The position numbers and the translations under genes were made by a program. Positions 1 through 64,000 of a stretch of DNA of 64,000 nucleotides are shown piece by piece. The notes below the pieces were generated by a model that was not told the DNA's origin, ran no database searches, and saw only the letters and a program-made list of their open reading frames with translations. Origin of the DNA: Paraflavitalea soli (lineage in GTDB: Bacteria; Bacteroidota; Bacteroidia; Chitinophagales; Chitinophagaceae); contig NZ_CP032157.1 in NCBI RefSeq assembly GCF_003555545.1, positions 2,856,546 through 2,920,545 of the forward strand. The letters run 5' to 3'. Position 1 is the first letter of the stretch. Each line of letters begins with the position of its first letter.

Positions 1-179
1 TAATAGTGTAGTTTAGCCTCCGGGCAAAAAGTATTGCGCGGGCTGTATTCCGACCTGGAAATGGAAGCCAGCAAACTCACCATTTCTTTATTAGGAACAT
101 TTTCATGCTCACACGAAGCGAACAGCAGCAGTATAACAATACCGACTGCCGCCCTGGACAAGGAGTAACACATAAACAT
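1..179 (-). CDS. Lipoprotein, N-terminal part (runs off left edge)
   Basis: An open frame on the minus strand starts at an ATG (177-179), with a second in-frame ATG at 171-173, and has no stop before the window ends. The first 25 residues form a classic lipoprotein signal: a short polar start, a hydrophobic run (VGIVILLLFAS) and a lipobox cysteine followed by Glu (LFASC-E). The mature part begins HENVPNKEMVSLL and then looks soluble. It is therefore probably exported and lipid-anchored in the periplasm or outer membrane. Only about 59 codons are visible, so no family can be given. It is followed upstream, on the same strand, by the membrane-anchored gene at 218, so the two may be co-transcribed. 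Confidence 0.6.
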   Translation of the reverse strand, partial: MFMCYSLSRAAVGIVILLLFASCEHENVPNKEMVSLLASISRSEYSPRNTFCPEAKLHY

Positions 180-217
180 AGGTTTATAGCAGGTAATTAA
201 ATGTAGATGCGGGTATG

Positions 218-766
218 CTATAAAACCTGGGGAGGTCTGTACCGGGCATTAATAAAAGGATGGATGAGCCGGGCAACCAGGTGGTAACGGGGGGAGCTGA
301 CTGGTTCGGCCAAACAGGAAAAACTAAACTGTAACTGGGGTTGATTGTATTCCGTAGTTATATTGATCTTCTTAACCAGCGGTTTGTCATTATTGTCTCT
401 TGAAGATCCACCGTTTACCTGTTTGGCATATTCATGCCGGGCATGGTAAAACCGGGTTTTGCTTTGATTGGGAAGGCAGAGCAGAAATAAAGTGTCATTG
501 CTCACTTTTCGCTTCACGTAATTGTAGTAAATGCCGTTGTACTCCATTTCGCCATTGATCCGTTCATATTCATTCCAGTTGGACAAATACGGCAAATGTA
601 AAGGCAACTTAACTTCGATCAGTTCGGCATCATTGTATTGCTTGTCGTCTAACTGCCGCACAAGTTGTTGATCAGACCGGGCAATGAAATAGTCAAATAA
701 GAGAGAATAGCCTGCAAGGTTGAACAGGTGAACGATAAGCAGCGTTATGGCAAGCAGCTTTTTCAG
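218..766 (-). CDS. Conserved small membrane-anchored protein, non-ATG start
   Basis: The open frame continues upstream of the first GTG (661) to an in-frame stop at 776-778, and this added stretch encodes a convincing signal anchor (KKLLAITLLIVHLFNLAGY). From memory, similar Chitinophagaceae proteins begin MKKLLAI at this point, so the true start should be the CTG at 764-766; no ATG is available. The product would be about 182 residues: one N-terminal membrane segment and a polar domain with RKVSNDTLFLLCLPNQ in the middle. No function is known to me. The missing ATG could mean a rare CTG start, a start-codon mutation, or a decaying gene. It lies between a lipoprotein gene and a small membrane gene on the same strand. 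Confidence 0.55.
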   Translation of the reverse strand: MKKLLAITLLIVHLFNLAGYSLLFDYFIARSDQQLVRQLDDKQYNDAELIEVKLPLHLPYLSNWNEYERINGEMEYNGIYYNYVKRKVSNDTLFLLCLPNQSKTRFYHARHEYAKQVNGGSSRDNNDKPLVKKINITTEYNQPQLQFSFSCLAEPVSSPRYHLVARLIHPFINARYRPPQVL

Positions 767-852
767 AACGAAAGTTTACTGAATATACCAAAATACAATC
801 AGAATACCCATTTTCGTTTTGAAAAAGCTGCTGCAGCAGTTAGGTGGTTAAC

Positions 853-1122
853 CTAAATAGCCGTTTTGCGGAAAGACCGCGCCTGGATGTACAAAAAGAG
901 TGTCACCACATTCAGCAGGAAAGTGCCTGCACCACAGGCCAACATCACATCTTTGTTGTCCAGATAGCCAAATACAGCCCAGCAAAGCGTAGCTGGCAGC
1001 ATCAACAACAGTAATCCAATGGAAAGAAAGCGGGCTTTTCTTCTCTTCAGTAGTCTGATCGATTGAAATAGCAAGAGGCTGCTAACAAGTGAATTGGCAA
1101 AAATAGCCACCAGGGTGTCCAT
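853..1122 (-). CDS. Small three-helix membrane protein, SemiSWEET-like
   Basis: This 89-residue protein has three hydrophobic segments (about residues 3-20, 33-53 and 62-82) separated by a basic loop (RLLKRRKARF). Length, topology and the order of an LP in helix 2, a CWAVFGYL motif and an Asn in helix 3 resemble SemiSWEET/PQ-loop sugar transporters, which work as dimers. The match is by layout only. A canonical PQ or PN pair is not obvious, so it may be another small membrane family. It starts with ATG and is preceded by an AT-rich leader on the minus strand, with divergent transcription from the AraC gene at 1219. Confidence 0.5.
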   Translation of the reverse strand: MDTLVAIFANSLVSSLLLFQSIRLLKRRKARFLSIGLLLLMLPATLCWAVFGYLDNKDVMLACGAGTFLLNVVTLFLYIQARSFRKTAI

Positions 1123-1218
1123 GATATTAGATTTTAGGGGTATAGGTAACGCGTTTATAAGCTTTTATCGCTGTTATATTTTTAGTAACTTCATCCCAAC
1201 AGGTAATCTTCACCAGCC

Positions 1219-2034
1219 ATGAAATACCAACAATTACCGCCACCCGGGCACCTGAAAGAATACATCAGTGCCTTTTGGACCCTGGAAGCGCCTGCTGACA
1301 GTACCACTCCACATTCGTTCCAAACCTTTGCTGATGGATGCCCCGGGCTCATTTTCCAAACGGTAGAACAAGGTTCTTTTTACCAGAATGACAAATTGTT
1401 ACCAGGCTTTTTCTTGTATGGCCAGGCTACTACACATGCCAGGATCCATGCTACAGGAAAATTGAGAGCTGTGGGCATTTTCCTTCGACCGAATGCATTA
1501 AAAGCTGTTTTTGGACTCAATGCCGGTATACTTACCGATACTTGCATGGATGCAAATACACTGGTGAGACCAGATGGATCTTCACTATCAGAACAATTGG
1601 TGAATACAACTTCGACTACCGGGCAAATTGAGATCATTTCATCCTGGATCAATACCCAGGCCGAAAGGAACAATTCTCGCAGGAACGACATGATGCATTA
1701 TGCCGTTTCCGAGATCGCTCGGTCAAAGGGAAATGTAGCTTTGAAAGGGTTACAGATTGAGATGCAATTATCCGAAAGAAGCTTTGAACGCAAATTCAAA
1801 GAATATATTGGGATTTCTCCTAAATTATTTTCAAGAATATGTCGCTTTCAGGCCTCATTGAAACAATTAAGGAACAACGACTTCTCCAAATTGTCAGATG
1901 TTGCTTTTGAAAATGAGTATGCCGATCAATCTCACTTTATCCGTGCCTTCAAAGAATTTGCGGGCTTCTCTCCTTTTCAATACCAGAAACAATCGCCGGA
2001 GGTCATTGAAAATCTTGCCACATTACTAAAATGA
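1219..2034 (+). CDS. AraC-family transcriptional regulator (DUF6597-type N-terminus)
   Basis: A 271-residue regulator. The N-terminal about 150 residues (starting YQQLPPPGHLKEYISAFWTL) match the cupin-like sensing domain usual in Bacteroidota AraC regulators of the DUF6597 group. The C-terminal about 100 residues carry the two helix-turn-helix units, seen in LQIEMQLSERSFERKFKEY and in FENEYADQSHFIRAFKEF followed by GFSPFQY. It would bind DNA in the cytoplasm and control a nearby or self promoter. Its ligand is not predictable. It is transcribed divergently from the small membrane gene at 853-1122 and convergently with the permease gene, so the divergent neighbour is a possible target. Confidence 0.85.
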   Translation: MKYQQLPPPGHLKEYISAFWTLEAPADSTTPHSFQTFADGCPGLIFQTVEQGSFYQNDKLLPGFFLYGQATTHARIHATGKLRAVGIFLRPNALKAVFGLNAGILTDTCMDANTLVRPDGSSLSEQLVNTTSTTGQIEIISSWINTQAERNNSRRNDMMHYAVSEIARSKGNVALKGLQIEMQLSERSFERKFKEYIGISPKLFSRICRFQASLKQLRNNDFSKLSDVAFENEYADQSHFIRAFKEFAGFSPFQYQKQSPEVIENLATLLK

Positions 2035-2064
2035 TCAAAGTGTACTTTTTATTGTAGACCATTT

Positions 2065-2093
2065 AAAAAAGAACCCCGGGGTCAACCCAGGGT
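2065..2093 (-). terminator. Intrinsic terminator of the permease gene
   Basis: On the minus strand an 8-bp stem (2073-2080 with 2086-2093, one G-T pair, 5-nt loop) is followed by a T-rich run opposite the A tract at 2065-2070. It lies 21 bases beyond the stop codon of the permease gene and between convergent genes. Confidence 0.65.
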
Positions 2094-2113
2094 CCTGAAA
2101 ATATATCTGGTCT

Positions 2114-4480
2114 TTACTCTGTCCTTAAACTTTTTACCGGATTGGCCAGCGCAGCCCGGATAGCCTGGTAGCTCACCGTAGCCAGCGCGATCAGCACCGA
2201 CACCAAACCCGCCAGGGCAAATACCCACCACTGAATAGGCACCCGGTAACTATAATCACTGAGCCAGCTACGCATAGCCCACCAGGCCACCGGCGAAGCC
2301 AGCACGAAGGAAATGAGCACCAGCGTCAGGAAATCCTTCAACAGCAAGGTAGCCAGTCCTGTAACAGAGGCTCCCAATACCTTACGTACCCCAATCTCCT
2401 TGATCCGGCTCTCTGCCATGTAAATGGCCAGACCAAATAAACCCAGGCAGGAAATGAAAATGGTGAGCCCGGCAAATAAACCAGCCAGCGTACCCGTACG
2501 CTTTTCATCTTCAAACTTCCGGGCAAACTCTTCATCCACAAACTTGAAGTCAAAGGGGTACTCCGGATTGTATTTATGGAAAATGGTCTCTGCCGTCTTG
2601 AGATTATTGGCAGTGGATCTATTGGCGTTAAACTTGATCAGGATCGTAGAGAACCAGGCCTTTCCCCCGGCAATCAGCATGGGCCGCGTAGGCTCATAAG
2701 GGTTGGTCAGAATAAAGTCCTTAATAACACCCACGATATGCCACTCCTTACCATTGTCCTTTACTATTTTACCAATAGGGTCCTTGAATTTCATCACTTT
2801 CAGGGCCGATTCATTGATGATCATACCCAGCGAGTCCGTAGGGAATTTCTTCAGGTCAAAATCACGCCCCTGTACAAATCGAAGGCCGGCTGTAGTACCC
2901 AGTCCTTCGTCCGCATTGTACCGGAAGAAGTCTGTCTTATCATTCGGGTCTTTCCCCTCCCACTCCTGGCCCCATCCATCACTCCAGCTTTCTGTAATGG
3001 GCGCACTGGTCTTGGTAACCGAAGAAGCCGTCCCTGTAGACAATAATTCCTGCCGGATCAGCTCAAAGTTCTTCTCAATATCCCCGGTGAAATTGTGGTA
3101 AATGAGGTTGTTTTTATCATACCCCGTTTGCCGGTTTTGCGCATAATCGATCTGCTGCTTAACGATGATCGTACAAATGATCAATATGATAGCAAAGGTA
3201 AATTGCAATACCACCAATACCTTCCTGGGAGCAACCAATGCCTGCGTTTTCTTGAAAGTGCCTTTCAGCACCTTCACCGGCTTAAAGGATGACAGGAAGA
3301 ACGCCGGATAGCTGCCTGCCAACAGGCCCGTAAACAATACAAACACTACACCGCCCACCCAGAACCAGGGACTTCCATAAGGCACATAGAGTCGTTTATC
3401 AGTCAGTGTATTAAATCCACCCAGACTGAGCTGTACCACTATGATTGCAAATACCCCCGCAATAAACGCCAGCAATATAGATTCACCAATGAACTGACTG
3501 ATCAGCGAAAACTTCTGGGCTCCTACCACTTTGCGGATGCCCACCTCTTTCGCACGTTTTTCACTGCGGGCCGTGCTGAGGTTCATAAAGTTGATACAGG
3601 CGATCAGCAGAATAAAGGCAGCTACTATACCAAACAGGCGCACAAAAGTGATCCGCCCTCCCCCATCTTCCTTACCATTTGTAAAGCTGGAATAGAGCCT
3701 CCATTTGCTCAATGGATACAGGAACATTTCCCACTTGGGCTCATCTTTTGCATACCGCTGCTTCATCACTTTTACCTTAGGAGCAGCAGAAGCCAGCGTA
3801 GCATTTTGTTTGAGTAATACATAAGTGCGCGTGCTGTTATTGCCCCAGTACTCGTCATCATCCCCCAAAAAGCGTTTATAGGCCCAGGGCACCAGGTATT
3901 CAGCCCGGCTAAACCGCGTATTGTTGGGCATGTCCTGCAGGATGCCCGTTACCGTAAAGTTTTCTTTATTATCGATCTTGATGATCTTGCCCATGGGCTC
4001 TTCCTTGCCAAATAATTTCCGGGCCAGCGTCTCCGTCAGCACAATAGAATGCATGTCCTTTAATACAAGCGCCGGGTTGCCTTTCAACAAAGGAAAAGTA
4101 AACACCTGCAGGAAGTTGGAATCTACCATATTCCCCCTTACCGTCAGCTTCTTATCGCCTACAGTAAAAAGAAAGTTGCTGCCCCAATCCACCCGCACAG
4201 CCGCCTCTACCTCAGGCAGGTCCCTTTCCAGCGTCCGTGCCAGTACTTTGGGTGTAGTATTCCAGCAGTTAAGCTCACCGCTGAACTCCGCCCGGTTCCA
4301 GGCTTCATAAATACGGTCCTTCTTTTCATGAAACTGGTCATAGCTGATCTCATTTTGGATCCATAGCAAGATAAGAATGGCGCTGGCCATCCCTACTACC
4401 AGTCCGGCAATATTGATAGCCGAAAATCCTTTGCTGCGCAGCAGGCCGCGCCAGGCGATCTTGAAGAAGTTTTTTATCAT
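2114..4480 (-). CDS. MacB/FtsX-type ABC transporter permease
   Basis: A 788-residue permease of the Bacteroidota type with two FtsX repeats. It begins with a membrane helix (FSAINIAGLVVGMASAILILLW) and a MacB-type periplasmic core domain (about 45-240). A three-helix FtsX domain with SEKRAKEVGIRKVVGA follows (about 285-420), then a second periplasmic domain and a second FtsX domain with RIKEIGVRKVLGAS near the C-terminus. Such proteins pair with an ATPase to pump antimicrobials or lipoproteins, or to act mechanically across the envelope. No ATPase gene adjoins it here, which is common for this family in Bacteroidota. Alone with its own terminator, it is likely monocistronic. Confidence 0.9.
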   Translation of the reverse strand: MIKNFFKIAWRGLLRSKGFSAINIAGLVVGMASAILILLWIQNEISYDQFHEKKDRIYEAWNRAEFSGELNCWNTTPKVLARTLERDLPEVEAAVRVDWGSNFLFTVGDKKLTVRGNMVDSNFLQVFTFPLLKGNPALVLKDMHSIVLTETLARKLFGKEEPMGKIIKIDNKENFTVTGILQDMPNNTRFSRAEYLVPWAYKRFLGDDDEYWGNNSTRTYVLLKQNATLASAAPKVKVMKQRYAKDEPKWEMFLYPLSKWRLYSSFTNGKEDGGGRITFVRLFGIVAAFILLIACINFMNLSTARSEKRAKEVGIRKVVGAQKFSLISQFIGESILLAFIAGVFAIIVVQLSLGGFNTLTDKRLYVPYGSPWFWVGGVVFVLFTGLLAGSYPAFFLSSFKPVKVLKGTFKKTQALVAPRKVLVVLQFTFAIILIICTIIVKQQIDYAQNRQTGYDKNNLIYHNFTGDIEKNFELIRQELLSTGTASSVTKTSAPITESWSDGWGQEWEGKDPNDKTDFFRYNADEGLGTTAGLRFVQGRDFDLKKFPTDSLGMIINESALKVMKFKDPIGKIVKDNGKEWHIVGVIKDFILTNPYEPTRPMLIAGGKAWFSTILIKFNANRSTANNLKTAETIFHKYNPEYPFDFKFVDEEFARKFEDEKRTGTLAGLFAGLTIFISCLGLFGLAIYMAESRIKEIGVRKVLGASVTGLATLLLKDFLTLVLISFVLASPVAWWAMRSWLSDYSYRVPIQWWVFALAGLVSVLIALATVSYQAIRAALANPVKSLRTE

Positions 4481-4631
4481 AAACGCTGGTTAACAGATTA
4501 TTCCTCTAAGTACGTTCGAGAAAAAAATATGTTACAGCCTTTCATCACTTTTTTAGCATCTGCCCCCTTTTTTAATCCAAATGTCAACGTTTATCCCACT
4601 TTATCGGGCTACGTATACAAAAGGTCTTTCT

Positions 4632-4679
4632 CCTTGCCTTGCTGCCTGGTTGCTCCGTTGCCTTGTTGCCTCGTTGCCT
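4632..4679. repeat. Degenerate 8-bp tandem repeat, six units
   Basis: Read on the minus strand, this stretch is six head-to-tail 8-bp units of the type AGGCAACG with one or two changes each. It begins directly after the stop codon of the amidase gene. Shorter arrays of the same unit occur at about 32254-32287 and 32721-32755. Confidence 0.75.
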
Positions 4680-4681
4680 TT

Positions 4682-7621
4682 TTATTGCACCAGGATCTTA
4701 AAGGTCTGCCGCCTGCCATCAGCATCCTGCACCGTCAGCCAATACATCCCTTTGGCAAGATTTGCCGCCGGCACCAGCACATCTCCGGAGCTGATCGCCT
4801 TGTAACTATCTTGAAATACCGTTTGTCCCTGCCCATTGGCCAGCTGCAGCCTGAAGGCCCCTACATTGCTCACCCGCAACCGGATCGTACTGGTGACCGG
4901 GTTTTCCAGTATATAAAACAGCGCTTTACCCGGAATTTCCGCCGGCTTCTGCGCTATCCGCGCTGTACTCCCCTGCAAATAAGTGGCCGATTGACAAATA
5001 AGGTTGTTCCGCACATTATCACTGGTGATCGCCTCTATAGGAAAGCCAAAGTACAATACATTAAAACTACCCTGGTAGCCCACACCGGCGCCGCCACCCG
5101 ATCCGCCTGAATAATTCAGTACCAGTTGTGATCCACCACTGACACTCACTACATCCGGAAAATCGACATCATAATACCCGTTAAATCCATTACCAAACGT
5201 GCCCGTAGTACCATTCAATAAAGCCGGTGTGCCCGTAAAATTATACGTACCCGCATCATCCCCTACATAAGTTGCTTTCAGGTAATTGTTAAAAAAACTA
5301 AGGTCTGCATTGGGCGAGGCCGCGCGGCCCAGGTCCCAACCGATCTCTGCCCCCGATATCATCAGGCGGCCACCACCATCCAGGTAGTTTTTGATCAGCA
5401 ACTTCTCCGTGGCATCCAGCGTTCGTTCAGTAGTACTTTCTTCCCCTACAAACCAATCTACCCCCACATAACTTCCCAGACTTACCACCCCGGCCCCTAC
5501 CGCCTCATTCTGCACTCCGTCAAAAGCAATATTGCAACTGCTAAAGCCATTGCCATGCTCCACCATATAAGCATAGTTGTTCATTTTATCCAGCACCATC
5601 CTGCGTACATTGCCCAATGCCGCACTTTCATTTTTCAGCAACAGCGCCGAAGCATCCAGCCGGTCAAATCCATCTACCAGCAGGTATTTGTCTGTTATTC
5701 CCGTGGCAGGTGTACGGGCAGCCACCACACTGGAAGCAAAAGATTCACCACCTGCATTATAAGCCGTTACTTTAAAGAAATAGGTAGTACCGGGTACACC
5801 ACTAAAAGTATAAGAGGTCGTAGCTACCTCTACCGGATTGCCATAGCCACGTCCATTTTCACTGATGTATACCCTGTACCCCGTGGCCGCATGTCCGTAA
5901 ATGCCGCCTGCAACAGGCGCTATCCAGCTCACCTGTATTTGTGAGCTGCCTGTATTTTTGGCTGCCAGCCTGGTAGGCTCTTCCGGTAAAAATACCAGCG
6001 GCACCCCATCCCGGTAACGAAAGAATTTCAGGATGCCTTTATAGATGGCCCGGGCTGCGATCCGGCGAAATTCCGGCGCTTTCAGGTCCGTAGCATCAGC
6101 TGCCAGATCATGAAAAGCCAGCTCCACCAGCGTACCCGGAATACTGTACAACTCCCGCAATTCCCCAAAATTGGCTTCCTTCACGCCGCGGTCAGTCCAG
6201 GTATTCCGCCATCCCGCCCGCAGGTCAGCAATGACTTGTTTGTGGATACTATCCCGCAGCTGCGTACTGCCCGATGTAATAGAAGGATTGGATCCCAATC
6301 CATTATAACGATATGTTTCTGTGCCTGTACCACCACCCGCATTCGTATGCAACGCTACATAGACCGCATTGTCAATTTCAGCAGATACTCCTTTTCCCAG
6401 TTCCCATTCAGCATACGTTGGCCGCACCGTTACATCTTCCCGGCATACCGGGTTGCCCTGGTACCGGGCATATTGCCGTGCCGACTCCTCAAACCGGGGC
6501 CTGCTGCTGGCCGATCCTCCATTCACACAATCCGGGTCGCCACCAATACCGCCACCCAATCGAACCGCATCGGCGATAATGGCCTGTCCCGCCTCGGCCG
6601 ATTGATTGCTGATGGCAACACTATAATTGCCTCCTGCAAAAAAGTAAAACTGCCCCAGGTAGATCCAGGTGTCCCCATGTACTTCCTGGTTTACCGTATA
6701 AGTAGCCGTACCGCCCGCATGCGTAATGGTATATTTTGTATCCGTTGTACGGTTGGCGCCACTGATAAAGCGTACCGACACCCAGTACAAACCACTGGTG
6801 GCCACCGTAGGCTTAAAGGTAGCAGTAGCCGTGGCAGTGGCAGCCGCCGTACTAAAACGGTACGTACCTCCATAACCTGCAATCGAGCCAGTCGACCAGG
6901 AACCTGTTTCCGTATAAGCAGGCGCCCCCTGATCATTGTTCACAATGATCTCACTGGTATTTATATCCCGCTCCCGCACACTCCATACATTCGCTCCCGC
7001 ATTCATCAGGTAATGCAATAAATAATAGTCTACCGTTTCGGCCGTAATAAAGTCTTCCACCAGCTGATTCGTAGTACCCCGTTGCGTAATAAAGCCCGTA
7101 CCCGTATTATGCCATCCATGGCCCGGGCTAAGCCACACCGTTTTACCCGTCAGTGCCCCCGTCACCCCCGGCTTGCCTCCGCCAGGGAAAATACGTGCCT
7201 GCGTTGGCCCCGCTTTACCCGCTATATCCGGAAAAGGATCATCGTTCTTCACTGCCCGGTATTTTACTAAGGGCAATTCGTTCACGAAATAATCCAGCGT
7301 TTTCCAGCTCTGTGATGCCTGCTCTCTGACCAATAAAACCACATTCCGGGTAGCCGTTTCTGTAGTCAGGTGTGCCAACAATTCGGTAAGCGTTTCTGAT
7401 TCCATCTCTCCCACATCTCCTTTATTAAAGCCTTTGTCCGTATTAAAATATACCTGCAGCAAGCCATCCGTTTTGGTAATACGGTCGGCCCGGAAACGGG
7501 CTGTCTGTCCGTCGCCGATCAGCTTATTAATATGCAATAAGAGGGTGGAATCATGCTGCGCAAGCGCAGCCGTGACTGGCAGTAAAAAACATACCAGCAG
7601 TAGGATGTTAGGTTTGCTCAT
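4682..7621 (-). CDS. Secreted N-acetylmuramoyl-L-alanine amidase-like protein with type IX secretion tail
   Basis: A large exported peptidoglycan hydrolase candidate of 979 residues from the ATG at 7621. That start is preferred over an upstream one because it gives a clean signal peptide (MSKPNILLLVCFLLPVTAA). The Amidase_3 zinc motifs are present but far apart: SPGHGWHNT near residue 164, HTNAGGG near 424 and LVELAFHD near 500. A golvesin/Xly-type beta-sandwich (about 235-365, ending AIIADAVRLGGG) is inserted between them. A fibronectin type III domain (about 555-640) and a flavodoxin-like or ThuA-like segment follow. The last about 75 residues are a type IX secretion sorting tail (GMYWLTVQDADGRRQTFK). 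It would act at the cell surface or outside the cell on peptidoglycan. Confidence 0.85.
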   Translation of the reverse strand: MSKPNILLLVCFLLPVTAALAQHDSTLLLHINKLIGDGQTARFRADRITKTDGLLQVYFNTDKGFNKGDVGEMESETLTELLAHLTTETATRNVVLLVREQASQSWKTLDYFVNELPLVKYRAVKNDDPFPDIAGKAGPTQARIFPGGGKPGVTGALTGKTVWLSPGHGWHNTGTGFITQRGTTNQLVEDFITAETVDYYLLHYLMNAGANVWSVRERDINTSEIIVNNDQGAPAYTETGSWSTGSIAGYGGTYRFSTAAATATATATFKPTVATSGLYWVSVRFISGANRTTDTKYTITHAGGTATYTVNQEVHGDTWIYLGQFYFFAGGNYSVAISNQSAEAGQAIIADAVRLGGGIGGDPDCVNGGSASSRPRFEESARQYARYQGNPVCREDVTVRPTYAEWELGKGVSAEIDNAVYVALHTNAGGGTGTETYRYNGLGSNPSITSGSTQLRDSIHKQVIADLRAGWRNTWTDRGVKEANFGELRELYSIPGTLVELAFHDLAADATDLKAPEFRRIAARAIYKGILKFFRYRDGVPLVFLPEEPTRLAAKNTGSSQIQVSWIAPVAGGIYGHAATGYRVYISENGRGYGNPVEVATTSYTFSGVPGTTYFFKVTAYNAGGESFASSVVAARTPATGITDKYLLVDGFDRLDASALLLKNESAALGNVRRMVLDKMNNYAYMVEHGNGFSSCNIAFDGVQNEAVGAGVVSLGSYVGVDWFVGEESTTERTLDATEKLLIKNYLDGGGRLMISGAEIGWDLGRAASPNADLSFFNNYLKATYVGDDAGTYNFTGTPALLNGTTGTFGNGFNGYYDVDFPDVVSVSGGSQLVLNYSGGSGGGAGVGYQGSFNVLYFGFPIEAITSDNVRNNLICQSATYLQGSTARIAQKPAEIPGKALFYILENPVTSTIRLRVSNVGAFRLQLANGQGQTVFQDSYKAISSGDVLVPAANLAKGMYWLTVQDADGRRQTFKILVQ

Positions 7622-7931
7622 ATTTGTTACAGTTAGTTTGTAACTAAACTTACTAAAAACAAACACAATTTCCATAGCATTCTTTTGCGGTTACACCGCC
7701 CTGTAATGCCAGTTAAAACCAGTAAAAACAACCGGCAACACCTGCTTTGGATGCGGTCACTCCGATAACCCATATTTCAGAGTCCTTGAAAATGAACCTT
7801 ATCAACCTATACACTAACCCTCCCCCGGCACTTGCGTTTTTTTGCAGTCTACCAACTCAAAAGAGTAAATACAAAGCTAAAGAGTGGATAAGTTCTTTAT
7901 TTTTGCGACCAATACCAAAGCTACCCGGGTC
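7622..7931. other. Divergent intergenic region, amidase / antiporter
   Basis: 310 bases between two divergent genes. The minus-strand side holds an imperfect palindrome (GTTTAGTTACAAACTAAC, 7631-7648) just upstream of the amidase start, a possible regulator site. The plus-strand side holds the -7 element described separately. I see no gene here. Confidence 0.4.
7898..7905 (+). promoter_or_regulatory. -7 promoter element TAnnTTTG of the antiporter gene
   Basis: TATTTTTG matches the Bacteroidota -7 consensus TAnnTTTG exactly and would start transcription near 7911. This gives a leader of about 20 bases before the ATG at 7932 and argues against the in-frame GTG at 7884 as the start. No clear -33 TTG was found at the usual spacing. 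Confidence 0.45.
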
Positions 7932-9557
7932 ATGCACAACACCTTTATCGTCTATATCATCCTGGTTCTCGTCATCCTTTTCCTGGTCATGCTGGCCCAA
8001 AAGATCAAAGTGTCCTACCCCATTTTGCTGGTAGTAGCGGGCCTGGTCATCAGCTTTATCCCCGGATTGCCCCCTATTGAAATAGATCCGGAACTCATAT
8101 TTGTCATCTTCCTCCCACCCTTATTATACGAAGCAGCCTGGAAAACATCCTGGAAGGAACTCTGGAAATGGCGGCGCGTAATTGCCAGCTTTGCTTTCCT
8201 GATCGTGCTCCTCACCTCCGGTGTAGTAGCCGTTGCCTCCAATTGGCTCATTCCCGGCTTCACCCTCGCCCTTGGCTTTCTGTTGGGCGGCATTATATCA
8301 CCGCCCGATGCAGTGTCCGCCTCTTCTATTCTTCAATCCGTAAAAGTGCCCAAAAGGCTCATCTCCATCGTGGAAGGTGAAAGCCTGCTCAATGATGCCG
8401 CGAGCCTCATCGTATTCAGGTTTGCCCTGGTGGCCATGAACAAAGGAACCTTTGCATTTGGGGATGCAGTCCTCAATTTTTTTGTGGTGATCATCATGGG
8501 AATACTTACCGGCATCGTAATAGCCCTGGTATTTTTTGCCATTCACCGCTACCTGCCTACTACCCCTCATATTAATATTGTCCTGTCTTTTGTTGCCCCT
8601 TATGCTATGTATATAGTAGCAGAAGAATTTCATTTTTCAGGGGTACTGGCTGTAGTAAGCGGAGGCCTCTTCCTGTCTGTACGCAGTCATTTGTTCCTGG
8701 ATCACCGCAGCCGTATTCAGGGCTGGAATGTATGGGAGACCATCAGTTTTGTATTAAATGGGTTGGTATTTATGCTCATTGGGCTCGAACTGCCCGTAGT
8801 GATCAAAGACCTGGGCGATGTCAGCCTGCGAACCGCTATCTGGTACAGCGCTATCATCTCTGTCCTTGTCATCATTCTGCGCATTGCCTGTACATTTGGC
8901 GCCTCTGCTTTCACCGTATGGGTCAGCCGCTATATTACCACCGCCGACAACAGGCCAGGCTGGCGCGGGCCCCTCATCCTGGGCTGGACAGGTATGCGCG
9001 GCGTGGTATCCCTGGCTGCCGCCTTATCCATCCCCGTATACCTCGATAATGGCAGCCGCTTCCCCGAGCGTAGCCTCATCCTGTTCATTACTTTCTCTGT
9101 GATACTGGTAACACTCGTATTGCAGGGTCTTACCTTGCCCACCGTAATACGCTGGGTGAATTACAAAGATCCCCTCGACACCATGCCCGAAGAAGAACAA
9201 GATGCCGCCGTAAAGAAAAAAATGTCCCAGGCCGCCTTACGCGTATTGAAAGAACAACATGCCGACAAACTCCAGTCCAACAGCCTGCTCCAAAGCCTGC
9301 AGCACAGGCTGGAAGCAGAAATAGATCTGCTCAGTGCTGTACCAGGCACGCCAGGCAGCGAAACCGATTCAACACATCCCGAACACTTCATTCCCCATTA
9401 CCGGCAGGTCTATATTGAATTGCTCAATGAGCAAAGACAGCTATTGTTTAAACTGAACCACAAGGCCGAAGTAGACGAAAGCATTATCCGCAAATACCTT
9501 TCCCTCCTGGATATCGAGGAAGAGAAACTGTTTGTACAGTATGATCATGCCCATTGA
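7932..9557 (+). CDS. CPA1-family Na+/H+ antiporter
   Basis: A 541-residue inner-membrane cation/proton antiporter with about 12 membrane segments. The family signatures are clear: GGIISPPDAVSASSI, then VEGESLLNDAASLIVFRFAL with the ion-binding Asn-Asp pair, and GMRGVVSLAAALSIP in a late helix. A cytoplasmic tail of about 120 residues follows (from DPLDTMPEEEQ), rich in charged residues and probably helical. It would exchange Na+ or K+ for protons in pH and salt homeostasis. The ATG at 7932 is chosen because a -7 element lies just upstream and because the protein then starts directly with the first membrane helix. It stands alone. Confidence 0.9.
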   Translation: MHNTFIVYIILVLVILFLVMLAQKIKVSYPILLVVAGLVISFIPGLPPIEIDPELIFVIFLPPLLYEAAWKTSWKELWKWRRVIASFAFLIVLLTSGVVAVASNWLIPGFTLALGFLLGGIISPPDAVSASSILQSVKVPKRLISIVEGESLLNDAASLIVFRFALVAMNKGTFAFGDAVLNFFVVIIMGILTGIVIALVFFAIHRYLPTTPHINIVLSFVAPYAMYIVAEEFHFSGVLAVVSGGLFLSVRSHLFLDHRSRIQGWNVWETISFVLNGLVFMLIGLELPVVIKDLGDVSLRTAIWYSAIISVLVIILRIACTFGASAFTVWVSRYITTADNRPGWRGPLILGWTGMRGVVSLAAALSIPVYLDNGSRFPERSLILFITFSVILVTLVLQGLTLPTVIRWVNYKDPLDTMPEEEQDAAVKKKMSQAALRVLKEQHADKLQSNSLLQSLQHRLEAEIDLLSAVPGTPGSETDSTHPEHFIPHYRQVYIELLNEQRQLLFKLNHKAEVDESIIRKYLSLLDIEEEKLFVQYDHAH

Positions 9558-9582
9558 TATGGGCAGTCCTGTCAAAGGGCTG

Positions 9583-9787
9583 TTTTGCCCCATCGGAGCT
9601 TGTCCCGCAACAGCGGGAGCTACAGCTGTAGACACCAGGTCGAAAGGTTTTCATGCCCCATCGGGGCTACCCGCTTTGTAGCACAAGCGTATTAAACGTG
9701 TATTCATGCCCCATCGGGGCTACAGCTTTGTAGACACCAGGTCAAAAGGTTTTCATGCCCCAGCGGGGCTACCGCTTTGTAGCACAA
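9583..9787. repeat. Tandem intergenic repeat of GCCCCATCGGGGCTAC type, four units
   Basis: Four diverged units start near 9585, 9655, 9708 and 9757, each with a short inverted repeat (GCCCCATCGGGGC) followed by GCTTTGTAG and a variable linker. Units one and three share the linker ACACCAGGTCRAAAGGTTTT; units two and four share CGCTTTGTAGCACAA. A related sequence is at 34574-34617. This resembles the REP-like intergenic repeats that are common in this phylum. Confidence 0.7.
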
Positions 9788-10012
9788 AAAAAGGTCCCGC
9801 ATACGCGGGACCAGAGAATCTTTTGGACGTGATCAGGAAAACTTAACCTTGGCTTTTCCGGATAATTGGATTGGATTAAGGGCTATTGGATAAGGTTCTT
9901 TGTTGCTTAAATGATATAGTGTCCTATTGGTTTTTCGGATATTGGCATCCCTATTTAAGACTCGGTTTTTCATGGATACTCAGGATTCTGGACAACCGTA
10001 TCATGTAATCAA
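9786..10012 (-). ncRNA. Putative small RNA, copy A of a three-copy family
   Basis: A predicted minus-strand RNA of about 227 nt. The promoter is CTTG with a 20-base spacer and TAGGTTTG (10018-10025). The 3' end is a perfect 8-bp hairpin (9793-9812) followed by seven T on the RNA strand. It shares ordered sequence blocks with copies B (10901-11138) and C (18840-19063): TGTTGAT and GATACGGTT near the 5' end, ATATCCGAAAAACCA in the middle, CCAATTATCCGGAAAA, then TTTTCCTGATCACGTCC before the terminator. The GGAAAA and TTTTCC blocks could pair. The blocks show no shared reading frame. It lies downstream of the DUF1080 gene and faces the antiporter, so it does not lead into a gene. Function unknown. 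Confidence 0.65.
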
Positions 10013-10017
10013 CAATA

Positions 10018-10048
10018 CAAACCTACACATCAAAGCCGGCGGATACAA
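10018..10048 (-). promoter_or_regulatory. Promoter of small RNA copy A
   Basis: On the minus strand TTG (10046-10048), a 20-base spacer and TAGGTTTG (10018-10025) match the Bacteroidota sigma factor consensus. The sequence further upstream (GGGCGGTTTTGC then CTTGTATCC) is nearly the same in copy B. Confidence 0.65.
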
Positions 10049-10227
10049 GCGCAAAACCGCCCTTTCCCCCGTCTGCACCATCTACGGGACCACTCGTAAA
10101 ATTACGGCTATCCACATAGGATATTATTTACGCTGATCTTAGGGACTCCACAGGGTTTACTACGGCTGCCTTAACACCTTGAAACTGAAGAACCCTACAA
10201 CTTACATACACCGGGTGTCCTTTTTCG

Positions 10228-10893
10228 CTATAAAGGTTTTAGCACCACCTGCCTGAAATCGATCGGTGAGCCTTCGTACTGCAGTAAGATGCGGCCCGTT
10301 TTGGAAGAGGCATTCGTGCCCTCATTCACCAGCACCCCATTGAGGTATTGAGAGCAGCTCCCCTGCTTATTCCTGATCAAAATAGTATTCCATTGTCCCA
10401 GCGGCTTTTCCTGTTCACTGGTCCGGGCTACCGCTACACTTTTACCCGGCGCCTTCGTTTCGCCGCGTACCGCCAGCGTTACATTTTCCAGCAGGATAAA
10501 ATCCCCTGTAGCCCCTTCTTTTACCTGAAACTGGATACCCGCAGGCCACAATACATCTTTGGCCGTATCCGGCACATTGTACATCACCCCGCTGTTCTTT
10601 TTACCCGTGCCACGTTGCACAGCAGCATCCATATTCCACCGGTATTCCAATGTCAGTTCAAAATCAGCATAAGACTTTTTCGACATCAGGTAGCCCACCT
10701 TATCCCCATGCAGCCGGATCATACTATCCGTCAGCTGGTATAGCTCTGCGGCATTATCGTACTTATGGTCTTTGGTATAAGCGTACCAGTCAATGGTAGC
10801 ATCGCCGTTCGAAGTTTTACTGCTGTGTATTGTAGAGCTGCATCCGCCTAGGACAAGTGAGGCCACGCAAGCCGTCATGAGGGATCTGATCAT
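10228..10893 (-). CDS. DUF1080 (3-keto-disaccharide hydrolase-like) lipoprotein
   Basis: A 221-residue lipoprotein with the lipobox VLGGC-S near residue 18. The body is the concanavalin-like beta-sandwich of DUF1080 proteins, with characteristic stretches such as SYADFELTLEYRWN, NSGVMYNV and WNTILIRNKQGSCSQYLNG. Some members hydrolyse 3-keto-glycosides, and many are annotated only by the domain. It would sit in the periplasm or outer membrane. Its start lies only 8 bases beyond the terminator of small RNA copy B, so its transcription may depend on read-through or on a promoter hidden in that RNA. Copy A of the RNA follows it on the same strand. Confidence 0.85.
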   Translation of the reverse strand: MIRSLMTACVASLVLGGCSSTIHSSKTSNGDATIDWYAYTKDHKYDNAAELYQLTDSMIRLHGDKVGYLMSKKSYADFELTLEYRWNMDAAVQRGTGKKNSGVMYNVPDTAKDVLWPAGIQFQVKEGATGDFILLENVTLAVRGETKAPGKSVAVARTSEQEKPLGQWNTILIRNKQGSCSQYLNGVLVNEGTNASSKTGRILLQYEGSPIDFRQVVLKPL

Positions 10894-10900
10894 GCAACAA

Positions 10901-11138
10901 AATAAGAAAAGCCCTGATAAAAATCAGGGCTTCATTAACTTTTTTGGACGGTCATCAGGAAAATAAATCACACAGCTTTTCCCGGATAATTGGATATTGA
11001 CATTGGACTTTAAGGATCGTTAACTGATATTGTTTCCCGGCTTTTGGATTTGGATATTGGTGCTATCAGAGCCTGGTTTTTCGGATATCTCGGTGTTGTT
11101 CACCTTTGGATTTGTTGGAAACCGTATCAATTAATCAA
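10901..11138 (-). ncRNA. Putative small RNA, copy B of a three-copy family
   Basis: A predicted minus-strand RNA of about 238 nt with the same block order as copies A and C: TTGTTGATTAATTGATACGG at the 5' end, ATATCCGAAAAACCA, CCAATTATCCGGGAAAAG, TTTTCCTGATGACCGTCC. It ends in a perfect 8-bp hairpin (10911-10918 with 10923-10930) followed by a T-rich run. The promoter is CTTG, 20 bases, TATTTTTG (11144-11174). The terminator ends 8 bases before the ATG of the DUF1080 lipoprotein gene, so this copy could also be a regulated leader. Copy A has no gene behind it, which favours a free-standing RNA. Confidence 0.65.
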
Positions 11139-11143
11139 CAATA

Positions 11144-11174
11144 CAAAAATAGTTATCAACAAGTGTGGATACAA
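11144..11174 (-). promoter_or_regulatory. Promoter of small RNA copy B
   Basis: TTG (11172-11174), a 20-base spacer and a perfect TAnnTTTG box (TATTTTTG, 11144-11151) on the minus strand. The upstream sequence GGGCAGTTTTGC followed by CTTGTATCC matches copy A at nearly every position. Confidence 0.7.
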
Positions 11175-11279
11175 GAGCAAAACTGCCCAATCTCAAAACT
11201 GCATCAATTACGCCGCGTATCGTAAATTTACGAGCACCTTGATAACCATTTCAGTCTGAGGCCCTTGTTTAACCCCTGC

Positions 11280-11291
11280 GCAACCGTTTGC
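11280..11291. promoter_or_regulatory. LacI/GalR-type operator-like palindrome
   Basis: GCAACCGTTTGC is a near-palindrome of the LacI/GalR type. It is the exact reverse complement of the site upstream of the SusC gene (35282-35293), and both are preceded or followed by GCGCAA or TGCG. It lies 103 bases upstream of the LytS-type kinase gene. Confidence 0.45.
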
Positions 11292-11394
11292 GTTTGCCTT
11301 TGCACTCATCACCCCGGCTTTTACGCTCCTGTACTTTCTTTTCATAGTACAGTATAGATGTTGTTGGTTTGCTGTAGAAACGTATTCATGCGCC

Positions 11395-12453
11395 ATGCAA
11401 AGTAGAAGAACACTATCACTTTATTGGAAATGCCAGCTCACAGGCTGGTCCGTGGCATCCCTCTACTGGAACTTTGTAGGCTTTATAGGCACCGGCTTCA
11501 GCATATGGCTGGCTCTGATCCATTTCTTTGCCGACCTGCTCATCTATATTCCCATCACCCACCTTTACCGTAACTACTCAGTCCGGCGGGGATACCATCA
11601 GTTAAGACCCCAACAGCTGCTCATCAGGCTTATTCCAGCTATTATCCTGCTTGGCCTTCTTTTTATGTTGCTCACCATTGCCAAGAACTTCCTGGTCAGG
11701 TACTGGTTTGAAGCCGGTTTCTCCGCCCCCCTCCGCGATGAATTCCGTCAAAGATCCCTAACCACCTTTATCACCGGCACCCGCCTCATGAGCATCTGGC
11801 TCCTGGCCTATTATGGCTATCATTATGCACAACGCGAGATCAAGGCCACCCGCGAAAGCGCACGCTTGGCCATCATTGCCAAAGATGCCCAACTCAATAA
11901 TCTCACCGCCCAGCTCAATCCCCATTTCTTCTTTAATTCACTCAACAATATAAAAGCCCAGGTGATCGACAACCCACAGGCTGCCCGCCGCGCCATCGAC
12001 CTCTTGTCCGAAGTATTACGCACCTCCTTATACAACAGGGATACCACCCTCATCACCGTACAACAGGAAATGGCATTGATCGCAGATTACCTGGAATTGG
12101 AAAAGATGCGCTTTGAAGAAAGATTGCAAACACATATTGAGGTAGACCCAACCATTACCGGGGCCCCTATCTTACCCCTCAGTATCCAAACCCTGGTGGA
12201 GAATGCCATCAAGCATGGAATAGCACGACGCAAGGCAGGCGGCAAAATTACCATCACCATACAACCCAATGATCAAGGCCTGCGGGCCACCGTAGAGAAT
12301 CCCGGTACCTTGCAAGCCCCCGCTACAAGTGGATTGGGATTAAAGAACCTGGCAGAACGATTGCATTTGCAGTTCAATGGAAAAGCTTCCCTGCAACTTA
12401 CCCAGCCAACACCCGAAACCGTAATCGCCACCATTACAATGCCCCTCACATGA
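11395..12453 (+). CDS. LytS/YehU-family sensor histidine kinase
   Basis: A 352-residue membrane kinase with four predicted membrane segments in the first about 150 residues. A His_kinase domain of the LytS type follows, with the phospho-acceptor His in LTAQLNPHFFFNSLNNIKA, and then an HATPase domain with the N box LVENAIKHGIARRKAGG and the glycine-rich SGLGLKNLAERL. It would sense a signal at the inner membrane and phosphorylate the response regulator encoded next. The stop overlaps the start of that gene by 4 bases, so the two are translationally coupled. A LacI-type site lies upstream. Confidence 0.9.
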   Translation: MQSRRTLSLYWKCQLTGWSVASLYWNFVGFIGTGFSIWLALIHFFADLLIYIPITHLYRNYSVRRGYHQLRPQQLLIRLIPAIILLGLLFMLLTIAKNFLVRYWFEAGFSAPLRDEFRQRSLTTFITGTRLMSIWLLAYYGYHYAQREIKATRESARLAIIAKDAQLNNLTAQLNPHFFFNSLNNIKAQVIDNPQAARRAIDLLSEVLRTSLYNRDTTLITVQQEMALIADYLELEKMRFEERLQTHIEVDPTITGAPILPLSIQTLVENAIKHGIARRKAGGKITITIQPNDQGLRATVENPGTLQAPATSGLGLKNLAERLHLQFNGKASLQLTQPTPETVIATITMPLT

Positions 12454-13169
12454 ATCCATACCGTGTAGTGATCATAGATGATGAACGCCTGGCCCGGGAA
12501 GAAATGAAACGACACCTGCTGACTTATCCCGGCTATGAAGTGGTAGGAGAAGCAGCAGATGCCGATGAAGCCGAAGCCATGATCCATGCCCTGCACCCAC
12601 ACCTCATCTTCCTCGACATTCAAATGCCCGAAAGATCAGGGTTCGACCTGCTGGAGTCACTCAGCCATATACCCGAAGTCATATTCACTACCGCTTTTGA
12701 GCGATACGCCGTACAGGCATTCGATACCCACGCACTGGATTACCTGGTAAAGCCTGTGCGCGAGGAACGTTTTGCCCGGGCCATGGAAAGGATCAGTGCC
12801 AAACTGGCCGCACACATCAGTGCCCGGGAAACATTGCCACCCACCCATACCCTCTTCATCAAAGAAGGTGAGCAATACCATTTCATCCAGGTGAAAGATA
12901 TTTACCTCATTGAATCCACTGGCAATTATGCCCGGTTATACTACGCCAATAAGAAAGTGTACATAAAACGATCACTGAACCAACTGGAAAAGACACTCGA
13001 CCCTACCCTCTTTTTCAGGACCAGCAGAACCAATCTTATTAATACCAGTTTTGTCAGGCAGGTACAACCCATCAATGGTGGCAGACTACTCATCAGCCTG
13101 CACACCGGTGACGCCCTTACCGTATCAAGCCGGCAATCAGCCGCCTTTAAAAACAGGAACAAACTATAG
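12450..13169 (+). CDS. LytTR-family response regulator
   Basis: A 239-residue regulator. The receiver domain (1-120) has the acidic pair in VVIIDDERLA, the phospho-acceptor Asp in HLIFLDIQMPERSG (about residue 55) and the conserved Lys in HALDYLVKPV. A LytTR DNA-binding domain follows (about 140-235), seen in FIQVKDIYLIESTGNYARLYY and RTNLINTSFV. It is the partner of the kinase at 11395, with a 4-base overlap. The CocE-like peptidase gene begins 34 bases downstream and may be in the same transcript or a target of the regulator. Confidence 0.92.
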   Translation: MNPYRVVIIDDERLAREEMKRHLLTYPGYEVVGEAADADEAEAMIHALHPHLIFLDIQMPERSGFDLLESLSHIPEVIFTTAFERYAVQAFDTHALDYLVKPVREERFARAMERISAKLAAHISARETLPPTHTLFIKEGEQYHFIQVKDIYLIESTGNYARLYYANKKVYIKRSLNQLEKTLDPTLFFRTSRTNLINTSFVRQVQPINGGRLLISLHTGDALTVSSRQSAAFKNRNKL

Positions 13170-13203
13170 CTTAATTATCCAACCATTTTAAACGATCATT
13201 TTT

Positions 13204-14940
13204 ATGAGAATATTCTTCTCCCTGGCACTCCTATGCCTTTTCACAAGCCTGCGCCTTACCGCACAAACTGCCAACAGCCCTGGCAACCTGCCCGATAGCA
13301 CCTACCTTATCCAGGACAGCATATTGATCAAAACGAGAGATGGTGCACATATCTCAGCCCTGGTGGTCAGAAAACAAGGTATTACAGCCCCCCTGCCTGC
13401 CATCCTCATCTTTACCATCTATGCCCGCAAAACCGATGTTAAAAAAGCGAAGGAAGCAGCCGATAAGGGCTATGTGGGGATCGTTGCCTATACAAGGGGC
13501 AAAAGATACAGCCCGGAAATAGTAGCCCCTTATGAACATGATGGCAACGATGCCTATGATGTAATTGATTGGATCGCCCGCCAGCCCTGGAGCAATCAAC
13601 AGGTGGGCATGTACGGTGGCAGTTACAGTGGCTTTACACAATGGGCTTCTACCAAACACCTCCACCCCGCCCTGAAGACCATCGTACCTTCAGCATCCGT
13701 AGCCCCTGGCCTGGATGCTCCCATGATGAACAATGTGATCATGACCTTTCCTTTCTCCTGGACCTGGTATGTGTCCAACAACAAATGGCTCGACGAAACC
13801 GATTACAACAGTCCCTTATGGGGCAATGTATTGCAGCAATGGTTTCAAGAAGGCCGCTCTTACCGCGCACTCGATACCATGGCCGGCCGCCCCGGTAATA
13901 AGATATTTCACAGTTGGCTCGACCATCCTACCTACGATCAGTACTGGCAGGATATGATCCCTTATAAAGACGAGTTTGCACAGATCAATATCCCCGTGCT
14001 TTCCACCTCTGGTTATTATGATGGCGGACAGGTAGGCGCCACGTATTACCTCAGGGAGCACCTGAAATACAATCCCCGTTCTACCCATTATTTCCTGATC
14101 GGCCCCTATGGCCATTTCGGTTGCCAGGGTTATCCCGATTCTGTTTTCAACAGTTACCCGATCGATCCCGTGGCCAGGATCCCGATCCATGATATCATCT
14201 ACGAATGGTTTGATCATATCCTGAAAGGGAAACCCAAACCTGCTATCCTGAAAGACAATATCAACTACCAGGTAATGGGCAGCAATACCTGGAAGCATGT
14301 CCCTTCCCTCAGCAGGATGAGCAATGATACCATTACCTTTTACCTCAGCAAAGCTCCTTCCCGTCCCTGGCAAAAACTCACTGCCCAACGACCTTCAAGA
14401 CCAGAAACTATTCCACAGGAAATAAATTTTGCTGACCGCGATTCCGTGCACAGCTATTACTACAACAACAAGGTTATTTATGACAGCCTGCATACCAACA
14501 ATGGCCTCGTATTTATCACCGATCCCCTGCAGGCGCCCCTGGAAATATCCGGCCGCTTCACAGGACAGTTGGCAGCCATGATCAATAAGAAAGATATAGA
14601 CTTTAGCGTGGCATTGTTTGAGCAAATGCCAGATGGGCGTTTTTTCTATCTCACCTATTTCATGGGCCGTGCCAGCTATGCAAAAGATATCATGCACAGA
14701 CAGTTGTTGGTGCCGGGCAAAAAGGAGTTCATACCCTTTTCCAATTCTTATATCACCAGTCGTCAATTACAAAAAGGAAGCAGGATCATGGCCATTGTAA
14801 ATATCAATAAGAGCCCTTTCGAACAGATCAATTATGGCACAGGAAAGGACGTTAGCACCGAAACCATACAGGATGCCGGCCTGCCCCTCCGTATTAAATG
14901 GTACAATGACAGTTACCTGAAAATACCCGTTTGGAAATAA
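13204..14940 (+). CDS. Secreted CocE/NonD-family (X-Pro dipeptidyl-peptidase-like) serine hydrolase
   Basis: A 578-residue alpha/beta hydrolase with a signal peptide (MRIFFSLALLCLFTSLRLTAQ). The nucleophile elbow is GMYGGSYSG, with Ser140 as the probable catalytic serine. The Asp and His should lie in ISGYYDGGQ (about 278) and the HFGCQGYPD region (about 305). The C-terminal about 170 residues are the jelly-roll PepX_C domain of this family. Members cleave acyl bonds of esters or N-terminal X-Pro dipeptides, and the substrate cannot be told here. It would act in the periplasm. It follows the LytS/LytTR pair closely. Confidence 0.87.
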   Translation: MRIFFSLALLCLFTSLRLTAQTANSPGNLPDSTYLIQDSILIKTRDGAHISALVVRKQGITAPLPAILIFTIYARKTDVKKAKEAADKGYVGIVAYTRGKRYSPEIVAPYEHDGNDAYDVIDWIARQPWSNQQVGMYGGSYSGFTQWASTKHLHPALKTIVPSASVAPGLDAPMMNNVIMTFPFSWTWYVSNNKWLDETDYNSPLWGNVLQQWFQEGRSYRALDTMAGRPGNKIFHSWLDHPTYDQYWQDMIPYKDEFAQINIPVLSTSGYYDGGQVGATYYLREHLKYNPRSTHYFLIGPYGHFGCQGYPDSVFNSYPIDPVARIPIHDIIYEWFDHILKGKPKPAILKDNINYQVMGSNTWKHVPSLSRMSNDTITFYLSKAPSRPWQKLTAQRPSRPETIPQEINFADRDSVHSYYYNNKVIYDSLHTNNGLVFITDPLQAPLEISGRFTGQLAAMINKKDIDFSVALFEQMPDGRFFYLTYFMGRASYAKDIMHRQLLVPGKKEFIPFSNSYITSRQLQKGSRIMAIVNINKSPFEQINYGTGKDVSTETIQDAGLPLRIKWYNDSYLKIPVWK

Positions 14941-14942
14941 AA

Positions 14943-14974
14943 TTTGGGAAACCTTTTGGTTTCCTATATATTTG
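14943..14974 (+). promoter_or_regulatory. Promoter of the ArsR-type gene
   Basis: TTTG (14943-14946), a 20-base spacer and TATATTTG (14967-14974) match the Bacteroidota consensus TTG-N20-TAnnTTTG well. Transcription should start near 14980, inside the second arm of the operator described next and about 17 bases before the ATG at 14997. Confidence 0.7.
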
Positions 14975-14987
14975 CAACCAAAAGGTT
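14950..14987. promoter_or_regulatory. Inverted-repeat operator over the ArsR promoter
   Basis: Two perfect 12-bp arms, AACCTTTTGGTT (14950-14961) and AACCAAAAGGTT (14976-14987), each itself nearly palindromic, flank the -7 box. A protein bound here would block the promoter, so autorepression by the ArsR-type protein encoded just downstream is likely. Confidence 0.65.
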
Positions 14988-14996
14988 CCATATTAT

Positions 14997-15344
14997 ATGA
15001 AGAGAGATGTATTCCAAGCAATAGCCGATCCAACACGCAGGAAGATCATTCATATGACAGCCCACGAATCACTCAATGTAAATGCTGTAGCCGGCAACTT
15101 TGAGGTAACCCGCACTGCTATTTACAAACACATGAAGATCCTTACCGAATGTGGATTGCTCGTCATAACCCAACAGGGCCGTGAGCGCTTTTGCGAGGCA
15201 AAACTCGATCAACTCAACGAAGTCTCCGATTGGATAGAACAATACCGCCAGTTGTGGGATAACCGCCTTGATAAACTGGAGAACTATTTAGCCGATTTAC
15301 AAACAAAAAAGAAAAGACATGCAAAAAACAAACGCAGCCGGTAA
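14997..15344 (+). CDS. ArsR-family winged-helix regulator
   Basis: A 115-residue regulator starting at ATG 14997 (MKRDVFQAIADPTRRKII), chosen because a promoter with an operator lies just upstream and because this is the usual family start. The winged-helix motif is NVNAVAGNFEVTRTAIYKHMKILTECG, and a Lys-rich tail follows. It has no metal-binding Cys pair of the SmtB type. It belongs to the subgroup that is paired with SRPBCC proteins. It overlaps the SRPBCC gene by 26 bases, so the two form an operon that probably represses itself through the perfect inverted repeat at 14950-14987. The ligand is unknown. Confidence 0.88.
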   Translation: MKRDVFQAIADPTRRKIIHMTAHESLNVNAVAGNFEVTRTAIYKHMKILTECGLLVITQQGRERFCEAKLDQLNEVSDWIEQYRQLWDNRLDKLENYLADLQTKKKRHAKNKRSR

Positions 15345-15843
15345 TGCGCCGGACACCCTCACAGTTACACGGGAGGTATTGATCAAGCGCACCATCAATG
15401 CGCCACGAAAATTGGTATTCGAAGCCTGGGCCGATCCCGATCACCTCAAAAATTGGTATGCCCCCGATGGCTGCACCATCAACATTGTAAAGTATGATTT
15501 CAGGGAAGGTGGCACTTTCCTTACTTGCATCCGTACCCCTTCACTCCATGATTGCTGGTGCAAAGGCGAATTTCTCAACATCACGGCCCCTGAGAAATTA
15601 GTGTATTCCATGATCATTGCCGATCAACACGGCAACGCTGTTAAACCCGTGGAAGCAGGCATGGATCCCGACTGGCCGGCTGAAACCATCGTCACAATCA
15701 CCTTTGAAGCCCAGGGCAATAAAACCAATATCACCCTGCATCAAACCGTAGACGAAGCCCTGGCCAGGCAAACAGGCGCTTATCCAAGCTGGCTCAGCAT
15801 GCTGGACAACCTGGAAGCTACCCTTACCCGGGAGCTCCGGTAG
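15319..15843 (+). CDS. SRPBCC (AHSA1-like) domain protein
   Basis: A 174-residue cytoplasmic protein of the activator-of-Hsp90-ATPase-like START/SRPBCC group. Hallmarks are the start of the fold (VLIKRTINAPRKLVFEAWADPDHLKNWYAPDG) and a C-terminal amphipathic helix (YPSWLSMLDNLEATLTRELR). These proteins have a deep hydrophobic pocket, and most are of unknown ligand. It starts inside the 3' end of the ArsR-type gene and is certainly co-transcribed with it. A clear terminator follows at 15888. Confidence 0.88.
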   Translation: MQKTNAAGNAPDTLTVTREVLIKRTINAPRKLVFEAWADPDHLKNWYAPDGCTINIVKYDFREGGTFLTCIRTPSLHDCWCKGEFLNITAPEKLVYSMIIADQHGNAVKPVEAGMDPDWPAETIVTITFEAQGNKTNITLHQTVDEALARQTGAYPSWLSMLDNLEATLTRELR

Positions 15844-15887
15844 ATAGGTTGTTATTAAGGGAAAGTAAAGTCATGAAGTAACAGCTA

Positions 15888-15921
15888 ACGGTAATATCTT
15901 CATCGGGTATTACCGTTTTTT
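15888..15921 (+). terminator. Intrinsic terminator after the ArsR/SRPBCC operon
   Basis: A perfect 9-bp stem (15888-15896 with 15908-15916) with an 11-nt loop runs into six T (15916-15921). Confidence 0.75.
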
Positions 15922-15931
15922 GTTGACAGCC

Positions 15932-15972
15932 ATTTAACACATCAACAATGCTAAACGAAAAAAGTGTTAAAT
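15932..15972. promoter_or_regulatory. 9-bp inverted repeat upstream of the DUF6157 gene
   Basis: ATTTAACAC (15932-15940) and GTGTTAAAT (15964-15972) are exact inverted copies 23 bases apart, ending 21 bases before the ATG. It could be a regulator site or part of a leader hairpin. Confidence 0.35.
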
Positions 15973-15993
15973 TGTATTCTAGCCATGTAAGCC

Positions 15994-16419
15994 ATGAAAG
16001 ATACCAGATTGCACACGACCAATTATCAAAACACCTTTATAGAAATTGCCGACGATTGTCCGGTAAGAATAGGTGAAGTTCCTCCACAAAGAGGAGAAAA
16101 TAAAACCGTAGCTACTTCCCATTTCGAGCTCATTGCACATCATCCCTACCAGTACACTTCTGATGATGTATTGTTCAAGGTATTTGCCGAAAAAAATAAG
16201 ATCAGCCGCAATGAACAGCCTGCAGCCCGCATAGAATTCTTTTCCAAGGGGCAACCCTGCCTGCGCTCCTCCCCCCTTACCAAACGTTATGGCTGGGGTA
16301 TTCACAGCAATGCTGAAGGAAAGGTGGCCATTTATGCAGTTGACTCTCCGGAATACAAACAATTTACCAAAGACAAAAACCTGCAACACGTAAGGGCCAT
16401 GCGCTCAAAACGCGTATAA
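15994..16419 (+). CDS. DUF6157-family protein
   Basis: A 141-residue soluble protein without signal or membrane segments. The start MKDTRLHTTNYQNTFIEIA, followed by DDCPVRIGEVPP and ending in YKQFTKDKNLQHVRAMRSKR, is typical of the DUF6157 family found widely in Bacteroidota and other bacteria. No biochemical role is known to me. It appears to be monocistronic: a terminator lies before it, and the following open frame begins after 72 bases of AT-rich DNA. Confidence 0.8.
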   Translation: MKDTRLHTTNYQNTFIEIADDCPVRIGEVPPQRGENKTVATSHFELIAHHPYQYTSDDVLFKVFAEKNKISRNEQPAARIEFFSKGQPCLRSSPLTKRYGWGIHSNAEGKVAIYAVDSPEYKQFTKDKNLQHVRAMRSKRV

Positions 16420-16491
16420 GTATTTCCACAACACAACCTTCCAGAGACATTTAATTTCTTTTAACAGCGGAGAAAATATAAAACCACGCTT

Positions 16492-16836
16492 ATGCAAGTG
16501 ATCTATACACCTGCAGCTATATTCTGTTTAATTGCAGTAGTGCTGAGTTTACTCACCGGCAGTGTGCTGCTTATCTTCTCCTCGCATGTTACCAACAATA
16601 AAGCCAACCGGTTGTTGGGAGCCGCTTTTTTGTCATTCGATATTACCTTAACCTTGCAACTATTATTGTTTACCCTGAAAGAGCTGGCCATCGACCTCAA
16701 CATTCCCACCCACCAGGCATCCATTTGCCATTTTATCATTAATATTGTACTCTCAACAGATACATATGAACCATCATTTATTATCCTCCACACCTCCCCC
16801 TCCGGTTGCATTCAATGCATAATAACCGGATGCTGA
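16492..16836 (+). pseudogene. Truncated membrane-AraC-like N-terminus
   Basis: The first about 75 residues have two or three hydrophobic segments and the pattern NKANRLLGAAFLSFDITL, which is usual at the start of AraC regulators with a seven-helix membrane domain. After residue about 85 (HFIINIVLS) the frame turns into low-quality sequence and stops. No downstream frame carries the missing helices or the helix-turn-helix domain. I read it as the remnant of a larger gene, possibly deleted up to the exporter gene that follows. It could also be a genuine small membrane protein of 114 residues. Confidence 0.4.
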
Positions 16837-16952
16837 ATAGATCGCTTTTTACTTTATAGTCCCAGGCCGGGCTCCGGTTGTTATTGCCCAATCCCAATTT
16901 ACACAGGCACTACCTGCCTGCTGATCATTTATTGTCTAAACAACCGGAAACA

Positions 16953-17852
16953 ATGACTAAACATATATTGATGGTTTTTGCCGGAGCCTGCAGCTTCGGT
17001 ATACTCTCTACTTTTGTAAAACTGGCCTATCGCGAAGGATATGCAGCAGCAGAGATATCCGTTTCACAAGCCTTTACAGGAATGCTTGTATTGTGGTTAT
17101 GGGTGTGGCTAAGGAGTAAAAAACAACACACTTCACTTTCCTTACAGCCTATAAGGTCCTGTTGGTGGCAGGTATTATTGACCGGTGCCGCCATTGGCCT
17201 CACCACCTTCCTGTATTATGTATCTGTGCACTATATACCCGCTTCCATAGCCATCATCCTGCTCATGCAGTTTACCTGGATGGGTGTTTTACTCGACCGC
17301 ATCTTTTTCAAAAAGAAAGCAGATGCCATACAGCTCATCACCATTGTCATCATATTAACAGGTACGATAATGGCCAGTGGTATGGACAAGACCCAAATGG
17401 ATGGCGCCTTTATAAAGGGCTGCCTGTATGCACTGGCTTCTGCTTTCTTATATGCTCTGTATGTGGTTGCCAACAGCCGCTATGGCAATGCATTGCCTGC
17501 GCCACAGAAAAGCGCCCTGATCATGACCGGTTCTACATTGGGCATACTGATCGTGAATTTCCAACAGTTGTCAGTCAGCCATCACTTTGATACAGGCCTT
17601 ATAAAATGGGCATTGTTCCTCGCCGTATTTGGCACCATCATTCCACCTGTCTTGTTTGCGAAAGCCATCCCCCAGATAGGTGCAGGTACCAGCGCCATTA
17701 TTATGACCGCTGAATTGCCCGTGGCCATTTGCTGCGCCCACCTCATTCTTGGTGAAGAGATCAGCAAAGTACAATGGGCCGGCATCATAATTATGCTACT
17801 GGCCATAATATGGATGAATAGACAGAAGAATAAGCCCGGCTTACTTACATAG
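16953..17852 (+). CDS. EamA-family (drug/metabolite superfamily) transporter
   Basis: A 299-residue inner-membrane exporter with ten predicted helices in two EamA repeats. The first starts HILMVFAGACSFGILSTFVKLAY, and the second starts at about residue 155 (FIKGCLYALASAFLYALYVVANS). The typical late motif TAELPVAICCAHLILGEEIS is followed by WAGIIIMLLAIIW. Family members export amino acids, nucleosides or other metabolites, and the substrate cannot be predicted. The ATG at 16953 is preferred to an upstream in-frame start because it begins directly before helix 1. Its 3' end overlaps the convergent gene by 12 bases. Confidence 0.9.
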   Translation: MTKHILMVFAGACSFGILSTFVKLAYREGYAAAEISVSQAFTGMLVLWLWVWLRSKKQHTSLSLQPIRSCWWQVLLTGAAIGLTTFLYYVSVHYIPASIAIILLMQFTWMGVLLDRIFFKKKADAIQLITIVIILTGTIMASGMDKTQMDGAFIKGCLYALASAFLYALYVVANSRYGNALPAPQKSALIMTGSTLGILIVNFQQLSVSHHFDTGLIKWALFLAVFGTIIPPVLFAKAIPQIGAGTSAIIMTAELPVAICCAHLILGEEISKVQWAGIIIMLLAIIWMNRQKNKPGLLT

Positions 17853-18752
17853 CTTGTCGATATCGTCCCGGATCGCCGATGCCTTCACCCATTTCACGTC
17901 AAAATTGCTGCTGAAAAAGAAGTATTGACCATCCGGTGAGAAGTAAGAGCAGTATTCATAGGTAGGCGTGTTCACCCGGCTACCCAGGTTCATGGCAGTA
18001 CACCATTTTTGTCCCGTTCTTTTGGCGCCATACAGGTCCGCCTCTCCAAAGCCTTCCTTGCGATCTGCCGCTGTAAATACCAGGTAGTCTTCCTGGGGCG
18101 AAACGCAGGGATCGTGCTCTGTGAGCGGCGAATTGATAGCCGGGCCCAGATTTTCTGGTTTGGTGTACTGTCCATTAACCCATTTGCTTACATAAATATC
18201 TCCTTCTCCCATTCCGCCCCTGCGGAAAGAGGCGAAATAAAGATTGCCATTGGCGGCAAAGGAGATATAGTATTCTGTGCTGTCGGAATTAATGGCTGTC
18301 ACATTCTCCGCTTCACTCCAGCTCCCATTGGCCAGCGGGCGCTTGCGCCAGATATCATAGTCGCCGGAACTATCCCCGGCCCGTTTGGGTCGGTTGGATA
18401 TAAAATACACCGCTCCATCCGGGCCAAAAGTAGCATCCGCCTCTGCATACCGCGTATCTGCAAAAGGAGCCCGTACCGGCTCCGTCCATTTCGTTCCGTC
18501 ATAATGCGTCACCAGCATCACCCATTTTTTCAGGCGCCGGGTAAAATAAAAAGATTGCAGGTCTGGCGAGAAAGCAGCATTGAAGTCCAGCGAATCACTA
18601 CATACTATGCCTGGCATAAATGGCAGCGCAGCCGTATCAGGAGCCGGGGAAGGGTAAGCAATGACGGGACCGGAAGGCATGGGACTGCAACGGGAAAACA
18701 AACCAATCACAGTCAGGCAGGCTAAGGCGGCGGTGGTGCGCAGGAAGTACAT
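17841..18752 (-). CDS. TolB/PD40-type beta-propeller lipoprotein
   Basis: A 303-residue lipoprotein from the ATG at 18752 (MYFLRTTAALACLTVIGLFS followed by the lipobox region FSRC-S). The body shows repeated PD40 blades, for example DSLDFNAAFSPDLQSFYFTR, EADATFGPDGAVYFISNRP, HDPCVSPQEDYLVFTAADR and EYCSYFSPDGQYFFFSSN. This gives a six-bladed TolB-like propeller. Such proteins sit in the periplasm and bind proteins or sugars, and some belong to OmpA-linked systems. The stop overlaps the end of the EamA gene by 12 bases. Small RNA copy C ends 88 bases upstream of the start. Confidence 0.85.
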   Translation of the reverse strand: MYFLRTTAALACLTVIGLFSRCSPMPSGPVIAYPSPAPDTAALPFMPGIVCSDSLDFNAAFSPDLQSFYFTRRLKKWVMLVTHYDGTKWTEPVRAPFADTRYAEADATFGPDGAVYFISNRPKRAGDSSGDYDIWRKRPLANGSWSEAENVTAINSDSTEYYISFAANGNLYFASFRRGGMGEGDIYVSKWVNGQYTKPENLGPAINSPLTEHDPCVSPQEDYLVFTAADRKEGFGEADLYGAKRTGQKWCTAMNLGSRVNTPTYEYCSYFSPDGQYFFFSSNFDVKWVKASAIRDDIDKLCK

Positions 18753-18839
18753 GGTTGGGTGCTTTCTATAAAGATAACCCATAACAGGCGCTTTTAGGCC
18801 AGCGGGCACCATTGGCGCTCACCGGCAATAAACAGGCAC

Positions 18840-19063
18840 AAAAAAGCCCCGCTGGTGCGGGGCTTAAAATCTTTTGGACGTGATTCAGAAAACATTAACC
18901 ATGAAGATTTTCCGGGATAATTGGATATGATACTGGAATTTTAAATGGTCGTTAAATGATATAGCTTCCGTTGGTTCTTTTTGGATTTTGGACGTTTGGT
19001 TTTTCCTGGATATTGTGGTCTTTCAGGATGGTTGGATTTTTCGGAAACCGTATCGCTTATCAA
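18840..19063 (-). ncRNA. Putative small RNA, copy C of a three-copy family
   Basis: The most diverged copy, about 224 nt on the minus strand. It keeps the blocks in order: TGTTGAT, GATACGGTTTCC, ATATCCAGGAAAAACCA, CTATATCATTTAACGAC, CCAATTATCCCGGAAAA and a TTTTCTGAATCACGTCC block before the terminator. The hairpin is perfect over 7 bp (18846-18852 with 18857-18863) and is followed by six T. The promoter is CTTG, 20 bases, TACTTTTA (19069-19099). As with copy B, the next gene on the strand is a lipoprotein gene. Confidence 0.6.
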
Positions 19064-19068
19064 CATCA

Positions 19069-19099
19069 TAAAAGTAGTTTTAAAACTTCTTTAACACAA
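19069..19099 (-). promoter_or_regulatory. Promoter of small RNA copy C
   Basis: TTG (19097-19099) and TACTTTTA (19069-19076) are separated by 20 bases on the minus strand, the same spacing as in copies A and B. The last base of the -7 box departs from consensus (A for G). Confidence 0.5.
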
Positions 19100-19189
19100 G
19101 AGGAAATATGCTCAATTAAAAAGTTTCGGTAAATACATCCAAAATCGTAAAAATACGAAGTCCGTTTTTGGGCTTTTTCCATCTCTCCG

Positions 19190-19250
19190 CTGCACACTTG
19201 TTGCCCAAAACTGCACACTTACTAATCAAAACTGCACACTTATTGGTTTG
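19190..19250. repeat. Three 21-bp direct repeats starting CTGCACACTT
   Basis: CTGCACACTT occurs at 19190, 19211 and 19232, exactly 21 bases apart, with AAAA before the second and third copies. The 21-bp spacing is about two helix turns, so the copies face the same side of DNA. They may be binding sites for a regulator of the RHS genes or the end of a lost IS21-type element. Confidence 0.6.
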
Positions 19251-19632
19251 TTCTAGGCAAATTGAAAATTTAAACTTTACTTCATTGTACTAATACAATA
19301 TTTAGTTAACCATCCCAAACCAAACTGTTTACATGAGAAACCATTGGCCATTTATCCTGGTAAATTTTGCCTGCATACCTTACAAAGTAGCGCAGGATAG
19401 ACTTTCTCCAACAAGGCGGCTTTTCTTTCTCCCCTCGCCTTTTATATCATAAATAGGAATTTGAGTGCAGTTATCGGCCACGTTCGATTGGTCGAAAACT
19501 TTTTATTGCATACTACAGCGCAAGGTTACTTGCCTGTAGTAATAATTAGGTTTCCTTGACATGCCCGGCACAAACTGCACAAAAACAATATAAAACAGAC
19601 ATAATCATCAAGTTCAAATACCGAATTGACAA

Positions 19633-22600
19633 ATGCAAAAGCCATTCACCATTTTATTTTTTTGTTTATTACTCATGAGCGGTTACCGCTCTTTCTCGCA
19701 GAATATTCTCGGGAAAACTGTACTGGATTATAGTTCCAAAGCCCCTGAGGTACAGCAAATACAAAAATTTATTGATGTACCGGTGAGCTTTTTTAATGGA
19801 ACGCCCAATATCAATATTCCGGTTCATACTGTCACCTCTAAAAGTATTTCCATCCCACTCTCTCTTGAATATCATGCAGGGGGTATTAAGGCGGAAGACG
19901 ATGAACGATATGTAGGCCTTGGTTGGGCTTTCAAGGGAGCCGGATCAATTACCCGCACCGTTCGGGGAAATGAGGATGAAGGAATCCAGTATGAATCAAG
20001 ACCTTCTAGATATTATGATACAACATTACATCGAATAGCCTATAAGTGGATAAGTATGCGGGATTCAATGGCAGCTATCAGGCATATCTATGGGGGATAC
20101 TATGTAGACAATGGAAGCCTGGATCTAGGTTATTCTACTCTATCGCAGGAATTTACCACACATAATCAGGATTTACTCACCGGTAATGTACCGAAAGGGC
20201 TTGACCTTAGTATGCCTTATTATTCCCTGGGACTTAGTGATCCTGAACCCGATCTATTCTATTTCGAGTTTGGCGGATATTCCGGAAAATTTATTTTCGG
20301 GAACTATGGAACTCCTATCCTTATCCCACATACACAGGATTTGCAGATTACTCCCCTATTGAATATCCGGATAGATGCCCGTAACGGGTTTGGCCCCTAT
20401 TTGGATACAAGCGTATTAGTAACCCAATATTTCGAATCGTTCAAAATCTCCACGCCAGACGGTAAGGATTATTATTTTGGTGAATCATCCGAATCCAGGA
20501 TCAAAACACCCTACACCGCTAAAATGAATATGTTCAATGCCTGGTACCTTACACGAATCATTGACAGAAATACAATGGATACGGCATATTTTGAGTACAA
20601 TGGCAGTGGAATTGGTTCTGCAATTAGGGTACTTGATAATAAACAAAAGTTTGACAACCCATCAGGCAATTTATATGATGGATGTGTTAACACTACCCCT
20701 TTATCACAATACAGTACTCAAACGAATTATACAACTACATTAAAAAGCATCAAGACTGCCAAAGAAGAGATTCAATTCTTTGGAGGACTCGATTCCATAA
20801 AGGTGATGGATAGAAGCACAGGTTTGGCCTATAAAAAATTGCAGTTTGATTATGCCAAATTCAGCTCTGGAAGAAAAAAACTTGTAAGTTATGCAGTCAA
20901 AGACCTTTCAAACAATCAATTCTATCCCTATACTTTTAACTATTATGACATCCCAGGTTATAAAGGACGCGCATCACAAGACTACTGGGGGTTCTATAAT
21001 GGGGCCAGCAATAACAACAAGTTAATGATTGGATATCCAGGTTGTATCGACAGTGCAGCAAACAGAGCACCTGCCTGGCCTGCTATGAAACTGGATATCT
21101 TAACTGAAATTACCTACCCTACAGGAGGCAAAAGTATTTTTGAATACGAACCACATACCGCCAATACTGGTAGAAAACTGGACAATAGTATCGTTTCCGA
21201 CGATGCGTATTTTGTATATGTAGGTCCAGGTCAAAGCTTTGTTTTAACTTCGAATCTGATTGGTGGCCTCCGCATAAAATCGATCCAGAGTTACGACCCC
21301 ATAAAAAACGATACACTCACCAAAAAATTTTATTACAACGTATTTGGCTCCGGCGCTTCCAGCGGTCACCTTGCCATTCCGCCGTCACTGGCAATAGATG
21401 TATCTTCTTTTGCATGTAATTCAAGCTTTGCCGGAGGCAGACCAACTTATTTAATGTCTACACACAATTTATACGGAGGATCCGGTACTGGTTCTCATGT
21501 AACCTATAGAAATGTAACAGTGCAGGAGGAAAAAAACGGCATTAATAATGGAAGGATCGAATACGAATATTATGATGACACCAATACAGACTCAGCATTC
21601 TATTCTAATGCAATTTCTGATTCAACTAACTTCGCACTAAGCCATTCTTATGATGTTTTCCCGGATTGGCAGTACAAACGTTTACCCGAAAACTTTCTGG
21701 CAGGTAACGAAAAAACGAAAAGGATATACAATGCAGGAGGGGTATTATTGCAGAAAGAAACTACCTTTTACGGATCCAGGATTGCTAATGGATCGTATAA
21801 TCCTGTCATCAATGCGATACAAAAAAGAGACATTTGTGGAACTCCTCCGCCCGTGGGTTATTATGGGTCCGCAGGACCTGGAAGCCCCTCGGATATGCTC
21901 AAATATGTAGGGGTAGGTGTTGATACTACAACAGGTGACACAGAAAAAGAGGCATTTGATGAAGAACAAATAGCAGGTCTCGTATCTCCACCTAGGCCAT
22001 CCCGCCCAATGCTGCCTCCTTATCAAAGCTATTACTTTTTTTATAGAACTTATATAAGTAACACCTTCGTATATAAATCAAAAACAATTAATGAATCCTA
22101 TGAAACTACTTCAGGCTTTTCAACCGATACTACTACTTACTTCTATGAAACTAATGCTCATATTAATCCAACATCAGTAATAACAAGGAGCAGCAAAGAA
22201 AAGATTCTTAAACAACAAAACCTTTACGCCTTCGATTTCAATGATGTAAACAATGGAGATTCCACTATTTACTTTATGAAAAAGGCTTTTCTAAACTTGC
22301 CTGTTGCAGGATTTAGCTATACCAATTCCAATATCACAGCTGGTGCATATAGACACTACAAATTAAAATCACGTCAGGATTCCACGATCGTACTTCCTTT
22401 TGAGGAATATGCATTAAACAACAATACTACCGGCATTACGGAAACCACCTTGAACCTGGGAGGCGCCTATCCCAAAACACTCAACTTACCTTTAACCAAT
22501 TTTCAAAAGCAGACCACATTTTATTACAACCCCGACAACACGGTTTCCCACATCATAAAGAAAGGGAATGATAAAATAGCGGTATTGTGGGATTACAACC

Positions 22601-23700
22601 GATTATTTGCAGTGGCGCAGGCATTAAATGCCGATAGTGCAGATATCGCGTTTTCGGGTTTCGAAGCCTCCGGCAACGGTAACTGGAACATCGGTAGTCC
22701 ACTACGCACTACCAACAGTTTCCTTACAGGGAAAAAAGCCTACAACTTATCCAATGGCAACATCACTAAAACTGGATTAAATACCGCTAAATCTTATATA
22801 GTTTCCTATTGGTCAGCTTCATCGGCAGCCATAGTAAACAGCGTGACACCCACCACAGGAATAACCAAAAAGGGATGGACCTATTATGAACACAAACTTC
22901 CTGCCGGTGCCACTTCGGTAACTATCAGCGGCACGGTGATCATTGATGAATTGCGGTTATATCCTGTCGATGCACAGATGTCAACCTATTCTTTCGAGCC
23001 ATTGCTGGGTGTAACGTCTATCAATAGCATCAACAACAGCATTGCATATTACGAATATGACGGAGCAGGGCAGATTCGTTTTGTAAAGGATGCAGATGGA
23101 AATATTCTTAAAATATACGACTACTTCTACACCGGCTTTGGAGCAGACACAGCAGCATGGAGATCCGCAGGAACAAATACAAGAATTAAGCCCTGTGATG
23201 CAAACAGCGCTTATAATACAGATACAATACAAGTACAGCAGGTAGATATAAATCCCAACAGTCCCACATACGGCACATTCAGGTGGGTGTATAATTCCAA
23301 GTGTGTATCCTGTGTGTTGTCTGACTGGCAAAACACTGCTACACCGCTACGTTGTGTAAAAGATGGTAGCAACCAGAATACCGGGCAACAGGAACAGGAA
23401 CAGCGGGATATGAATCCATGTAGCAACACCTATAATCAAACAAAATGGGTAGCGGCAGGTACCAATACCACAGCATGCCCCATCCCACCTCCACCATGCA
23501 CTGGCCTCGACAAAATGATGATCAACGGTGTTTGTGTAACAGGCATAAAAGTGTACACGGCCACAGGATTTAATCAAACCTTACAAAAATGGTCATGCAC
23601 CTATCATTATGAATTTTTACCAGACTGTATCAAGGGGCCTGATTATACAGAATATAACACCTTACCCTGCACAACCAATAATGGTTGTATACCCGATTAA
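19633..23700 (+). CDS. RHS-type shell protein, first gene of a split RHS system (DUF5977-like C-terminus)
   Basis: A 1355-residue exported protein with a signal peptide (MQKPFTILFFCLLLMSGYRS). The N-terminal half has the features of Bacteroidota RHS-companion proteins (DVPVSFFNGTPNINIPVHTV, then ERYVGLGWAFKGAGSITRTV). Near residue 1140 there is one clear YD-type unit (YYEYDGAGQIRFVKDADGN). The C-terminal about 200 residues are Cys-rich DUF5977-type repeats (CDANSAYNTDTIQVQQVDIN and PCSNTYNQTKWVAAGTN). It would be part of a large secreted shell or a surface protein. It lies directly before the pseudo-peroxidase gene and the RHS core gene, in the usual order of such loci. Confidence 0.8.
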   Translation: MQKPFTILFFCLLLMSGYRSFSQNILGKTVLDYSSKAPEVQQIQKFIDVPVSFFNGTPNINIPVHTVTSKSISIPLSLEYHAGGIKAEDDERYVGLGWAFKGAGSITRTVRGNEDEGIQYESRPSRYYDTTLHRIAYKWISMRDSMAAIRHIYGGYYVDNGSLDLGYSTLSQEFTTHNQDLLTGNVPKGLDLSMPYYSLGLSDPEPDLFYFEFGGYSGKFIFGNYGTPILIPHTQDLQITPLLNIRIDARNGFGPYLDTSVLVTQYFESFKISTPDGKDYYFGESSESRIKTPYTAKMNMFNAWYLTRIIDRNTMDTAYFEYNGSGIGSAIRVLDNKQKFDNPSGNLYDGCVNTTPLSQYSTQTNYTTTLKSIKTAKEEIQFFGGLDSIKVMDRSTGLAYKKLQFDYAKFSSGRKKLVSYAVKDLSNNQFYPYTFNYYDIPGYKGRASQDYWGFYNGASNNNKLMIGYPGCIDSAANRAPAWPAMKLDILTEITYPTGGKSIFEYEPHTANTGRKLDNSIVSDDAYFVYVGPGQSFVLTSNLIGGLRIKSIQSYDPIKNDTLTKKFYYNVFGSGASSGHLAIPPSLAIDVSSFACNSSFAGGRPTYLMSTHNLYGGSGTGSHVTYRNVTVQEEKNGINNGRIEYEYYDDTNTDSAFYSNAISDSTNFALSHSYDVFPDWQYKRLPENFLAGNEKTKRIYNAGGVLLQKETTFYGSRIANGSYNPVINAIQKRDICGTPPPVGYYGSAGPGSPSDMLKYVGVGVDTTTGDTEKEAFDEEQIAGLVSPPRPSRPMLPPYQSYYFFYRTYISNTFVYKSKTINESYETTSGFSTDTTTYFYETNAHINPTSVITRSSKEKILKQQNLYAFDFNDVNNGDSTIYFMKKAFLNLPVAGFSYTNSNITAGAYRHYKLKSRQDSTIVLPFEEYALNNNTTGITETTLNLGGAYPKTLNLPLTNFQKQTTFYYNPDNTVSHIIKKGNDKIAVLWDYNRLFAVAQALNADSADIAFSGFEASGNGNWNIGSPLRTTNSFLTGKKAYNLSNGNITKTGLNTAKSYIVSYWSASSAAIVNSVTPTTGITKKGWTYYEHKLPAGATSVTISGTVIIDELRLYPVDAQMSTYSFEPLLGVTSINSINNSIAYYEYDGAGQIRFVKDADGNILKIYDYFYTGFGADTAAWRSAGTNTRIKPCDANSAYNTDTIQVQQVDINPNSPTYGTFRWVYNSKCVSCVLSDWQNTATPLRCVKDGSNQNTGQQEQEQRDMNPCSNTYNQTKWVAAGTNTTACPIPPPPCTGLDKMMINGVCVTGIKVYTATGFNQTLQKWSCTYHYEFLPDCIKGPDYTEYNTLPCTTNNGCIPD

Positions 23701-23723
23701 TAAAAATACTAAACATTACAATA

Positions 23724-24236
23724 ATGAATCTTTGGTTATATATAACCCATCTTATACTGTTTGCAGGAATTTACGATTTCACCATTCCATCGGCAACAGG
23801 TGATGTTATTAATATAAATGACTACCGGGGTAAAAAAATACTCATTGTCAACATTGCCACAAGCAGTCATTTTGCATCCCAACTAGGTAATCTTGAGACC
23901 TTATATCAAAGACACAAAGACAGCCTTACAATCATAGCCATTCCCAGTAATAGCTTTACAAAAGAACCATTAAGTGATCAGCAAATACAGGAAACGCTCA
24001 AAAACAAATACCACACCCATTACCTGGTCGCTGCAAAATCAACGGTATCTGGCTACACACAGTTACCATTGTATAAATGGCTCACCCAGATAGAAAATAA
24101 TGGTGTGGTCAACAACCCGGTAAATGCGGATTTCCAAAAATTCCTGATCAATAAAAAAGGGGCCATTGTTGGTATTTTTTCTTCAACAACTGATCCTTTA
24201 GCTAAAGAATTGGAAAATGCTATTATCAACAACTGA
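23724..24236 (+). CDS. Glutathione-peroxidase-fold protein lacking catalytic residues
   Basis: A 170-residue protein with a hydrophobic N-terminus (MNLWLYITHLILFAGIY), then the thioredoxin-like fold of glutathione peroxidases. The equivalents of NVASxC, PCNQF, LYKYL and WNFxKFL are recognisable: NIATSSHFA, IPSNSFTKEP, PLYKWL and NADFQKFLIN. All four residues of the active-site tetrad are changed: Ser48 for Cys/Sec, Ser77 for Gln, Ala135 for Trp and Asp136 for Asn. It therefore cannot be a normal peroxidase. It starts 23 bases after the RHS shell gene and ends 25 bases before the RHS core start, so it belongs to this operon. A binding, chaperone or accessory role in RHS folding or export is an inference. 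Confidence 0.75.
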   Translation: MNLWLYITHLILFAGIYDFTIPSATGDVININDYRGKKILIVNIATSSHFASQLGNLETLYQRHKDSLTIIAIPSNSFTKEPLSDQQIQETLKNKYHTHYLVAAKSTVSGYTQLPLYKWLTQIENNGVVNNPVNADFQKFLINKKGAIVGIFSSTTDPLAKELENAIINN

Positions 24237-24261
24237 TCTTAACCAGCATATACTTAGCAAA

Positions 24262-27200
24262 ATGAGCAAACTTCATATAGTCAGGCAAATCACCTGTTTC
24301 GCGTTGGCAGTTTTGCCAGCTTCATTTGTCAAGGCCCAGGTCATGCCGCAAGCGCCCTATACCACCACGTTAAAGGTAAACTATATTCGTACCTGGGATG
24401 CCCTGGCACCCGAGCAAAACCCTGCCACTTTAATGAACCGCAACCTACAGGATGTGCTGCAATCCACCACCTATGTCGATGGGCTGGGCCGTCCAATCCA
24501 AACCGTAGTTAAAAAAGGATCCCTGGTTACCAATCCAGCCAATCCATCTTCATCTACCAGTGCCACAGATTTTGTCAGCACGATAGTCTATGATGCGTTT
24601 GGCCGTGAACAATACCAATACCTCCCCTTTGCGGCCAATAATGCCGGAGGTAATACCTCCTTGAGCGATGGTCTTTTTAAAAACAATCCCCTTCAGCAAC
24701 AAATACAGTTTTATAATACACAATTAAGCGGACAGACTGGAGAGACCAATATAGGCAGCAACAATCTCAACTGGGCATACAGCCAGACTAATTTTGAAGC
24801 ATCTCCCCTCAACCGTGTGCAGGAAAGTTTTTCGCCCGGCGTCAGTTGGGTGGGATCATCCTCCCAGGCGGCAGAAAATGACCGGCGTTCTGTAAAGGCA
24901 AAATATTATTTCAATACAATTACCGATAGTGTAAAGATCTGGGAGATCACGGATGTAGTTAATGATTTTGGCACCTTCGCCGTTACTGGCGCTTATGCAG
25001 CGGGAGAACTTTACAAGAACATCACTGCTGATGAACAAGGCAAGCAGGTCATAGAGTTTAAGGACAAAGAGGGACAACTCATACTTAAAAAAATGCAAAA
25101 CACTGCCACTGCTGATAATGGCAGCGGCAGTGGATATACAGGCTGGCTCTGCACTTACTATATTTATGATGACCTCAACCGGTTAAGGGCCGTGATCCAG
25201 CCACGCGGCGTAGAACACATCGCACCTGCCGCCTTTAATGCGTCTACCGTTGCCTTGATCCTGGGAGGTCAATGTTTCCGCTATGAATACGATGCCCGCA
25301 ACCGTATGATCCGCAAAAAAGTACCCGATGGCGGTGAGGTACGCATGGTATATGATGCCCGTGACCGGCTCGTACTCACACAGGACCGCAACATGCGATT
25401 AGGTTACAAAGGCTGGATGTATACCCAATATGATAACCTCAACAGGCCGGTTGCTACCGGATTCATTCCCGATCTTACCAATTATGATAACCTTGCCTTC
25501 CATACCAGTGCTGCCTGGAGCAGCACCAACTATCCCGACCTGAACAATTATGTTGAAGAAGAATATACCAATACCTTTTATGACAATTATACCTGGCTGA
25601 GTAACTATTCTACCACACTCAATGCCACCTATGATATCAACTATGATTCTTACCTCCTGTCCCCCTCGGCCAGCTACCCCTATCCGCAGGCCAATACCCC
25701 AACAAGCCTATTTACCGGCATGGTGACCGGCACCCGCACACGGGTGGTGGGTAATACTGTTTCTTATTTATACTCGCTCAATATCTATGATGAGAAAGGC
25801 CGCATCATACAAACCAAGGCTACCAATATTACGGGTGGCCAGGATGCGACCACCACACAGTATGCCTGGAATGGCCAGCCCCTGGTCATCGTGCAAAAAC
25901 AGCAGAAGGCCGGTGTGAACCCTCAAACCCATACTACCATTACCAAATTGACCTATGATGACCTGGGCCGCCTCCTTACCACGAAAAAGGCGGTAAACAG
26001 TACCATTAACAGTCAAAATATCAGTAAGCCTGAACAGGTAATAGCCAGCCATGAATATGATGCCCTGGGGCAATTAAAGAAAAAGACCCTTTCGCCCACC
26101 GGCGGAGCCGCAGGAGGGCCATTGGAAACCCTTACCTATGATTACAATATCAGGGGATGGATGTTGGGATCTAACCGTAATTATGCCAAAGACAGCAACA
26201 GCACTACCAATTACTTTGGGTTTGACCTGGCCTATGATAAAAAGGCCCTCAGTGTCAATGGCGTGTCTGATCCTTATGCTGACAATCTCTTCAATGGCAA
26301 TATCGCCGGCATGCTCTGGAAAAGCGGCGGCGATAACCCCGTACGCCGTTATGACTTCACTTATGATGCCGTCAACCGGCTTACCAACGCATACTTCAAA
26401 CAATTTACCGGCAGCACCTTCAACCTCAATGCCGGTATAGACTTCAGCGCCACCGGCCTCAGCTACGATGCCAATGGCAATATCCTCACCATGAACCAGC
26501 GGGGCTGGAAACCGGGTGGCAGTGTGGTCATCGACAGCCTCCTGTACAACTACTATGCACATAGCAACAAGCTCCTGAATGTAATTGACCGGGTGAATGA
26601 TACCGCTACCAAACTGGGCGATTTCCGTGCCTCTGGCCTGTATATGCAAACCCTGCCGGGAGGAAAAACCAATTCCACCGTAGACTACACCTATGAAGCC
26701 AATGGTCACCTGGCTAGCGACCGCAATAAGGATATGGAAAACGGCATTGCGTACAACCAGCTTCAGCTGGTGCGCTATGTACAGGTAAAAGCACCGGGCG
26801 GCGGCAATAAAGGAGGTATTACCTATACCTACGATGCCTTGGGCAATAAGCTGAAAAAAGAAGTACAGGAAACTGGCAAGCCACTAAAGACAACCCTCTA
26901 TCTTGGTGGTGCTGTCTATGAAAACGACACCCTGCAGTTCTTAGGTCACGAGGAAGGCAGGCTGCGTTATACCAAGCGAAGGTTTACCAATGGAGACAGT
27001 GCCTACCAGTTCCAGTACGACTACTTCCTCAAAGATCACCTGGGTAATGTACGCATGGTGCTGACCGAACAAACCGATACCACCCAATACCTGGCTTCCA
27101 TGGAAACCGCTTATCGGACCAAAGAGGAGCAGCTTTTTTATAATATTGCTCAAACCGCTGTTGCCAAATCCTCCGTGCCCGGTGGTTACCCCAGCAACCC

Positions 27201-28623
27201 CAATCCCATTACCAGTCCCAATGATATCGTAGCTAAAGTGAGTGCCGATGGCAACAAAATAGGCCCCGCCATCGTGCTGAAGGTAATGAGCGGCGATAAG
27301 GTGGATGTTTCGGTATCCCATTTTTACAGCAGTGTCGGCAGCTACAACGACGGCACCGACATGGTCCCCACCATCCTTTCTTCGCTGGCCGGGGGCATCG
27401 TGGGAGCCGTGGGAGAAAGCAAAGGCACCATCCTGCAATTGAACAACAGTTCAGGCCCGCTGGCCAGTGCTGTTACTACCTTCCGCGGAGATAAGCAGTC
27501 GTCACAAACTGGCAACGGCAAGCCCAAAGCCTACCTCAACTGGATACTGCTGGATGAGCAGCTTAAATATGTGGCGGCCAGCAGCGGTGCAGTGGCCGTG
27601 AGTGGCCCCAACCAGGTACTACCCATCGCTGCTTCCTTAATCCCTATGACCAAAAACGGATTTTTGTATATTTATGTGAGCAATGAAACTCAGAACTGGA
27701 ATGTGTTCTTTGATAACCTGAGTATCAGGCATACTACCGGCCCCATCACCGAGGAAACGCATTATTATCCCTTTGGGTTGACCATGGCGGGGATATCTTC
27801 CAAAGCGGTAGGGAAATTGGATAATAAATACGAGTACAATGGCAAGGAGAAGCAGGAAAAAGAGTTCAGTGATGGCAGTGGACTGGAATGGTATGATTAT
27901 GGAGCCAGGATGTATGATGCGCAGATCGGGAGGTGGCATGTGATAGATCCTGCAATTGAGAATAATCACTATAATAATACTCCTTATGCATATGTATACA
28001 ATGATCCTATAAAACTTATTGATCCTGACGGAAGAGATACAACACAACGCAATAACGCCATAAGAAAAGCACAAGAATACGTAGATAAAAAAGCAGCAGG
28101 GAATCAGTACGATATGGGGGCTAAAGGAAAGCCTGGAGAAAAAGTCGATTGTTCAGGTTTAGTATCTGGCTGTGTTTTAGCTGGAGGTGAATCTAATCCA
28201 AACAGTGGAGACAAAACTTCTGGTGTTTTAAATATTGAGAGCAATACAAAGAAAGTTGAAGAAAAAGATGTTACTGCAGGTAATATTGTAACATTCCATT
28301 TTGAAACTGGGTATCCTTATCATACAGGGCTTGTAACAGATGTAACTAAAGACAGAAATGGCAATATTACCAGCATGGAAATGATAGATTCACATGGCGG
28401 TGTCGGCCCCGAAAAACGAACAATCACTTCGGCCGATACAAAATTATGGGGAGGAATAAATGGCTTTTATAAATGGGACTCGAAACCAGATGCCAAAGGA
28501 AATGAAAATCAAAATGAAGAGTCTGCTCGCTTGCTTCGGATGGCTAATTATGTTGAAGGCAAAGGGTTAAAAAATGCTGGTGCTTACCTAAGGAAAGAAG
28601 CTGAAAAGGCCAGAAATAAGTAA
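24262..28623 (+). CDS. RHS core protein (DUF6443-type) with C-terminal NlpC/P60 domain
   Basis: A 1453-residue exported protein. The ATG at 24262 gives a signal peptide (MSKLHIVRQITCFALAVLPA). A DUF6443-type N-terminus (VDGLGRPIQTV) and many YD repeats follow (YDDLNRLRA, YDARNRMIRKK, YDALGNKLKKE), then the RHS-associated core (ARMYDAQIGRWHVIDP, YVYNDPIKLIDPDGR, ending about residue 1258). The last about 195 residues are an NlpC/P60-type cysteine peptidase: VDCSGLVSG (Cys1297), YHTGLVTD (His1354) and DSHGG (His1378). This is the place where RHS proteins carry exchangeable toxin tips, so the tip probably cuts peptidoglycan stem peptides. From about 27950 the DNA becomes more AT-rich, in line with tip exchange. 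Confidence 0.87.
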   Translation: MSKLHIVRQITCFALAVLPASFVKAQVMPQAPYTTTLKVNYIRTWDALAPEQNPATLMNRNLQDVLQSTTYVDGLGRPIQTVVKKGSLVTNPANPSSSTSATDFVSTIVYDAFGREQYQYLPFAANNAGGNTSLSDGLFKNNPLQQQIQFYNTQLSGQTGETNIGSNNLNWAYSQTNFEASPLNRVQESFSPGVSWVGSSSQAAENDRRSVKAKYYFNTITDSVKIWEITDVVNDFGTFAVTGAYAAGELYKNITADEQGKQVIEFKDKEGQLILKKMQNTATADNGSGSGYTGWLCTYYIYDDLNRLRAVIQPRGVEHIAPAAFNASTVALILGGQCFRYEYDARNRMIRKKVPDGGEVRMVYDARDRLVLTQDRNMRLGYKGWMYTQYDNLNRPVATGFIPDLTNYDNLAFHTSAAWSSTNYPDLNNYVEEEYTNTFYDNYTWLSNYSTTLNATYDINYDSYLLSPSASYPYPQANTPTSLFTGMVTGTRTRVVGNTVSYLYSLNIYDEKGRIIQTKATNITGGQDATTTQYAWNGQPLVIVQKQQKAGVNPQTHTTITKLTYDDLGRLLTTKKAVNSTINSQNISKPEQVIASHEYDALGQLKKKTLSPTGGAAGGPLETLTYDYNIRGWMLGSNRNYAKDSNSTTNYFGFDLAYDKKALSVNGVSDPYADNLFNGNIAGMLWKSGGDNPVRRYDFTYDAVNRLTNAYFKQFTGSTFNLNAGIDFSATGLSYDANGNILTMNQRGWKPGGSVVIDSLLYNYYAHSNKLLNVIDRVNDTATKLGDFRASGLYMQTLPGGKTNSTVDYTYEANGHLASDRNKDMENGIAYNQLQLVRYVQVKAPGGGNKGGITYTYDALGNKLKKEVQETGKPLKTTLYLGGAVYENDTLQFLGHEEGRLRYTKRRFTNGDSAYQFQYDYFLKDHLGNVRMVLTEQTDTTQYLASMETAYRTKEEQLFYNIAQTAVAKSSVPGGYPSNPNPITSPNDIVAKVSADGNKIGPAIVLKVMSGDKVDVSVSHFYSSVGSYNDGTDMVPTILSSLAGGIVGAVGESKGTILQLNNSSGPLASAVTTFRGDKQSSQTGNGKPKAYLNWILLDEQLKYVAASSGAVAVSGPNQVLPIAASLIPMTKNGFLYIYVSNETQNWNVFFDNLSIRHTTGPITEETHYYPFGLTMAGISSKAVGKLDNKYEYNGKEKQEKEFSDGSGLEWYDYGARMYDAQIGRWHVIDPAIENNHYNNTPYAYVYNDPIKLIDPDGRDTTQRNNAIRKAQEYVDKKAAGNQYDMGAKGKPGEKVDCSGLVSGCVLAGGESNPNSGDKTSGVLNIESNTKKVEEKDVTAGNIVTFHFETGYPYHTGLVTDVTKDRNGNITSMEMIDSHGGVGPEKRTITSADTKLWGGINGFYKWDSKPDAKGNENQNEESARLLRMANYVEGKGLKNAGAYLRKEAEKARNK

Positions 28624-28658
28624 ATGTATTAGCATAAATATTAAAACCATCTACTACA

Positions 28659-29252
28659 ATGAAGTTTTTTAGTCTCTTATTATTTACTCTACTTTTTACT
28701 GGGTGTGTAAATGCACCAAATCAAGCTTCGGACAACTTATTAGACTCCATAGAAAACAGTGATAGTGTATTGCCTGTGAAACCTGTAATTGATACATCAC
28801 AGGAGGACCATGAACTCGATGATATTATTAAGAAGTATACATTAATGTATGACGACCCTATTTATATCGATTCTTCATATATCATTTCAAAGGACACTTT
28901 CAAGATTACTATGAAGCATTATTGTCTAAGAGACAGTGCAATAACAGTTCCTAATAAATATGTTGAAGTTTATAAGCTTAACAACTTCGTTACCCACAAT
29001 TTTAATACCATACTTACCATTAAAAAAAATGGTGTAACAGTTACTGAAAAGAACATTACAAAATCGGATTTTGAAAATTATCTGGAAGAGAATTTGAGAA
29101 ATTACGGTGTTCTCTTATATCCCGAAGTCGAAACAATGGATAGTACTGTCAAAATAAATTATAGTATATCAATTCCGCTTACAGATATTGGCATTGGCGT
29201 TAGTGTAATGGTAGATAAATATGGCAATGCTAATTTCAAATCATCAAACTAA
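28659..29252 (+). CDS. Lipoprotein, candidate immunity protein (DUF4738-like)
   Basis: A 197-residue lipoprotein with lipobox FTGC-V near residue 16. A flexible acidic linker is followed by a beta-rich domain (FKITMKHYCLRDSAITVPNKY, LTIKKNGVTVTEKNITKSDF). It resembles DUF4738 lipoproteins from memory, which is not certain. It begins 35 bases after the RHS gene, shares the AT-rich composition of the RHS tip, and precedes a terminator. A peptidoglycan-cutting tip would be harmful in the periplasm, where this lipoprotein would be, so an immunity role is the natural reading. There is no direct evidence for it. Confidence 0.65.
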   Translation: MKFFSLLLFTLLFTGCVNAPNQASDNLLDSIENSDSVLPVKPVIDTSQEDHELDDIIKKYTLMYDDPIYIDSSYIISKDTFKITMKHYCLRDSAITVPNKYVEVYKLNNFVTHNFNTILTIKKNGVTVTEKNITKSDFENYLEENLRNYGVLLYPEVETMDSTVKINYSISIPLTDIGIGVSVMVDKYGNANFKSSN

Positions 29253-29315
29253 TCTTGATACTTTAGCAAAAGGAAGAATGTACCCGTCTCATGTATGGGT
29301 ATCCTCAACTTTACA

Positions 29316-29340
29316 GCGCAGGGGTTACCTGCGCTTTTTT
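29316..29340 (+). terminator. Intrinsic terminator of the RHS operon
   Basis: A perfect 7-bp stem (GCGCAGG 29316-29322 with CCTGCGC 29328-29334), 5-nt loop, then six T (29335-29340). It closes the RHS/lipoprotein transcript. Confidence 0.85.
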
Positions 29341-29435
29341 ATTGACCCGAATTATTCGGCATACTGTAATACGATCCCATACTGCCCCTACCGTATGACT
29401 AAAACATCTTGACTTAGTCACCAGCTTCCCACTGG

Positions 29436-29441
29436 CGCAAG
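29436..29441 (+). other. IBS1 exon-binding target of the intron
   Basis: CGCAAG immediately before the intron pairs with EBS1 (CTTGCG, 29694-29699) over six bases, which fixes the 5' splice junction. Confidence 0.7.
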
Positions 29442-31358
29442 GTGTGTCACGAAAGAAAGGAAGTTGGATAAGTTCTTTTCCATGCTGTAGATAAGATGGT
29501 GGTGGGCCCACCGCACACGCTGTACAGGCGGAGTGTGCAAACCACCTTAATGATGCTGTAGATAAAAAAGCTATGGTATTGAGCGATTAAGGAAAAGGCG
29601 TCTATAGGCGTCAGGTGCGTGTAAAGAAGCTGAATGCAAATGAACCGTTATAGAATTGTCGAAATAGTACCTACTTGTCAAAACTGTATAAATCTTGCGG
29701 ATACAGGATAATTGTAGCGGATAACCTGTTAACCGGCTACAAGGCAGGCGGCAAAAAGACGGCAGGAGCTTTACACAGGCTTATCTAGGGAACGTGAGAG
29801 GCTGTCGTAGTGATGTGCCGGAGTGCTCAGCATGAATCCCGCCGGAGGCGGGAGACTGTTCAATGAATATTCTACAGTTCATAGTGCTGCTCAATCATGC
29901 CGCAGGCATGAGAAGCATTACGAAGCGTCGGACAAAGCCATAGTAGCGAAGACATGCTGCGAAAGCAGTAAAGAGCGAAGGGCTTTGGTTATCCCGGTAA
30001 TACTAATTGGACACAACCATTAAAACAATGGGATGACGAACAACGAACTTACCAAATCATTACCTGTGAGCAAACAGATGGTATGGGAAGCCTGGCTGCA
30101 GGTAAAGCGAAATGGAGGGAGTGCTGGAATAGACAAAGAAAGCATCAGGATGTTTGATGTCAACCTGTCTGGAAACCTGTACAAACTCTGGAATCGTTTG
30201 AGCAGCGGAAGCTATTTTCCACCACCGGTGCGCACAGTGTATATACTTAAAAAGCAAGGAGGCAAAAGACCATTAGGCATCCCTACTGTAACCGATCGTA
30301 TTGCGCAAACGGTAGTAAAGCAGTATGTAGAACCAATGCTTGATCAACAGTTCCATCCAGGTTCATATGGCTACCGCCCGGGAAAGAGTGCACATGATGC
30401 AGTGGAGCAGTGTCGGCAAAACTGCCGGCAATATGCATGGGTAATAGATATAGATATCAAAAGTTATTTTGATAATATCAGCCATGCCATGTTAAAGCAA
30501 CTGCTACAGGCCTATATCAGGGACAAATGGGTGTTAATGTACATAGAAAGATGGCTGCAGGCCGGAGTGGAGCAGGAAGATGGAAGTATTACAACCAGGG
30601 AGAAAGGGACACCTCAGGGTGGAGTAGTCAGTCCATTGATAGCCAACTTATATCTGCATGAATGCCTGGACAAGTGGATGTTGGAAGAAAACCGGAACAA
30701 TCCGTTTGAACGTTATGCCGATGATATAGTAGTACACTGTGACAGTAAGGAAGCGGCGGAAAAGCTATTGGAGTCTATACGGATACGGATGGGATTGTAT
30801 GGATTGGAGTTGCACCCCGAAAAGACAAAAATAGTATACTGTAAAGACTATCGCAGAGACAAGGAGCACGACAACAGGAGCTTTACCTTTCTGGGATTTG
30901 ATTTTCAACCCCGAATGCGGAAGAGCAATCGTGGTGGCCGGTTTCTGTGTTTCCTGCCAGCTATTAGCAAGGCGGGTAAGAAGAAAATACGGGGGGAAAT
31001 GCAAGCTGTTTTACTGATAAAGGATACAGAGCAAACAATTGAGGACATAGCAGGAAGGTTGAACAGTAAATTGCGGGGATGGATAAACTACTATGGAAAG
31101 TATGAAAAGTGGGAAACGTACGAGGTGCTGTGGTATCTGAACAAGCGGCTGGTGAAATGGGTAAAGAATAAATACCGGTTAACAGGCTTAAATGATGGCG
31201 TGAAGAAGTACAGGGAACTGAAGTTAGCTACCCCAAAATTATTCTACCACTGGCGATTAGGTATAAACTGATTACGGGATAACAAGAGCCGTATGACGGG
31301 AGACTGTCACGTACGGTTCTGTGAGCGGGTAGGGCTGTAATGCCCTGCTCTACTCGAC
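29442..31358 (+). mobile_element. Group II intron with maturase
   Basis: The element starts GTGTG at 29442. The six exon bases before it (CGCAAG, 29436-29441) are exactly complementary to CTTGCG at 29694-29699, as expected for an IBS1/EBS1 pair. Domain V is the 34-nt hairpin at about 31286-31319 (GAGCCGTATGACG to CACGTACGGTTC). Domain VI follows and the intron ends CGAC at 31358. The maturase gene occupies domain IV. About 1917 nt in all, and it appears intact. It inserted about 100 bases after the RHS operon terminator. Confidence 0.85.
30033..31271 (+). CDS. ltrA: Group II intron reverse transcriptase/maturase
   Basis: A 412-residue intron-encoded protein. The reverse transcriptase domain runs from about 50 to 285, with RPLGIPTVTDRIAQ, IDIKSYFDNI, TPQGGVVSPLIANLYLH and the catalytic YADD (228-231). 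The maturase (GIIM) domain follows with LRGWINYYGKYEKW. No HNH endonuclease domain is seen at the C-terminus (ends YHWRLGIN), so the intron probably uses replication forks or other primers for insertion. The protein would bind and splice its own intron and copy it into DNA. It starts at ATG 30033 in intron domain IV and ends shortly before domain V. Confidence 0.93.
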   Translation: MTNNELTKSLPVSKQMVWEAWLQVKRNGGSAGIDKESIRMFDVNLSGNLYKLWNRLSSGSYFPPPVRTVYILKKQGGKRPLGIPTVTDRIAQTVVKQYVEPMLDQQFHPGSYGYRPGKSAHDAVEQCRQNCRQYAWVIDIDIKSYFDNISHAMLKQLLQAYIRDKWVLMYIERWLQAGVEQEDGSITTREKGTPQGGVVSPLIANLYLHECLDKWMLEENRNNPFERYADDIVVHCDSKEAAEKLLESIRIRMGLYGLELHPEKTKIVYCKDYRRDKEHDNRSFTFLGFDFQPRMRKSNRGGRFLCFLPAISKAGKKKIRGEMQAVLLIKDTEQTIEDIAGRLNSKLRGWINYYGKYEKWETYEVLWYLNKRLVKWVKNKYRLTGLNDGVKKYRELKLATPKLFYHWRLGIN

Positions 31359-31603
31359 GATGCAGAGTTGGCATTGAGGGCGGCGTACTTGTGCCTGGCT
31401 AGTATATCCTTAATACTCGATCTACCATAGTTAGCTGCCACCCATTGGCGGCATCCCATACCTCCCAGGGAGAGCACCCATATATGAGCCATAGTCCTTC
31501 CGTACCGCGAGGGTATTAAAGGCGCAGGTTCATAAATATTGCCTTCAGGCAAAACAACAATCTTAATCAGCGCCTGGAAGAAATTTGTGGCAAATTTAGT
31601 CAT
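31359..31603 (-). pseudogene. Open frame interrupted by the intron in antisense orientation
   Basis: A minus-strand frame from ATG 31603 reads about 80 residues (contains MAHIWVLSLGGMGCRQW and RSSIKDILARHKYAAL) up to the intron edge. When the intron is removed, the frame continues into the other exon (SLRQWEAGD) and stops at 29418-29420, giving about 91 residues. The intron runs on the opposite strand and could not be spliced from this transcript. I do not recognise the protein and it may not be a real gene. Confidence 0.25.
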
Positions 31604-32219
31604 TTATGTCCATTTCAGTCACCTACACACCTAAACTCAATTACTTATTCAATCAATCCGCCCTGGCGCAACAATATAGCCTGTTTTATGTGATATCTCT
31701 GCAATGGATATAAAACCGGTTCACTGGCTTAAGAGGATATTAAACCGGTAAAAGACCGGCCTGCGAAAGAGCACATTCCAGACACTTTGTATCATTTCGG
31801 ACATTTAAACCATATCCGGCCAACCTCATTTGGGTAGCATGCTTTTTTTGATTAAGCTTGTACGATGCTTACAGAACGACATCCATGAGAAAAAACCATA
31901 TCGTTATCCGCTTAATTTGGCAGGATCAGAAAAAGACCTTGGATGGATAACGCGAAGACGGTATATCGACGGTGTATGGATGATGGATAGATAGTGTATG
32001 AATATATCATACCTGGCTAAAACGAGCAGTTTTTACAAAAACAGCAGGGCTACTGGTGCCCTTACATCAATACAACACATCATAAGGTTTCAGCCCGTTC
32101 TACTTCCTCCCAAAAACATCAAAAACCCGCCAGCAAAATAATGCGGCATGCCGGCCCCTGCCTGGGCACAGCTGGGCCCACCCAACTCACCTATTCATTG
32201 AAAAAAATGCTACAGTAGA
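31359..32219. other. Gene-poor region after the intron
   Basis: About 860 bases. Apart from the interrupted frame up to 31603, I see only short frames. Near 31953-32010 there is a loose run of ATR-rich 11-13 base units (GACGGTAT, GACGGTGTAT, GATAGTGTAT) similar to the 11-bp repeats further right. It is probably degraded accessory DNA. Confidence 0.4.
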
Positions 32220-33491
32220 TCACATCCTTAAAACCATAAAGCAGCTTTCCCCCTCGTTGCCCATTGCCTTATTGCCTCGCTGCCTTTCCCCCGCCCACCA
32301 GCCGCCAAAAACGGTTCGGCATAAAGCTTCAGTACCAATCAGCATCCGTACATCCCGCACCAGCTTCGGTAGCGAAGATCGGCTGATATAATCCGCGCAT
32401 TTATTCCGCTTCCTTTTTGGCCTTGCGCTCATGCCGCATTGAATACTGCAGGCAGCTTTTGCTGTTATTTTTTCATTTTTAATTGTTTTGTTATGAAGTA
32501 TTACCTCGTCGCTTCCACTTCCTGCTCTATGGTGGGCATTGAGCAGTGCACCGTTTTCGTTGTGGGCCCTTCGCGGCAGGCGGCCTTTGAAAGGCAGTAC
32601 AAAGGCCGCATCCTCATGGTCAGCACCAGCCGCCAGGCCTTGCCTCCCGTGCCCGGCCGCGTCTATCACTAAGGGCTTCGGCCCTTTTTCTATTTCCGTC
32701 ACCATCATCTCCACCTCGTTGCCTTCTAGCCTCGATGCCTCGTTGCCTTCCCCAATCCACTCCACCACCCGCATCGCGCCTCCCTTCACCAACTTAACCG
32801 TTTCACCCACCAGCTGATAAAACGCAATGCCCACCAGCCAGAAACAGCCCTGCTCATCCACTGGCGGAATCTCCTGCTCCACGCAAAAGCCAGCTCCTGC
32901 CGCACGTCCCATCACACAAAGCGGCCCTTCCTGTATGTCCCGGACAAACCTTCTCTTGTCAAAATCGATTGTCAGCAGGCAGCTTACCAACCGGTAATGC
33001 GTAGCTTCCACCGGTATGCTTTTCTTCTTCCGCAGCCGGAATGCCGGGATATCAATTTTCACTTTACCTGCTTCCCGGCTAAGATGATTGGCCGTATTGA
33101 AAGGAAGCACATCATCCAGTTCCCTGTCCACATGGAACTCAAATCCTGCCAGCCCCGAAAAGTCCCCCGCGCTCATTGTCCGTTCTCCCTTGTCATGTAT
33201 GCGATCACCCATGATCACATCATGCAGCCAGCCAACCATGCGGCTGCTCAACCGCTGATTGTTCACACCAGCTAGCACCGGCCCCATCGCCTGGCGAAAG
33301 AGCTTCGAAGCAGCCGCAGCCCGTCCGAACTCCGCCGCATTGCGCCGCGTATTGAGGAAGTTGGCGCCATGCTTCATGGCATGTGCGCTGGGACTTCCTT
33401 TCTCCTTTACCTGCTTGCCATACCCATTCGTAAAGTAAGTTTGTCCTCCAATCGATCCATGGATCTCTATATTCGATACATACCTGGCCAT
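32220..33491 (-). CDS. Unknown protein; C-terminal third probably not authentic
   Basis: A 423-codon frame from ATG 33491. The first about 250 residues look like a real protein: MARYVSNIEIHGSIGGQTYF, TRRNAAEFGRAAAASKLFRQ, then DFSGLAGFEFHVDRELDDVLP and a beta-rich part. I do not know a function. After VVEWIGEGNEASRLEGN (about residue 265), encoded by an 8-bp tandem repeat, the quality falls, and the frame runs antisense through a small plus-strand gene with its own terminator. One base shift at the repeat would end the protein at TAG or at three stops after the hairpin. The true end is therefore probably near 32690-32750. No signal peptide is seen. Confidence 0.45.
   Translation of the reverse strand: MARYVSNIEIHGSIGGQTYFTNGYGKQVKEKGSPSAHAMKHGANFLNTRRNAAEFGRAAAASKLFRQAMGPVLAGVNNQRLSSRMVGWLHDVIMGDRIHDKGERTMSAGDFSGLAGFEFHVDRELDDVLPFNTANHLSREAGKVKIDIPAFRLRKKKSIPVEATHYRLVSCLLTIDFDKRRFVRDIQEGPLCVMGRAAGAGFCVEQEIPPVDEQGCFWLVGIAFYQLVGETVKLVKGGAMRVVEWIGEGNEASRLEGNEVEMMVTEIEKGPKPLVIDAAGHGRQGLAAGADHEDAAFVLPFKGRLPRRAHNENGALLNAHHRAGSGSDEVILHNKTIKNEKITAKAACSIQCGMSARPKRKRNKCADYISRSSLPKLVRDVRMLIGTEALCRTVFGGWWAGERQRGNKAMGNEGESCFMVLRM
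32254..32287. repeat. Degenerate 8-bp tandem repeat, four units
   Basis: Read on the minus strand: GGCAGCGA, GGCAATAA, GGCAATG (7 bases) and GGCAACGA. Same unit as at 4632-4679 and 32721-32755. Confidence 0.6.
32493..32672 (+). CDS. Small 59-residue protein of unknown function
   Basis: ATG 32493 follows a 35-base T/A-rich leader that is unlike the GC-rich surroundings and typical of upstream regions in this genome. The product begins MKYYLVASTSCSMVGIEQCT and continues with VGPSRQAAFERQYKGRILMV; it has no signal or membrane segment. The stop codon TAA is immediately followed by a UUCG-loop terminator. Leader, compact frame and terminator together support a real gene lying antisense to the doubtful end of the frame at 32220-33491. 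I do not recognise a family. Confidence 0.55.
   Translation: MKYYLVASTSCSMVGIEQCTVFVVGPSRQAAFERQYKGRILMVSTSRQALPPVPGRVYH
32671..32690 (+). terminator. UUCG-tetraloop terminator after the small gene
   Basis: AAGGGC, TTCG, GCCCTT and then further T (to 32689): a 6-bp stem with the very stable UUCG loop, starting on the stop codon of the 59-residue gene. Confidence 0.75.
32721..32755. repeat. Degenerate 8-bp tandem repeat inside a coding frame
   Basis: On the minus strand: GGCAACGA, GGCATCGA, GGCTAGAA, GGCAACGA. Being 8 bp long, each added or lost unit shifts the reading frame of the gene at 32220-33491. Confidence 0.6.
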
Positions 33492-33877
33492 ACACGTTGA
33501 TTTTTATTGAATGTATCATCATTGCTCACCATCACCAAATGGCCGCTGTCGCACCCTGGCCTGCATTGTCGCCTGGTGTCGCAATGAATTGTTAAATCTT
33601 GTACAGACTAAAATTACAGCTCCATAGTGCCGGTTCCTAACCCTTTGGGATACCACCTGGAACACCCTGTGATAAGATCTGGGACACCCCTTGATGAACG
33701 GTAACACCGGCGATTCGCCCGCCCCAGGCGGCACCCATCCCGCTCCATAGAAAGGGCTTTCCGGGGGGCAGCACCCGGCTCTTTCCCATATCATTTCCTG
33801 ATCACCGGGTGGTGCATGCCCCATCAGGGCCATAGTAGTTCCCGGGTCAGTCCTGGGTTCTCCGTGGTTAAGTCCGG

Positions 33878-33932
33878 GTCAGCAGTAAAGCAACAGTAAA
33901 GGAACAGTGAAGCAATAGTATCACTTCAGTAC
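33878..33932. repeat. Five degenerate 11-bp tandem repeats
   Basis: GTCAGCAGTAA, AGCAACAGTAA, AGGAACAGTGA, AGCAATAGTAT and CACTTCAGTAC follow one another without gaps; AGT is fixed at the same place in each. The same kind of array occurs at 34987-35030. Confidence 0.65.
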
Positions 33933-34190
33933 TCAAATGCAGGCGCAATGCGGATTTGTATTGTTTCTGATCGGCGAATGCACACCCCTGGCGGGTTTGA
34001 TCGAAACAGAAGAATTGAAGACAGACAGGTATTCCATAAAAAATTATTCCCTTATTCAATGTACGAAATATGCCTCAATAAGCTAGCCAAAGACGAAAAT
34101 ATAAGCAGCCAGATTAAAACCCGAAGTAGTGGGGCCAGAAGAGTATATCTTCCCATCCATCCCACCAATCCAATAAATCCCGGTTCAGAC

Positions 34191-34219
34191 AAAAATAGCC
34201 CCGCTCTCTCAAGCGGGGC
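34191..34219 (-). terminator. Orphan intrinsic terminator
   Basis: On the minus strand an 8-bp perfect stem (34198-34205 with 34212-34219, 6-nt loop) is followed by TATTTTTG. No gene ends before it on this strand, so it may close an unseen RNA or be a leftover of a deleted gene. Confidence 0.55.
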
Positions 34220-34573
34220 CATTCCATACAAATATCAGATCAATACAGGTAATTACAAACTCCTCTGTACCTATCATACAGTTGAATGTTTAAAAATAAA
34301 CTACATCGCCGTCAGACCCTAACAGCTTCGACTTTTAAAGTCAGCTCCTCATCCCGTCCAAATCCTGCCTTTCATTCCCCGCTGCATCCGGACCCTTGTC
34401 CTGTTTGCCTGGTGGCTGGCACACCAGGCCTTTCATTGATCACAGTGGTGAAAACGAAAACCAGTGGCAATAGCCCTCAGCCGGTAGCTATCTGCAAAAG
34501 CAAATAGCAAAGAGCTGAAATGGTAAAAGCTACTGCTAAAACCCAACCGCTTGTAGCCAACAGCTAAAAAAAC

Positions 34574-34617
34574 TAGTCCCGCCACAACTTGTCCCGCCAC
34601 AGCGGGCGCTCGCAGCT
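34574..34617. repeat. Isolated copy of the CTTGTCCCGC...AGCGGG repeat
   Basis: CTTGTCCCGCCACAGCGGGC followed by GCTCGCAGCT resembles the first unit at 9599-9626 (CTTGTCCCGCAACAGCGGGA, GCTACAGCT). A partial duplicate (GTCCCGCCACAA) lies just before it. Confidence 0.5.
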
Positions 34618-34726
34618 CTAAGCTCGTGGCTCAAAGCTTGCTTTCAGTGTTGCACAACACTTAGTTCCATCAACCATGCTTAGAGGCCTCGTCCACATGG
34701 TCAATTGCTTTGGTAACTGTTCCACA

Positions 34727-34900
34727 CAAACATACGATAGCCGGATACCCGTTTCCAAATGCGAAGTGGGCGTTTCCGCAATCTTCGTTTGTTTGCAGGC
34801 ATAATGGTTGTTTTTTCAACCATTATGCATCGATTCGCATGAAGATTTCGGAAACTGTCATAACGCATTTGGAAATGGCCTTGCTGATATAGTACGTTTG
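34727..34900. repeat. 174-base imperfect palindrome with symmetric internal loops
   Basis: Four paired arms share one centre (34813.5): CAAACATAC 34727-34735 with GTACGTTTG 34892-34900 (8 of 9); GTTTCCAAATGCG 34751-34763 with 34864-34876 (12 of 13); GTTTCCGCAATCTTC 34772-34786 with 34841-34855 (14 of 15); GCATAATGGTTG 34799-34810 with 34817-34828 (12 of 12). The unpaired gaps are equal on both sides (15, 8 and 12 bases), with a loop of six T. It forms one long hairpin; no T-run follows, so it is not a terminator. Confidence 0.8.
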
Positions 34901-34986
34901 CAATGAGCCAGAAGGCAAGGTGACAAAAACAACAGCGACTAATAATCAGTACAAGACAAAATCAATAATCACCTGCCCTTCATTAT

Positions 34987-35030
34987 GGCTACAGCATAGC
35001 TTCAGTATACCTTCAGTATGGATAGAGTAT
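34987..35030. repeat. Four degenerate 11-bp tandem repeats
   Basis: GGCTACAGCAT, AGCTTCAGTAT, ACCTTCAGTAT and GGATAGAGTAT are contiguous, with AGTAT at the end of three units. Same period and core as the array at 33878-33932. Confidence 0.65.
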
Positions 35031-35281
35031 GCTAATAGCGACAAACACAAAAACAGCCACTTTTCGCAGAGACTGAGAGGGAAGCTGGCGCCTCCCACCC
35101 AAGGCAATACCCAAACACCACTAGAGATCCGCATCCATACCCTTTGATCAGGCAACCAGATAAAGAGCTGGGATAATTCCCCCCTGCTTTCATCAACCCT
35201 ATCAACTTAAAGTTATCATGTCCCCTTGATAAAGCGTAAATCCTACACACAAAAATCAAGCGTTCAACCGCTAATCCCTGC

Positions 35282-35293
35282 GCAAACGGTTGC
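35282..35293. promoter_or_regulatory. LacI/GalR-type operator upstream of the SusC gene
   Basis: GCAAACGGTTGC, centred on CG, matches the LacI/GalR operator pattern and is the exact reverse complement of the site at 11280-11291. It lies about 120 bases upstream of the SusC start, where carbohydrate-responsive repressors usually act. Confidence 0.5.
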
Positions 35294-35415
35294 ACTTCAA
35301 CATTCCTTGCTAAATTGTTTTAGTCAAGGCAAAATAGGTTAAAGAAAAGTTAAGTTCTGCGTAAGTTTATCATGTGAATACCCCTACCTTTAAGGCTCAA
35401 ACCAAACTTACTGTA

Positions 35416-38400
35416 ATGATGAAAAAGTTCTTTTTATCATGTGTGTTGCTATGCCTGTCCCTTTGTATGCTGGGACAGGAAGTAATGATCACAGGAGTCA
35501 TTTCCGATGCCAAAGGCGCACCCCTCCCGGGTGTAAGTATTAAGATCAAAGGCACCGAAAGAGGCGTTACCACCAATGACAAAGGTTTCTTCTCGATCCC
35601 AACCAAGGTCAATGATGTACTTGAAATATCCTACGTAGGATATGCTCCACAAACCGTTAAGGTCGTCAACGAACGCCCACTCTCCATCAAGTTAGCCGAG
35701 TCAAACAGCAATCTTACCGAAACAGTCGTCATCGGTTACCAGAAAGTAACCCGTAAGAAAAATACCGCCGCTATTTCCAGCATTTCCGGGAAAGAACTGG
35801 CCAACCTGCCTGCTGCCAGCTTTGACCAATTACTCCAGGGACGGCTTTCCGGGGTAAACGTGCAGAACTTCAGCGGCGCTCCCGGCGCTACACCCTCTGT
35901 AAGCGTTCGCGGTAGTTCACTCATTACTTCAGCTTACGATGAAAATACCGTACTCAATACGCCTTTATATGTAGTCGATGGGGTTCCCCAGCCTACCGAA
36001 ACTTATGTAGGTCCAGGTACCGGTACCGGCATGAACTACCTCGGTGGTGTAAACCCCAACGATATTGAATCCATTGATGTATTAAAAGATGCCTCCGCAG
36101 CAGCCATCTACGGTTCCCGCGCAGCCAATGGGGTGATCCTCATCACTACCAAAAAAGGAAGAAGCGGTGCACCCAAAGTGATCGTATCCGGTTACGCCGG
36201 TATTGTTCAGCGCCCTGAATTGCGCGATGTAACACTCGGGGTAGCAGAAAGAAGAGCCAAGATGGACATCCTACTGAAGCAACTCGAACCTTCCCAAAAA
36301 AGAGGCCTGCCCTACCTGCTCACAGATAGCCTCAACCCCGCTTTTAATGGCAATACCGACTGGCAGGATATGTTTTACCAATCTGGAAGTATTAAAAGTG
36401 CCGACCTCAGCCTGAGCGGCGGAAGTGATGGCGGTACCAACTATCGTTTCAGCACCAATTATTACGATGAAAAGGGTATCATCAAGGCCACCGGCTTCAA
36501 GAGATACACCATGAGGCTCAACCTGGGCGCCCGTACTTTGGGCGGCAAGCTCGAGATCAACCCCATCATCAACTATTCCCGTACCGACAAGTCACGTGGT
36601 AATGGTGATGGCAACAGCCCCATCAGCCTGGGTGCCGGCAACATGCCGACCTCCCTTTTTAACCTCGATCCCAATAAAAAAGCCTTCCTACTGGGACAAT
36701 ATGAGGACAACCTCGACAAAAACATCAGCAACCAGTTCAACTTTACCTTGAACCTTGGATATAATTTCAATAGTCACTTAAGGCTCACCTCACTCACTTC
36801 CTATATCTATAGGAATGCCCGCCGCGACTACAACCGCACCAGCGAACTGATGAATGACAATGGAAACTACTCCTACACATTCTCCGACAATGGTGTAACC
36901 ATTATGTCGTCCAACTACCTGAGCTATGTGAACAGCTTTGGAAAGCACAACCTCAGTGTGGTAGGCGGTCAGGAATTTACTTATGATCAATATCAATATA
37001 CCACCGCCTCCGGTTCAGGTGGTGCATCTGACCAGATCCAGGTAGTACAGGGCTTCCAGCAACTTAAAATAGGCGCCTATTCCGATTACCAGGCCTATGG
37101 TTTATTGTCCTATTACGGACGTATGGCCTATGATTTTGATGGCAAATACCTCCTTTCCGGTAGCGTACGTACCGATGGATCATCCCGCTTCGGTGAAGAC
37201 AACAAATGGGGCTTCTTCCCCTCTGCTTCAGCAGCCTGGATCATGACAGAAGAATCCTGGATGAAAGGAATAACCAACACTTTCTCTATGATCAAGCTGC
37301 GCGCCAGCCTGGGTACTTCCGGAGCCATGCCCAACGAAAACTATCTCCAGTATAACCTGTACAATGTAAACGACGTTCCCTTCAATGGTAACGACAGAGC
37401 AGGCACCTACAACTCCATCACAGCCGTTACCCCCAATTTCTATAATGGCGCCGCACAGAAAGGATTGAGCTGGGAAAGATCAAAGCAATGGAATATTGGT
37501 ACCGATGTGGAGATCCAGAATGGCAAATACTCTGCCTCGCTCGATTTCTATAATAAAGAAAACTCCTTTGGCTTATTCTCTGTATTGCTCCCCGTAACTT
37601 CTGGTTATGATGTAGCCAAAACCAACTCCATTGGTGTACGTAACTACGGCGTGGAATTAACCCTGGCAGCCAACCTCCTACCCAGCAAGAGTGAATTAAA
37701 ATGGTTCAGTCGACTCAATATCGGGTTCAATAAGAACAAGATCATGAACCTGCCCAATGGTGGCCGCGACCTGGTATTGAATGGCGACCGTTTCGACAAA
37801 AACCATATTCTTTCCGTAGGCAGCCCCATCAATGCATTTTACCTGTACAAAACATTGGGAGTATATGCCACAGATAAAGATGTGCCCGTCAATCCATTTA
37901 CAGGTGGGCTGTTTAGAAATCCAAACGGAGAATACCGCGCCGGTGATTTCCAGTTTGCCGACCTCGATGGTGATTACCTGATTGATGTATTCAATGAAGG
38001 CCTCAACCCTGATAAAATGCCTGTTGGTGATCCCAACCCCAAAGTAACCGGTGGTATTACCAACAACTTTACCTGGAAAAACCTTTCACTCAGCGTATTC
38101 TGCACCTTCACATTTGGAAGAGATGTATTGAACCTCTTTAAGTCCGATCGTTTTGCCAACTCACAGGACGGCAGCGCCAATTATAATTTTGCCCGCTTTT
38201 CCATCGCCGACCTCAATAAATACAACATCTGGCGCGAACCAGGTGACAAAGCCGAATACGCCAAGTATGACTTAGGTAGTTATCGTTATTACTATACCTC
38301 TGCCCAAACATTCTTCCTGGAAAAAGGCGATTATTTCAGGGTCAAAAGCATCATACTGGGTTATGACCTTTCCCGCAACTTGCTGAGCAAATTCAAGATT

Positions 38401-38559
38401 GACCGGTTCAAAGTTTTCGGTTCTATCGACAATGTGGCCATGTTCCAGCGTTCTAAAGACCTGCCCGATGCAGAAGCCGTAAACTCTTATGGAGAATACA
38501 GTGGCGCGGGTTATCCCATTCCCCGGAAATTCACACTAGGCCTGGAAGTTCAATTCTAA
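35416..38559 (+). CDS. SusC/RagA-family TonB-dependent outer-membrane receptor
   Basis: A 1047-residue receptor from ATG 35416 (MMKKFFLSCVLLCLSLCMLG), chosen over an upstream GTG because it starts the signal peptide. Domains: carboxypeptidase-like CarbopepD_reg (about 22-110, GVISDAKGAPLPGVSIKIKG), plug (about 115-235, with DVLKDASAAAIYGSRAANGV) and a beta-barrel to the C-terminus (GLEVQF). It would import oligosaccharides, peptides or other large nutrients with TonB energy, with the SusD protein as lid. It is the first gene of a four-gene operon. It lacks an N-terminal STN domain, so it is not an obvious anti-sigma-factor transducer. The likely control is through the LacI-type site upstream. 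Confidence 0.95.
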   Translation: MMKKFFLSCVLLCLSLCMLGQEVMITGVISDAKGAPLPGVSIKIKGTERGVTTNDKGFFSIPTKVNDVLEISYVGYAPQTVKVVNERPLSIKLAESNSNLTETVVIGYQKVTRKKNTAAISSISGKELANLPAASFDQLLQGRLSGVNVQNFSGAPGATPSVSVRGSSLITSAYDENTVLNTPLYVVDGVPQPTETYVGPGTGTGMNYLGGVNPNDIESIDVLKDASAAAIYGSRAANGVILITTKKGRSGAPKVIVSGYAGIVQRPELRDVTLGVAERRAKMDILLKQLEPSQKRGLPYLLTDSLNPAFNGNTDWQDMFYQSGSIKSADLSLSGGSDGGTNYRFSTNYYDEKGIIKATGFKRYTMRLNLGARTLGGKLEINPIINYSRTDKSRGNGDGNSPISLGAGNMPTSLFNLDPNKKAFLLGQYEDNLDKNISNQFNFTLNLGYNFNSHLRLTSLTSYIYRNARRDYNRTSELMNDNGNYSYTFSDNGVTIMSSNYLSYVNSFGKHNLSVVGGQEFTYDQYQYTTASGSGGASDQIQVVQGFQQLKIGAYSDYQAYGLLSYYGRMAYDFDGKYLLSGSVRTDGSSRFGEDNKWGFFPSASAAWIMTEESWMKGITNTFSMIKLRASLGTSGAMPNENYLQYNLYNVNDVPFNGNDRAGTYNSITAVTPNFYNGAAQKGLSWERSKQWNIGTDVEIQNGKYSASLDFYNKENSFGLFSVLLPVTSGYDVAKTNSIGVRNYGVELTLAANLLPSKSELKWFSRLNIGFNKNKIMNLPNGGRDLVLNGDRFDKNHILSVGSPINAFYLYKTLGVYATDKDVPVNPFTGGLFRNPNGEYRAGDFQFADLDGDYLIDVFNEGLNPDKMPVGDPNPKVTGGITNNFTWKNLSLSVFCTFTFGRDVLNLFKSDRFANSQDGSANYNFARFSIADLNKYNIWREPGDKAEYAKYDLGSYRYYYTSAQTFFLEKGDYFRVKSIILGYDLSRNLLSKFKIDRFKVFGSIDNVAMFQRSKDLPDAEAVNSYGEYSGAGYPIPRKFTLGLEVQF

Positions 38560-38583
38560 TGTAAACGTTAAAAAAGGAAAACT

Positions 38584-40164
38584 ATGAAACGCAGTTTATC
38601 AATATATACCCTCGCCATATTGCTGGTGTGTGTGCTGGCGGGTAGTGCCTGTAAAAAAATACTGGAACAAACCCCTAAAAACTCTACCTATGGCGAAGTG
38701 TTCTGGAAATCAGCCCGCGATTACTCAGGCGCCATGGCAGGCAACTACGCCTTGCTAAGAGATGCCCTGACCGATAAAAACAACCGTTACTATATGTACG
38801 GGGACGCTATAGCCAAAAATTACTTTACCATTAAGTATAATGGCGACGGGTTGGAAGGTATCCAGAATGGTGATTTTACTTTCAAATACAACCTCAACTC
38901 CCTGGGTGATTGGACCAAATTCTTCAAGACCATCACCATGAGCAACCTCATCATCGACAAGGTCAATAAATCAACCGATGCTGATTTCAGTGACCTGACC
39001 AGTGATATCCAACAATTCAAAAATAAAATAAAAGGCCAGGCCCTCTTTCTCCGGGCATTCACCTATTTTGAAATGACCCGGGTATGGGGCGATGTGCCAA
39101 TGGTCATTGAATCCTATGAAGATCCCCTCACTGCTCCTCAACTTCCTCGTACGCCCGCCGTTGATGTATGGAAACAAATTGAAAAAGATGCCAAAGAAGC
39201 CGCAGCCTTATTGGAATGGGGGTATGCTGTAAAGCAGGAAAGAGCGGTGACCGCCAACAGGGGCGCAGCTTATGCATTGCTTACACACCTCTACCTTTGG
39301 CGCGCCACCATGAGCAACCTCAACTCCACTGTACCCAACCCGGTGGATGTGAACAATGCCGATACTACCGTTACTAAACTGCTGGCGCAGGGTGGTTACA
39401 CCTACACCGATACCACTAATTATTACATGACCTTTATCGGTCGTAACAATACTGTTACTTCTTCCGAAGGCATCTTCCAGTTGTATATGGACGACAGAAC
39501 ACAGGAAGGGTCCAAATACCATATTGGCCTGGAATTCCTGCGTGGCGAAGAATACGTGGATTATTTTGGCAACAGTGCGCGCTTCTGGGTACCCTCTGCC
39601 TATTTCAACAACAATTACCAGTTCTGGTTTTGGAATGGTTCTGATTGGGTAAGACCGCTTGATACCATGGACATCCGCTACCGTAAGAATTTCGATTATG
39701 TAAATTCTACCGAGCCCATGTGCCGCAAGTACAGCAATGTAGTGTACCGCAACCCCGGCCAGAGCCTCGATGCTTACCTGAGCAATGACATGATCATCTT
39801 CCGCTATGCAGACATGAAACTCTTGCAGGCAGAAATCGCCCTGTACAAAAATGACCTCCCTACAGCCATTCAGATCATCAACGACAACCGCGAAAGAAAT
39901 GGTTCTAATCCTGCCAACCGCGTAGATGACACCTATACCCGTGATGATCTTATGTGGGAATATGTAACAGAACGGGGGAAAGAATTGTACCTGGAAGGTC
40001 ATATCTATTATGATCTGCTCCGCACAAGGAAATATGAAGACTTTATAGATTGGCTTACTGCAAGCAGGTTTACCCGTGGCGGCTTTTACTGGCCGGTAAA
40101 CCCTGGCTTATTCAAGGAAAACAGGTTCCTGGTTCAAACCTCTTATTGGCTGGGCAAGATCTAA
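38584..40164 (+). CDS. SusD/RagB-family nutrient-binding lipoprotein
   Basis: A 526-residue outer-membrane lipoprotein with lipobox LAGSAC-K near residue 23. The SusD fold is shown by the N-terminal LEQTPKNSTYGEVFWKSARDY, the helical TPR-like core (RALFLRAFTYFEMTRVWGDV-type stretch) and the C-terminal WEYVTERGKELYLEGHIYYDLLRTRK. It would bind the substrate at the surface and deliver it to the SusC barrel. It starts 24 bases after the SusC stop. No glycoside hydrolase is encoded nearby, so the substrate cannot be guessed. Confidence 0.93.
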   Translation: MKRSLSIYTLAILLVCVLAGSACKKILEQTPKNSTYGEVFWKSARDYSGAMAGNYALLRDALTDKNNRYYMYGDAIAKNYFTIKYNGDGLEGIQNGDFTFKYNLNSLGDWTKFFKTITMSNLIIDKVNKSTDADFSDLTSDIQQFKNKIKGQALFLRAFTYFEMTRVWGDVPMVIESYEDPLTAPQLPRTPAVDVWKQIEKDAKEAAALLEWGYAVKQERAVTANRGAAYALLTHLYLWRATMSNLNSTVPNPVDVNNADTTVTKLLAQGGYTYTDTTNYYMTFIGRNNTVTSSEGIFQLYMDDRTQEGSKYHIGLEFLRGEEYVDYFGNSARFWVPSAYFNNNYQFWFWNGSDWVRPLDTMDIRYRKNFDYVNSTEPMCRKYSNVVYRNPGQSLDAYLSNDMIIFRYADMKLLQAEIALYKNDLPTAIQIINDNRERNGSNPANRVDDTYTRDDLMWEYVTERGKELYLEGHIYYDLLRTRKYEDFIDWLTASRFTRGGFYWPVNPGLFKENRFLVQTSYWLGKI

Positions 40165-40198
40165 ACATCACATGTTTAACTCAATTAACTATTCGTTT

Positions 40199-40894
40199 AT
40201 GAAAAATATAATTCCAGGCATATTTGTTCTCCTGATAGCGGCAAGCCTCGTATCCTGCAAAAAGGATGGCTATAAAAATGATGGCGGCACACACGATCCC
40301 AGGGTCAACATGACAACCTACGATTTTCTCAAATCAAAGCCCCAGTTCTCTTCCCTGATACGATTGATAGACAGGGCTGGTTTAAAAGATGCCATCAACG
40401 GCAATATCACCTTCTTTGCTAGTACCAATTTCAGCGTCGATGAATTTGTTCGAGCTAGATACTATAAAAAAGCTAAAGAACTGAATGACGAAAATATCAT
40501 ATATACCCTAGATAGCCTACCGCTGCAGGAGATAAAAGATTCATTAAAGATGTACATGTATACTGGTGATCTGGGCAGGGATAAGCTCACATTGGAGGGG
40601 AAATATATTCAAAACCTCTTGGGTACTATACCTAATACAGCTTTCTACATCAAACTAAGAAGAGTAAAGGCCGACGATTTTAACCCTTATCTTAATTATG
40701 TGGATTACATCAATTTTACTAAGGTGATCGCTACCCGTGACGAGACCGAGCCTGATCCGAAGAAAATTCCCGCAAAAGACAAAGACATGAGTGTTGACTG
40801 CCAAACCACCGGCATCATCACTACCACCGGCATTATTCATGTACTGGATGATTACCACCGGTTATTCTTCAACACCGAAGAGTTACCTAAATAA
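40199..40894 (+). CDS. Fasciclin-domain lipoprotein
   Basis: A 231-residue lipoprotein starting at ATG 40199 (MKNIIPGIFVLLIAASLVSC), with the lipobox Cys followed by KK. A FAS1 fold follows: TTYDFLKSKPQFSSLIRLID, the segment AINGNITFFASTNFSVDEF and a late TTTGIIHVLDDY strand. FAS1 domains mediate adhesion or protein binding at the surface, and in Bacteroidota they are common as third genes behind SusC/SusD pairs. It starts 34 bases after the SusD stop. Confidence 0.87.
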   Translation: MKNIIPGIFVLLIAASLVSCKKDGYKNDGGTHDPRVNMTTYDFLKSKPQFSSLIRLIDRAGLKDAINGNITFFASTNFSVDEFVRARYYKKAKELNDENIIYTLDSLPLQEIKDSLKMYMYTGDLGRDKLTLEGKYIQNLLGTIPNTAFYIKLRRVKADDFNPYLNYVDYINFTKVIATRDETEPDPKKIPAKDKDMSVDCQTTGIITTTGIIHVLDDYHRLFFNTEELPK

Positions 40895-40941
40895 TAATCC
40901 CAAACGCTATCATTATTTTCTTACATACAAGCATATTCAAT

Positions 40942-41922
40942 ATGAGAAAAATAATCATCTTACTACTCGGCGTTGTATTGGTCACCGCTGCCTGTAAAAA
41001 AATACAGGAAGGTTTCCTTAGCGATACCATGCGCTATATCGATAAAAATATCTATTGTCTGCGTGGCCTGCCCCTGGTACAAACACAACGTATAGATATC
41101 GATGGCTCAACACCGCCCATGAATTTTGAAATGCTCAACCTACGTGATGAGAACGGCAAGCCAGCTCCTAAGGAATTCTTTGAGAAATATGAAGTCCTCT
41201 TGTTTAAGCCAGGCATGGCCTTCGACATTAAGACAGATACCACAGTGGCTGAACTGGATAAAAAACGAGAGAAGAAGACCATACCTCCAATGGATTTTAA
41301 CCCCATTAGCGGACAAATTAGCTTCAACCGTGGCTCTGTTAATATCCCCTTGGGCAAGTATACATTTGACCTACAGGCTACCAACGTGCATGGTACTAAG
41401 ATATTTCCGGCTTTCGCGACAATCAACATCGTAGACCCCGTAGCAGACGACATCTTTGTACAGGAAGATAATGTATCCAATGCTTTTCATAATGTGACCG
41501 GTGCAGCCACCCCCCATAAGAACCCAAAGCTCACATTTACCAAAGTATCCAACGACGGCGCAAGGATCATCCTGAAACTAACCGATAAGAATGGTAACCC
41601 CTTCAATCCCAAAGCCGGTGAGATCATCCGCCGTGGCGACCGCCCTACCTTTGAGAATTATGCAAAATTTACCCCGGTTAAGTTTACAGATACCGCCATG
41701 GTCTGCGATTTTGAAGTAGCCCCCTTCCCGTTGGCCAAGTATGTAGACGCCACCACCGACTGGGGCCACCTGATCTACTACCGCATACCCAGCCAGTTTG
41801 CAACCGTAGACGGCTTTACACCCGGACTGTATTCTGTAAACCCACGGTTTGCCTTCACCCTCAAAATGGAGGGCACCTATATCATTGAACTTAAATTCAC
41901 CGATGTGACCAGGGTCAACTAA
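40942..41922 (+). CDS. DUF5007-family lipoprotein
   Basis: A 326-residue lipoprotein (MRKIIILLLGVVLVTAAC-KK) with beta-rich domains. The sequence GFLSDTMRYIDKNIYCLRGL at the start of the mature part and PPMDFNPISGQISFNRGSVN with IPLGKYTFDLQATN later fit DUF5007. Proteins of this type are usually found with SusC/SusD/fasciclin genes and are thought to be surface-exposed and to help ligand capture. It is the last gene of the operon (47 bases after the fasciclin gene). A terminator follows at 42031. Confidence 0.83.
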   Translation: MRKIIILLLGVVLVTAACKKIQEGFLSDTMRYIDKNIYCLRGLPLVQTQRIDIDGSTPPMNFEMLNLRDENGKPAPKEFFEKYEVLLFKPGMAFDIKTDTTVAELDKKREKKTIPPMDFNPISGQISFNRGSVNIPLGKYTFDLQATNVHGTKIFPAFATINIVDPVADDIFVQEDNVSNAFHNVTGAATPHKNPKLTFTKVSNDGARIILKLTDKNGNPFNPKAGEIIRRGDRPTFENYAKFTPVKFTDTAMVCDFEVAPFPLAKYVDATTDWGHLIYYRIPSQFATVDGFTPGLYSVNPRFAFTLKMEGTYIIELKFTDVTRVN

Positions 41923-41933
41923 TGTTAACGGCT

Positions 41934-41967
41934 GTCACCCTGAGCTTGTCGAAGGGTTGTCGAAGCC
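41934..41967. repeat. Dispersed GTCACCCTGAGCTTGTCGAAGGG repeat (half copy)
   Basis: GTCACCCTGAGCTTGTCGAA plus GGG and a second TTGTCGAAG. A full inverted copy lies at 60155-60199. This sequence is a common dispersed repeat in many bacterial genomes. Confidence 0.65.
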
Positions 41968-42030
41968 ATCACACCCAACCAACAGTTTCGATAGCAATTT
42001 CTCCGTACGCTATTATCCATGTTCCTCCAG

Positions 42031-42072
42031 ATACATCCCATCCCGCTAGCCGGGGCGGGATGTATTTTTTTT
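42031..42072 (+). terminator. Intrinsic terminator after the SusC/SusD operon
   Basis: ATACATCCC (42031-42039) pairs with GGGATGTAT (42057-42065); the inner GC-rich part can pair further, and eight T follow (42065-42072). Confidence 0.8.
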
Positions 42073-42348
42073 AGTATACCCAACTCCCACAGTATTAATT
42101 CTTAGTTATCACATCTGGCACATTTCATATATGAGAGCAAGCCGACCTAATTAATTAAAAATTAAATAGGTGCGGTTATAATAAACACCACTTTGTCCCG
42201 TTTAGAGATTTGTAATCCAATATTGGGAAAACACCCCGGTTGCTTGCCATCGTTTCGTTGCTTTGATTCATCACCTGCTCAGGCTACTGTGCCACCAGGT
42301 TGTAAGTTGATAAACCATTTAGTCAAAATCTAATATCGGATAAAACCA

Positions 42349-43164
42349 ATGACCCGGTTAAATCGATCCTATTCTGTAGTGCCTTTATTGCTATGCGCAA
42401 TCCTGTTTGCCTGTTCATGTGGTACCAATAAAAAGATCACTTATTTTCAGGATACACCGGATTCTCTTTACCTCTCTCCTAAGGTCCTGGCTGGCGCTCC
42501 TTATCGCGAGCCTACCATTCAGCCGAATGATATCCTCCAGATTTCAATACTCACCCTCGACCCCCAGGTCAATAATATACTGGCTGCCGCCAATGCCAAC
42601 TCCATTACCATTCAACCCGGATCAACCGGCATTGCCCCCGCCCCCCCTGCCGCTATCAGTGGATTCCTGGTAGATAGTAAGGGCCAGGTCGAATTGCCCG
42701 TAATAGGAAAGATCATGGTAGGTGGTATGACTACCGCTATTGCAAGAGACACCATCCACGACAGGGTGGCCGTTTATTATAAGAACCCCGTTGTCAATGT
42801 ACGCTTCGCCAATTTTAATGTTACCGTACTCGGAGAAGTAGCACGCCCGGCCACCTATGTAGTACCCAGCGAAAAAGTGAGCATTCTCGATGCCATCGGT
42901 ATGGCCGGTGATCTCACCATTTATGGAAAAAGAGAAAATGTATTGTTGATAAGAGATTCAGCGGGCGCCAAAAATATGATCCGGTTTGACCTCAACTCGT
43001 CTGCCACCCTTTTATCGCCCTACTTCTACCTTAAGCAGGGCGATGTAGTATATGTGGAACCAGCCAAATCAAAAATAGCTTCTACAGATGCTGCCAAAGC
43101 AAGGAACATTACACTACTGGCATCAGGTCTTTCTTTACTCGTTGTCATTTTTACAAGACTCTAA
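42349..43164 (+). CDS. Wza/BexD-type polysaccharide export lipoprotein
   Basis: A 271-residue lipoprotein (lipobox near LFACSC-G). The Poly_export domain begins at about residue 50 (EPTIQPNDILQISILTLDP), followed by GFLVDSKGQVELPVIGKIMVG and an SLBB domain (FNVTVLGEVARPATYVVPSE with LDAIGMAGDLTIYGKRENVL). A hydrophobic C-terminal helix ends the protein (NITLLASGLSLLVVIFTRL). It would form the outer-membrane export channel with the Wzc-like kinase that starts 3 bases downstream. It is the first gene of the polysaccharide locus. Confidence 0.93.
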   Translation: MTRLNRSYSVVPLLLCAILFACSCGTNKKITYFQDTPDSLYLSPKVLAGAPYREPTIQPNDILQISILTLDPQVNNILAAANANSITIQPGSTGIAPAPPAAISGFLVDSKGQVELPVIGKIMVGGMTTAIARDTIHDRVAVYYKNPVVNVRFANFNVTVLGEVARPATYVVPSEKVSILDAIGMAGDLTIYGKRENVLLIRDSAGAKNMIRFDLNSSATLLSPYFYLKQGDVVYVEPAKSKIASTDAAKARNITLLASGLSLLVVIFTRL

Positions 43165-43166
43165 GC

Positions 43167-45509
43167 ATGGATATGTCAATACAACATAAAGCTGTAAACA
43201 TAGAAGCACAGGAAGCGGAAAAAAGCAACCAGCTGATCCAGAAGTTTGCCAACAAATTTTTCAGGCTCTGGCCCTGGCTCATTGTATCCGCCGTTTTGGG
43301 CGTAGGATTGGCTTATTGCTACCTCCGGATATCCTTTCCTGCTTATAAGATCCATGCCTCTGTATTGGTACAGGATGACAATAAAAGCACCGATCTCGGT
43401 GAAGCAAGCATCCTGCGTGATTTTGGACTGATGGGAAAAAGCAATGTGGACAACGAAGCAGAGATATTTAAAAGCCGGTCCCTCATGGAGCAGGTCGTAA
43501 GGGATATGCGCCTCAATGTAAGCTATTATTCAGAAGGCAAAGTAAAGAACACAGAAACCTATGGCGGAAGGCCCGTAGACTTCAGGTTCCTCGTACCTTC
43601 TACCGACACCTCCGATATTAAGACCCAGTATGTGCTCCAGTTCAATAAAAGCAGCATTACCAACTTCACCTTAACCAATAACGAACAGGAATACAAAGGC
43701 CACCTGGGCGATACCATACAATTACCCGAAGGCCCTGCCGTGGTAACACCCGCAGCAGGTTATGCCAAATGGCAATATGAGACCCCCCTCACCATTGCAG
43801 TTGTCCCCGTAGACGCCGCTACCCAGAAATACCTGGCCTCCCTTAAAGTGGAGATCCCCAATAAACAGGTAAGCGTTATCTACCTTACCCTAAGCGATAT
43901 CATACCCGCTAAGGGAGAAGCCATCCTCAATCAACTGATCGCCGCCTATATGCAGGCCAACGTAACCGATAAAAACAGGATTGCCGACAGCACCATCCAA
44001 TTTATTCAGGAAAGGTTGCGACTTGTATTTGGCGAGTTGAACGATATTGAAAAAGACATCGAAAGATTTAAGACAGACAATAAACTAACCGACCTCACCG
44101 CCCAATCAGGTTTACTCCTGCAAAACACCAGTGAATATGCCAAACAGCAAACTGGTCAGGAAGTGCAGTTATCTGTAGTACAGGCCCTGGAACAATTCTT
44201 AAAAGACAACCTCAACAATGCCCGGGTAGTCCCCTCTTCCCTGGTCATGCAGGATGCCAACTTTATAGCCCTTGTTCAAAGATACAACGAAACACAGATG
44301 CAGCGCGATAGGATGCTCATGAGCTTAACCGCCAGCCATCCTTCCGTCATCACTACCGAAGAGCAATTGAGCAACCTGCGCATCGAACTCCTTAGCAGCA
44401 TAGCTTCTGTAAAAAAAGGCATCGAAGTAAGTGTTAGTGAATTGAAGAAGCGAACAGCAGGCATGGAATCTACCATCACCACCATACCAGCTAAAGAAAG
44501 GACTTTCCTCGATTATTCCCGTCAGCAGGCCATCAAACAGGAATTGTACCTGTTTCTGCTGAAGAAGATGGAGGAGACCGCCATTTCCAAATCGGCTACC
44601 ATTGCAAGTGCACGGGTCATCGACCGCGCCAAATCCGACCCCAGCCCCTTCAAACCCAGCAAGACCATGATACTTTTCGTGGGTTTAATGGGTGGCCTCG
44701 TTTTGCCTTTTGCCATCAGCTTTGGAAAAGACATGATCAATACCAAAGTGGCTTCTATGGAAGACATTGTTAACAATACCACCATACCTGTACTGGCAGA
44801 AATTGGTCATAACAACGCCAACCAGGTCGTAGCCGTCACGATGAATTCAAGGCAGCTGATTGCAGAACAGTTCCGTTCTCTGCGTACCAATCTCCAATAC
44901 CTGATACCCAATAAGCTGGAAAAAACCATCCTCATCACCTCCAGCATGAGCGGGGAAGGAAAATCTTTCCTGTCTATCAACCTCGCCGCCACCCTCGCCC
45001 TGGCCAATAAGAAAGTGATCCTGCTGGAGCTCGATCTCCGCAAACCAAAAATATCAGAAAACCTGGGCTTGCAAAAAACAGGCTTTACCAATTACATCAT
45101 TTCAGAAGGTGCCGACTGGCGTACCATGATACAAGGTGCCGGTCAACAGATCAACTTTGATGTATTCGCATCAGGTCCACTGCCCCCCAACCCCACCGAA
45201 TTGCTGATGTTGCCTAAAGTAACCCAGCTCATGGAAGAATTAAAGGCCAGCTATGATTATATCATCATCGATTCGCCCCCTGCCGGTATGGTAACCGATG
45301 CAGAGATCATGGCCTCTTATGCCAACCTTACCATCTACGTCGTAAGGCATCATTACACCTACCGCCAGCAGATCAGGCTGGTAGAAAAATTATACCATAA
45401 GCAAACCCTGCCCCGTATCAATATTGTGGTCAATGATGTAGACATCAGGAAAGGTCATTACGGGTATGGCTACGGATATGGATATGGAAGCTATCATGCA
45501 GAATCATAA
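43167..45509 (+). CDS. Wzc-type chain-length determinant and tyrosine autokinase
   Basis: A 780-residue inner-membrane co-polymerase. Wzz domain with a membrane helix (about 32-52) and a long periplasmic coiled region, the GNVR-type region before the second helix (about 505-525), then a BY-kinase domain: Walker A SSMSGEGKS (about 595), Walker A' LLELDLRKPK, Walker B IIIDSPPAG. A Tyr/Gly-rich tail (GYGYGYGYGSY) supplies the autophosphorylation sites. It would control polymer length and export through the partner Wza. The flippase gene begins inside or just behind its 3' end. Confidence 0.94.
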   Translation: MDMSIQHKAVNIEAQEAEKSNQLIQKFANKFFRLWPWLIVSAVLGVGLAYCYLRISFPAYKIHASVLVQDDNKSTDLGEASILRDFGLMGKSNVDNEAEIFKSRSLMEQVVRDMRLNVSYYSEGKVKNTETYGGRPVDFRFLVPSTDTSDIKTQYVLQFNKSSITNFTLTNNEQEYKGHLGDTIQLPEGPAVVTPAAGYAKWQYETPLTIAVVPVDAATQKYLASLKVEIPNKQVSVIYLTLSDIIPAKGEAILNQLIAAYMQANVTDKNRIADSTIQFIQERLRLVFGELNDIEKDIERFKTDNKLTDLTAQSGLLLQNTSEYAKQQTGQEVQLSVVQALEQFLKDNLNNARVVPSSLVMQDANFIALVQRYNETQMQRDRMLMSLTASHPSVITTEEQLSNLRIELLSSIASVKKGIEVSVSELKKRTAGMESTITTIPAKERTFLDYSRQQAIKQELYLFLLKKMEETAISKSATIASARVIDRAKSDPSPFKPSKTMILFVGLMGGLVLPFAISFGKDMINTKVASMEDIVNNTTIPVLAEIGHNNANQVVAVTMNSRQLIAEQFRSLRTNLQYLIPNKLEKTILITSSMSGEGKSFLSINLAATLALANKKVILLELDLRKPKISENLGLQKTGFTNYIISEGADWRTMIQGAGQQINFDVFASGPLPPNPTELLMLPKVTQLMEELKASYDYIIIDSPPAGMVTDAEIMASYANLTIYVVRHHYTYRQQIRLVEKLYHKQTLPRINIVVNDVDIRKGHYGYGYGYGYGSYHAES

Positions 45510-45519
45510 TAACACAGGC

Positions 45520-46797
45520 ATGCAGATCAGCAGGCTATATATAAATCACAAACATTCCATCAGGAATCTTTCCCTCTACTTCACCGCCAATATTATACAG
45601 GTGGTGATAGGGTTATTGCTCAATCCACTACTGTCATCCCACCTGTCGGCCGAAAACTTTGCCGTCATTGGATATTATGATTCATTCAGCCTGTTTATAC
45701 TTCCCTTCCTCAGTTTTTCCCTGTCTTCCTATTATGCAAAGAACTATTTTACATGGGATGAACCTAAGCGGGAGGAAGCCCTCAACACCCTCGTACTCTT
45801 TCAGGGCATTGTAGGACTCTTCACCACTGCCCTCCTGTTGGGTGGCCTCAAGATCTATTTCAACCTGCAGCATATTACCTTTGACTTTTACCCCTTTGCT
45901 TTGCTGGCCTTTGGAAAGGTATACCTGCAGTGCATTTTCTCTTTCTACTTCATGCACCTGCGTCTGCAAAAGAGAGCAAAAGCATTTTTTAACATCAACG
46001 TATTGTACAACCTGCTCAATGTAGTATTTGTATTGTTGCTCGTAGTAGCCATGCGCGGAGAAGCCATTGGACGCATGGAAGGCTTATTCATCGTAAACCT
46101 GATCTTTGGCGTCTATGCATTTAGAAAACAGGTAAAGAAGGCTTCCCTCAATTTCGCCATCGCCAAAGATGCCCTGCGCTTTTGTTGGCCTCTGATGTTA
46201 TCAGCCCTGCTCACTTATTTCTTTTCAGGCTTTGATACCCTGCTGCTGGAGCGGGTGGATGATGTACACAGCCTTGGCCTGTACAGCGTGGCCGTAAAAA
46301 TAGCCTCCTACTTCCTCTTGTTCTCCACCTCTATCGACTCTACCTTTGAGCCCGATTTCTACCGCCACGTAGCCAACAACAACAGGAAGGGATTAATGAA
46401 AGTGATCCTTACCACCAATGTATTGAAGATAGCACCCGTATTAATATTCCTCGCTACCGCCGAACTGGTAATGGGTATCCTTACCAACTACCGCTACCTC
46501 GATGCTACCAGCTTTGCCCGTATCATGGTATTTGCCAGCATCACCCGGTCCATCAGCTTTACCTTGTCCATGACCATCGTAGCCTGCGGCTATTCAAAAC
46601 TATCACTGGTGGAAAAGCTCACCGGTTCCATACTCGTCATCATAATGTATATAGCACTGATCAATAATTATGGATTTGCAGGCGCCGCCTGGGGACAGGT
46701 ATTAGCCTACGCTATCATGTCTGTCATCAGCATCGGCTTTCTGGCCTGGTTATACATGAACAAAAAAATATTTCAACCTGGCAATAAAACATCTTAA
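45520..46797 (+). CDS. Wzx-like polysaccharide flippase (MOP superfamily)
   Basis: A 425-residue membrane protein with about 12 helices and no signal for cleavage. N-terminal RNLSLYFTANIIQVVIGLLL, then repeated long hydrophobic stretches and the late FAGAAWGQVLAYAIMSVISI, characteristic of polysaccharide-biosynthesis MATE-like flippases. It would move lipid-linked repeat units across the inner membrane. Start choice: ATG 45520 lies 10 bases after the Wzc stop; ATG 45496, overlapping the Wzc tail, is equally possible. Confidence 0.88.
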   Translation: MQISRLYINHKHSIRNLSLYFTANIIQVVIGLLLNPLLSSHLSAENFAVIGYYDSFSLFILPFLSFSLSSYYAKNYFTWDEPKREEALNTLVLFQGIVGLFTTALLLGGLKIYFNLQHITFDFYPFALLAFGKVYLQCIFSFYFMHLRLQKRAKAFFNINVLYNLLNVVFVLLLVVAMRGEAIGRMEGLFIVNLIFGVYAFRKQVKKASLNFAIAKDALRFCWPLMLSALLTYFFSGFDTLLLERVDDVHSLGLYSVAVKIASYFLLFSTSIDSTFEPDFYRHVANNNRKGLMKVILTTNVLKIAPVLIFLATAELVMGILTNYRYLDATSFARIMVFASITRSISFTLSMTIVACGYSKLSLVEKLTGSILVIIMYIALINNYGFAGAAWGQVLAYAIMSVISIGFLAWLYMNKKIFQPGNKTS

Positions 46798-46806
46798 CCC
46801 GTAATC

Positions 46807-47733
46807 ATGGTGCAGCATCCCGAAGCGCCGGTTTTATTAGTAACATTCAACCGGCCAGATTATACGAGACAGGTTTTTGAGCAGATCCGGAAGGCACGGA
46901 TTGCCAGGCTGTATGTATTTAACGACGGGCCCCGCGCAGGCAATACGGAAGATGCAACAGCCAGGACCGCTATTCGCGCCCTGCTGCAGGAGATTGACTG
47001 GCCATGCGAACTCCAGGTACTTTTCCCTGAAAAGAACCTCGGCTGTGCCGTAGGCGTATCCTCAGCTATTTCATGGATATTCCAGCACGAAGAGCGCGCC
47101 ATCATATTGGAAGATGATACCGTTCCTTCACCAGCCTTCTTTACCTATTGTCGCGAGATGCTGGAGCGTTATAAGAACGATACCCGTGTATGGATGGTTA
47201 GTGGTAATAACTACAATGAAGAATATGAACTTCCTGCCAGCTATACTTTTTCACGCAGCGCCATCCATATATGGGGATGGGCTACCTGGAAACGTTGCTG
47301 GAACCATTATGACATTTCACTCGATGCCTGGCAGCCCTTTTCAGAGGCCGGCGGCTTTAGTAACCTCTTTGGCTCAAAAATAGAAATAGACTTCTGGACA
47401 CAACGGTACCAACGCCTCTATGCAGAGCGGGACATAGTGACCAGGAAAACTTGGGACTATCAATATGTATTGTCCTTGCAGGTCAATGGTGGCTTGTGCA
47501 TCGTGCCAGGCAAAAACCTGGTCACCAATATTGGCCACACAGGCACCCATACCGGAGGTGTACACTCCTTTCACAATAGACCCGTAGATGACGCCTTCCT
47601 TACCAGCCGGCACCCTGATTTCATATTGGCCAACGCAGGTTACGACAGCCACCATGTACGATCATTCTGGAAAAGGAAAAAGCCTGTCACCACCAGGATC
47701 AACAATAAACTAAAGAAAATATTAAGCAGGTAA
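46807..47733 (+). CDS. Family 2-like glycosyltransferase
   Basis: A 308-residue cytoplasmic GT-A enzyme. It opens with VLLVTFNRPDYTRQVFEQIR, has a nucleotide-sugar DxD-like site in ERAIILEDDTVPSPAFF and a later HIWGWATWKRCWNHYDI motif that is typical of a subgroup of hemolytic-type or GNT-I-like sugar transferases in polysaccharide loci. It would add one sugar to the repeat unit; the donor is unknown. It lies 9 bases behind the flippase gene and 18 bases before the next glycosyltransferase. Confidence 0.86.
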   Translation: MVQHPEAPVLLVTFNRPDYTRQVFEQIRKARIARLYVFNDGPRAGNTEDATARTAIRALLQEIDWPCELQVLFPEKNLGCAVGVSSAISWIFQHEERAIILEDDTVPSPAFFTYCREMLERYKNDTRVWMVSGNNYNEEYELPASYTFSRSAIHIWGWATWKRCWNHYDISLDAWQPFSEAGGFSNLFGSKIEIDFWTQRYQRLYAERDIVTRKTWDYQYVLSLQVNGGLCIVPGKNLVTNIGHTGTHTGGVHSFHNRPVDDAFLTSRHPDFILANAGYDSHHVRSFWKRKKPVTTRINNKLKKILSR

Positions 47734-47751
47734 CCCGGAATTCTATCTCGT

Positions 47752-49023
47752 ATGAAAGTACTTTGGTTCACAAATACTCCTTGCTCTGCTGCGGAAAAAC
47801 TGCAGCTCAAAAGCCATGGCGGAGGCTGGTTAAAAGCCCTTGAACTGGCACTGGGCGGTTATCCAGATATAGACCTGCACATCTGTTTTTATAGCGCACA
47901 ACCTCATGAGCCATTCAAATATGGCAGCACTACTTTTTTTCCTGTCCAGCGGAAGAACAGGGGCTCTAAGTTCCAAAGGTTAATTCAACGCATGGTACAA
48001 AAGAACTACGACCAGCAGGAACTGCAACAATTATTGGCCGTAACGAAAGCCGTACAACCCGACATCATTCATATCCATGGCACCGAAGACAACTTCGGCT
48101 TGCTCCAGCAACAAATCCAGGTGCCCGCTGTACTCTCCATACAAGGTATCCTGAACCCCCTGAGTGAAAAATTCTTTGCCGGTATTCCCGCCAGCGATGC
48201 AGGGCGTAAAGAAAGCTTGAAAGCCAAGCTCAGTTTCAGGTCAGCAGGGCGTTTACACAAAAACCTGCGAAAGAATGCTGTCCGTGAACAACAGATCTTG
48301 AAACTAACGCGTAATGTAATTGGTCGCACCGGTTGGGACAAAAGAGTATCCCGCATCATGGCGCCCGGTAGTCAGTATTATATTAATAACGAAGCCCTGC
48401 GTCCTGCATTTTATGAGGCCCGTTGGAGCAAAAAAGCATTTGGTCAGCCTTTGAAGATCGTGACCATCTCCAGCGATGCCATTTACAAGGGTTTTGAGAC
48501 CATTGTAAAAGCAGCCCGTTTACTGGCCGCCTACCCTGCCCTGCAATTTGAATGGGTCATCGCAGGCCTGAGCGCGAACAGTGATATTGTGCAAACCACC
48601 CTCAAATGGTTGAAGGAAAACACCGGCTCACTCAATATTAAACTGATCGGAGGCGTTGGTGAAACAGAACTCGTACAACTTCTGCAGGATGCCGATATCT
48701 ACTGCCAGGTAAGCCATATTGAAAACAGTCCCAACAGCCTGTGCGAAGCCATGCTCATCGGGATGCCTGTGATAGCCAGCTATGCAGGAGGAACAGCCTC
48801 CCTGCTCGACAACGAAAAGGAAGGTCTGCTGGTACAGAATGGTGATGCCCATGCCCTGGCAGGCGCCATCGTTCAAATCAACGACAATTTTCCTCTGGCT
48901 GCTGCCATGGGAGAAAAAGCAAGGGCCCGGGCCCGGGAGCGACATAATAAACAAGCCATCACAAACGATTTAATACAGATCTATAAAACAGTGATCAATC
49001 ATCGTCCCGTTCATGAATCCTAA
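47752..49023 (+). CDS. GT4-type glycosyltransferase
   Basis: A 423-residue GT-B enzyme. The N-terminal Rossmann domain has GGGWLKALELALGGYPDIDLH and DIIHIHGTEDNFG. The C-terminal domain has the donor site around CEAMLIGMPVIASYAGGTAS and LLVQNGDAHALAGAI. It likely builds a glycosidic bond of the repeat unit with retention. It overlaps the next gene, the polymerase-like membrane protein, by 11 bases. Confidence 0.9.
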   Translation: MKVLWFTNTPCSAAEKLQLKSHGGGWLKALELALGGYPDIDLHICFYSAQPHEPFKYGSTTFFPVQRKNRGSKFQRLIQRMVQKNYDQQELQQLLAVTKAVQPDIIHIHGTEDNFGLLQQQIQVPAVLSIQGILNPLSEKFFAGIPASDAGRKESLKAKLSFRSAGRLHKNLRKNAVREQQILKLTRNVIGRTGWDKRVSRIMAPGSQYYINNEALRPAFYEARWSKKAFGQPLKIVTISSDAIYKGFETIVKAARLLAAYPALQFEWVIAGLSANSDIVQTTLKWLKENTGSLNIKLIGGVGETELVQLLQDADIYCQVSHIENSPNSLCEAMLIGMPVIASYAGGTASLLDNEKEGLLVQNGDAHALAGAIVQINDNFPLAAAMGEKARARARERHNKQAITNDLIQIYKTVINHRPVHES

Positions 49024-50545
49024 TCCCGCCATACTTGTTTTTGACTTCCTGGATGTAAAAAGCGTGTTACGCTATTTACTCACCTTTGCCATTGTATTGG
49101 CCGGAGGATCTGTGGTGGGAGAAGCATTCGCCTTACTCGTGGTGGGCGTCTTTCTATTTTATATAGTGAGCGGGCGGTTGTTTAAAACCATGGAATGGTG
49201 GATCATCTGGCTCTTTTGTTTTGGCTTTTACCAGGGACAACTGCTCATTAAGACAGAGGCCATTGCCAAATATGTAGCCAAGCCTACTTTTTTATTGTTC
49301 CTCGTTTTTGTCGTTTTCTTTTATAAAATACCAACGCAGGCAAAGCTTTCCCGCTATATCATGAGCTGGATCGCCTTCCTGGCCCTGGCCTTCCTTAGCC
49401 TGTTATACCACGGACAATCCCCTTTTGTATTGATCACCGCCAGCGCCTTCTTCCTCCTCTTCATTGTATTGAGGGGTTCCACACTTACTGAAAAGAATTG
49501 CTTCCAGTTGCTCAACCTGTTCACAGCAGCAGCTATCTTACAAACATTGGTTTGCATTTTGCAGATAGCCCAGATCATCCCCCCTTCTTCCAGTATGATG
49601 GATGATGGCACCGGAGGTCAGTTTGAATGGATAGCCGGCCTCGATGATGTGGCCTGTGGCACATTCGGCCCCGTATCGGGTCACATCGTATCCTGGTATG
49701 TATCCCTGATGGCTGTGTTCTTTATGCTCGTATGGACCGTCAACCGCAAATCTAAATACCTCATACTGGCAGGCATTTCCCTCCTCCAGTTTGCCACCAT
49801 CGATTCCAAAACCATCATGGGTGTTATGGCAGCCATGATGATATACCTCTTCTATTACCTCACCAAACACCGGCAGGCATTCAAACTCCCCGCACGCAAG
49901 CTGGGGTCTTTTGGCGTTACCGTAGGTATCATGGCCTTCTTCCTCTTCATGGGATGGCAATATTATTACGAATACCAGAACAGGGAAGGTGGTGCCATCA
50001 ACAGAAGCAACTTTGACCAGGTATACGAAGCTGAGATCAAAAAATCGCAGGAACTGATCGTGGAGAACATTGGCGACTGGGGCAAAATAAGAGGCTTCTC
50101 CTATGTATTCACCGACTTTATAGAGTCCGACCCCTTCGAAGTATTCTGGGGATATAGCCTTCTGGGTTATAGCTTCAACAACAAAATGGCTTATATAGAA
50201 AGTAAGGATACACCCATCATGCAATTGAATAACTTTACCAAAAGCCGTTCCACCTTCATTGCCCAGTTTGCCCAAAGTGGCCTCCTGGGTTTCTTCTTCT
50301 TCATGATGGCCCTTTACCTCTGGTACAAATTCAATGTAAATATCCGGGTGTTGAATCCTGTAGACCTGGTAAGGATCTCCCTGGTAAAAATATTCCTGCC
50401 ATTTACCATGGTCGCTGCCTTTCTGTACAATATCACCCTTACCAGCATTACCATGGTAAGTTTTGCTGCCATTGTATCATTGCTTAAACAGTATTCGGAT
50501 TATATAGAACGAAATAAACAGACAGCCTACAATAGCGAGATATGA
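49013..50545 (+). CDS. Wzy/O-antigen ligase-like membrane protein
   Basis: A 510-residue protein with about 12 membrane segments and a long periplasmic loop (about residues 325-410) rich in charged residues. That pattern (helices, large loop, helices) is typical of O-antigen polymerases and ligases, whose sequences are poorly conserved. Its place between transferases and a flippase gene suggests that it polymerises the repeat units. It overlaps both neighbours (11 bases upstream, 4 downstream). Confidence 0.75.
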   Translation: MNPNPAILVFDFLDVKSVLRYLLTFAIVLAGGSVVGEAFALLVVGVFLFYIVSGRLFKTMEWWIIWLFCFGFYQGQLLIKTEAIAKYVAKPTFLLFLVFVVFFYKIPTQAKLSRYIMSWIAFLALAFLSLLYHGQSPFVLITASAFFLLFIVLRGSTLTEKNCFQLLNLFTAAAILQTLVCILQIAQIIPPSSSMMDDGTGGQFEWIAGLDDVACGTFGPVSGHIVSWYVSLMAVFFMLVWTVNRKSKYLILAGISLLQFATIDSKTIMGVMAAMMIYLFYYLTKHRQAFKLPARKLGSFGVTVGIMAFFLFMGWQYYYEYQNREGGAINRSNFDQVYEAEIKKSQELIVENIGDWGKIRGFSYVFTDFIESDPFEVFWGYSLLGYSFNNKMAYIESKDTPIMQLNNFTKSRSTFIAQFAQSGLLGFFFFMMALYLWYKFNVNIRVLNPVDLVRISLVKIFLPFTMVAAFLYNITLTSITMVSFAAIVSLLKQYSDYIERNKQTAYNSEI

Positions 50546-51183
50546 AATTCAGGAACCTGGCACATACAATCTATACCCTTCGTACCAGATGGAAGGAACA
50601 GTTGGGAAAACGCAACCGGTTGCATGCAGCCTGGTGGGGTGTGAAACTGGGCAGCCAGTCCAGCTTTATCGGCAGGTGCTATTTCAAAAGATATCCAGGC
50701 ACCAGCATCCGGATAGGCAGCCACTGTTCCTTTCTATCCAGCGCCAATGCCAACCTGATCGGCATTAACAAACCCTGTATTATTTCAACCCATCATTCCC
50801 GGCATACTGCCACCATAGAAATTGGAGACTATTGCGGATTCAGCGGCACCGTTATTGGCGCGTTTAAGTATATCAAACTCGGCAAGAACGTACGTTGTGG
50901 CGCCAATACCCTGATCAGTGATGCCGATTGGCACCTTGATGATCCCAGGAGCGGCCCGCCTGCCGATGTGATCATAGAAGACAATGTATGGCTGGGAGTT
51001 AACTGTGTGGTCCTGAAAGGCGTTACCATTGGCGCCAATACCGTTATCGGCGCCAATAGCGTGGTCACTAAAAGTATTCCTGCCAACGTTATTGCAGCAG
51101 GCAACCCCTGCCGCGTGATCCGCCCACTGACCATTAATGATGCAGCGCCTTACAAGGCAGTGAACCAAAGCCATTACTCATGA
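50542..51183 (+). CDS. Hexapeptide-repeat acyltransferase (WcaF/CysE-like)
   Basis: A 213-residue left-handed beta-helix protein. Hexapeptide repeats run from about 45 to 190 (IEIGDYCGFSGTVIG, KLGKNVRCGANTLIS, VIIEDNVWLGVNCVVLKGVTIG, ANTVIGANSVVTKSI), with the late AGNPCRVIRP motif. The catalytic His is likely in DADWHLDDP. It would add an acetyl group to a sugar of the polymer. It overlaps the preceding polymerase gene and the next glycosyltransferase by 4 bases each. Confidence 0.9.
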   Translation: MKFRNLAHTIYTLRTRWKEQLGKRNRLHAAWWGVKLGSQSSFIGRCYFKRYPGTSIRIGSHCSFLSSANANLIGINKPCIISTHHSRHTATIEIGDYCGFSGTVIGAFKYIKLGKNVRCGANTLISDADWHLDDPRSGPPADVIIEDNVWLGVNCVVLKGVTIGANTVIGANSVVTKSIPANVIAAGNPCRVIRPLTINDAAPYKAVNQSHYS

Positions 51184-52340
51184 AGCACAATATTGTATTC
51201 CTCGGCGCAACGGATAACTATCCTTTAAAGTTCACCGCTACCAATTCCAAGAACGAGCTGGTAGCAAGAGGCCTGTTGCCCCATGCAGAGAAGATCACCT
51301 TTATCAATTCCCCGCTAGGCATTAATAAAACAACACCCGATGGAGAGCTTAGTGGTCACAGGCATGGCTATGAATACCATGTGTTCCGGAAAAGCAGGGG
51401 CCTGAGCCTGTTGAAAAATATCCGCGGTGTATACAGGCTGATGAAAGAGAAACGAAGCCCCGATGGCAGTAACATACTGATCATGGAGCACAGCTATATA
51501 CCCCTATACCTGTTGTATACCCTGTTTGCCAAAAGACTCCGGTACAAGACCGCCGTCTTCATAACCGAATGGCATATCTATTTTGAGAACATGCCTTTGC
51601 ATAAGAAGATCGACTATGCCATCTTTGATTATACGTTTGGCTATTTTACCCATGCCATCATGCCCATCAGCCATTTGCTGGAACAAAAGCTGGGCCATTT
51701 CAAAAAGCCTATGTTGAAAGTACCCGTATTGGCCGACTTTGAAATGCTAAAGCCTATACAGTACGCGCCTGCTGCAACAAACCAGGAGTACTTCATGTAT
51801 TGCGGTACCCTGGGTTATTTCTCCGTTATACAATTCATCATTAAGAGCTATGCCATTTTTGTGCGCCGGGGTTATCAGCAAAAGCTGCGCCTGGTACTCA
51901 ATGGCAGCGAAGAACGTATGCAACAGGTAAAACAACTGATAGCTGCAGAGCAACTCGAAGCAAATGTGATCATAGAGCAACGTCTTCCCTTCAACAAGTT
52001 ATTGGAAGGATACCAACAGGCACTCGCACTCCTGATCCCCTTACGCCCTGAAAAACAGGACAAGGCCAGGTTCTCCCACAAAATAGGAGAATACCTGTCC
52101 AGTGGCAGACCCATTGTAACCAGCCAGGTGGGAGAAATTGAACATTATTTCGAGCATAAAAAGAATGCCTTCATTGCAGCCACCTATACCGAAGAAGCCT
52201 ATGCTGATGTGCTCACCCTGGTAGCAGGCAACAGAGAGTTGGCCAACAAAGTAGGCCTGGAAGGCAGAAAGCTGGGAGAAACAGCATTCAACTATCTCAA
52301 CCATGGACAGCATATAGCCGATTTTATCAATAAAATATAA
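51180..52340 (+). CDS. GT4-type glycosyltransferase
   Basis: A 386-residue GT-B protein. The N-terminal domain binds the acceptor (NIVFLGATDNYPLKFTATNS, SYIPLYLLYTLFAKRLRYK), and the C-terminal domain has the donor site (ALLIPLRPEKQDKARFSHKIG and EYLSSGRPIVTSQVGEIEHY). The Glu of the EX7E motif is not as clear as in typical GT4 enzymes. It overlaps the acyltransferase gene by 4 bases and is followed after 32 bases by another GT4 gene. Confidence 0.83.
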   Translation: MKHNIVFLGATDNYPLKFTATNSKNELVARGLLPHAEKITFINSPLGINKTTPDGELSGHRHGYEYHVFRKSRGLSLLKNIRGVYRLMKEKRSPDGSNILIMEHSYIPLYLLYTLFAKRLRYKTAVFITEWHIYFENMPLHKKIDYAIFDYTFGYFTHAIMPISHLLEQKLGHFKKPMLKVPVLADFEMLKPIQYAPAATNQEYFMYCGTLGYFSVIQFIIKSYAIFVRRGYQQKLRLVLNGSEERMQQVKQLIAAEQLEANVIIEQRLPFNKLLEGYQQALALLIPLRPEKQDKARFSHKIGEYLSSGRPIVTSQVGEIEHYFEHKKNAFIAATYTEEAYADVLTLVAGNRELANKVGLEGRKLGETAFNYLNHGQHIADFINKI

Positions 52341-52372
52341 TCCGATTAATAAAACTTTACAACAGTATCAAG

Positions 52373-53431
52373 ATGAAAATCCTCATGACCGGCCCCAACA
52401 ATGACCCCGCACAATCGCTGGGAGGCATTGTTACTGTGATAAACATGATACTGAATAACGTGTCTCATGAAACCGACTTTTTCGACCGCGACCTGGGCAG
52501 TAAGAATAAGACAGCTACCTGGTTTCAGAAAGTAAAGAAGTTTCGCCGCACCTTAAACAGCCAGCACTACGACCTTATACATTTTCACTTTTCATTCGAT
52601 AAGAAGTCTGTGATCCGTGAGTTCGCCTACCTCTACCTGGCTAAAAAGAAAAACATTCCCTTTATCATTCACTTTCATGGCGGCGTACTGGCTTACCAGA
52701 AAAGCAATTCCTTCCTGGTAAAATGGATGGTAAAAGCAGCTACCCAATTGATCGTATTGAACGAAGATGAAAAAGAATCCATACAACGCCTCTACCAGGT
52801 GCCGCCACAAAAAGTGTTGATACTCCGCAACTGTATTGACCTGAACGAAATTCCTGCTTTTACCAACGATACTCCCTCCTACAACCGGATCATCTATTTC
52901 GGTCGCCTGCACCTGCCCAAGGGCCTGAAAGAAATTGTAGAAGCATTGAAGATCATCAAGGCTCAGCAACTCAACTTCAAACTGGAAGTCTACGGATCAG
53001 GCCCCGATGAAACCTGGTTCCTGGATGCCCTGAAAAGCAGCCTCGGAGATTCCTTTGAATACAAAGGCGTAGTATGGGGATCACAGAAATGGCATTCCCT
53101 CAACAACTCCGACATCTTCCTGCTGCCGTCACATGGAGAAGGTATGCCCATGGCATTATTGGAGGCCATGGCCCTTGGCAAAACTGTTGTAGTATCCGAT
53201 GTGGATGCCTTCAAAAAAGTGGTGATCGATAATGAGAACGGCTTCCTGGCCCAACAAAGATCTTCAGACGACCTCGCCCGCTCCCTGGCAGCCGTATTGT
53301 CAAATCCGGCAAAGCAGTCTGAAGTAGGCAAAAAAGCCAGGGCAACTATTGAAAAGGACTACTCTTCAGATTATTATATCAAATCTTTGAACACCGTATA
53401 CAATAGTCTGCTGAATAATGCGATAAGATAA
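52373..53431 (+). CDS. GT4-type glycosyltransferase
   Basis: A 352-residue GT-B enzyme. It opens with MKILMTGPNNDPAQSLGGIV, has the central YFGRLHLPKGLKEIVEALKI strand-helix and the classic donor motif HGEGMPMALLEAMALGKTVV (EX7E) followed by DVDAFKKVVIDNENGFL. A retaining transferase for the repeat unit. It ends one base before the next acyltransferase gene. Confidence 0.92.
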   Translation: MKILMTGPNNDPAQSLGGIVTVINMILNNVSHETDFFDRDLGSKNKTATWFQKVKKFRRTLNSQHYDLIHFHFSFDKKSVIREFAYLYLAKKKNIPFIIHFHGGVLAYQKSNSFLVKWMVKAATQLIVLNEDEKESIQRLYQVPPQKVLILRNCIDLNEIPAFTNDTPSYNRIIYFGRLHLPKGLKEIVEALKIIKAQQLNFKLEVYGSGPDETWFLDALKSSLGDSFEYKGVVWGSQKWHSLNNSDIFLLPSHGEGMPMALLEAMALGKTVVVSDVDAFKKVVIDNENGFLAQQRSSDDLARSLAAVLSNPAKQSEVGKKARATIEKDYSSDYYIKSLNTVYNSLLNNAIR

Positions 53432-53432
53432 T

Positions 53433-54005
53433 ATGGGCATCTTTAAAAAATTATACCTGCTGATCTTTCTTCCGCTCAACCTGCTTAAGCTACGGCTTTT
53501 CCGGGTAAAGCACGGAAAAGTGACCATATTTGGTCCTTTGCTGATCATCAACCGTGGCCACATGGTGCTTGGTGACCGGGCAAGGATCAATTCCGGTAAA
53601 TACAAAAACCCAATCGGAGGAGATACCAGGAGCTCCATCATGGTGAAGAACAACGCCTCCCTGGTAATAGGAACCAATCTCCGCATGAGTAACTCTGCCA
53701 TTTATTGTGCCCAGGCCATCACCTTCGGCAACAATGTAATGATCGGGGGAAGCTGCAAAATATGGGATTCTGATTTTCATCCCATCGATCCCGATGTAAG
53801 GCTGGCCACCCCCAATGAAGGTTACAAAACCGCGCCCATTCATATTGCCGACAATGTATTTATTGGAGGCGCGTCAATTATTCTGAAAGGAACAACTATT
53901 GGAGAAAACTCAGTTATAGGAGCAGGTAGTGTAGTATCTGGTACAATTCCCCCCAATGAGATATGGGGCGGCAACCCGGCTCGTTTCATTAAAAAGCTTA
54001 AATAG
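53433..54005 (+). CDS. Hexapeptide-repeat acyltransferase
   Basis: A 190-residue beta-helix transferase. N-terminal hydrophobic helix (LYLLIFLPLNLLKLRLF), then hexapeptide repeats (VTIFGPLLIINRGHMVLGDR, ASLVIGTNLRMSNS, ITFGNNVMIGGSCKI, NVFIGGASIILKGTTIGENS, VIGAGSVVSGTIP) and the ending WGGNPARFIKKL. The probable catalytic His is in IWDSDFHPI. It should acetylate the glycan and is the second such enzyme of the locus. Confidence 0.9.
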   Translation: MGIFKKLYLLIFLPLNLLKLRLFRVKHGKVTIFGPLLIINRGHMVLGDRARINSGKYKNPIGGDTRSSIMVKNNASLVIGTNLRMSNSAIYCAQAITFGNNVMIGGSCKIWDSDFHPIDPDVRLATPNEGYKTAPIHIADNVFIGGASIILKGTTIGENSVIGAGSVVSGTIPPNEIWGGNPARFIKKLK

Positions 54006-54006
54006 G

Positions 54007-54780
54007 ATGAACAACAGGAGGTTTGATTTTTTAGGAGTAAAAATATCCGTTATTAATCCGGAGATAGCAGCGCAGAAGATAAAGGAGTATCCTTTTACAG
54101 GACCTGCTTATATATGCTTTCCAGATGCTTCCGTAGTAAAGGAAGCCTATACCGATCCCCTGCTGAAGCAGATACTCAATACCGCCTACCTTACCATGCC
54201 CGATGGCAAGCCCTCTCAAATAGTGGCCAGGCTGAAAGGGCATAAAACCGTGAGTACCGTTTCCGGCTTTCACCTTTGTCATGCCTTGTTGCAAACAGAC
54301 CTTACCCATTACTTTTATGGAGGCAACGATGCCACCATAGACAGCATGAAGAAAAAGCTGCAGCAGCAATTTCCCCAGGCTAAGATCCTGGGATATAAAG
54401 CACCTCCCTTTGTAAGCGCCGCTGAAATAGCCAACAGTGAGCTGGTAAAAGCCGATATAGAAAACATCCGGGCATTGCAGCCCAACCTGGTATGGATAGG
54501 CATCAGCAGCCCCAAACAGGATTACCTGATGCATCATTTTCACCGGCAGCTTCCTCAATCACTGATGTTGGGAGTAGGTGGTGTATTCCTTTACTTCGCC
54601 GATGAAACTTTAAGAAGCCCCGAATGGGTTAAAAAGATGGGTTTGCGATGGGCCTACCGCTTACTCAAAGAACCAAAGCGTTTGTGGCCTAAATATTATG
54701 CGACCATTAAGTTCCTGTTGCAAAACAGATCTTTCTTCCTTAAACTACTCTTCAGGAAAAAACAGCCTGCGCTTAGCTGA
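54007..54780 (+). CDS. WecG/TagA/CpsF-family (GT26) glycosyltransferase
   Basis: A 257-residue transferase from ATG 54007 (MNNRRFDFLGVKISVINPEI), one base after the preceding stop. Family marks: PDASVVKEAYTDPLLKQILN, TMPDGKPSQIVARLKGHK, FYGGNDATIDSMKKKLQQQF, LVWIGISSPKQDYLMHHF, GVGGVFLYFADE and SPEWVKKMGLRWAYRLLKEP. GT26 enzymes transfer N-acetylmannosaminuronate, N-acetylmannosamine or glucose to lipid-linked sugars. It is the last gene of this transcript, followed by a bidirectional terminator. Confidence 0.93.
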   Translation: MNNRRFDFLGVKISVINPEIAAQKIKEYPFTGPAYICFPDASVVKEAYTDPLLKQILNTAYLTMPDGKPSQIVARLKGHKTVSTVSGFHLCHALLQTDLTHYFYGGNDATIDSMKKKLQQQFPQAKILGYKAPPFVSAAEIANSELVKADIENIRALQPNLVWIGISSPKQDYLMHHFHRQLPQSLMLGVGGVFLYFADETLRSPEWVKKMGLRWAYRLLKEPKRLWPKYYATIKFLLQNRSFFLKLLFRKKQPALS

Positions 54781-54808
54781 TATAACCCGATATACTACAA
54801 ATGCTTTC

Positions 54809-54847
54809 AATAAAAAAACATGCACGTAATGTGCATGTTTTTTTATT
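54809..54847. terminator. Bidirectional terminator, perfect 17-bp stem
   Basis: Arms 54809-54825 and 54831-54847 are exact inverted copies with a 5-nt loop and are A-rich on one side and T-rich on the other. It serves the convergent genes at 54007-54780 and 54877-55422. Confidence 0.85.
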
Positions 54848-54876
54848 GAGTTTATATCCTATCAGGAATAATTATC

Positions 54877-55422
54877 TTAGTCCGACAACTTACGGGCAAA
54901 GTGCAGGTTATAAGCCACCATCACGCCAGCCACAGATATTTTAGCCATCATTGGATTGGCCGTAGTGGTATAATAAAAGGCAGAGAAGTCCACCTTGCCA
55001 TTAAGCGAATAACCTACAGCAGGCATATAGCAAAAAGAGTTATAGTCTGTACCGACAAATGCCCAACCGATCTGCGGCTCCATATAGAAATAGCTGTAGG
55101 TATCTTCCTTCCTGAAATCATACCTGTATCCCATCATGCCTGATAATACATCACGTTCCTTCAGACCTTTACCATTATAACTTCCATTGATACTGATAGC
55201 ATTCATGGAAACGGTACAATAGTCACTGGCACCCAGGGGCAGGGCAAACTTACCTACTCCACCTGCTCCCCATTTATATGCTTTTATCTCTTTGTTGATG
55301 GGCATGCCTACTTGTCCGGCCAAACTTAAAAAGGGACCATCACTCCATTGCGAATAGCCGAAGTTGGCCGATAGCAGTAACAGTATAACCCCCATGTAGC
55401 GGGCTTTGGAAATTGGTTTCAT
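54877..55422 (-). CDS. Outer-membrane beta-barrel-like protein
   Basis: A 181-residue exported protein (signal MGVILLLLSANFGYS after a short basic start) with alternating hydrophobic and polar residues in several predicted strands (GPFLSLAGQVGMPI, YCTVSMNAISINGSY, YSYFYMEPQIGWAFV, VDFSAFYYTTTA, VAGVMVAYNLHF). It probably forms a small eight-stranded barrel. It is encoded opposite to the polysaccharide genes and may be an unrelated or structural partner. No known family is recognised. Confidence 0.7.
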   Translation of the reverse strand: MKPISKARYMGVILLLLSANFGYSQWSDGPFLSLAGQVGMPINKEIKAYKWGAGGVGKFALPLGASDYCTVSMNAISINGSYNGKGLKERDVLSGMMGYRYDFRKEDTYSYFYMEPQIGWAFVGTDYNSFCYMPAVGYSLNGKVDFSAFYYTTTANPMMAKISVAGVMVAYNLHFARKLSD

Positions 55423-55850
55423 AATAAGGTACGAATTAGGGATTGAATTATGGGTTATCTAAATGCTCGCTCAAGATAATACGCTCCTTTAGTAAACGCA
55501 ATAAAACACGTGTTATTTTATAATTTGACGTTTAACTGTTGCGTTGACGTTCATTTTCCCATATCTGGAATGCACGAATGTGTATATTAAATCTGCCCCT
55601 TCATACACCATAGAAATGAAAGATTTACGTTAGTAAAAGTAAGCGGCTATAGTATGATTATTAACAACCGTTTAAAGGATACAATATAATATGGTATGGC
55701 GTATATATAAGCAGATAAAAATTATGTTCTATTACTATAACATGCGACATATAACTAATAGTTTTACGTTCTTATATCGCGCCATAGAATGAATCGCTAT
55801 GGCACCGTGATCCATTTATTCTATTGAAAACTTAACCCATATCCTTAATT
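55423..55850. other. Divergent AT-rich intergenic region
   Basis: 428 AT-rich bases between a minus-strand barrel gene and the plus-strand sugar transferase gene. It holds a palindrome AACACGTGTT (55505-55514), two direct copies of TTGACGTT 19 bases apart (55525 and 55544), and a short inverted repeat GCCATAG/CTATGGC (55781-55803) 47 bases before the sugar transferase start. These could be operators. No exact -7 box was placed and no gene is seen. Confidence 0.45.
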
Positions 55851-57233
55851 ATGATCCGTTCAGATCGTCGGCTAACCCTTTTGTATGGCATCGGTGACTT
55901 TGTCACTTTGATCGCCTCCTTTGCGGGTGTAGTCCTGTTCCATAAAGACCAAAGTCTGAGCAATCAGGATTACCTGTATATGGTAACCTTGGTCTTCGCC
56001 TGGATCCTCCTCACATCCAAAAACAAAGTCTATTTACTGCATTTGCACAATGGACTTAAGTACAGGCTCAAAAATCACCTGAAGACACATTTTGAGTTGA
56101 TAGCAGTGCTATCCATGTTATACCTGCTGCTGGGCATCCCTGCTGATTATACCAAATCGCAGTTCATGCTTTTCCTGCTGGGATACCCTGTCATCAATAT
56201 GATCACCAACTACCTCCTGTTTACCATTGTAAGACATCTCCGCCTCAATGGCCGGAACGTTCGCAAAGCTTTGGTAGTGGGTGCAGGACGTGTGGGTATG
56301 CACATCGAAACTTATTTCCATCAAAACCCCGATTTTGGATACCGCATCATTGGTTTCCTGGATGACAATCCCGAAGATTCAGATTTGCAATACCAGATTA
56401 TCGGACGCATAACCGATATAGACAAAGTGCTTAAAGAAAGAAAAGTGGATGAAGTGATCATTGCACTGCCCACTCACCTCGATGAAAAAATACAATACGT
56501 AGTTGATAAGGTAGATTATTTTGGTATTCGGGTAAGGTTGGTACCTGATTACTTTCGCCTGCTGGGCAGGAACTATAAGACGACCAGCTTTGGTGATATG
56601 CCCATCATCAACATCCGTGAAATATCGCTCGACCAGTTTCGCTTTGCTTCCCTGAAACGCATTTGCGATGTTATCTTTTCAGTTACAGCTTTACTGATGC
56701 TGGCGCCCTTATTTCTCATATTGGCTATTCTGATCAAATGGGAATCTGCAGGCCCCGTATTTTATTGCCCCATTCGCCTGGGACAAGGTGGCCGTCAGTT
56801 CAAGCTCTATAAGTTCAGGAGCATGTACCAGAACGATGCCGCGGTAGCCGGCAAGGCATCCACCACCAAAGACGATCCCCGTGTAACACGCATCGGAAAG
56901 TTTATCCGTAAATATAGTCTTGACGAATTGCCCCAGTTCATCAACGTATTGCTGGGCGATATGAGCGTGGTAGGCCCCCGCCCCCACCGTATCTTCCTCA
57001 ATGAGATGATGCAGCGGGAAGTGGACAACTACATGATCCGTCATTACCTCAAACCGGGCATCACCGGTTGGGCACAGGTGAATGGATGGAGAGGACCCAC
57101 CGATACAGAAGAACAACGCAATAACCGTACAGCCCACGACCTTTGGTATGTGGAGAACTGGACGCCCTTGCTCGACATTAAGATCATTTTCCTTACTGTA
57201 TTCAGTGAGAAAACACATAAGACAGCTTTTTAA
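55851..57233 (+). CDS. Undecaprenyl-phosphate sugar phosphotransferase (initiating enzyme)
   Basis: A 460-residue polyprenyl-phosphate hexose-1-phosphate transferase. Four membrane segments at the N-terminus, a CoA-binding-like Rossmann domain ([20 protein letters not shown]), a further membrane helix ([19 protein letters not shown]) and the catalytic domain ([64 protein letters not shown]). It would transfer a sugar phosphate (often glucose or galactose) to undecaprenyl phosphate to start each repeat unit. It stands apart from the main transferase operon with its own upstream region. Confidence 0.95.
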
Positions 57234-57251
57234 TAACAACAAATAATAGTA

Positions 57252-57284
57252 AAGGGTGGATTCCGCTAGTAGGGATCCACCCTT
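57252..57284. terminator. Hairpin after the sugar transferase gene
   Basis: AAGGGTGGAT (57252-57261) and ATCCACCCTT (57275-57284) form a perfect 10-bp stem that can be extended by three pairs. No strong T-run follows, so it is a weak terminator or an RNA-stabilising end. Confidence 0.5.
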
Positions 57285-57402
57285 GCTGTTTCGTACACCT
57301 GCCTACCCGCTCCTGGTCCGATTCACCATTGATAATCAACATTTTTTCAACCATCCAGCCAATTCCCGGTGAATACCTTAACTTCGCTCAATTTTTTGAA
57401 CA

Positions 57403-58665
57403 ATGGTGTTGCTTATTCAACAGGCTTACATTACAGATCCATCCTCTCCTTTTCACGAAACCAGGCAGGATATACTTATTGAGGCAGGCGTTATTAAAGA
57501 CATTCAACCTCGTATTGAGGCAAAAGCCGATCAGGTAATTGCCGGGCAGGGATTGAACGTTTCGCCGGGTTGGGTAGATCTCTTTGCCCAATTTGCCGAT
57601 CCTGGTTACGAATACAAAGAAACGCTGGAAACCGGCGCCGCCGCCGCAGCAGCAGGCGGCTATACCGACGTATTCGTTATCCCAAATACCAAACCAGTCA
57701 TAGACAACAAATCGCAAGCTGAATACATCAGGCAGCGATCAAAGGGTTTACCCGTCAACGTGTACCCTATTGGCGCCGTGTCAAAAGGGACTGAAGGCAA
57801 GGACCTTGCCGAGATGTATGATATGCGTGCCAGCGGCGCCATCGCATTCAGCGATGGTCTCCACCCTATTCAAAGTGCCGGGTTGATGATGAAAGCCCTC
57901 CAGTATGTAAAAGCATTCGACGGGGTGATCATCCAGATACCAGACGATAAAAGTGTAGGCTCCAACGGGCTCATGCACGAAGGCATTGTCTCCACCCAAT
58001 TGGGATTGCCCGGCAAACCCATGATGGCAGAAGAGTTGTTGGTAGCCAGGGACATCAAACTGGCGCGTTATACTGACTCCAAACTTCATATTACCGGCGT
58101 TACCTCTCCCCGCTCCCTGGAATACATCAGAAGAGCCAAAGAAGCAGGACTGGCAGTTACCTGTTCGGTAACACCCTATCACCTGTTCTTTACAGATAAC
58201 GACCTGCAGCAATACGATACCAATCTGAAAGTGTATCCCCCCCTGCGCACAGCCCAGGAAGTAAGTGCACTGAAGAAAGCCATCCTGGATGGCACCATCG
58301 ATTGTATTGCTTCGCACCACATGCCCCATGAATACGATAGCAAAGTACTGGAGTTTGAATACGCCAAAAATGGAATGATGGGCCTGGAAACTACTTATGC
58401 AGTAATAAGAACCGCCATGCCTGAGGTACCCGAAAACAAATGGGTGGAACTGCTGAGCACCAATCCCCGTACCATCTTTGGATTGGAAAGCGCCTCCATA
58501 CAGAAGGGCGCCAAAGCCAGCATTACCCTGTATGAACCGGCCACTACCATGGTCGTTGATGAGAAACGCTTCCGGTCCAGGTCAAAGAACTCTGCCTTTA
58601 TTGGCAAAACCCTGACCGGCGCGGTAAAAGGTATTGTTAACGGCTCAAGCGTATATTTAACCTAA
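57403..58665 (+). CDS. Dihydroorotase-like protein lacking the metal-binding His-x-His
   Basis: A 420-residue amidohydrolase-fold protein of the PyrC type found in many Bacteroidota. The fold is complete (LNVSPGWVDLFAQFADPG, YTDVFVIPNTKPV, CSVTPYHLFFTDNDL, CIASHHMPHEYDSK), and the usual Asp/His environment near the C-terminus is partly kept. The His-x-His that binds the metal in dihydroorotase is replaced by Phe61-Ala-Gln63. Members of this subgroup may form complexes with aspartate carbamoyltransferase or be active in another way. It is not clear that it makes dihydroorotate. It begins a transcript with DUF4199 and a glycosyltransferase. Confidence 0.85.
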   Translation: MVLLIQQAYITDPSSPFHETRQDILIEAGVIKDIQPRIEAKADQVIAGQGLNVSPGWVDLFAQFADPGYEYKETLETGAAAAAAGGYTDVFVIPNTKPVIDNKSQAEYIRQRSKGLPVNVYPIGAVSKGTEGKDLAEMYDMRASGAIAFSDGLHPIQSAGLMMKALQYVKAFDGVIIQIPDDKSVGSNGLMHEGIVSTQLGLPGKPMMAEELLVARDIKLARYTDSKLHITGVTSPRSLEYIRRAKEAGLAVTCSVTPYHLFFTDNDLQQYDTNLKVYPPLRTAQEVSALKKAILDGTIDCIASHHMPHEYDSKVLEFEYAKNGMMGLETTYAVIRTAMPEVPENKWVELLSTNPRTIFGLESASIQKGAKASITLYEPATTMVVDEKRFRSRSKNSAFIGKTLTGAVKGIVNGSSVYLT

Positions 58666-58680
58666 TTAAAACAAGCCTGT

Positions 58681-59202
58681 ATGGAAAAGAAGACCACTTC
58701 CGCTGTCACAGTTGGCTTTCTCACAGGACTGGTACTCGTTGTACTGGCCCTCGTAGTGTATTTTACCAAACTTTACCTGGAAAAGTGGGGACAATACCTT
58801 GGCTTGGGTATTTTCATGGCAGCCATCATATGGGCAGTGATCAATCATGGTAAAGAAACAAACCATTCGGCCGGATTCGGCACCTTGTTTGGATTCGGCT
58901 TTAAGACAGTAGCCGTAGTGATCTGCATCATGGTCATTTATACAGCGCTTTCAGGTTACCTCTTTCCGGATGTAAAAGAGGCCATCATAGAAAACAGCCG
59001 GGCCGAGGCACTGAAACAGCCCAATGTTTCGGAAGCCGATGTAGAACAGGGTTTGCAGATGTTTGCGAAGAACTATACTATGTTCATTATTATGATCATT
59101 CTCTTTTGGTACCTTGTTCTTGGTGTGATCGCCTCCTTAATTGGCGCTGCTGTGACCAAAAAGATCCCTCAATCGCCATTCGAAAATTCCTTTAAACCAT
59201 AA
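58681..59202 (+). CDS. DUF4199-family membrane protein
   Basis: A 173-residue protein with four predicted membrane helices (AVTVGFLTGLVLVVLALVVY, YLGLGIFMAAIIWAVIN, TVAVVICIMVIYTALSGYL and YTMFIIMIILFWYLVLGVIA), typical of the DUF4199 family, which is nearly confined to Bacteroidota. Members often precede a family 2 glycosyltransferase with membrane helices, as here: the glycosyltransferase starts 1 base after the stop. A role in the same lipid-linked sugar process is possible, but no function is known. Confidence 0.85.
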   Translation: MEKKTTSAVTVGFLTGLVLVVLALVVYFTKLYLEKWGQYLGLGIFMAAIIWAVINHGKETNHSAGFGTLFGFGFKTVAVVICIMVIYTALSGYLFPDVKEAIIENSRAEALKQPNVSEADVEQGLQMFAKNYTMFIIMIILFWYLVLGVIASLIGAAVTKKIPQSPFENSFKP

Positions 59203-59203
59203 T

Positions 59204-60148
59204 ATGGACGTTACCATCGTCGTACCATTATTAAACGAAGAAGAATCACTTCCGGAACTGTGCGCCTGGATAGAACGGGTAGTGGATCAACACCACTATT
59301 CCTATGAGATCATCTTAATTGACGATGGCAGTACAGATAATTCCTGGGATATGATCTCTTCCCTGAGCCATGCCAATCCTCATATTAAGGGTATCCGCTT
59401 TCAGCGCAACTACGGCAAATCGGCCGCTCTCAATGAGGGGTTTAAAGCAGCCCAGGGAGATGTGGTCATCACCATGGATGCCGACCTGCAGGATAGCCCG
59501 GATGAAATACCTGAGCTGATACGCCTGATCACCGTAGATGGTTATGACATGATCAGTGGGTGGAAAAAGAAACGGTACGACAATACCCTTACCAAGAACA
59601 TCCCTTCCCGTTTCTTCAATTGGAGTACCCGTCGCATATCCAAGATACCTTTACACGATTTTAACTGCGGGCTCAAATCCTACAAGCGAAAAGTAGTGAA
59701 GAGCATCGAAGTATATGGAGAGATGCACCGCTATATTCCCGTACTCGCCAAATGGGCTGGTTTCCGGAAGATCGGTGAAAAAGTGGTAGAGCATCGCAAA
59801 CGCAAGTACGGCACTACCAAGTTTGGCTGGGAACGCTTTGTCAACGGTTTCCTCGACCTCGCTTCCATCATGTTTGTGAGCAAATATAGCAAGCGCCCCA
59901 TGCACTTCTTTGGATTGATTGGCACCATTAGCTTTCTCGTCGGGTTGATCATGATCCTGATCCTGATCATAGGTAAAATTGCGGACCCCAATAAAGGGAT
60001 CTCCAACCGCCCGCCCTTCTATATATCATTAACGGCGATGGTGATCGGAACACAGTTGTTCATGGCTGGCTTTCTGGGCGAGTTGATCGCCAGGAATGCT
60101 CCGGGCAGGAATAGCTACCTGATCGAGCAGAAAATCGGAATTGAATAA
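59204..60148 (+). CDS. GtrB/DPM1-like family 2 glycosyltransferase
   Basis: A 314-residue enzyme. GT-A domain with VVPLLNEEESLPELCAWIER, the DxD sites ILIDDGSTDNSW and ITMDADLQDSPDE, and LHDFNCGLKSYKRKV; two membrane helices follow (FFGLIGTISFLVGLIMILIL and ISLTAMVIGTQLFMAGFLGE) and a C-terminal ending of the DPM1-like type. It would load a sugar on a polyprenyl phosphate carrier, for later transfer in the periplasm. It follows DUF4199 immediately. Confidence 0.93.
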   Translation: MDVTIVVPLLNEEESLPELCAWIERVVDQHHYSYEIILIDDGSTDNSWDMISSLSHANPHIKGIRFQRNYGKSAALNEGFKAAQGDVVITMDADLQDSPDEIPELIRLITVDGYDMISGWKKKRYDNTLTKNIPSRFFNWSTRRISKIPLHDFNCGLKSYKRKVVKSIEVYGEMHRYIPVLAKWAGFRKIGEKVVEHRKRKYGTTKFGWERFVNGFLDLASIMFVSKYSKRPMHFFGLIGTISFLVGLIMILILIIGKIADPNKGISNRPPFYISLTAMVIGTQLFMAGFLGELIARNAPGRNSYLIEQKIGIE

Positions 60149-60154
60149 ATGAAT

Positions 60155-60199
60155 GTCAGGCTGAGCCTGTCGAAGCCCCTTCGCCAGGCTCAGGGTGAC
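60155..60199. repeat. Dispersed palindromic repeat (GTCACCCTGAGCCTG type)
   Basis: Arms 60155-60175 and 60179-60199 are 18 of 21 complementary around a CCC loop; the right arm is the inverse of GTCACCCTGAGCCTGGCGAA. A half copy is at 41934. It lies between two transferase genes and may act as a weak terminator. Confidence 0.7.
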
Positions 60200-60228
60200 A
60201 ATAACATTCACAACGTTGACCTTCATCC

Positions 60229-61407
60229 ATGGCACACAAAAAGATCGTTATTATTGGTCCCGGTCATCCCTTACGGGGCGGACTTGCCACATTCAACCAA
60301 CGGTTGTGCAAGCAGTTTATAGATGAAGGACACAGCTGTACCATCTATTCCTTTTCCCTGCAATACCCTTCCTTCCTTTTCCCGGGCACTACCCAATATT
60401 CGTCGGAGCCGGCACCCAGGGATATGGAAATATATTCCGTGATCAATTCCGTACATCCGCTCAACTGGCTGCAGATAGGCAATACCATCAGTAAGGTAAA
60501 ACCCGATATCATACTGGTACGTTACTGGCTGCCCTTTATGGGGCCGGCACTGGGCACTATTTTACGTCGTGTAAAAAAGAACAGGCATACCCGTATCATT
60601 GCCCTTACCGATAACGTTATTCCCCATGAAAAACGGCCTGGTGACACCCCCTTTACCAAGTACTTCCTGAAACCCTGCGATGCCTTCATCACCATGAGTG
60701 AAAAAGTAATGCAGGACCTGCGGCAATTTGAACCCACCAAACCCGCCAGGCTGGTCAATCACCCCCTTTACGATAGTTTTGGCGATGCAGTATCCAAAGC
60801 AGCAGCCAGGCAACACCTGGGCATACAACAGGAAGATAAGATCCTCCTGTTCTTTGGCTTCATACGCAAATACAAAGGGCTCGACCTCCTGCTGGAAGCC
60901 ATGAAGGTGATCAAGGATCGACTCCAGGCCCCAGGCTCCCAACTCCAGCCCCCTTACTCAACACTCAAACTCCTTGTAGCTGGTGAATTTTATGAGGATG
61001 GCAAAGCCTACCAGGAACAGATACAACAGCTGGACATAGCAGATATGCTCATCCTGCGCACCGATTTCATACCCGATAGTGAAGTAAAATACTATCTGTG
61101 TGCGGCCGATTGTGTGGTACAACCCTATCGCAATGCCACCCAAAGCGGCGTTACTCCCCTGGCCTATCATTATGAAAAGCCAATGATCGTCACTAATGTG
61201 GGAGCCCTGCCCGCGCTGGTACCACATGAAAAGGTGGGGCTCGTATGCGAACCAACGCCGGCCTCACTGGCCGATGCCATTGAACGCTATTTTGAGTTGG
61301 GCGAAGCATACTTCCTGCCACAGCTCCGGCAGGAAAAAGAAAAGTACTCCTGGCATAGCCTCGTAGAGACGATATTTGACCTGGCTGCGTCAAAATCTCC
61401 TGCATGA
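60229..61407 (+). CDS. GT4-type glycosyltransferase
   Basis: A 392-residue GT-B enzyme. N-terminal IGPGHPLRGGLATFNQRLCK; the donor domain has LLFFGFIRKYKGLDLLLEAM and VVQPYRNATQSGVTPLAYHY followed by KPMIVTNVGALPALVPHEKV. The active-site Glu of the EX7E motif is replaced by an SGVTPLA-type stretch, which is common in one subgroup. It may add heptose or another sugar, as it directly precedes the heptose-nucleotide genes. Confidence 0.9.
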   Translation: MAHKKIVIIGPGHPLRGGLATFNQRLCKQFIDEGHSCTIYSFSLQYPSFLFPGTTQYSSEPAPRDMEIYSVINSVHPLNWLQIGNTISKVKPDIILVRYWLPFMGPALGTILRRVKKNRHTRIIALTDNVIPHEKRPGDTPFTKYFLKPCDAFITMSEKVMQDLRQFEPTKPARLVNHPLYDSFGDAVSKAAARQHLGIQQEDKILLFFGFIRKYKGLDLLLEAMKVIKDRLQAPGSQLQPPYSTLKLLVAGEFYEDGKAYQEQIQQLDIADMLILRTDFIPDSEVKYYLCAADCVVQPYRNATQSGVTPLAYHYEKPMIVTNVGALPALVPHEKVGLVCEPTPASLADAIERYFELGEAYFLPQLRQEKEKYSWHSLVETIFDLAASKSPA

Positions 61408-61460
61408 CAGAGTTAAGCTTTTTATTCGCATCTTCGCAGCGGAAAAATTGAGTTTCAACC

Positions 61461-62480
61461 ATGTACCGGAGTAAAGCACCTTTACGGATTGGATTAGCCG
61501 GTGGCGGCACCGATGTAAGCCCCTATTGCGACCTGTATGGCGGGGCTATCCTGAATGCCACCGTTTCTCTCTATGCCTATGCCAATATTGAACCCCTCAG
61601 GGAAAATATGATCATCCTGCAGGCCATGGACAGGCAGGAGGAACAGCAATTTGACCTCACCGGGCAATTGCCGCTGGATGGTAAGCTCGATCTCCTTAAA
61701 GGCGTGTACAACCGCGTACGGCAGCAATATGATATGCCCCTTACCGGCTTCAGGCTCTCCACCTTTGTAGATGCACCGGCCGGATCGGGCCTCGGTACCT
61801 CCTCTACCCTCGTAGTGGCCATTCTCGGCGCTTTTGCAGAGATGCTACGCCTGCCCCTGGGGGAATATGATGTAGCCCACCTGGCCTATGAAATTGAACG
61901 AAAAGACCTGCAAATGGCAGGTGGCCGGCAGGATCAGTATGCCTGCACTTTTGGCGGTGTGAATTATATGGAATTCTATGCAGATGATAAAGTGATCGTC
62001 AATCCCCTGCGCATCAAACAACAATACCTTTTTGAACTGGAGAATAACCTCCTGTTGTATTATACCGCTACCAGCCGTGAATCGGCCAGGATCATTGAAA
62101 AGCAAAGTCAGAATGTAGTGGACAAACAGGAAAAATCCATTGAGGCCATGCACCAGTTAAAAATTCAGGCCCAACTCATGAAAGAAGCCCTGTTAAAAGG
62201 CCGCGTGCATGAAATTGGGGAGATCCTGGATTTCGGATTCCGTCAGAAGAAGCAAATGGCCGAAGGTATTTCCAACACCCTGATCGATGACATTTATGAA
62301 TCGGCCAAAAAGGCCGGTGCTTCCGGGGGCAAGATATCAGGCGCCGGCGGAGGTGGTTTTATGACCTTTTACTGCCCCGGCAATACCAAGTATGCCGTTA
62401 TAGATTCCTTGTCTAAATTTGGCGGAGCTGTCAAACATTACCAGTTCACCCAGCATGGCATGACCTCCTGGACAATTTAA
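61461..62480 (+). CDS. hddA: D-glycero-alpha-D-manno-heptose-7-phosphate kinase-like GHMP kinase
   Basis: A 339-residue GHMP kinase. The substrate motif is PLRIGLAGGGTDVSPYCDLY, the ATP motif is PAGSGLGTSSTLVVAILGAF, and the third motif GKISGAGGGGFMTFY lies near the C-terminus. The family phosphorylates the anomeric carbon of a sugar. The neighbours GmhA-like isomerase, HddC-like nucleotidyltransferase and a HAD phosphatase identify it as HddA, which makes heptose 1,7-bisphosphate. L-fucose kinase is an alternative, but the context argues for heptose. Confidence 0.88.
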   Translation: MYRSKAPLRIGLAGGGTDVSPYCDLYGGAILNATVSLYAYANIEPLRENMIILQAMDRQEEQQFDLTGQLPLDGKLDLLKGVYNRVRQQYDMPLTGFRLSTFVDAPAGSGLGTSSTLVVAILGAFAEMLRLPLGEYDVAHLAYEIERKDLQMAGGRQDQYACTFGGVNYMEFYADDKVIVNPLRIKQQYLFELENNLLLYYTATSRESARIIEKQSQNVVDKQEKSIEAMHQLKIQAQLMKEALLKGRVHEIGEILDFGFRQKKQMAEGISNTLIDDIYESAKKAGASGGKISGAGGGGFMTFYCPGNTKYAVIDSLSKFGGAVKHYQFTQHGMTSWTI

Positions 62481-62532
62481 CAAATATCCATACAACCCAT
62501 ATCCAATTCAATATCATCTTATTCATTACATT

Positions 62533-63108
62533 ATGCAAGACAAAATAAAAAGGATCGTCAGTGAATCGATAGCTGTAAAAACCGCTGTATTGCAGGATGA
62601 AGCCCTGCTCAAAACAACCGATGATATAGCAGCAGCCATGGTAGCTGCCCTGAAAAATGGCAACCATATTTATTTCTGTGGCAATGGAGGCAGTGCAGCC
62701 GATGCGCAACACCTGGCAGCAGAATTTTCCGGCCGTTTTTACAAGGACCGGGAAGCATTGCCTGCAGAAGCCCTGCATTGTAATACGTCCTATTTAACGG
62801 CGGTAGCCAACGATTACAGCTATGATGTGATCTATGCACGCCTTATCCAGGGCATTGGCAAAAAAGGCGATTTCCTCGTAGGTCTTTCTACTTCCGGCAA
62901 CTCCATCAATATCATGAAGGCATTTGAAGTGGCCCGTGCCAAGGGCATTGTAACGGTGGGCTTTACCGGTGAGACAGGTGGAAAGATGAAAGAGCTGAGT
63001 GATTACCTCATCAATGTGCCTTCTAAAAATACACCCCGCATCCAGGAAAGTCATATCATGCTGGGACATATCGTTTGTGAACTCGTAGAAGAACAGTATT
63101 TCGGATAG
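62533..63108 (+). CDS. gmhA: D-sedoheptulose-7-phosphate isomerase
   Basis: A 191-residue SIS-domain enzyme. Characteristic are FCGNGGSAADAQHLAAEFSG, FLVGLSTSGNSINIMKAFEV, VTVGFTGETGGKMKELSDY and the late RIQESHIMLGHIVCELVEEQ. It converts sedoheptulose 7-phosphate into D-glycero-D-manno-heptose 7-phosphate, the first step of the pathway; it acts in the cytoplasm as a tetramer. The nucleotidyltransferase gene begins 2 bases after its stop. Confidence 0.93.
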   Translation: MQDKIKRIVSESIAVKTAVLQDEALLKTTDDIAAAMVAALKNGNHIYFCGNGGSAADAQHLAAEFSGRFYKDREALPAEALHCNTSYLTAVANDYSYDVIYARLIQGIGKKGDFLVGLSTSGNSINIMKAFEVARAKGIVTVGFTGETGGKMKELSDYLINVPSKNTPRIQESHIMLGHIVCELVEEQYFG

Positions 63109-63110
63109 CT

Positions 63111-63824
63111 ATGGCAGGTCTCATCAAAGAATGTATTATACTGGCCGGAGGGTTGGGTACAAGGCTGCGAAGCGCTGTCCCCGATCTGCCCAAGTGTATG
63201 GCACCTGTGGCCGGCAGGCCTTTTCTGGCCTGGGTGATCGACTATTTCCAACAGCAGGGCATTGAAAGATTTATCTTTTCGCTAGGCTACCGGCATGAAG
63301 CCATAGAGGCATTCCTGCACGAACAGTATCCTCATCTCCAGATTGCCTGCACCATTGAAGAGGAACCGTTGGGCACCGGCGGCGCCATTAAACTGGCCTG
63401 CAGCAAAGCCCTTCAACAGGATGTATTGGTATTGAACGGAGATACTATTTTTACGATACAGCTTGATCAGCTGTCGTCCTTTCATGCAGCCCATGCAGCC
63501 GATTGTACCCTCTGCCTGAAGCCCATGCAGCACTTCGACCGGTATGGCGTGGTAGAACTGGCGGCCGATCAATCCATCAGTTCCTTCCAGGAAAAACAAT
63601 ATTACGAGGCAGGTTATATCAATGGCGGTGTGTATGCCCTGCAGGTAGCTTCTTTTTTACAGGAGGCCTTACCCGAAAAGTTTTCCTTTGAAAAAGATTA
63701 CCTGGAACAACAATACGCACAGCGAAAAATGTATGGCCTGATCCAGGACCGGTATTTCATTGACATTGGCATACCACAAGACTTTGAGAAGGCCAACCAG
63801 GAATTCAAAACCCTGCAATTCTAA
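63111..63824 (+). CDS. hddC: D-glycero-alpha-D-manno-heptose-1-phosphate guanylyltransferase-like
   Basis: A 237-residue nucleotidyltransferase. NTP-binding start IILAGGLGTRLRSAVPDLPK (GGxGTRL), CMAPVAGRPFLAWVIDYF, the metal/sugar motif VLVLNGDTIFTI and the late DIGIPQDFEKANQEF. The type is that of sugar-1-phosphate guanylyl- or adenylyltransferases. Because HddA and GmhA directly precede it, GDP-heptose synthesis by an HddC-like enzyme is the best reading; HddC and other small NDP-sugar pyrophosphorylases differ little by sequence. Confidence 0.88.
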   Translation: MAGLIKECIILAGGLGTRLRSAVPDLPKCMAPVAGRPFLAWVIDYFQQQGIERFIFSLGYRHEAIEAFLHEQYPHLQIACTIEEEPLGTGGAIKLACSKALQQDVLVLNGDTIFTIQLDQLSSFHAAHAADCTLCLKPMQHFDRYGVVELAADQSISSFQEKQYYEAGYINGGVYALQVASFLQEALPEKFSFEKDYLEQQYAQRKMYGLIQDRYFIDIGIPQDFEKANQEFKTLQF

Positions 63825-63945
63825 GGTGTACCAAACTGCCGGCCAGCGTCCCGTTATTCTGGATAAACTCAAAGGCGGTTTCGACAAGCACAACCCGCTA
63901 AGGCGGGGTAAACGCTGACATTCGTTTCATAACTCACTATTCAAC

Positions 63946-64000
63946 ATGCTAGACCTTTCACAAATCGACAATAGCTGGACATTATTTCTTGACCGTGATG
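63946..64000 (+). CDS. gmhB: HAD-family phosphatase, N-terminus (probably GmhB)
   Basis: Only 18 codons are visible: ATG 63946, MLDLSQIDNSWTLFLDRDG. LFLDRDG is HAD motif I with the nucleophile Asp and the following Asp. In this position, behind hddA, gmhA and hddC, D-glycero-D-manno-heptose-1,7-bisphosphate 7-phosphatase is the expected enzyme. Confidence 0.75.
   Translation, partial: MLDLSQIDNSWTLFLDRD

Follow-up and report, generated by a model that had tools for sequence, protein, structure and literature searches.

Multicopy putative RNA genes with reiterated UCC motifs in Paraflavitalea soli and other Chitinophagaceae

The Gac/Rsm and BarA/UvrY-Csr systems combine a two-component regulator of the NarL/FixJ type with RNA that carries a reiterated trinucleotide motif, and the LhrC RNAs of Listeria use UCCC motifs. 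The RNAs of the former (RsmX/Y/Z and CsrB/C) are paralogous and include duplicates within a genome, according to an excerpt of PMC7911923; the LhrC family is described as multicopy and tied to a two-component system in the available part of PMC4132741. Among Bacteroidota, an excerpt of PMC11697453 describes a paralogous sRNA family, FopS/GibS of Bacteroides thetaiotaomicron, which is associated with the RNA-binding protein RbpB; FopS itself has an open 5' stretch and a terminator, its promoters being canonical or PM2. Hfq or ProQ is not obvious in Bacteroides (PMC7366714, excerpt). At stake is how post-transcriptional control is organised in bacteria of this phylum that do without the usual RNA chaperones. 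A direct handle on it is given by family-wide RNAs that have a common and nearly exclusive promoter, lie repeatedly beside a regulator and carry a reiterated motif.

The window analysed here is a stretch of 64,000 nt from Paraflavitalea soli (GCF_003555545.1, NZ_CP032157.1, 2,856,546 to 2,920,545 of the forward strand). The sequence-only reading had described three related loci in it, here called copies A, B and C, and all three were found on the minus strand at the positions it gave. Their similarity exceeds chance: with blastn in its own genome, copy A matches C at 1.3e-8 and B, over part of its length, at 1.6e-4, copy C matches B at 9.5e-14, and A, B and C all agree in 123 of 302 alignment columns. 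The predicted transcripts, from promoter to terminator, would extend over 9786-10013 in A (about 228 nt), 10901-11139 in B (about 239 nt) and 18840-19064 in C (about 225 nt); all features below are on the minus strand. Each copy has the Bacteroidota primary-sigma promoter, whose consensus is given in the part of PMC7366714 seen as TTG at -33, about 20 nt and TAnnTTTG at -7. The TTG lies at 10046-10048 in A (aligned in 15 copies), 11172-11174 in B and 19097-19099 in C, and the -7 box is TAGGTTTG in A (10018-10025), TATTTTTG in B (11144-11151) and TACTTTTA in C (19069-19076). The spacer of exactly 20 nt reported earlier is present in all three, but the box fits TAnnTTTG exactly in A and B only; the deviation of C recurs in 5 of 5 C orthologues. 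Sigma-70-type promoters were rejected, occurring at chance level only.

An independent scan recovered the terminators at the ends where they had been placed, with hairpins at 9812-9793 in A (T-run 9786-9792), 10933-10908 in B and 18865-18844 in C, the chance expectation being 1.8 and 0.5 such sites in the two scanned regions; the hairpins of B and C score on the plus strand too. Alignment shows the terminators to be kept among the copies of the genus. Folds and alignment place a closing stem, P1, with its 5' and 3' strands at 9990-10013 and 9905-9924 in A, 11117-11139 and 11019-11038 in B, and 19043-19064 and 18950-18970 in C. A second hairpin, P2 (GGAAAA..TTTTCC in A), lies at 9832-9864 in A (MFE fold and alignment) and 10954-10987 in B (MFE fold); the aligned region of C, 18884-18917, is paired otherwise in its MFE fold, and the MFE fold of A shows the closing stem, the second hairpin and the terminator. 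A palindrome is kept upstream of the copies, CGTA-N4-TACG in A (10094-10107) and, by alignment, TCGTAAATTTACGA in B (11220-11233) and TCGTATTTTTACGA in C (19145-19158); in B an aligned GGGCAGTTTTGCTC element (11175-11188) adjoins the -33 TTG. The conserved layout was rightly said to run from promoter to terminator, but it reaches about 100 bp further upstream of the promoter.

A count of three copies per genome proved too low, as the host has seven clear family members and a probable eighth. Model R2, built from A/B/C copies only, matches A at 9898-10015 (8e-22), B at 11011-11141 (6.4e-28) and C at 18943-19066 (7.5e-25), each copy being itself in the model, and finds a fourth A/B/C-like copy in the host (6.5e-11). 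Such a search from the three copies had been proposed, and it does extend beyond them, to L040 (5.7e-7), L269 (8.1e-7) and the class I member L063 (1.6e-5), with partial matches also to UCC-rich stretches without the stem. Of the three copies, model R1 missed A and B and matched C at no better than E 0.4, which counts against the reading favoured below. A, B and C have orthologues in a common gene neighbourhood in 5 of 5 genus genomes examined, where a longer promoter pattern gave 14 sites, 13 of them family members (reversed control, 1). In a search that covered Chitinophagaceae, the promoter pattern occurred in 94 of 394 genomes and 33 of 101 genera, the reversed control giving 0 in every listed row; the stem pattern was present in 29 of 85 Chitinophagaceae genomes and in 0 of 213 genomes of the order's other families. 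Most blastn matches outside the genus covered the terminator only and were set aside.

In total 135 distinct promoter-bearing members were collected, including tandem arrays of three to four copies (G103, G175 and G225). Domain counts refer to 126 of the 135, nine without a recognisable P1 3' strand being excluded; the strand is exact in 116, with one mismatch in seven and two in three, and 124 distinct domains were folded. All family counts are drawn from related, non-independent sequences, and 'class II' in them is a mixed group of members that are neither class I nor GATACGG-bearing. The members have in common TTACGA and GTAnnTAC sites upstream, the promoter TTG-N20-TAnnTTTG and the stem P1. 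TTACGA is found 86 times, against 8.6 when shuffled, in 126 upstream regions and at fixed positions; in the own genome the bare palindrome is no commoner than chance predicts (9 sites vs 8), which counts against the favoured reading.

The copies had been called non-coding, and no open reading frame is common to all of them, but short ATG frames are open in some. One that begins within the stem (MIR..) stays open over 15-17 codons in all 5 A copies and over 34-58 codons in 3 of the 5 C copies, but in none of the 5 B copies; beyond the first residues, these frames, compared from ATG starts only, have no common protein sequence. A coding RNA was rejected, the short ATG frames of A and some C copies being present in no case in all. 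Neither the A-C region nor any of 18 further loci had a match in Rfam 15 at the gathering score; 6S RNA, tmRNA and RNase P RNA, which were to be looked for, were unmatched, and a relaxed threshold gave scattered sub-threshold matches (13 in one search, six in another), taken as chance. Since nothing credible was found in Rfam, the statement that no described family has these motifs stands as far as tested. Rfam 15, which may lack FopS, likewise gave no match to FopS/GibS here; no closing stem or UCC series is described for it in the excerpt of PMC11697453, and on that description it is set apart from the UCC RNAs. Among the matches listed from open-licence PubMed Central, judged by title and start of abstract, the UCC RNA family is not described; it is apparently new.

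P1 stays paired although some positions have changed on both strands. In the 36 class I sequences (alignment A3, with 35 of the 47 class I domains selected and one further host domain), 98.8% of cells are paired against 96.9% when shuffled, 12 cells are changed on both sides, a number reached in 0 of 500 shuffles, and RNAalifold finds P1 alone. In 15 A/B/C sequences, 91.9% are paired against 88.6% when shuffled and 31-46% when slid, but changes on both sides do not exceed those of shuffles (264/500), which counts against the favoured reading. By eye, many members outside class I repeat the 3' strand of P1 internally. The two strands of P1 form a perfect inverted repeat with a spacer of about 100 bp in many members, as would be expected of a miniature inverted-repeat element, or another inert repeat, that resembles a gene by accident. 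This explanation is scarcely credible and already contradicted by the preserved pairing, by neighbours that recur over many genera and by the conservation of promoter and operators, which lie outside the inverted repeat; the stem pattern, moreover, had no match in viral contigs, nor copy C in phages or plasmids. The regulatory RNA family that had been proposed is supported by the conserved promoter, the terminators kept in the genus, the paired stem, the presence of the copies in all 5 genus genomes and their broad distribution among Chitinophagaceae, and an RNA-gene family is, on sequence evidence, well supported.

P1 encloses a G-poor interior rich in UCC. TCC occurs 657 times against 396 in shuffles and exceeds GGA in 124 of 124 domain interiors, with a mean of 0.84 GGA per domain interior vs 5.25 TCC per whole domain. 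The UCC motifs often come in pairs 7-8 nt apart, the 7-nt spacing making up 98 of 524 gaps (18.7% vs 4.2%), and CCC is avoided (60 vs 387 expected with overlaps, 52 vs about 255 without). A long core, UCCAAURUCC..ACCGUCCAG, hardly varies within class I; outside class I, motif number and context are free to vary. Openness of UCC is in slight excess (0.696 vs 0.649 in shuffles), and in copies A and C UCC is no more open than all bases (0.51 vs 0.52; 0.55 vs 0.54), which counts against the favoured reading.

Of the 41 class I members whose neighbourhood could be tested, 33 have the RNA divergent from a NarL/FixJ response regulator, vs 4 of 49 other members. The count takes in loci that span 2.9 kb or more and include 1 kb or more upstream, which leaves 41 of 57 class I members and 49 of the 66 remaining ones. 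The adjacent regulators have the domains Response_reg and GerE, and all 40 belong to a single clade of 46 rows (97/91); the RNA was then located beside two of the clade's other six regulators. The linkage may be plain synteny, as other members keep other neighbours equally faithfully; this, and the absence of a NarL regulator beside copies A, B and C, counts against the favoured reading. The LytTR pair of the window cluster was considered as its partner and rejected, not being found in the region examined in one relative (G001).

In the reading we favour, A, B and C belong to a Chitinophagaceae-wide family of non-coding RNA genes with seven or eight paralogues in this genome; each RNA would start at a primary-sigma (-33/-7) promoter behind an operator array, close its 5' part with P1 and display the G-poor interior with its many UCC motifs. 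Comparison establishes the gene family, its promoter and stem, the enrichment of the motif and the linkage to regulators; beyond that, we infer that the RNAs are expressed and have both a regulator and a partner: the NarL/FixJ regulators from which two class I paralogues diverge would most likely switch the family on, and the RNAs would act in trans, most likely as multivalent platforms that titrate a hypothetical UCC-recognising RNA-binding protein, although we know of no such protein. The whole, multicopy trans-acting RNAs under two-component control that titrate a UCC protein, is offered tentatively and stops short of being probable. Its logic would be Gac/Rsm-like with other parts. Several paralogous RNAs per genome are common to both, but here the motif is UCC and not GGA, there is a closing stem, the regulator gene adjoins the class I RNA gene, and CsrA (PF02599) was found in 0 of 79 genomes, the own one included (3 of 14 control genomes were positive). 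Neither the multiple GGA nor the genomic CsrA/RsmA that mark CsrB and RsmX/Y/Z were seen. A CsrA sponge on the other strand was rejected because the direction of promoters and terminators is that of the minus strand and CsrA was not found. An independent Gac/Rsm-type circuit of Chitinophagaceae, in which NarL/FixJ regulators drive eight or so UCC RNAs that titrate a global RNA-binding protein, is unlikely; if true, it would operate in a lineage without CsrA found and without Hfq over the cut-off.

The main rival, which we consider doubtful, holds that the RNAs are LhrC-like sRNAs whose open UCC pairs with GGA sites near mRNA starts, the copies adding dosage. LhrC resembles the present family in its copy number, its link to a two-component system and its C-rich motifs in open regions. 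The RNA genes here often lie beside a response regulator, tandem arrays occur, and the class I core would suit well as a seed. Bacteroidota, however, make little use of Shine-Dalgarno sites, Hfq exceeded the cut-off in none of 79 genomes (there was one weak match), members outside class I differ freely in how many motifs they have and in what context, and the strong avoidance of CCC sets these RNAs apart from the UCCC motifs of LhrC, as do a different fold and another phylum. Precedents for this rival are the naming of LisRK for the multicopy LhrC in an excerpt of PMC4132741 and the pairing of Bacteroides FopS/GibS with mRNAs in that of PMC11697453.

A cis-acting role is quite improbable. P1 with the U-tract would here be a terminator that competes with an internal hairpin and controls read-through into a longer RNA or downstream gene, and the internal repeats of the P1 3' strand noted above would fit, as would the U-tract (8 or more T in 16) that follows P1 in 104 of 126 members. 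A 3-keto-disaccharide hydrolase-like gene comes directly after copy B and a PD40 gene after copy C, both in the same direction, but copy A faces a convergent gene, and A, B and C have no U-tract after P1 and a strong terminator of their own. Among four relatives, the PD40 gene beside C is without a match in one and more than 1 kb off in another, and every tandem copy carries its own promoter.

Copies A (9786-10048), B (10901-11174) and C (18840-19099) of the putative non-coding RNA gene lie on the minus strand of the window, each running from the -33 TTG of its promoter to the end of its terminator, just where the sequence-only reading had placed them. The claimed spacing of TTG, 20 bases and a -7 box (TACTTTTA in copy C) is exact in all three; their terminators were recovered by an independent scan, and their relatedness is borne out by mutual blastn matches within the genome (9.5e-14 to 1.6e-4), with 123 of 302 alignment columns identical. 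All three are found near one another, in largely the same gene neighbourhood, in each of the five genus genomes searched (host counted), so that 15 sequences could be aligned. The alignment shows conservation of an element of GGGCAGTTTTGCTC type, of the -33 and -7 boxes, of the 5' strand that bears GATACGG, of the UCC-rich interior blocks, of the 3' stem strand and of the terminator; GTCCAAAAG is kept in nearly all copies. An upstream CGTA-N4-TACG site is retained too, though half of it has decayed in one C copy. Between an Na+/H+ antiporter-like gene and copy A (9571-9773) sit three to four palindromic GCCCCATCGGGGC units, spaced by 49-68 bp, which look REP-like. Two group II intron pieces (Rfam matches, plus strand) lie at 29498-29616 and 31284-31358.

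The family extends well beyond these copies. Within the genus, a longer promoter pattern found 14 sites, 13 of them family members, against one site for the reversed control. The shared promoter pattern, read by eye from blastn traces outside the genus and then searched, occurs in 94 of 394 Chitinophagaceae genomes and 33 of 101 genera, with no reversed match in any listed row. Of 298 genomes searched across the order, 29 carry the stem pattern AAGTTGATTGA-N80-110-TCARTCAACTT; every one belongs to the window's own family (85 genomes), and the 213 from other families gave no match. A scan of titled genomes gave at least 120 matching stretches; among the 80 titled matches listed, all are titled Chitinophagaceae or wider Bacteroidota except a Nostocales MAG and an unplaced bacterium, which are likely contamination. 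In all, 135 distinct promoter-bearing members were collected. None of the papers listed by the literature searches describes the family, judged by title and start of abstract.

A model of the kind proposed earlier, R2, built from the 15 A/B/C sequences only, matched 17 of 98 genomes at E <= 0.1 in a search of the family. Run against collected loci, it matched members of other genera (L040, 5.7e-7; L269, 8.1e-7; L270, 1.4e-6) and, at 1.6e-5, L063, which belongs to class I, the members with a nearly invariant core. In the host it matched a class II copy (L081, 1.6e-6) and a fourth A/B/C-like copy at 1899599-1899731 (4.6e-9). The description as a three-copy family thus holds for A, B and C but not for the number, since the clear members in the host, with class I-a, I-b and II counted, come to seven. 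An eighth, found by R2 as a weaker match at 5788852-5789010 (E 0.088), is probable; by eye, its start resembles a promoter, a TACGA site lies upstream and the stem matches. Composition helps R2 matches, as partial matches to the stemless UCC-rich stretch L023 indicate; L023 and L034 (genus g72) are long stretches with many UCC motifs, partial R2 matches only and no family promoter recognisable by eye. The class I model R1, from 36 sequences, was searched against 295 genomes from the whole class and matched three, each from the window's own family; it reached copy C at E 0.4 only and did not match A or B.

The closing stem P1 is supported in class I, where 98.8% of its 12 pairs are standard (96.9% shuffled) and 12 both-sided cells were found (0/500 shuffles), although eight pairs are invariant and hence uninformative; RNAalifold predicts P1 alone, the remainder being open. 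In A/B/C, with 16 pairs, standard pairing reaches 91.9% (88.6% when shuffled, 0/500) and falls to 31-46% out of register. The covariation anticipated there was recovered as a score (0.143 against 0.094 shuffled, 0/500) but not as both-sided change, found at two pairs with no excess over shuffles (264/500); by eye, A copies carry TGTCC/GGACA or TATCC/GGATA in place of TTTCC/GGAAA. In 104 of the 126 members in which the P1 3' strand is recognisable, a U-tract (8 or more T in 16 positions) comes after that strand, so P1 may itself be a terminator in short forms; the tract is absent in the A/B/C group. Attenuation in cis is an improbable mode of action. By eye, L040, L081, L082 and L098 (three genera) also share a conserved 3' domain beyond the class II stem; its stems are nested (ACCGCCTGC..CCTCCTGCTA..TAGCAGGAGGCAGCAGCGGT), and it has no clear T-run.

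In the upstream regions of the 126 members, TTACGA occurs 86 times where 8.6 would be expected. The peak of TACGA (69 occurrences) lies about 50 bp ahead of the -33 TTG and that of GTAnnTAC (57) about 40 bp ahead; GCAnnnnTGCTC immediately precedes the TTG, exactly, in 47. Many -33/-7 spacers contain TTATCCACA or TGTGGATA, which resemble DnaA boxes.

Class I is divergent to a Response_reg + GerE protein at 33 of 41 testable loci (203-254 bp in 25 of the 33), both host copies included, against 4 of 49 for other members; the domains were checked on three proteins of the host, among them the two neighbours. All 40 RNA-adjacent regulators fall in one clade of 46 rows (support 97/91), and two of the remaining six proved RNA-adjacent too. 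This linkage is suggestive of control over the RNA, short of proof because many members have other recurring neighbours, by eye a cystathionine beta-synthase-like gene (23 loci) and a BtuF-like gene (12). Two proteins without Pfam match recur beside the class I-b RNA (L235:7228-7602 and 7674-8366; clusters in 9 and 12 loci), the second of which looks membrane-bound.

The arrangement, in which a NarL/FixJ regulator lies next to an RNA that is multicopy, poor in G and marked by a repeated trinucleotide, is reminiscent of Gac/Rsm. Membership fails, since CsrA is absent (0 of 79 genomes) and the motif is not GGA, but the working logic may hold: the UCC-bearing RNAs would titrate a putative protein partner, a reading held tentatively, at somewhat below even chances. 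Its close rival, rather doubtful in itself, is pairing with mRNAs, in the manner of LhrC and of FopS, for the latter of which such pairing is described (PMC11697453). The nearly invariant class I core fits pairing, whereas free variation outside class I and avoidance of CCC favour a protein. In the 126 interiors (A 40%, G 12.5%), TCC occurs 657 times (396 shuffled), ACCGTC 76 (2.5) and CCC 60 against 387 with overlaps counted, or 52 against about 255 without; for these and the motif figures that follow, independence is overstated as the sequences are related. UCC is predicted to be only slightly more open than in shuffles (0.696 against 0.649). Sites are mostly (A/G)UCC(A)(A/G), and of 524 gaps between neighbouring sites 98 measure 7 nt (18.7%, against 4.2%), the peak being split between 7 and 8 nt outside class I.
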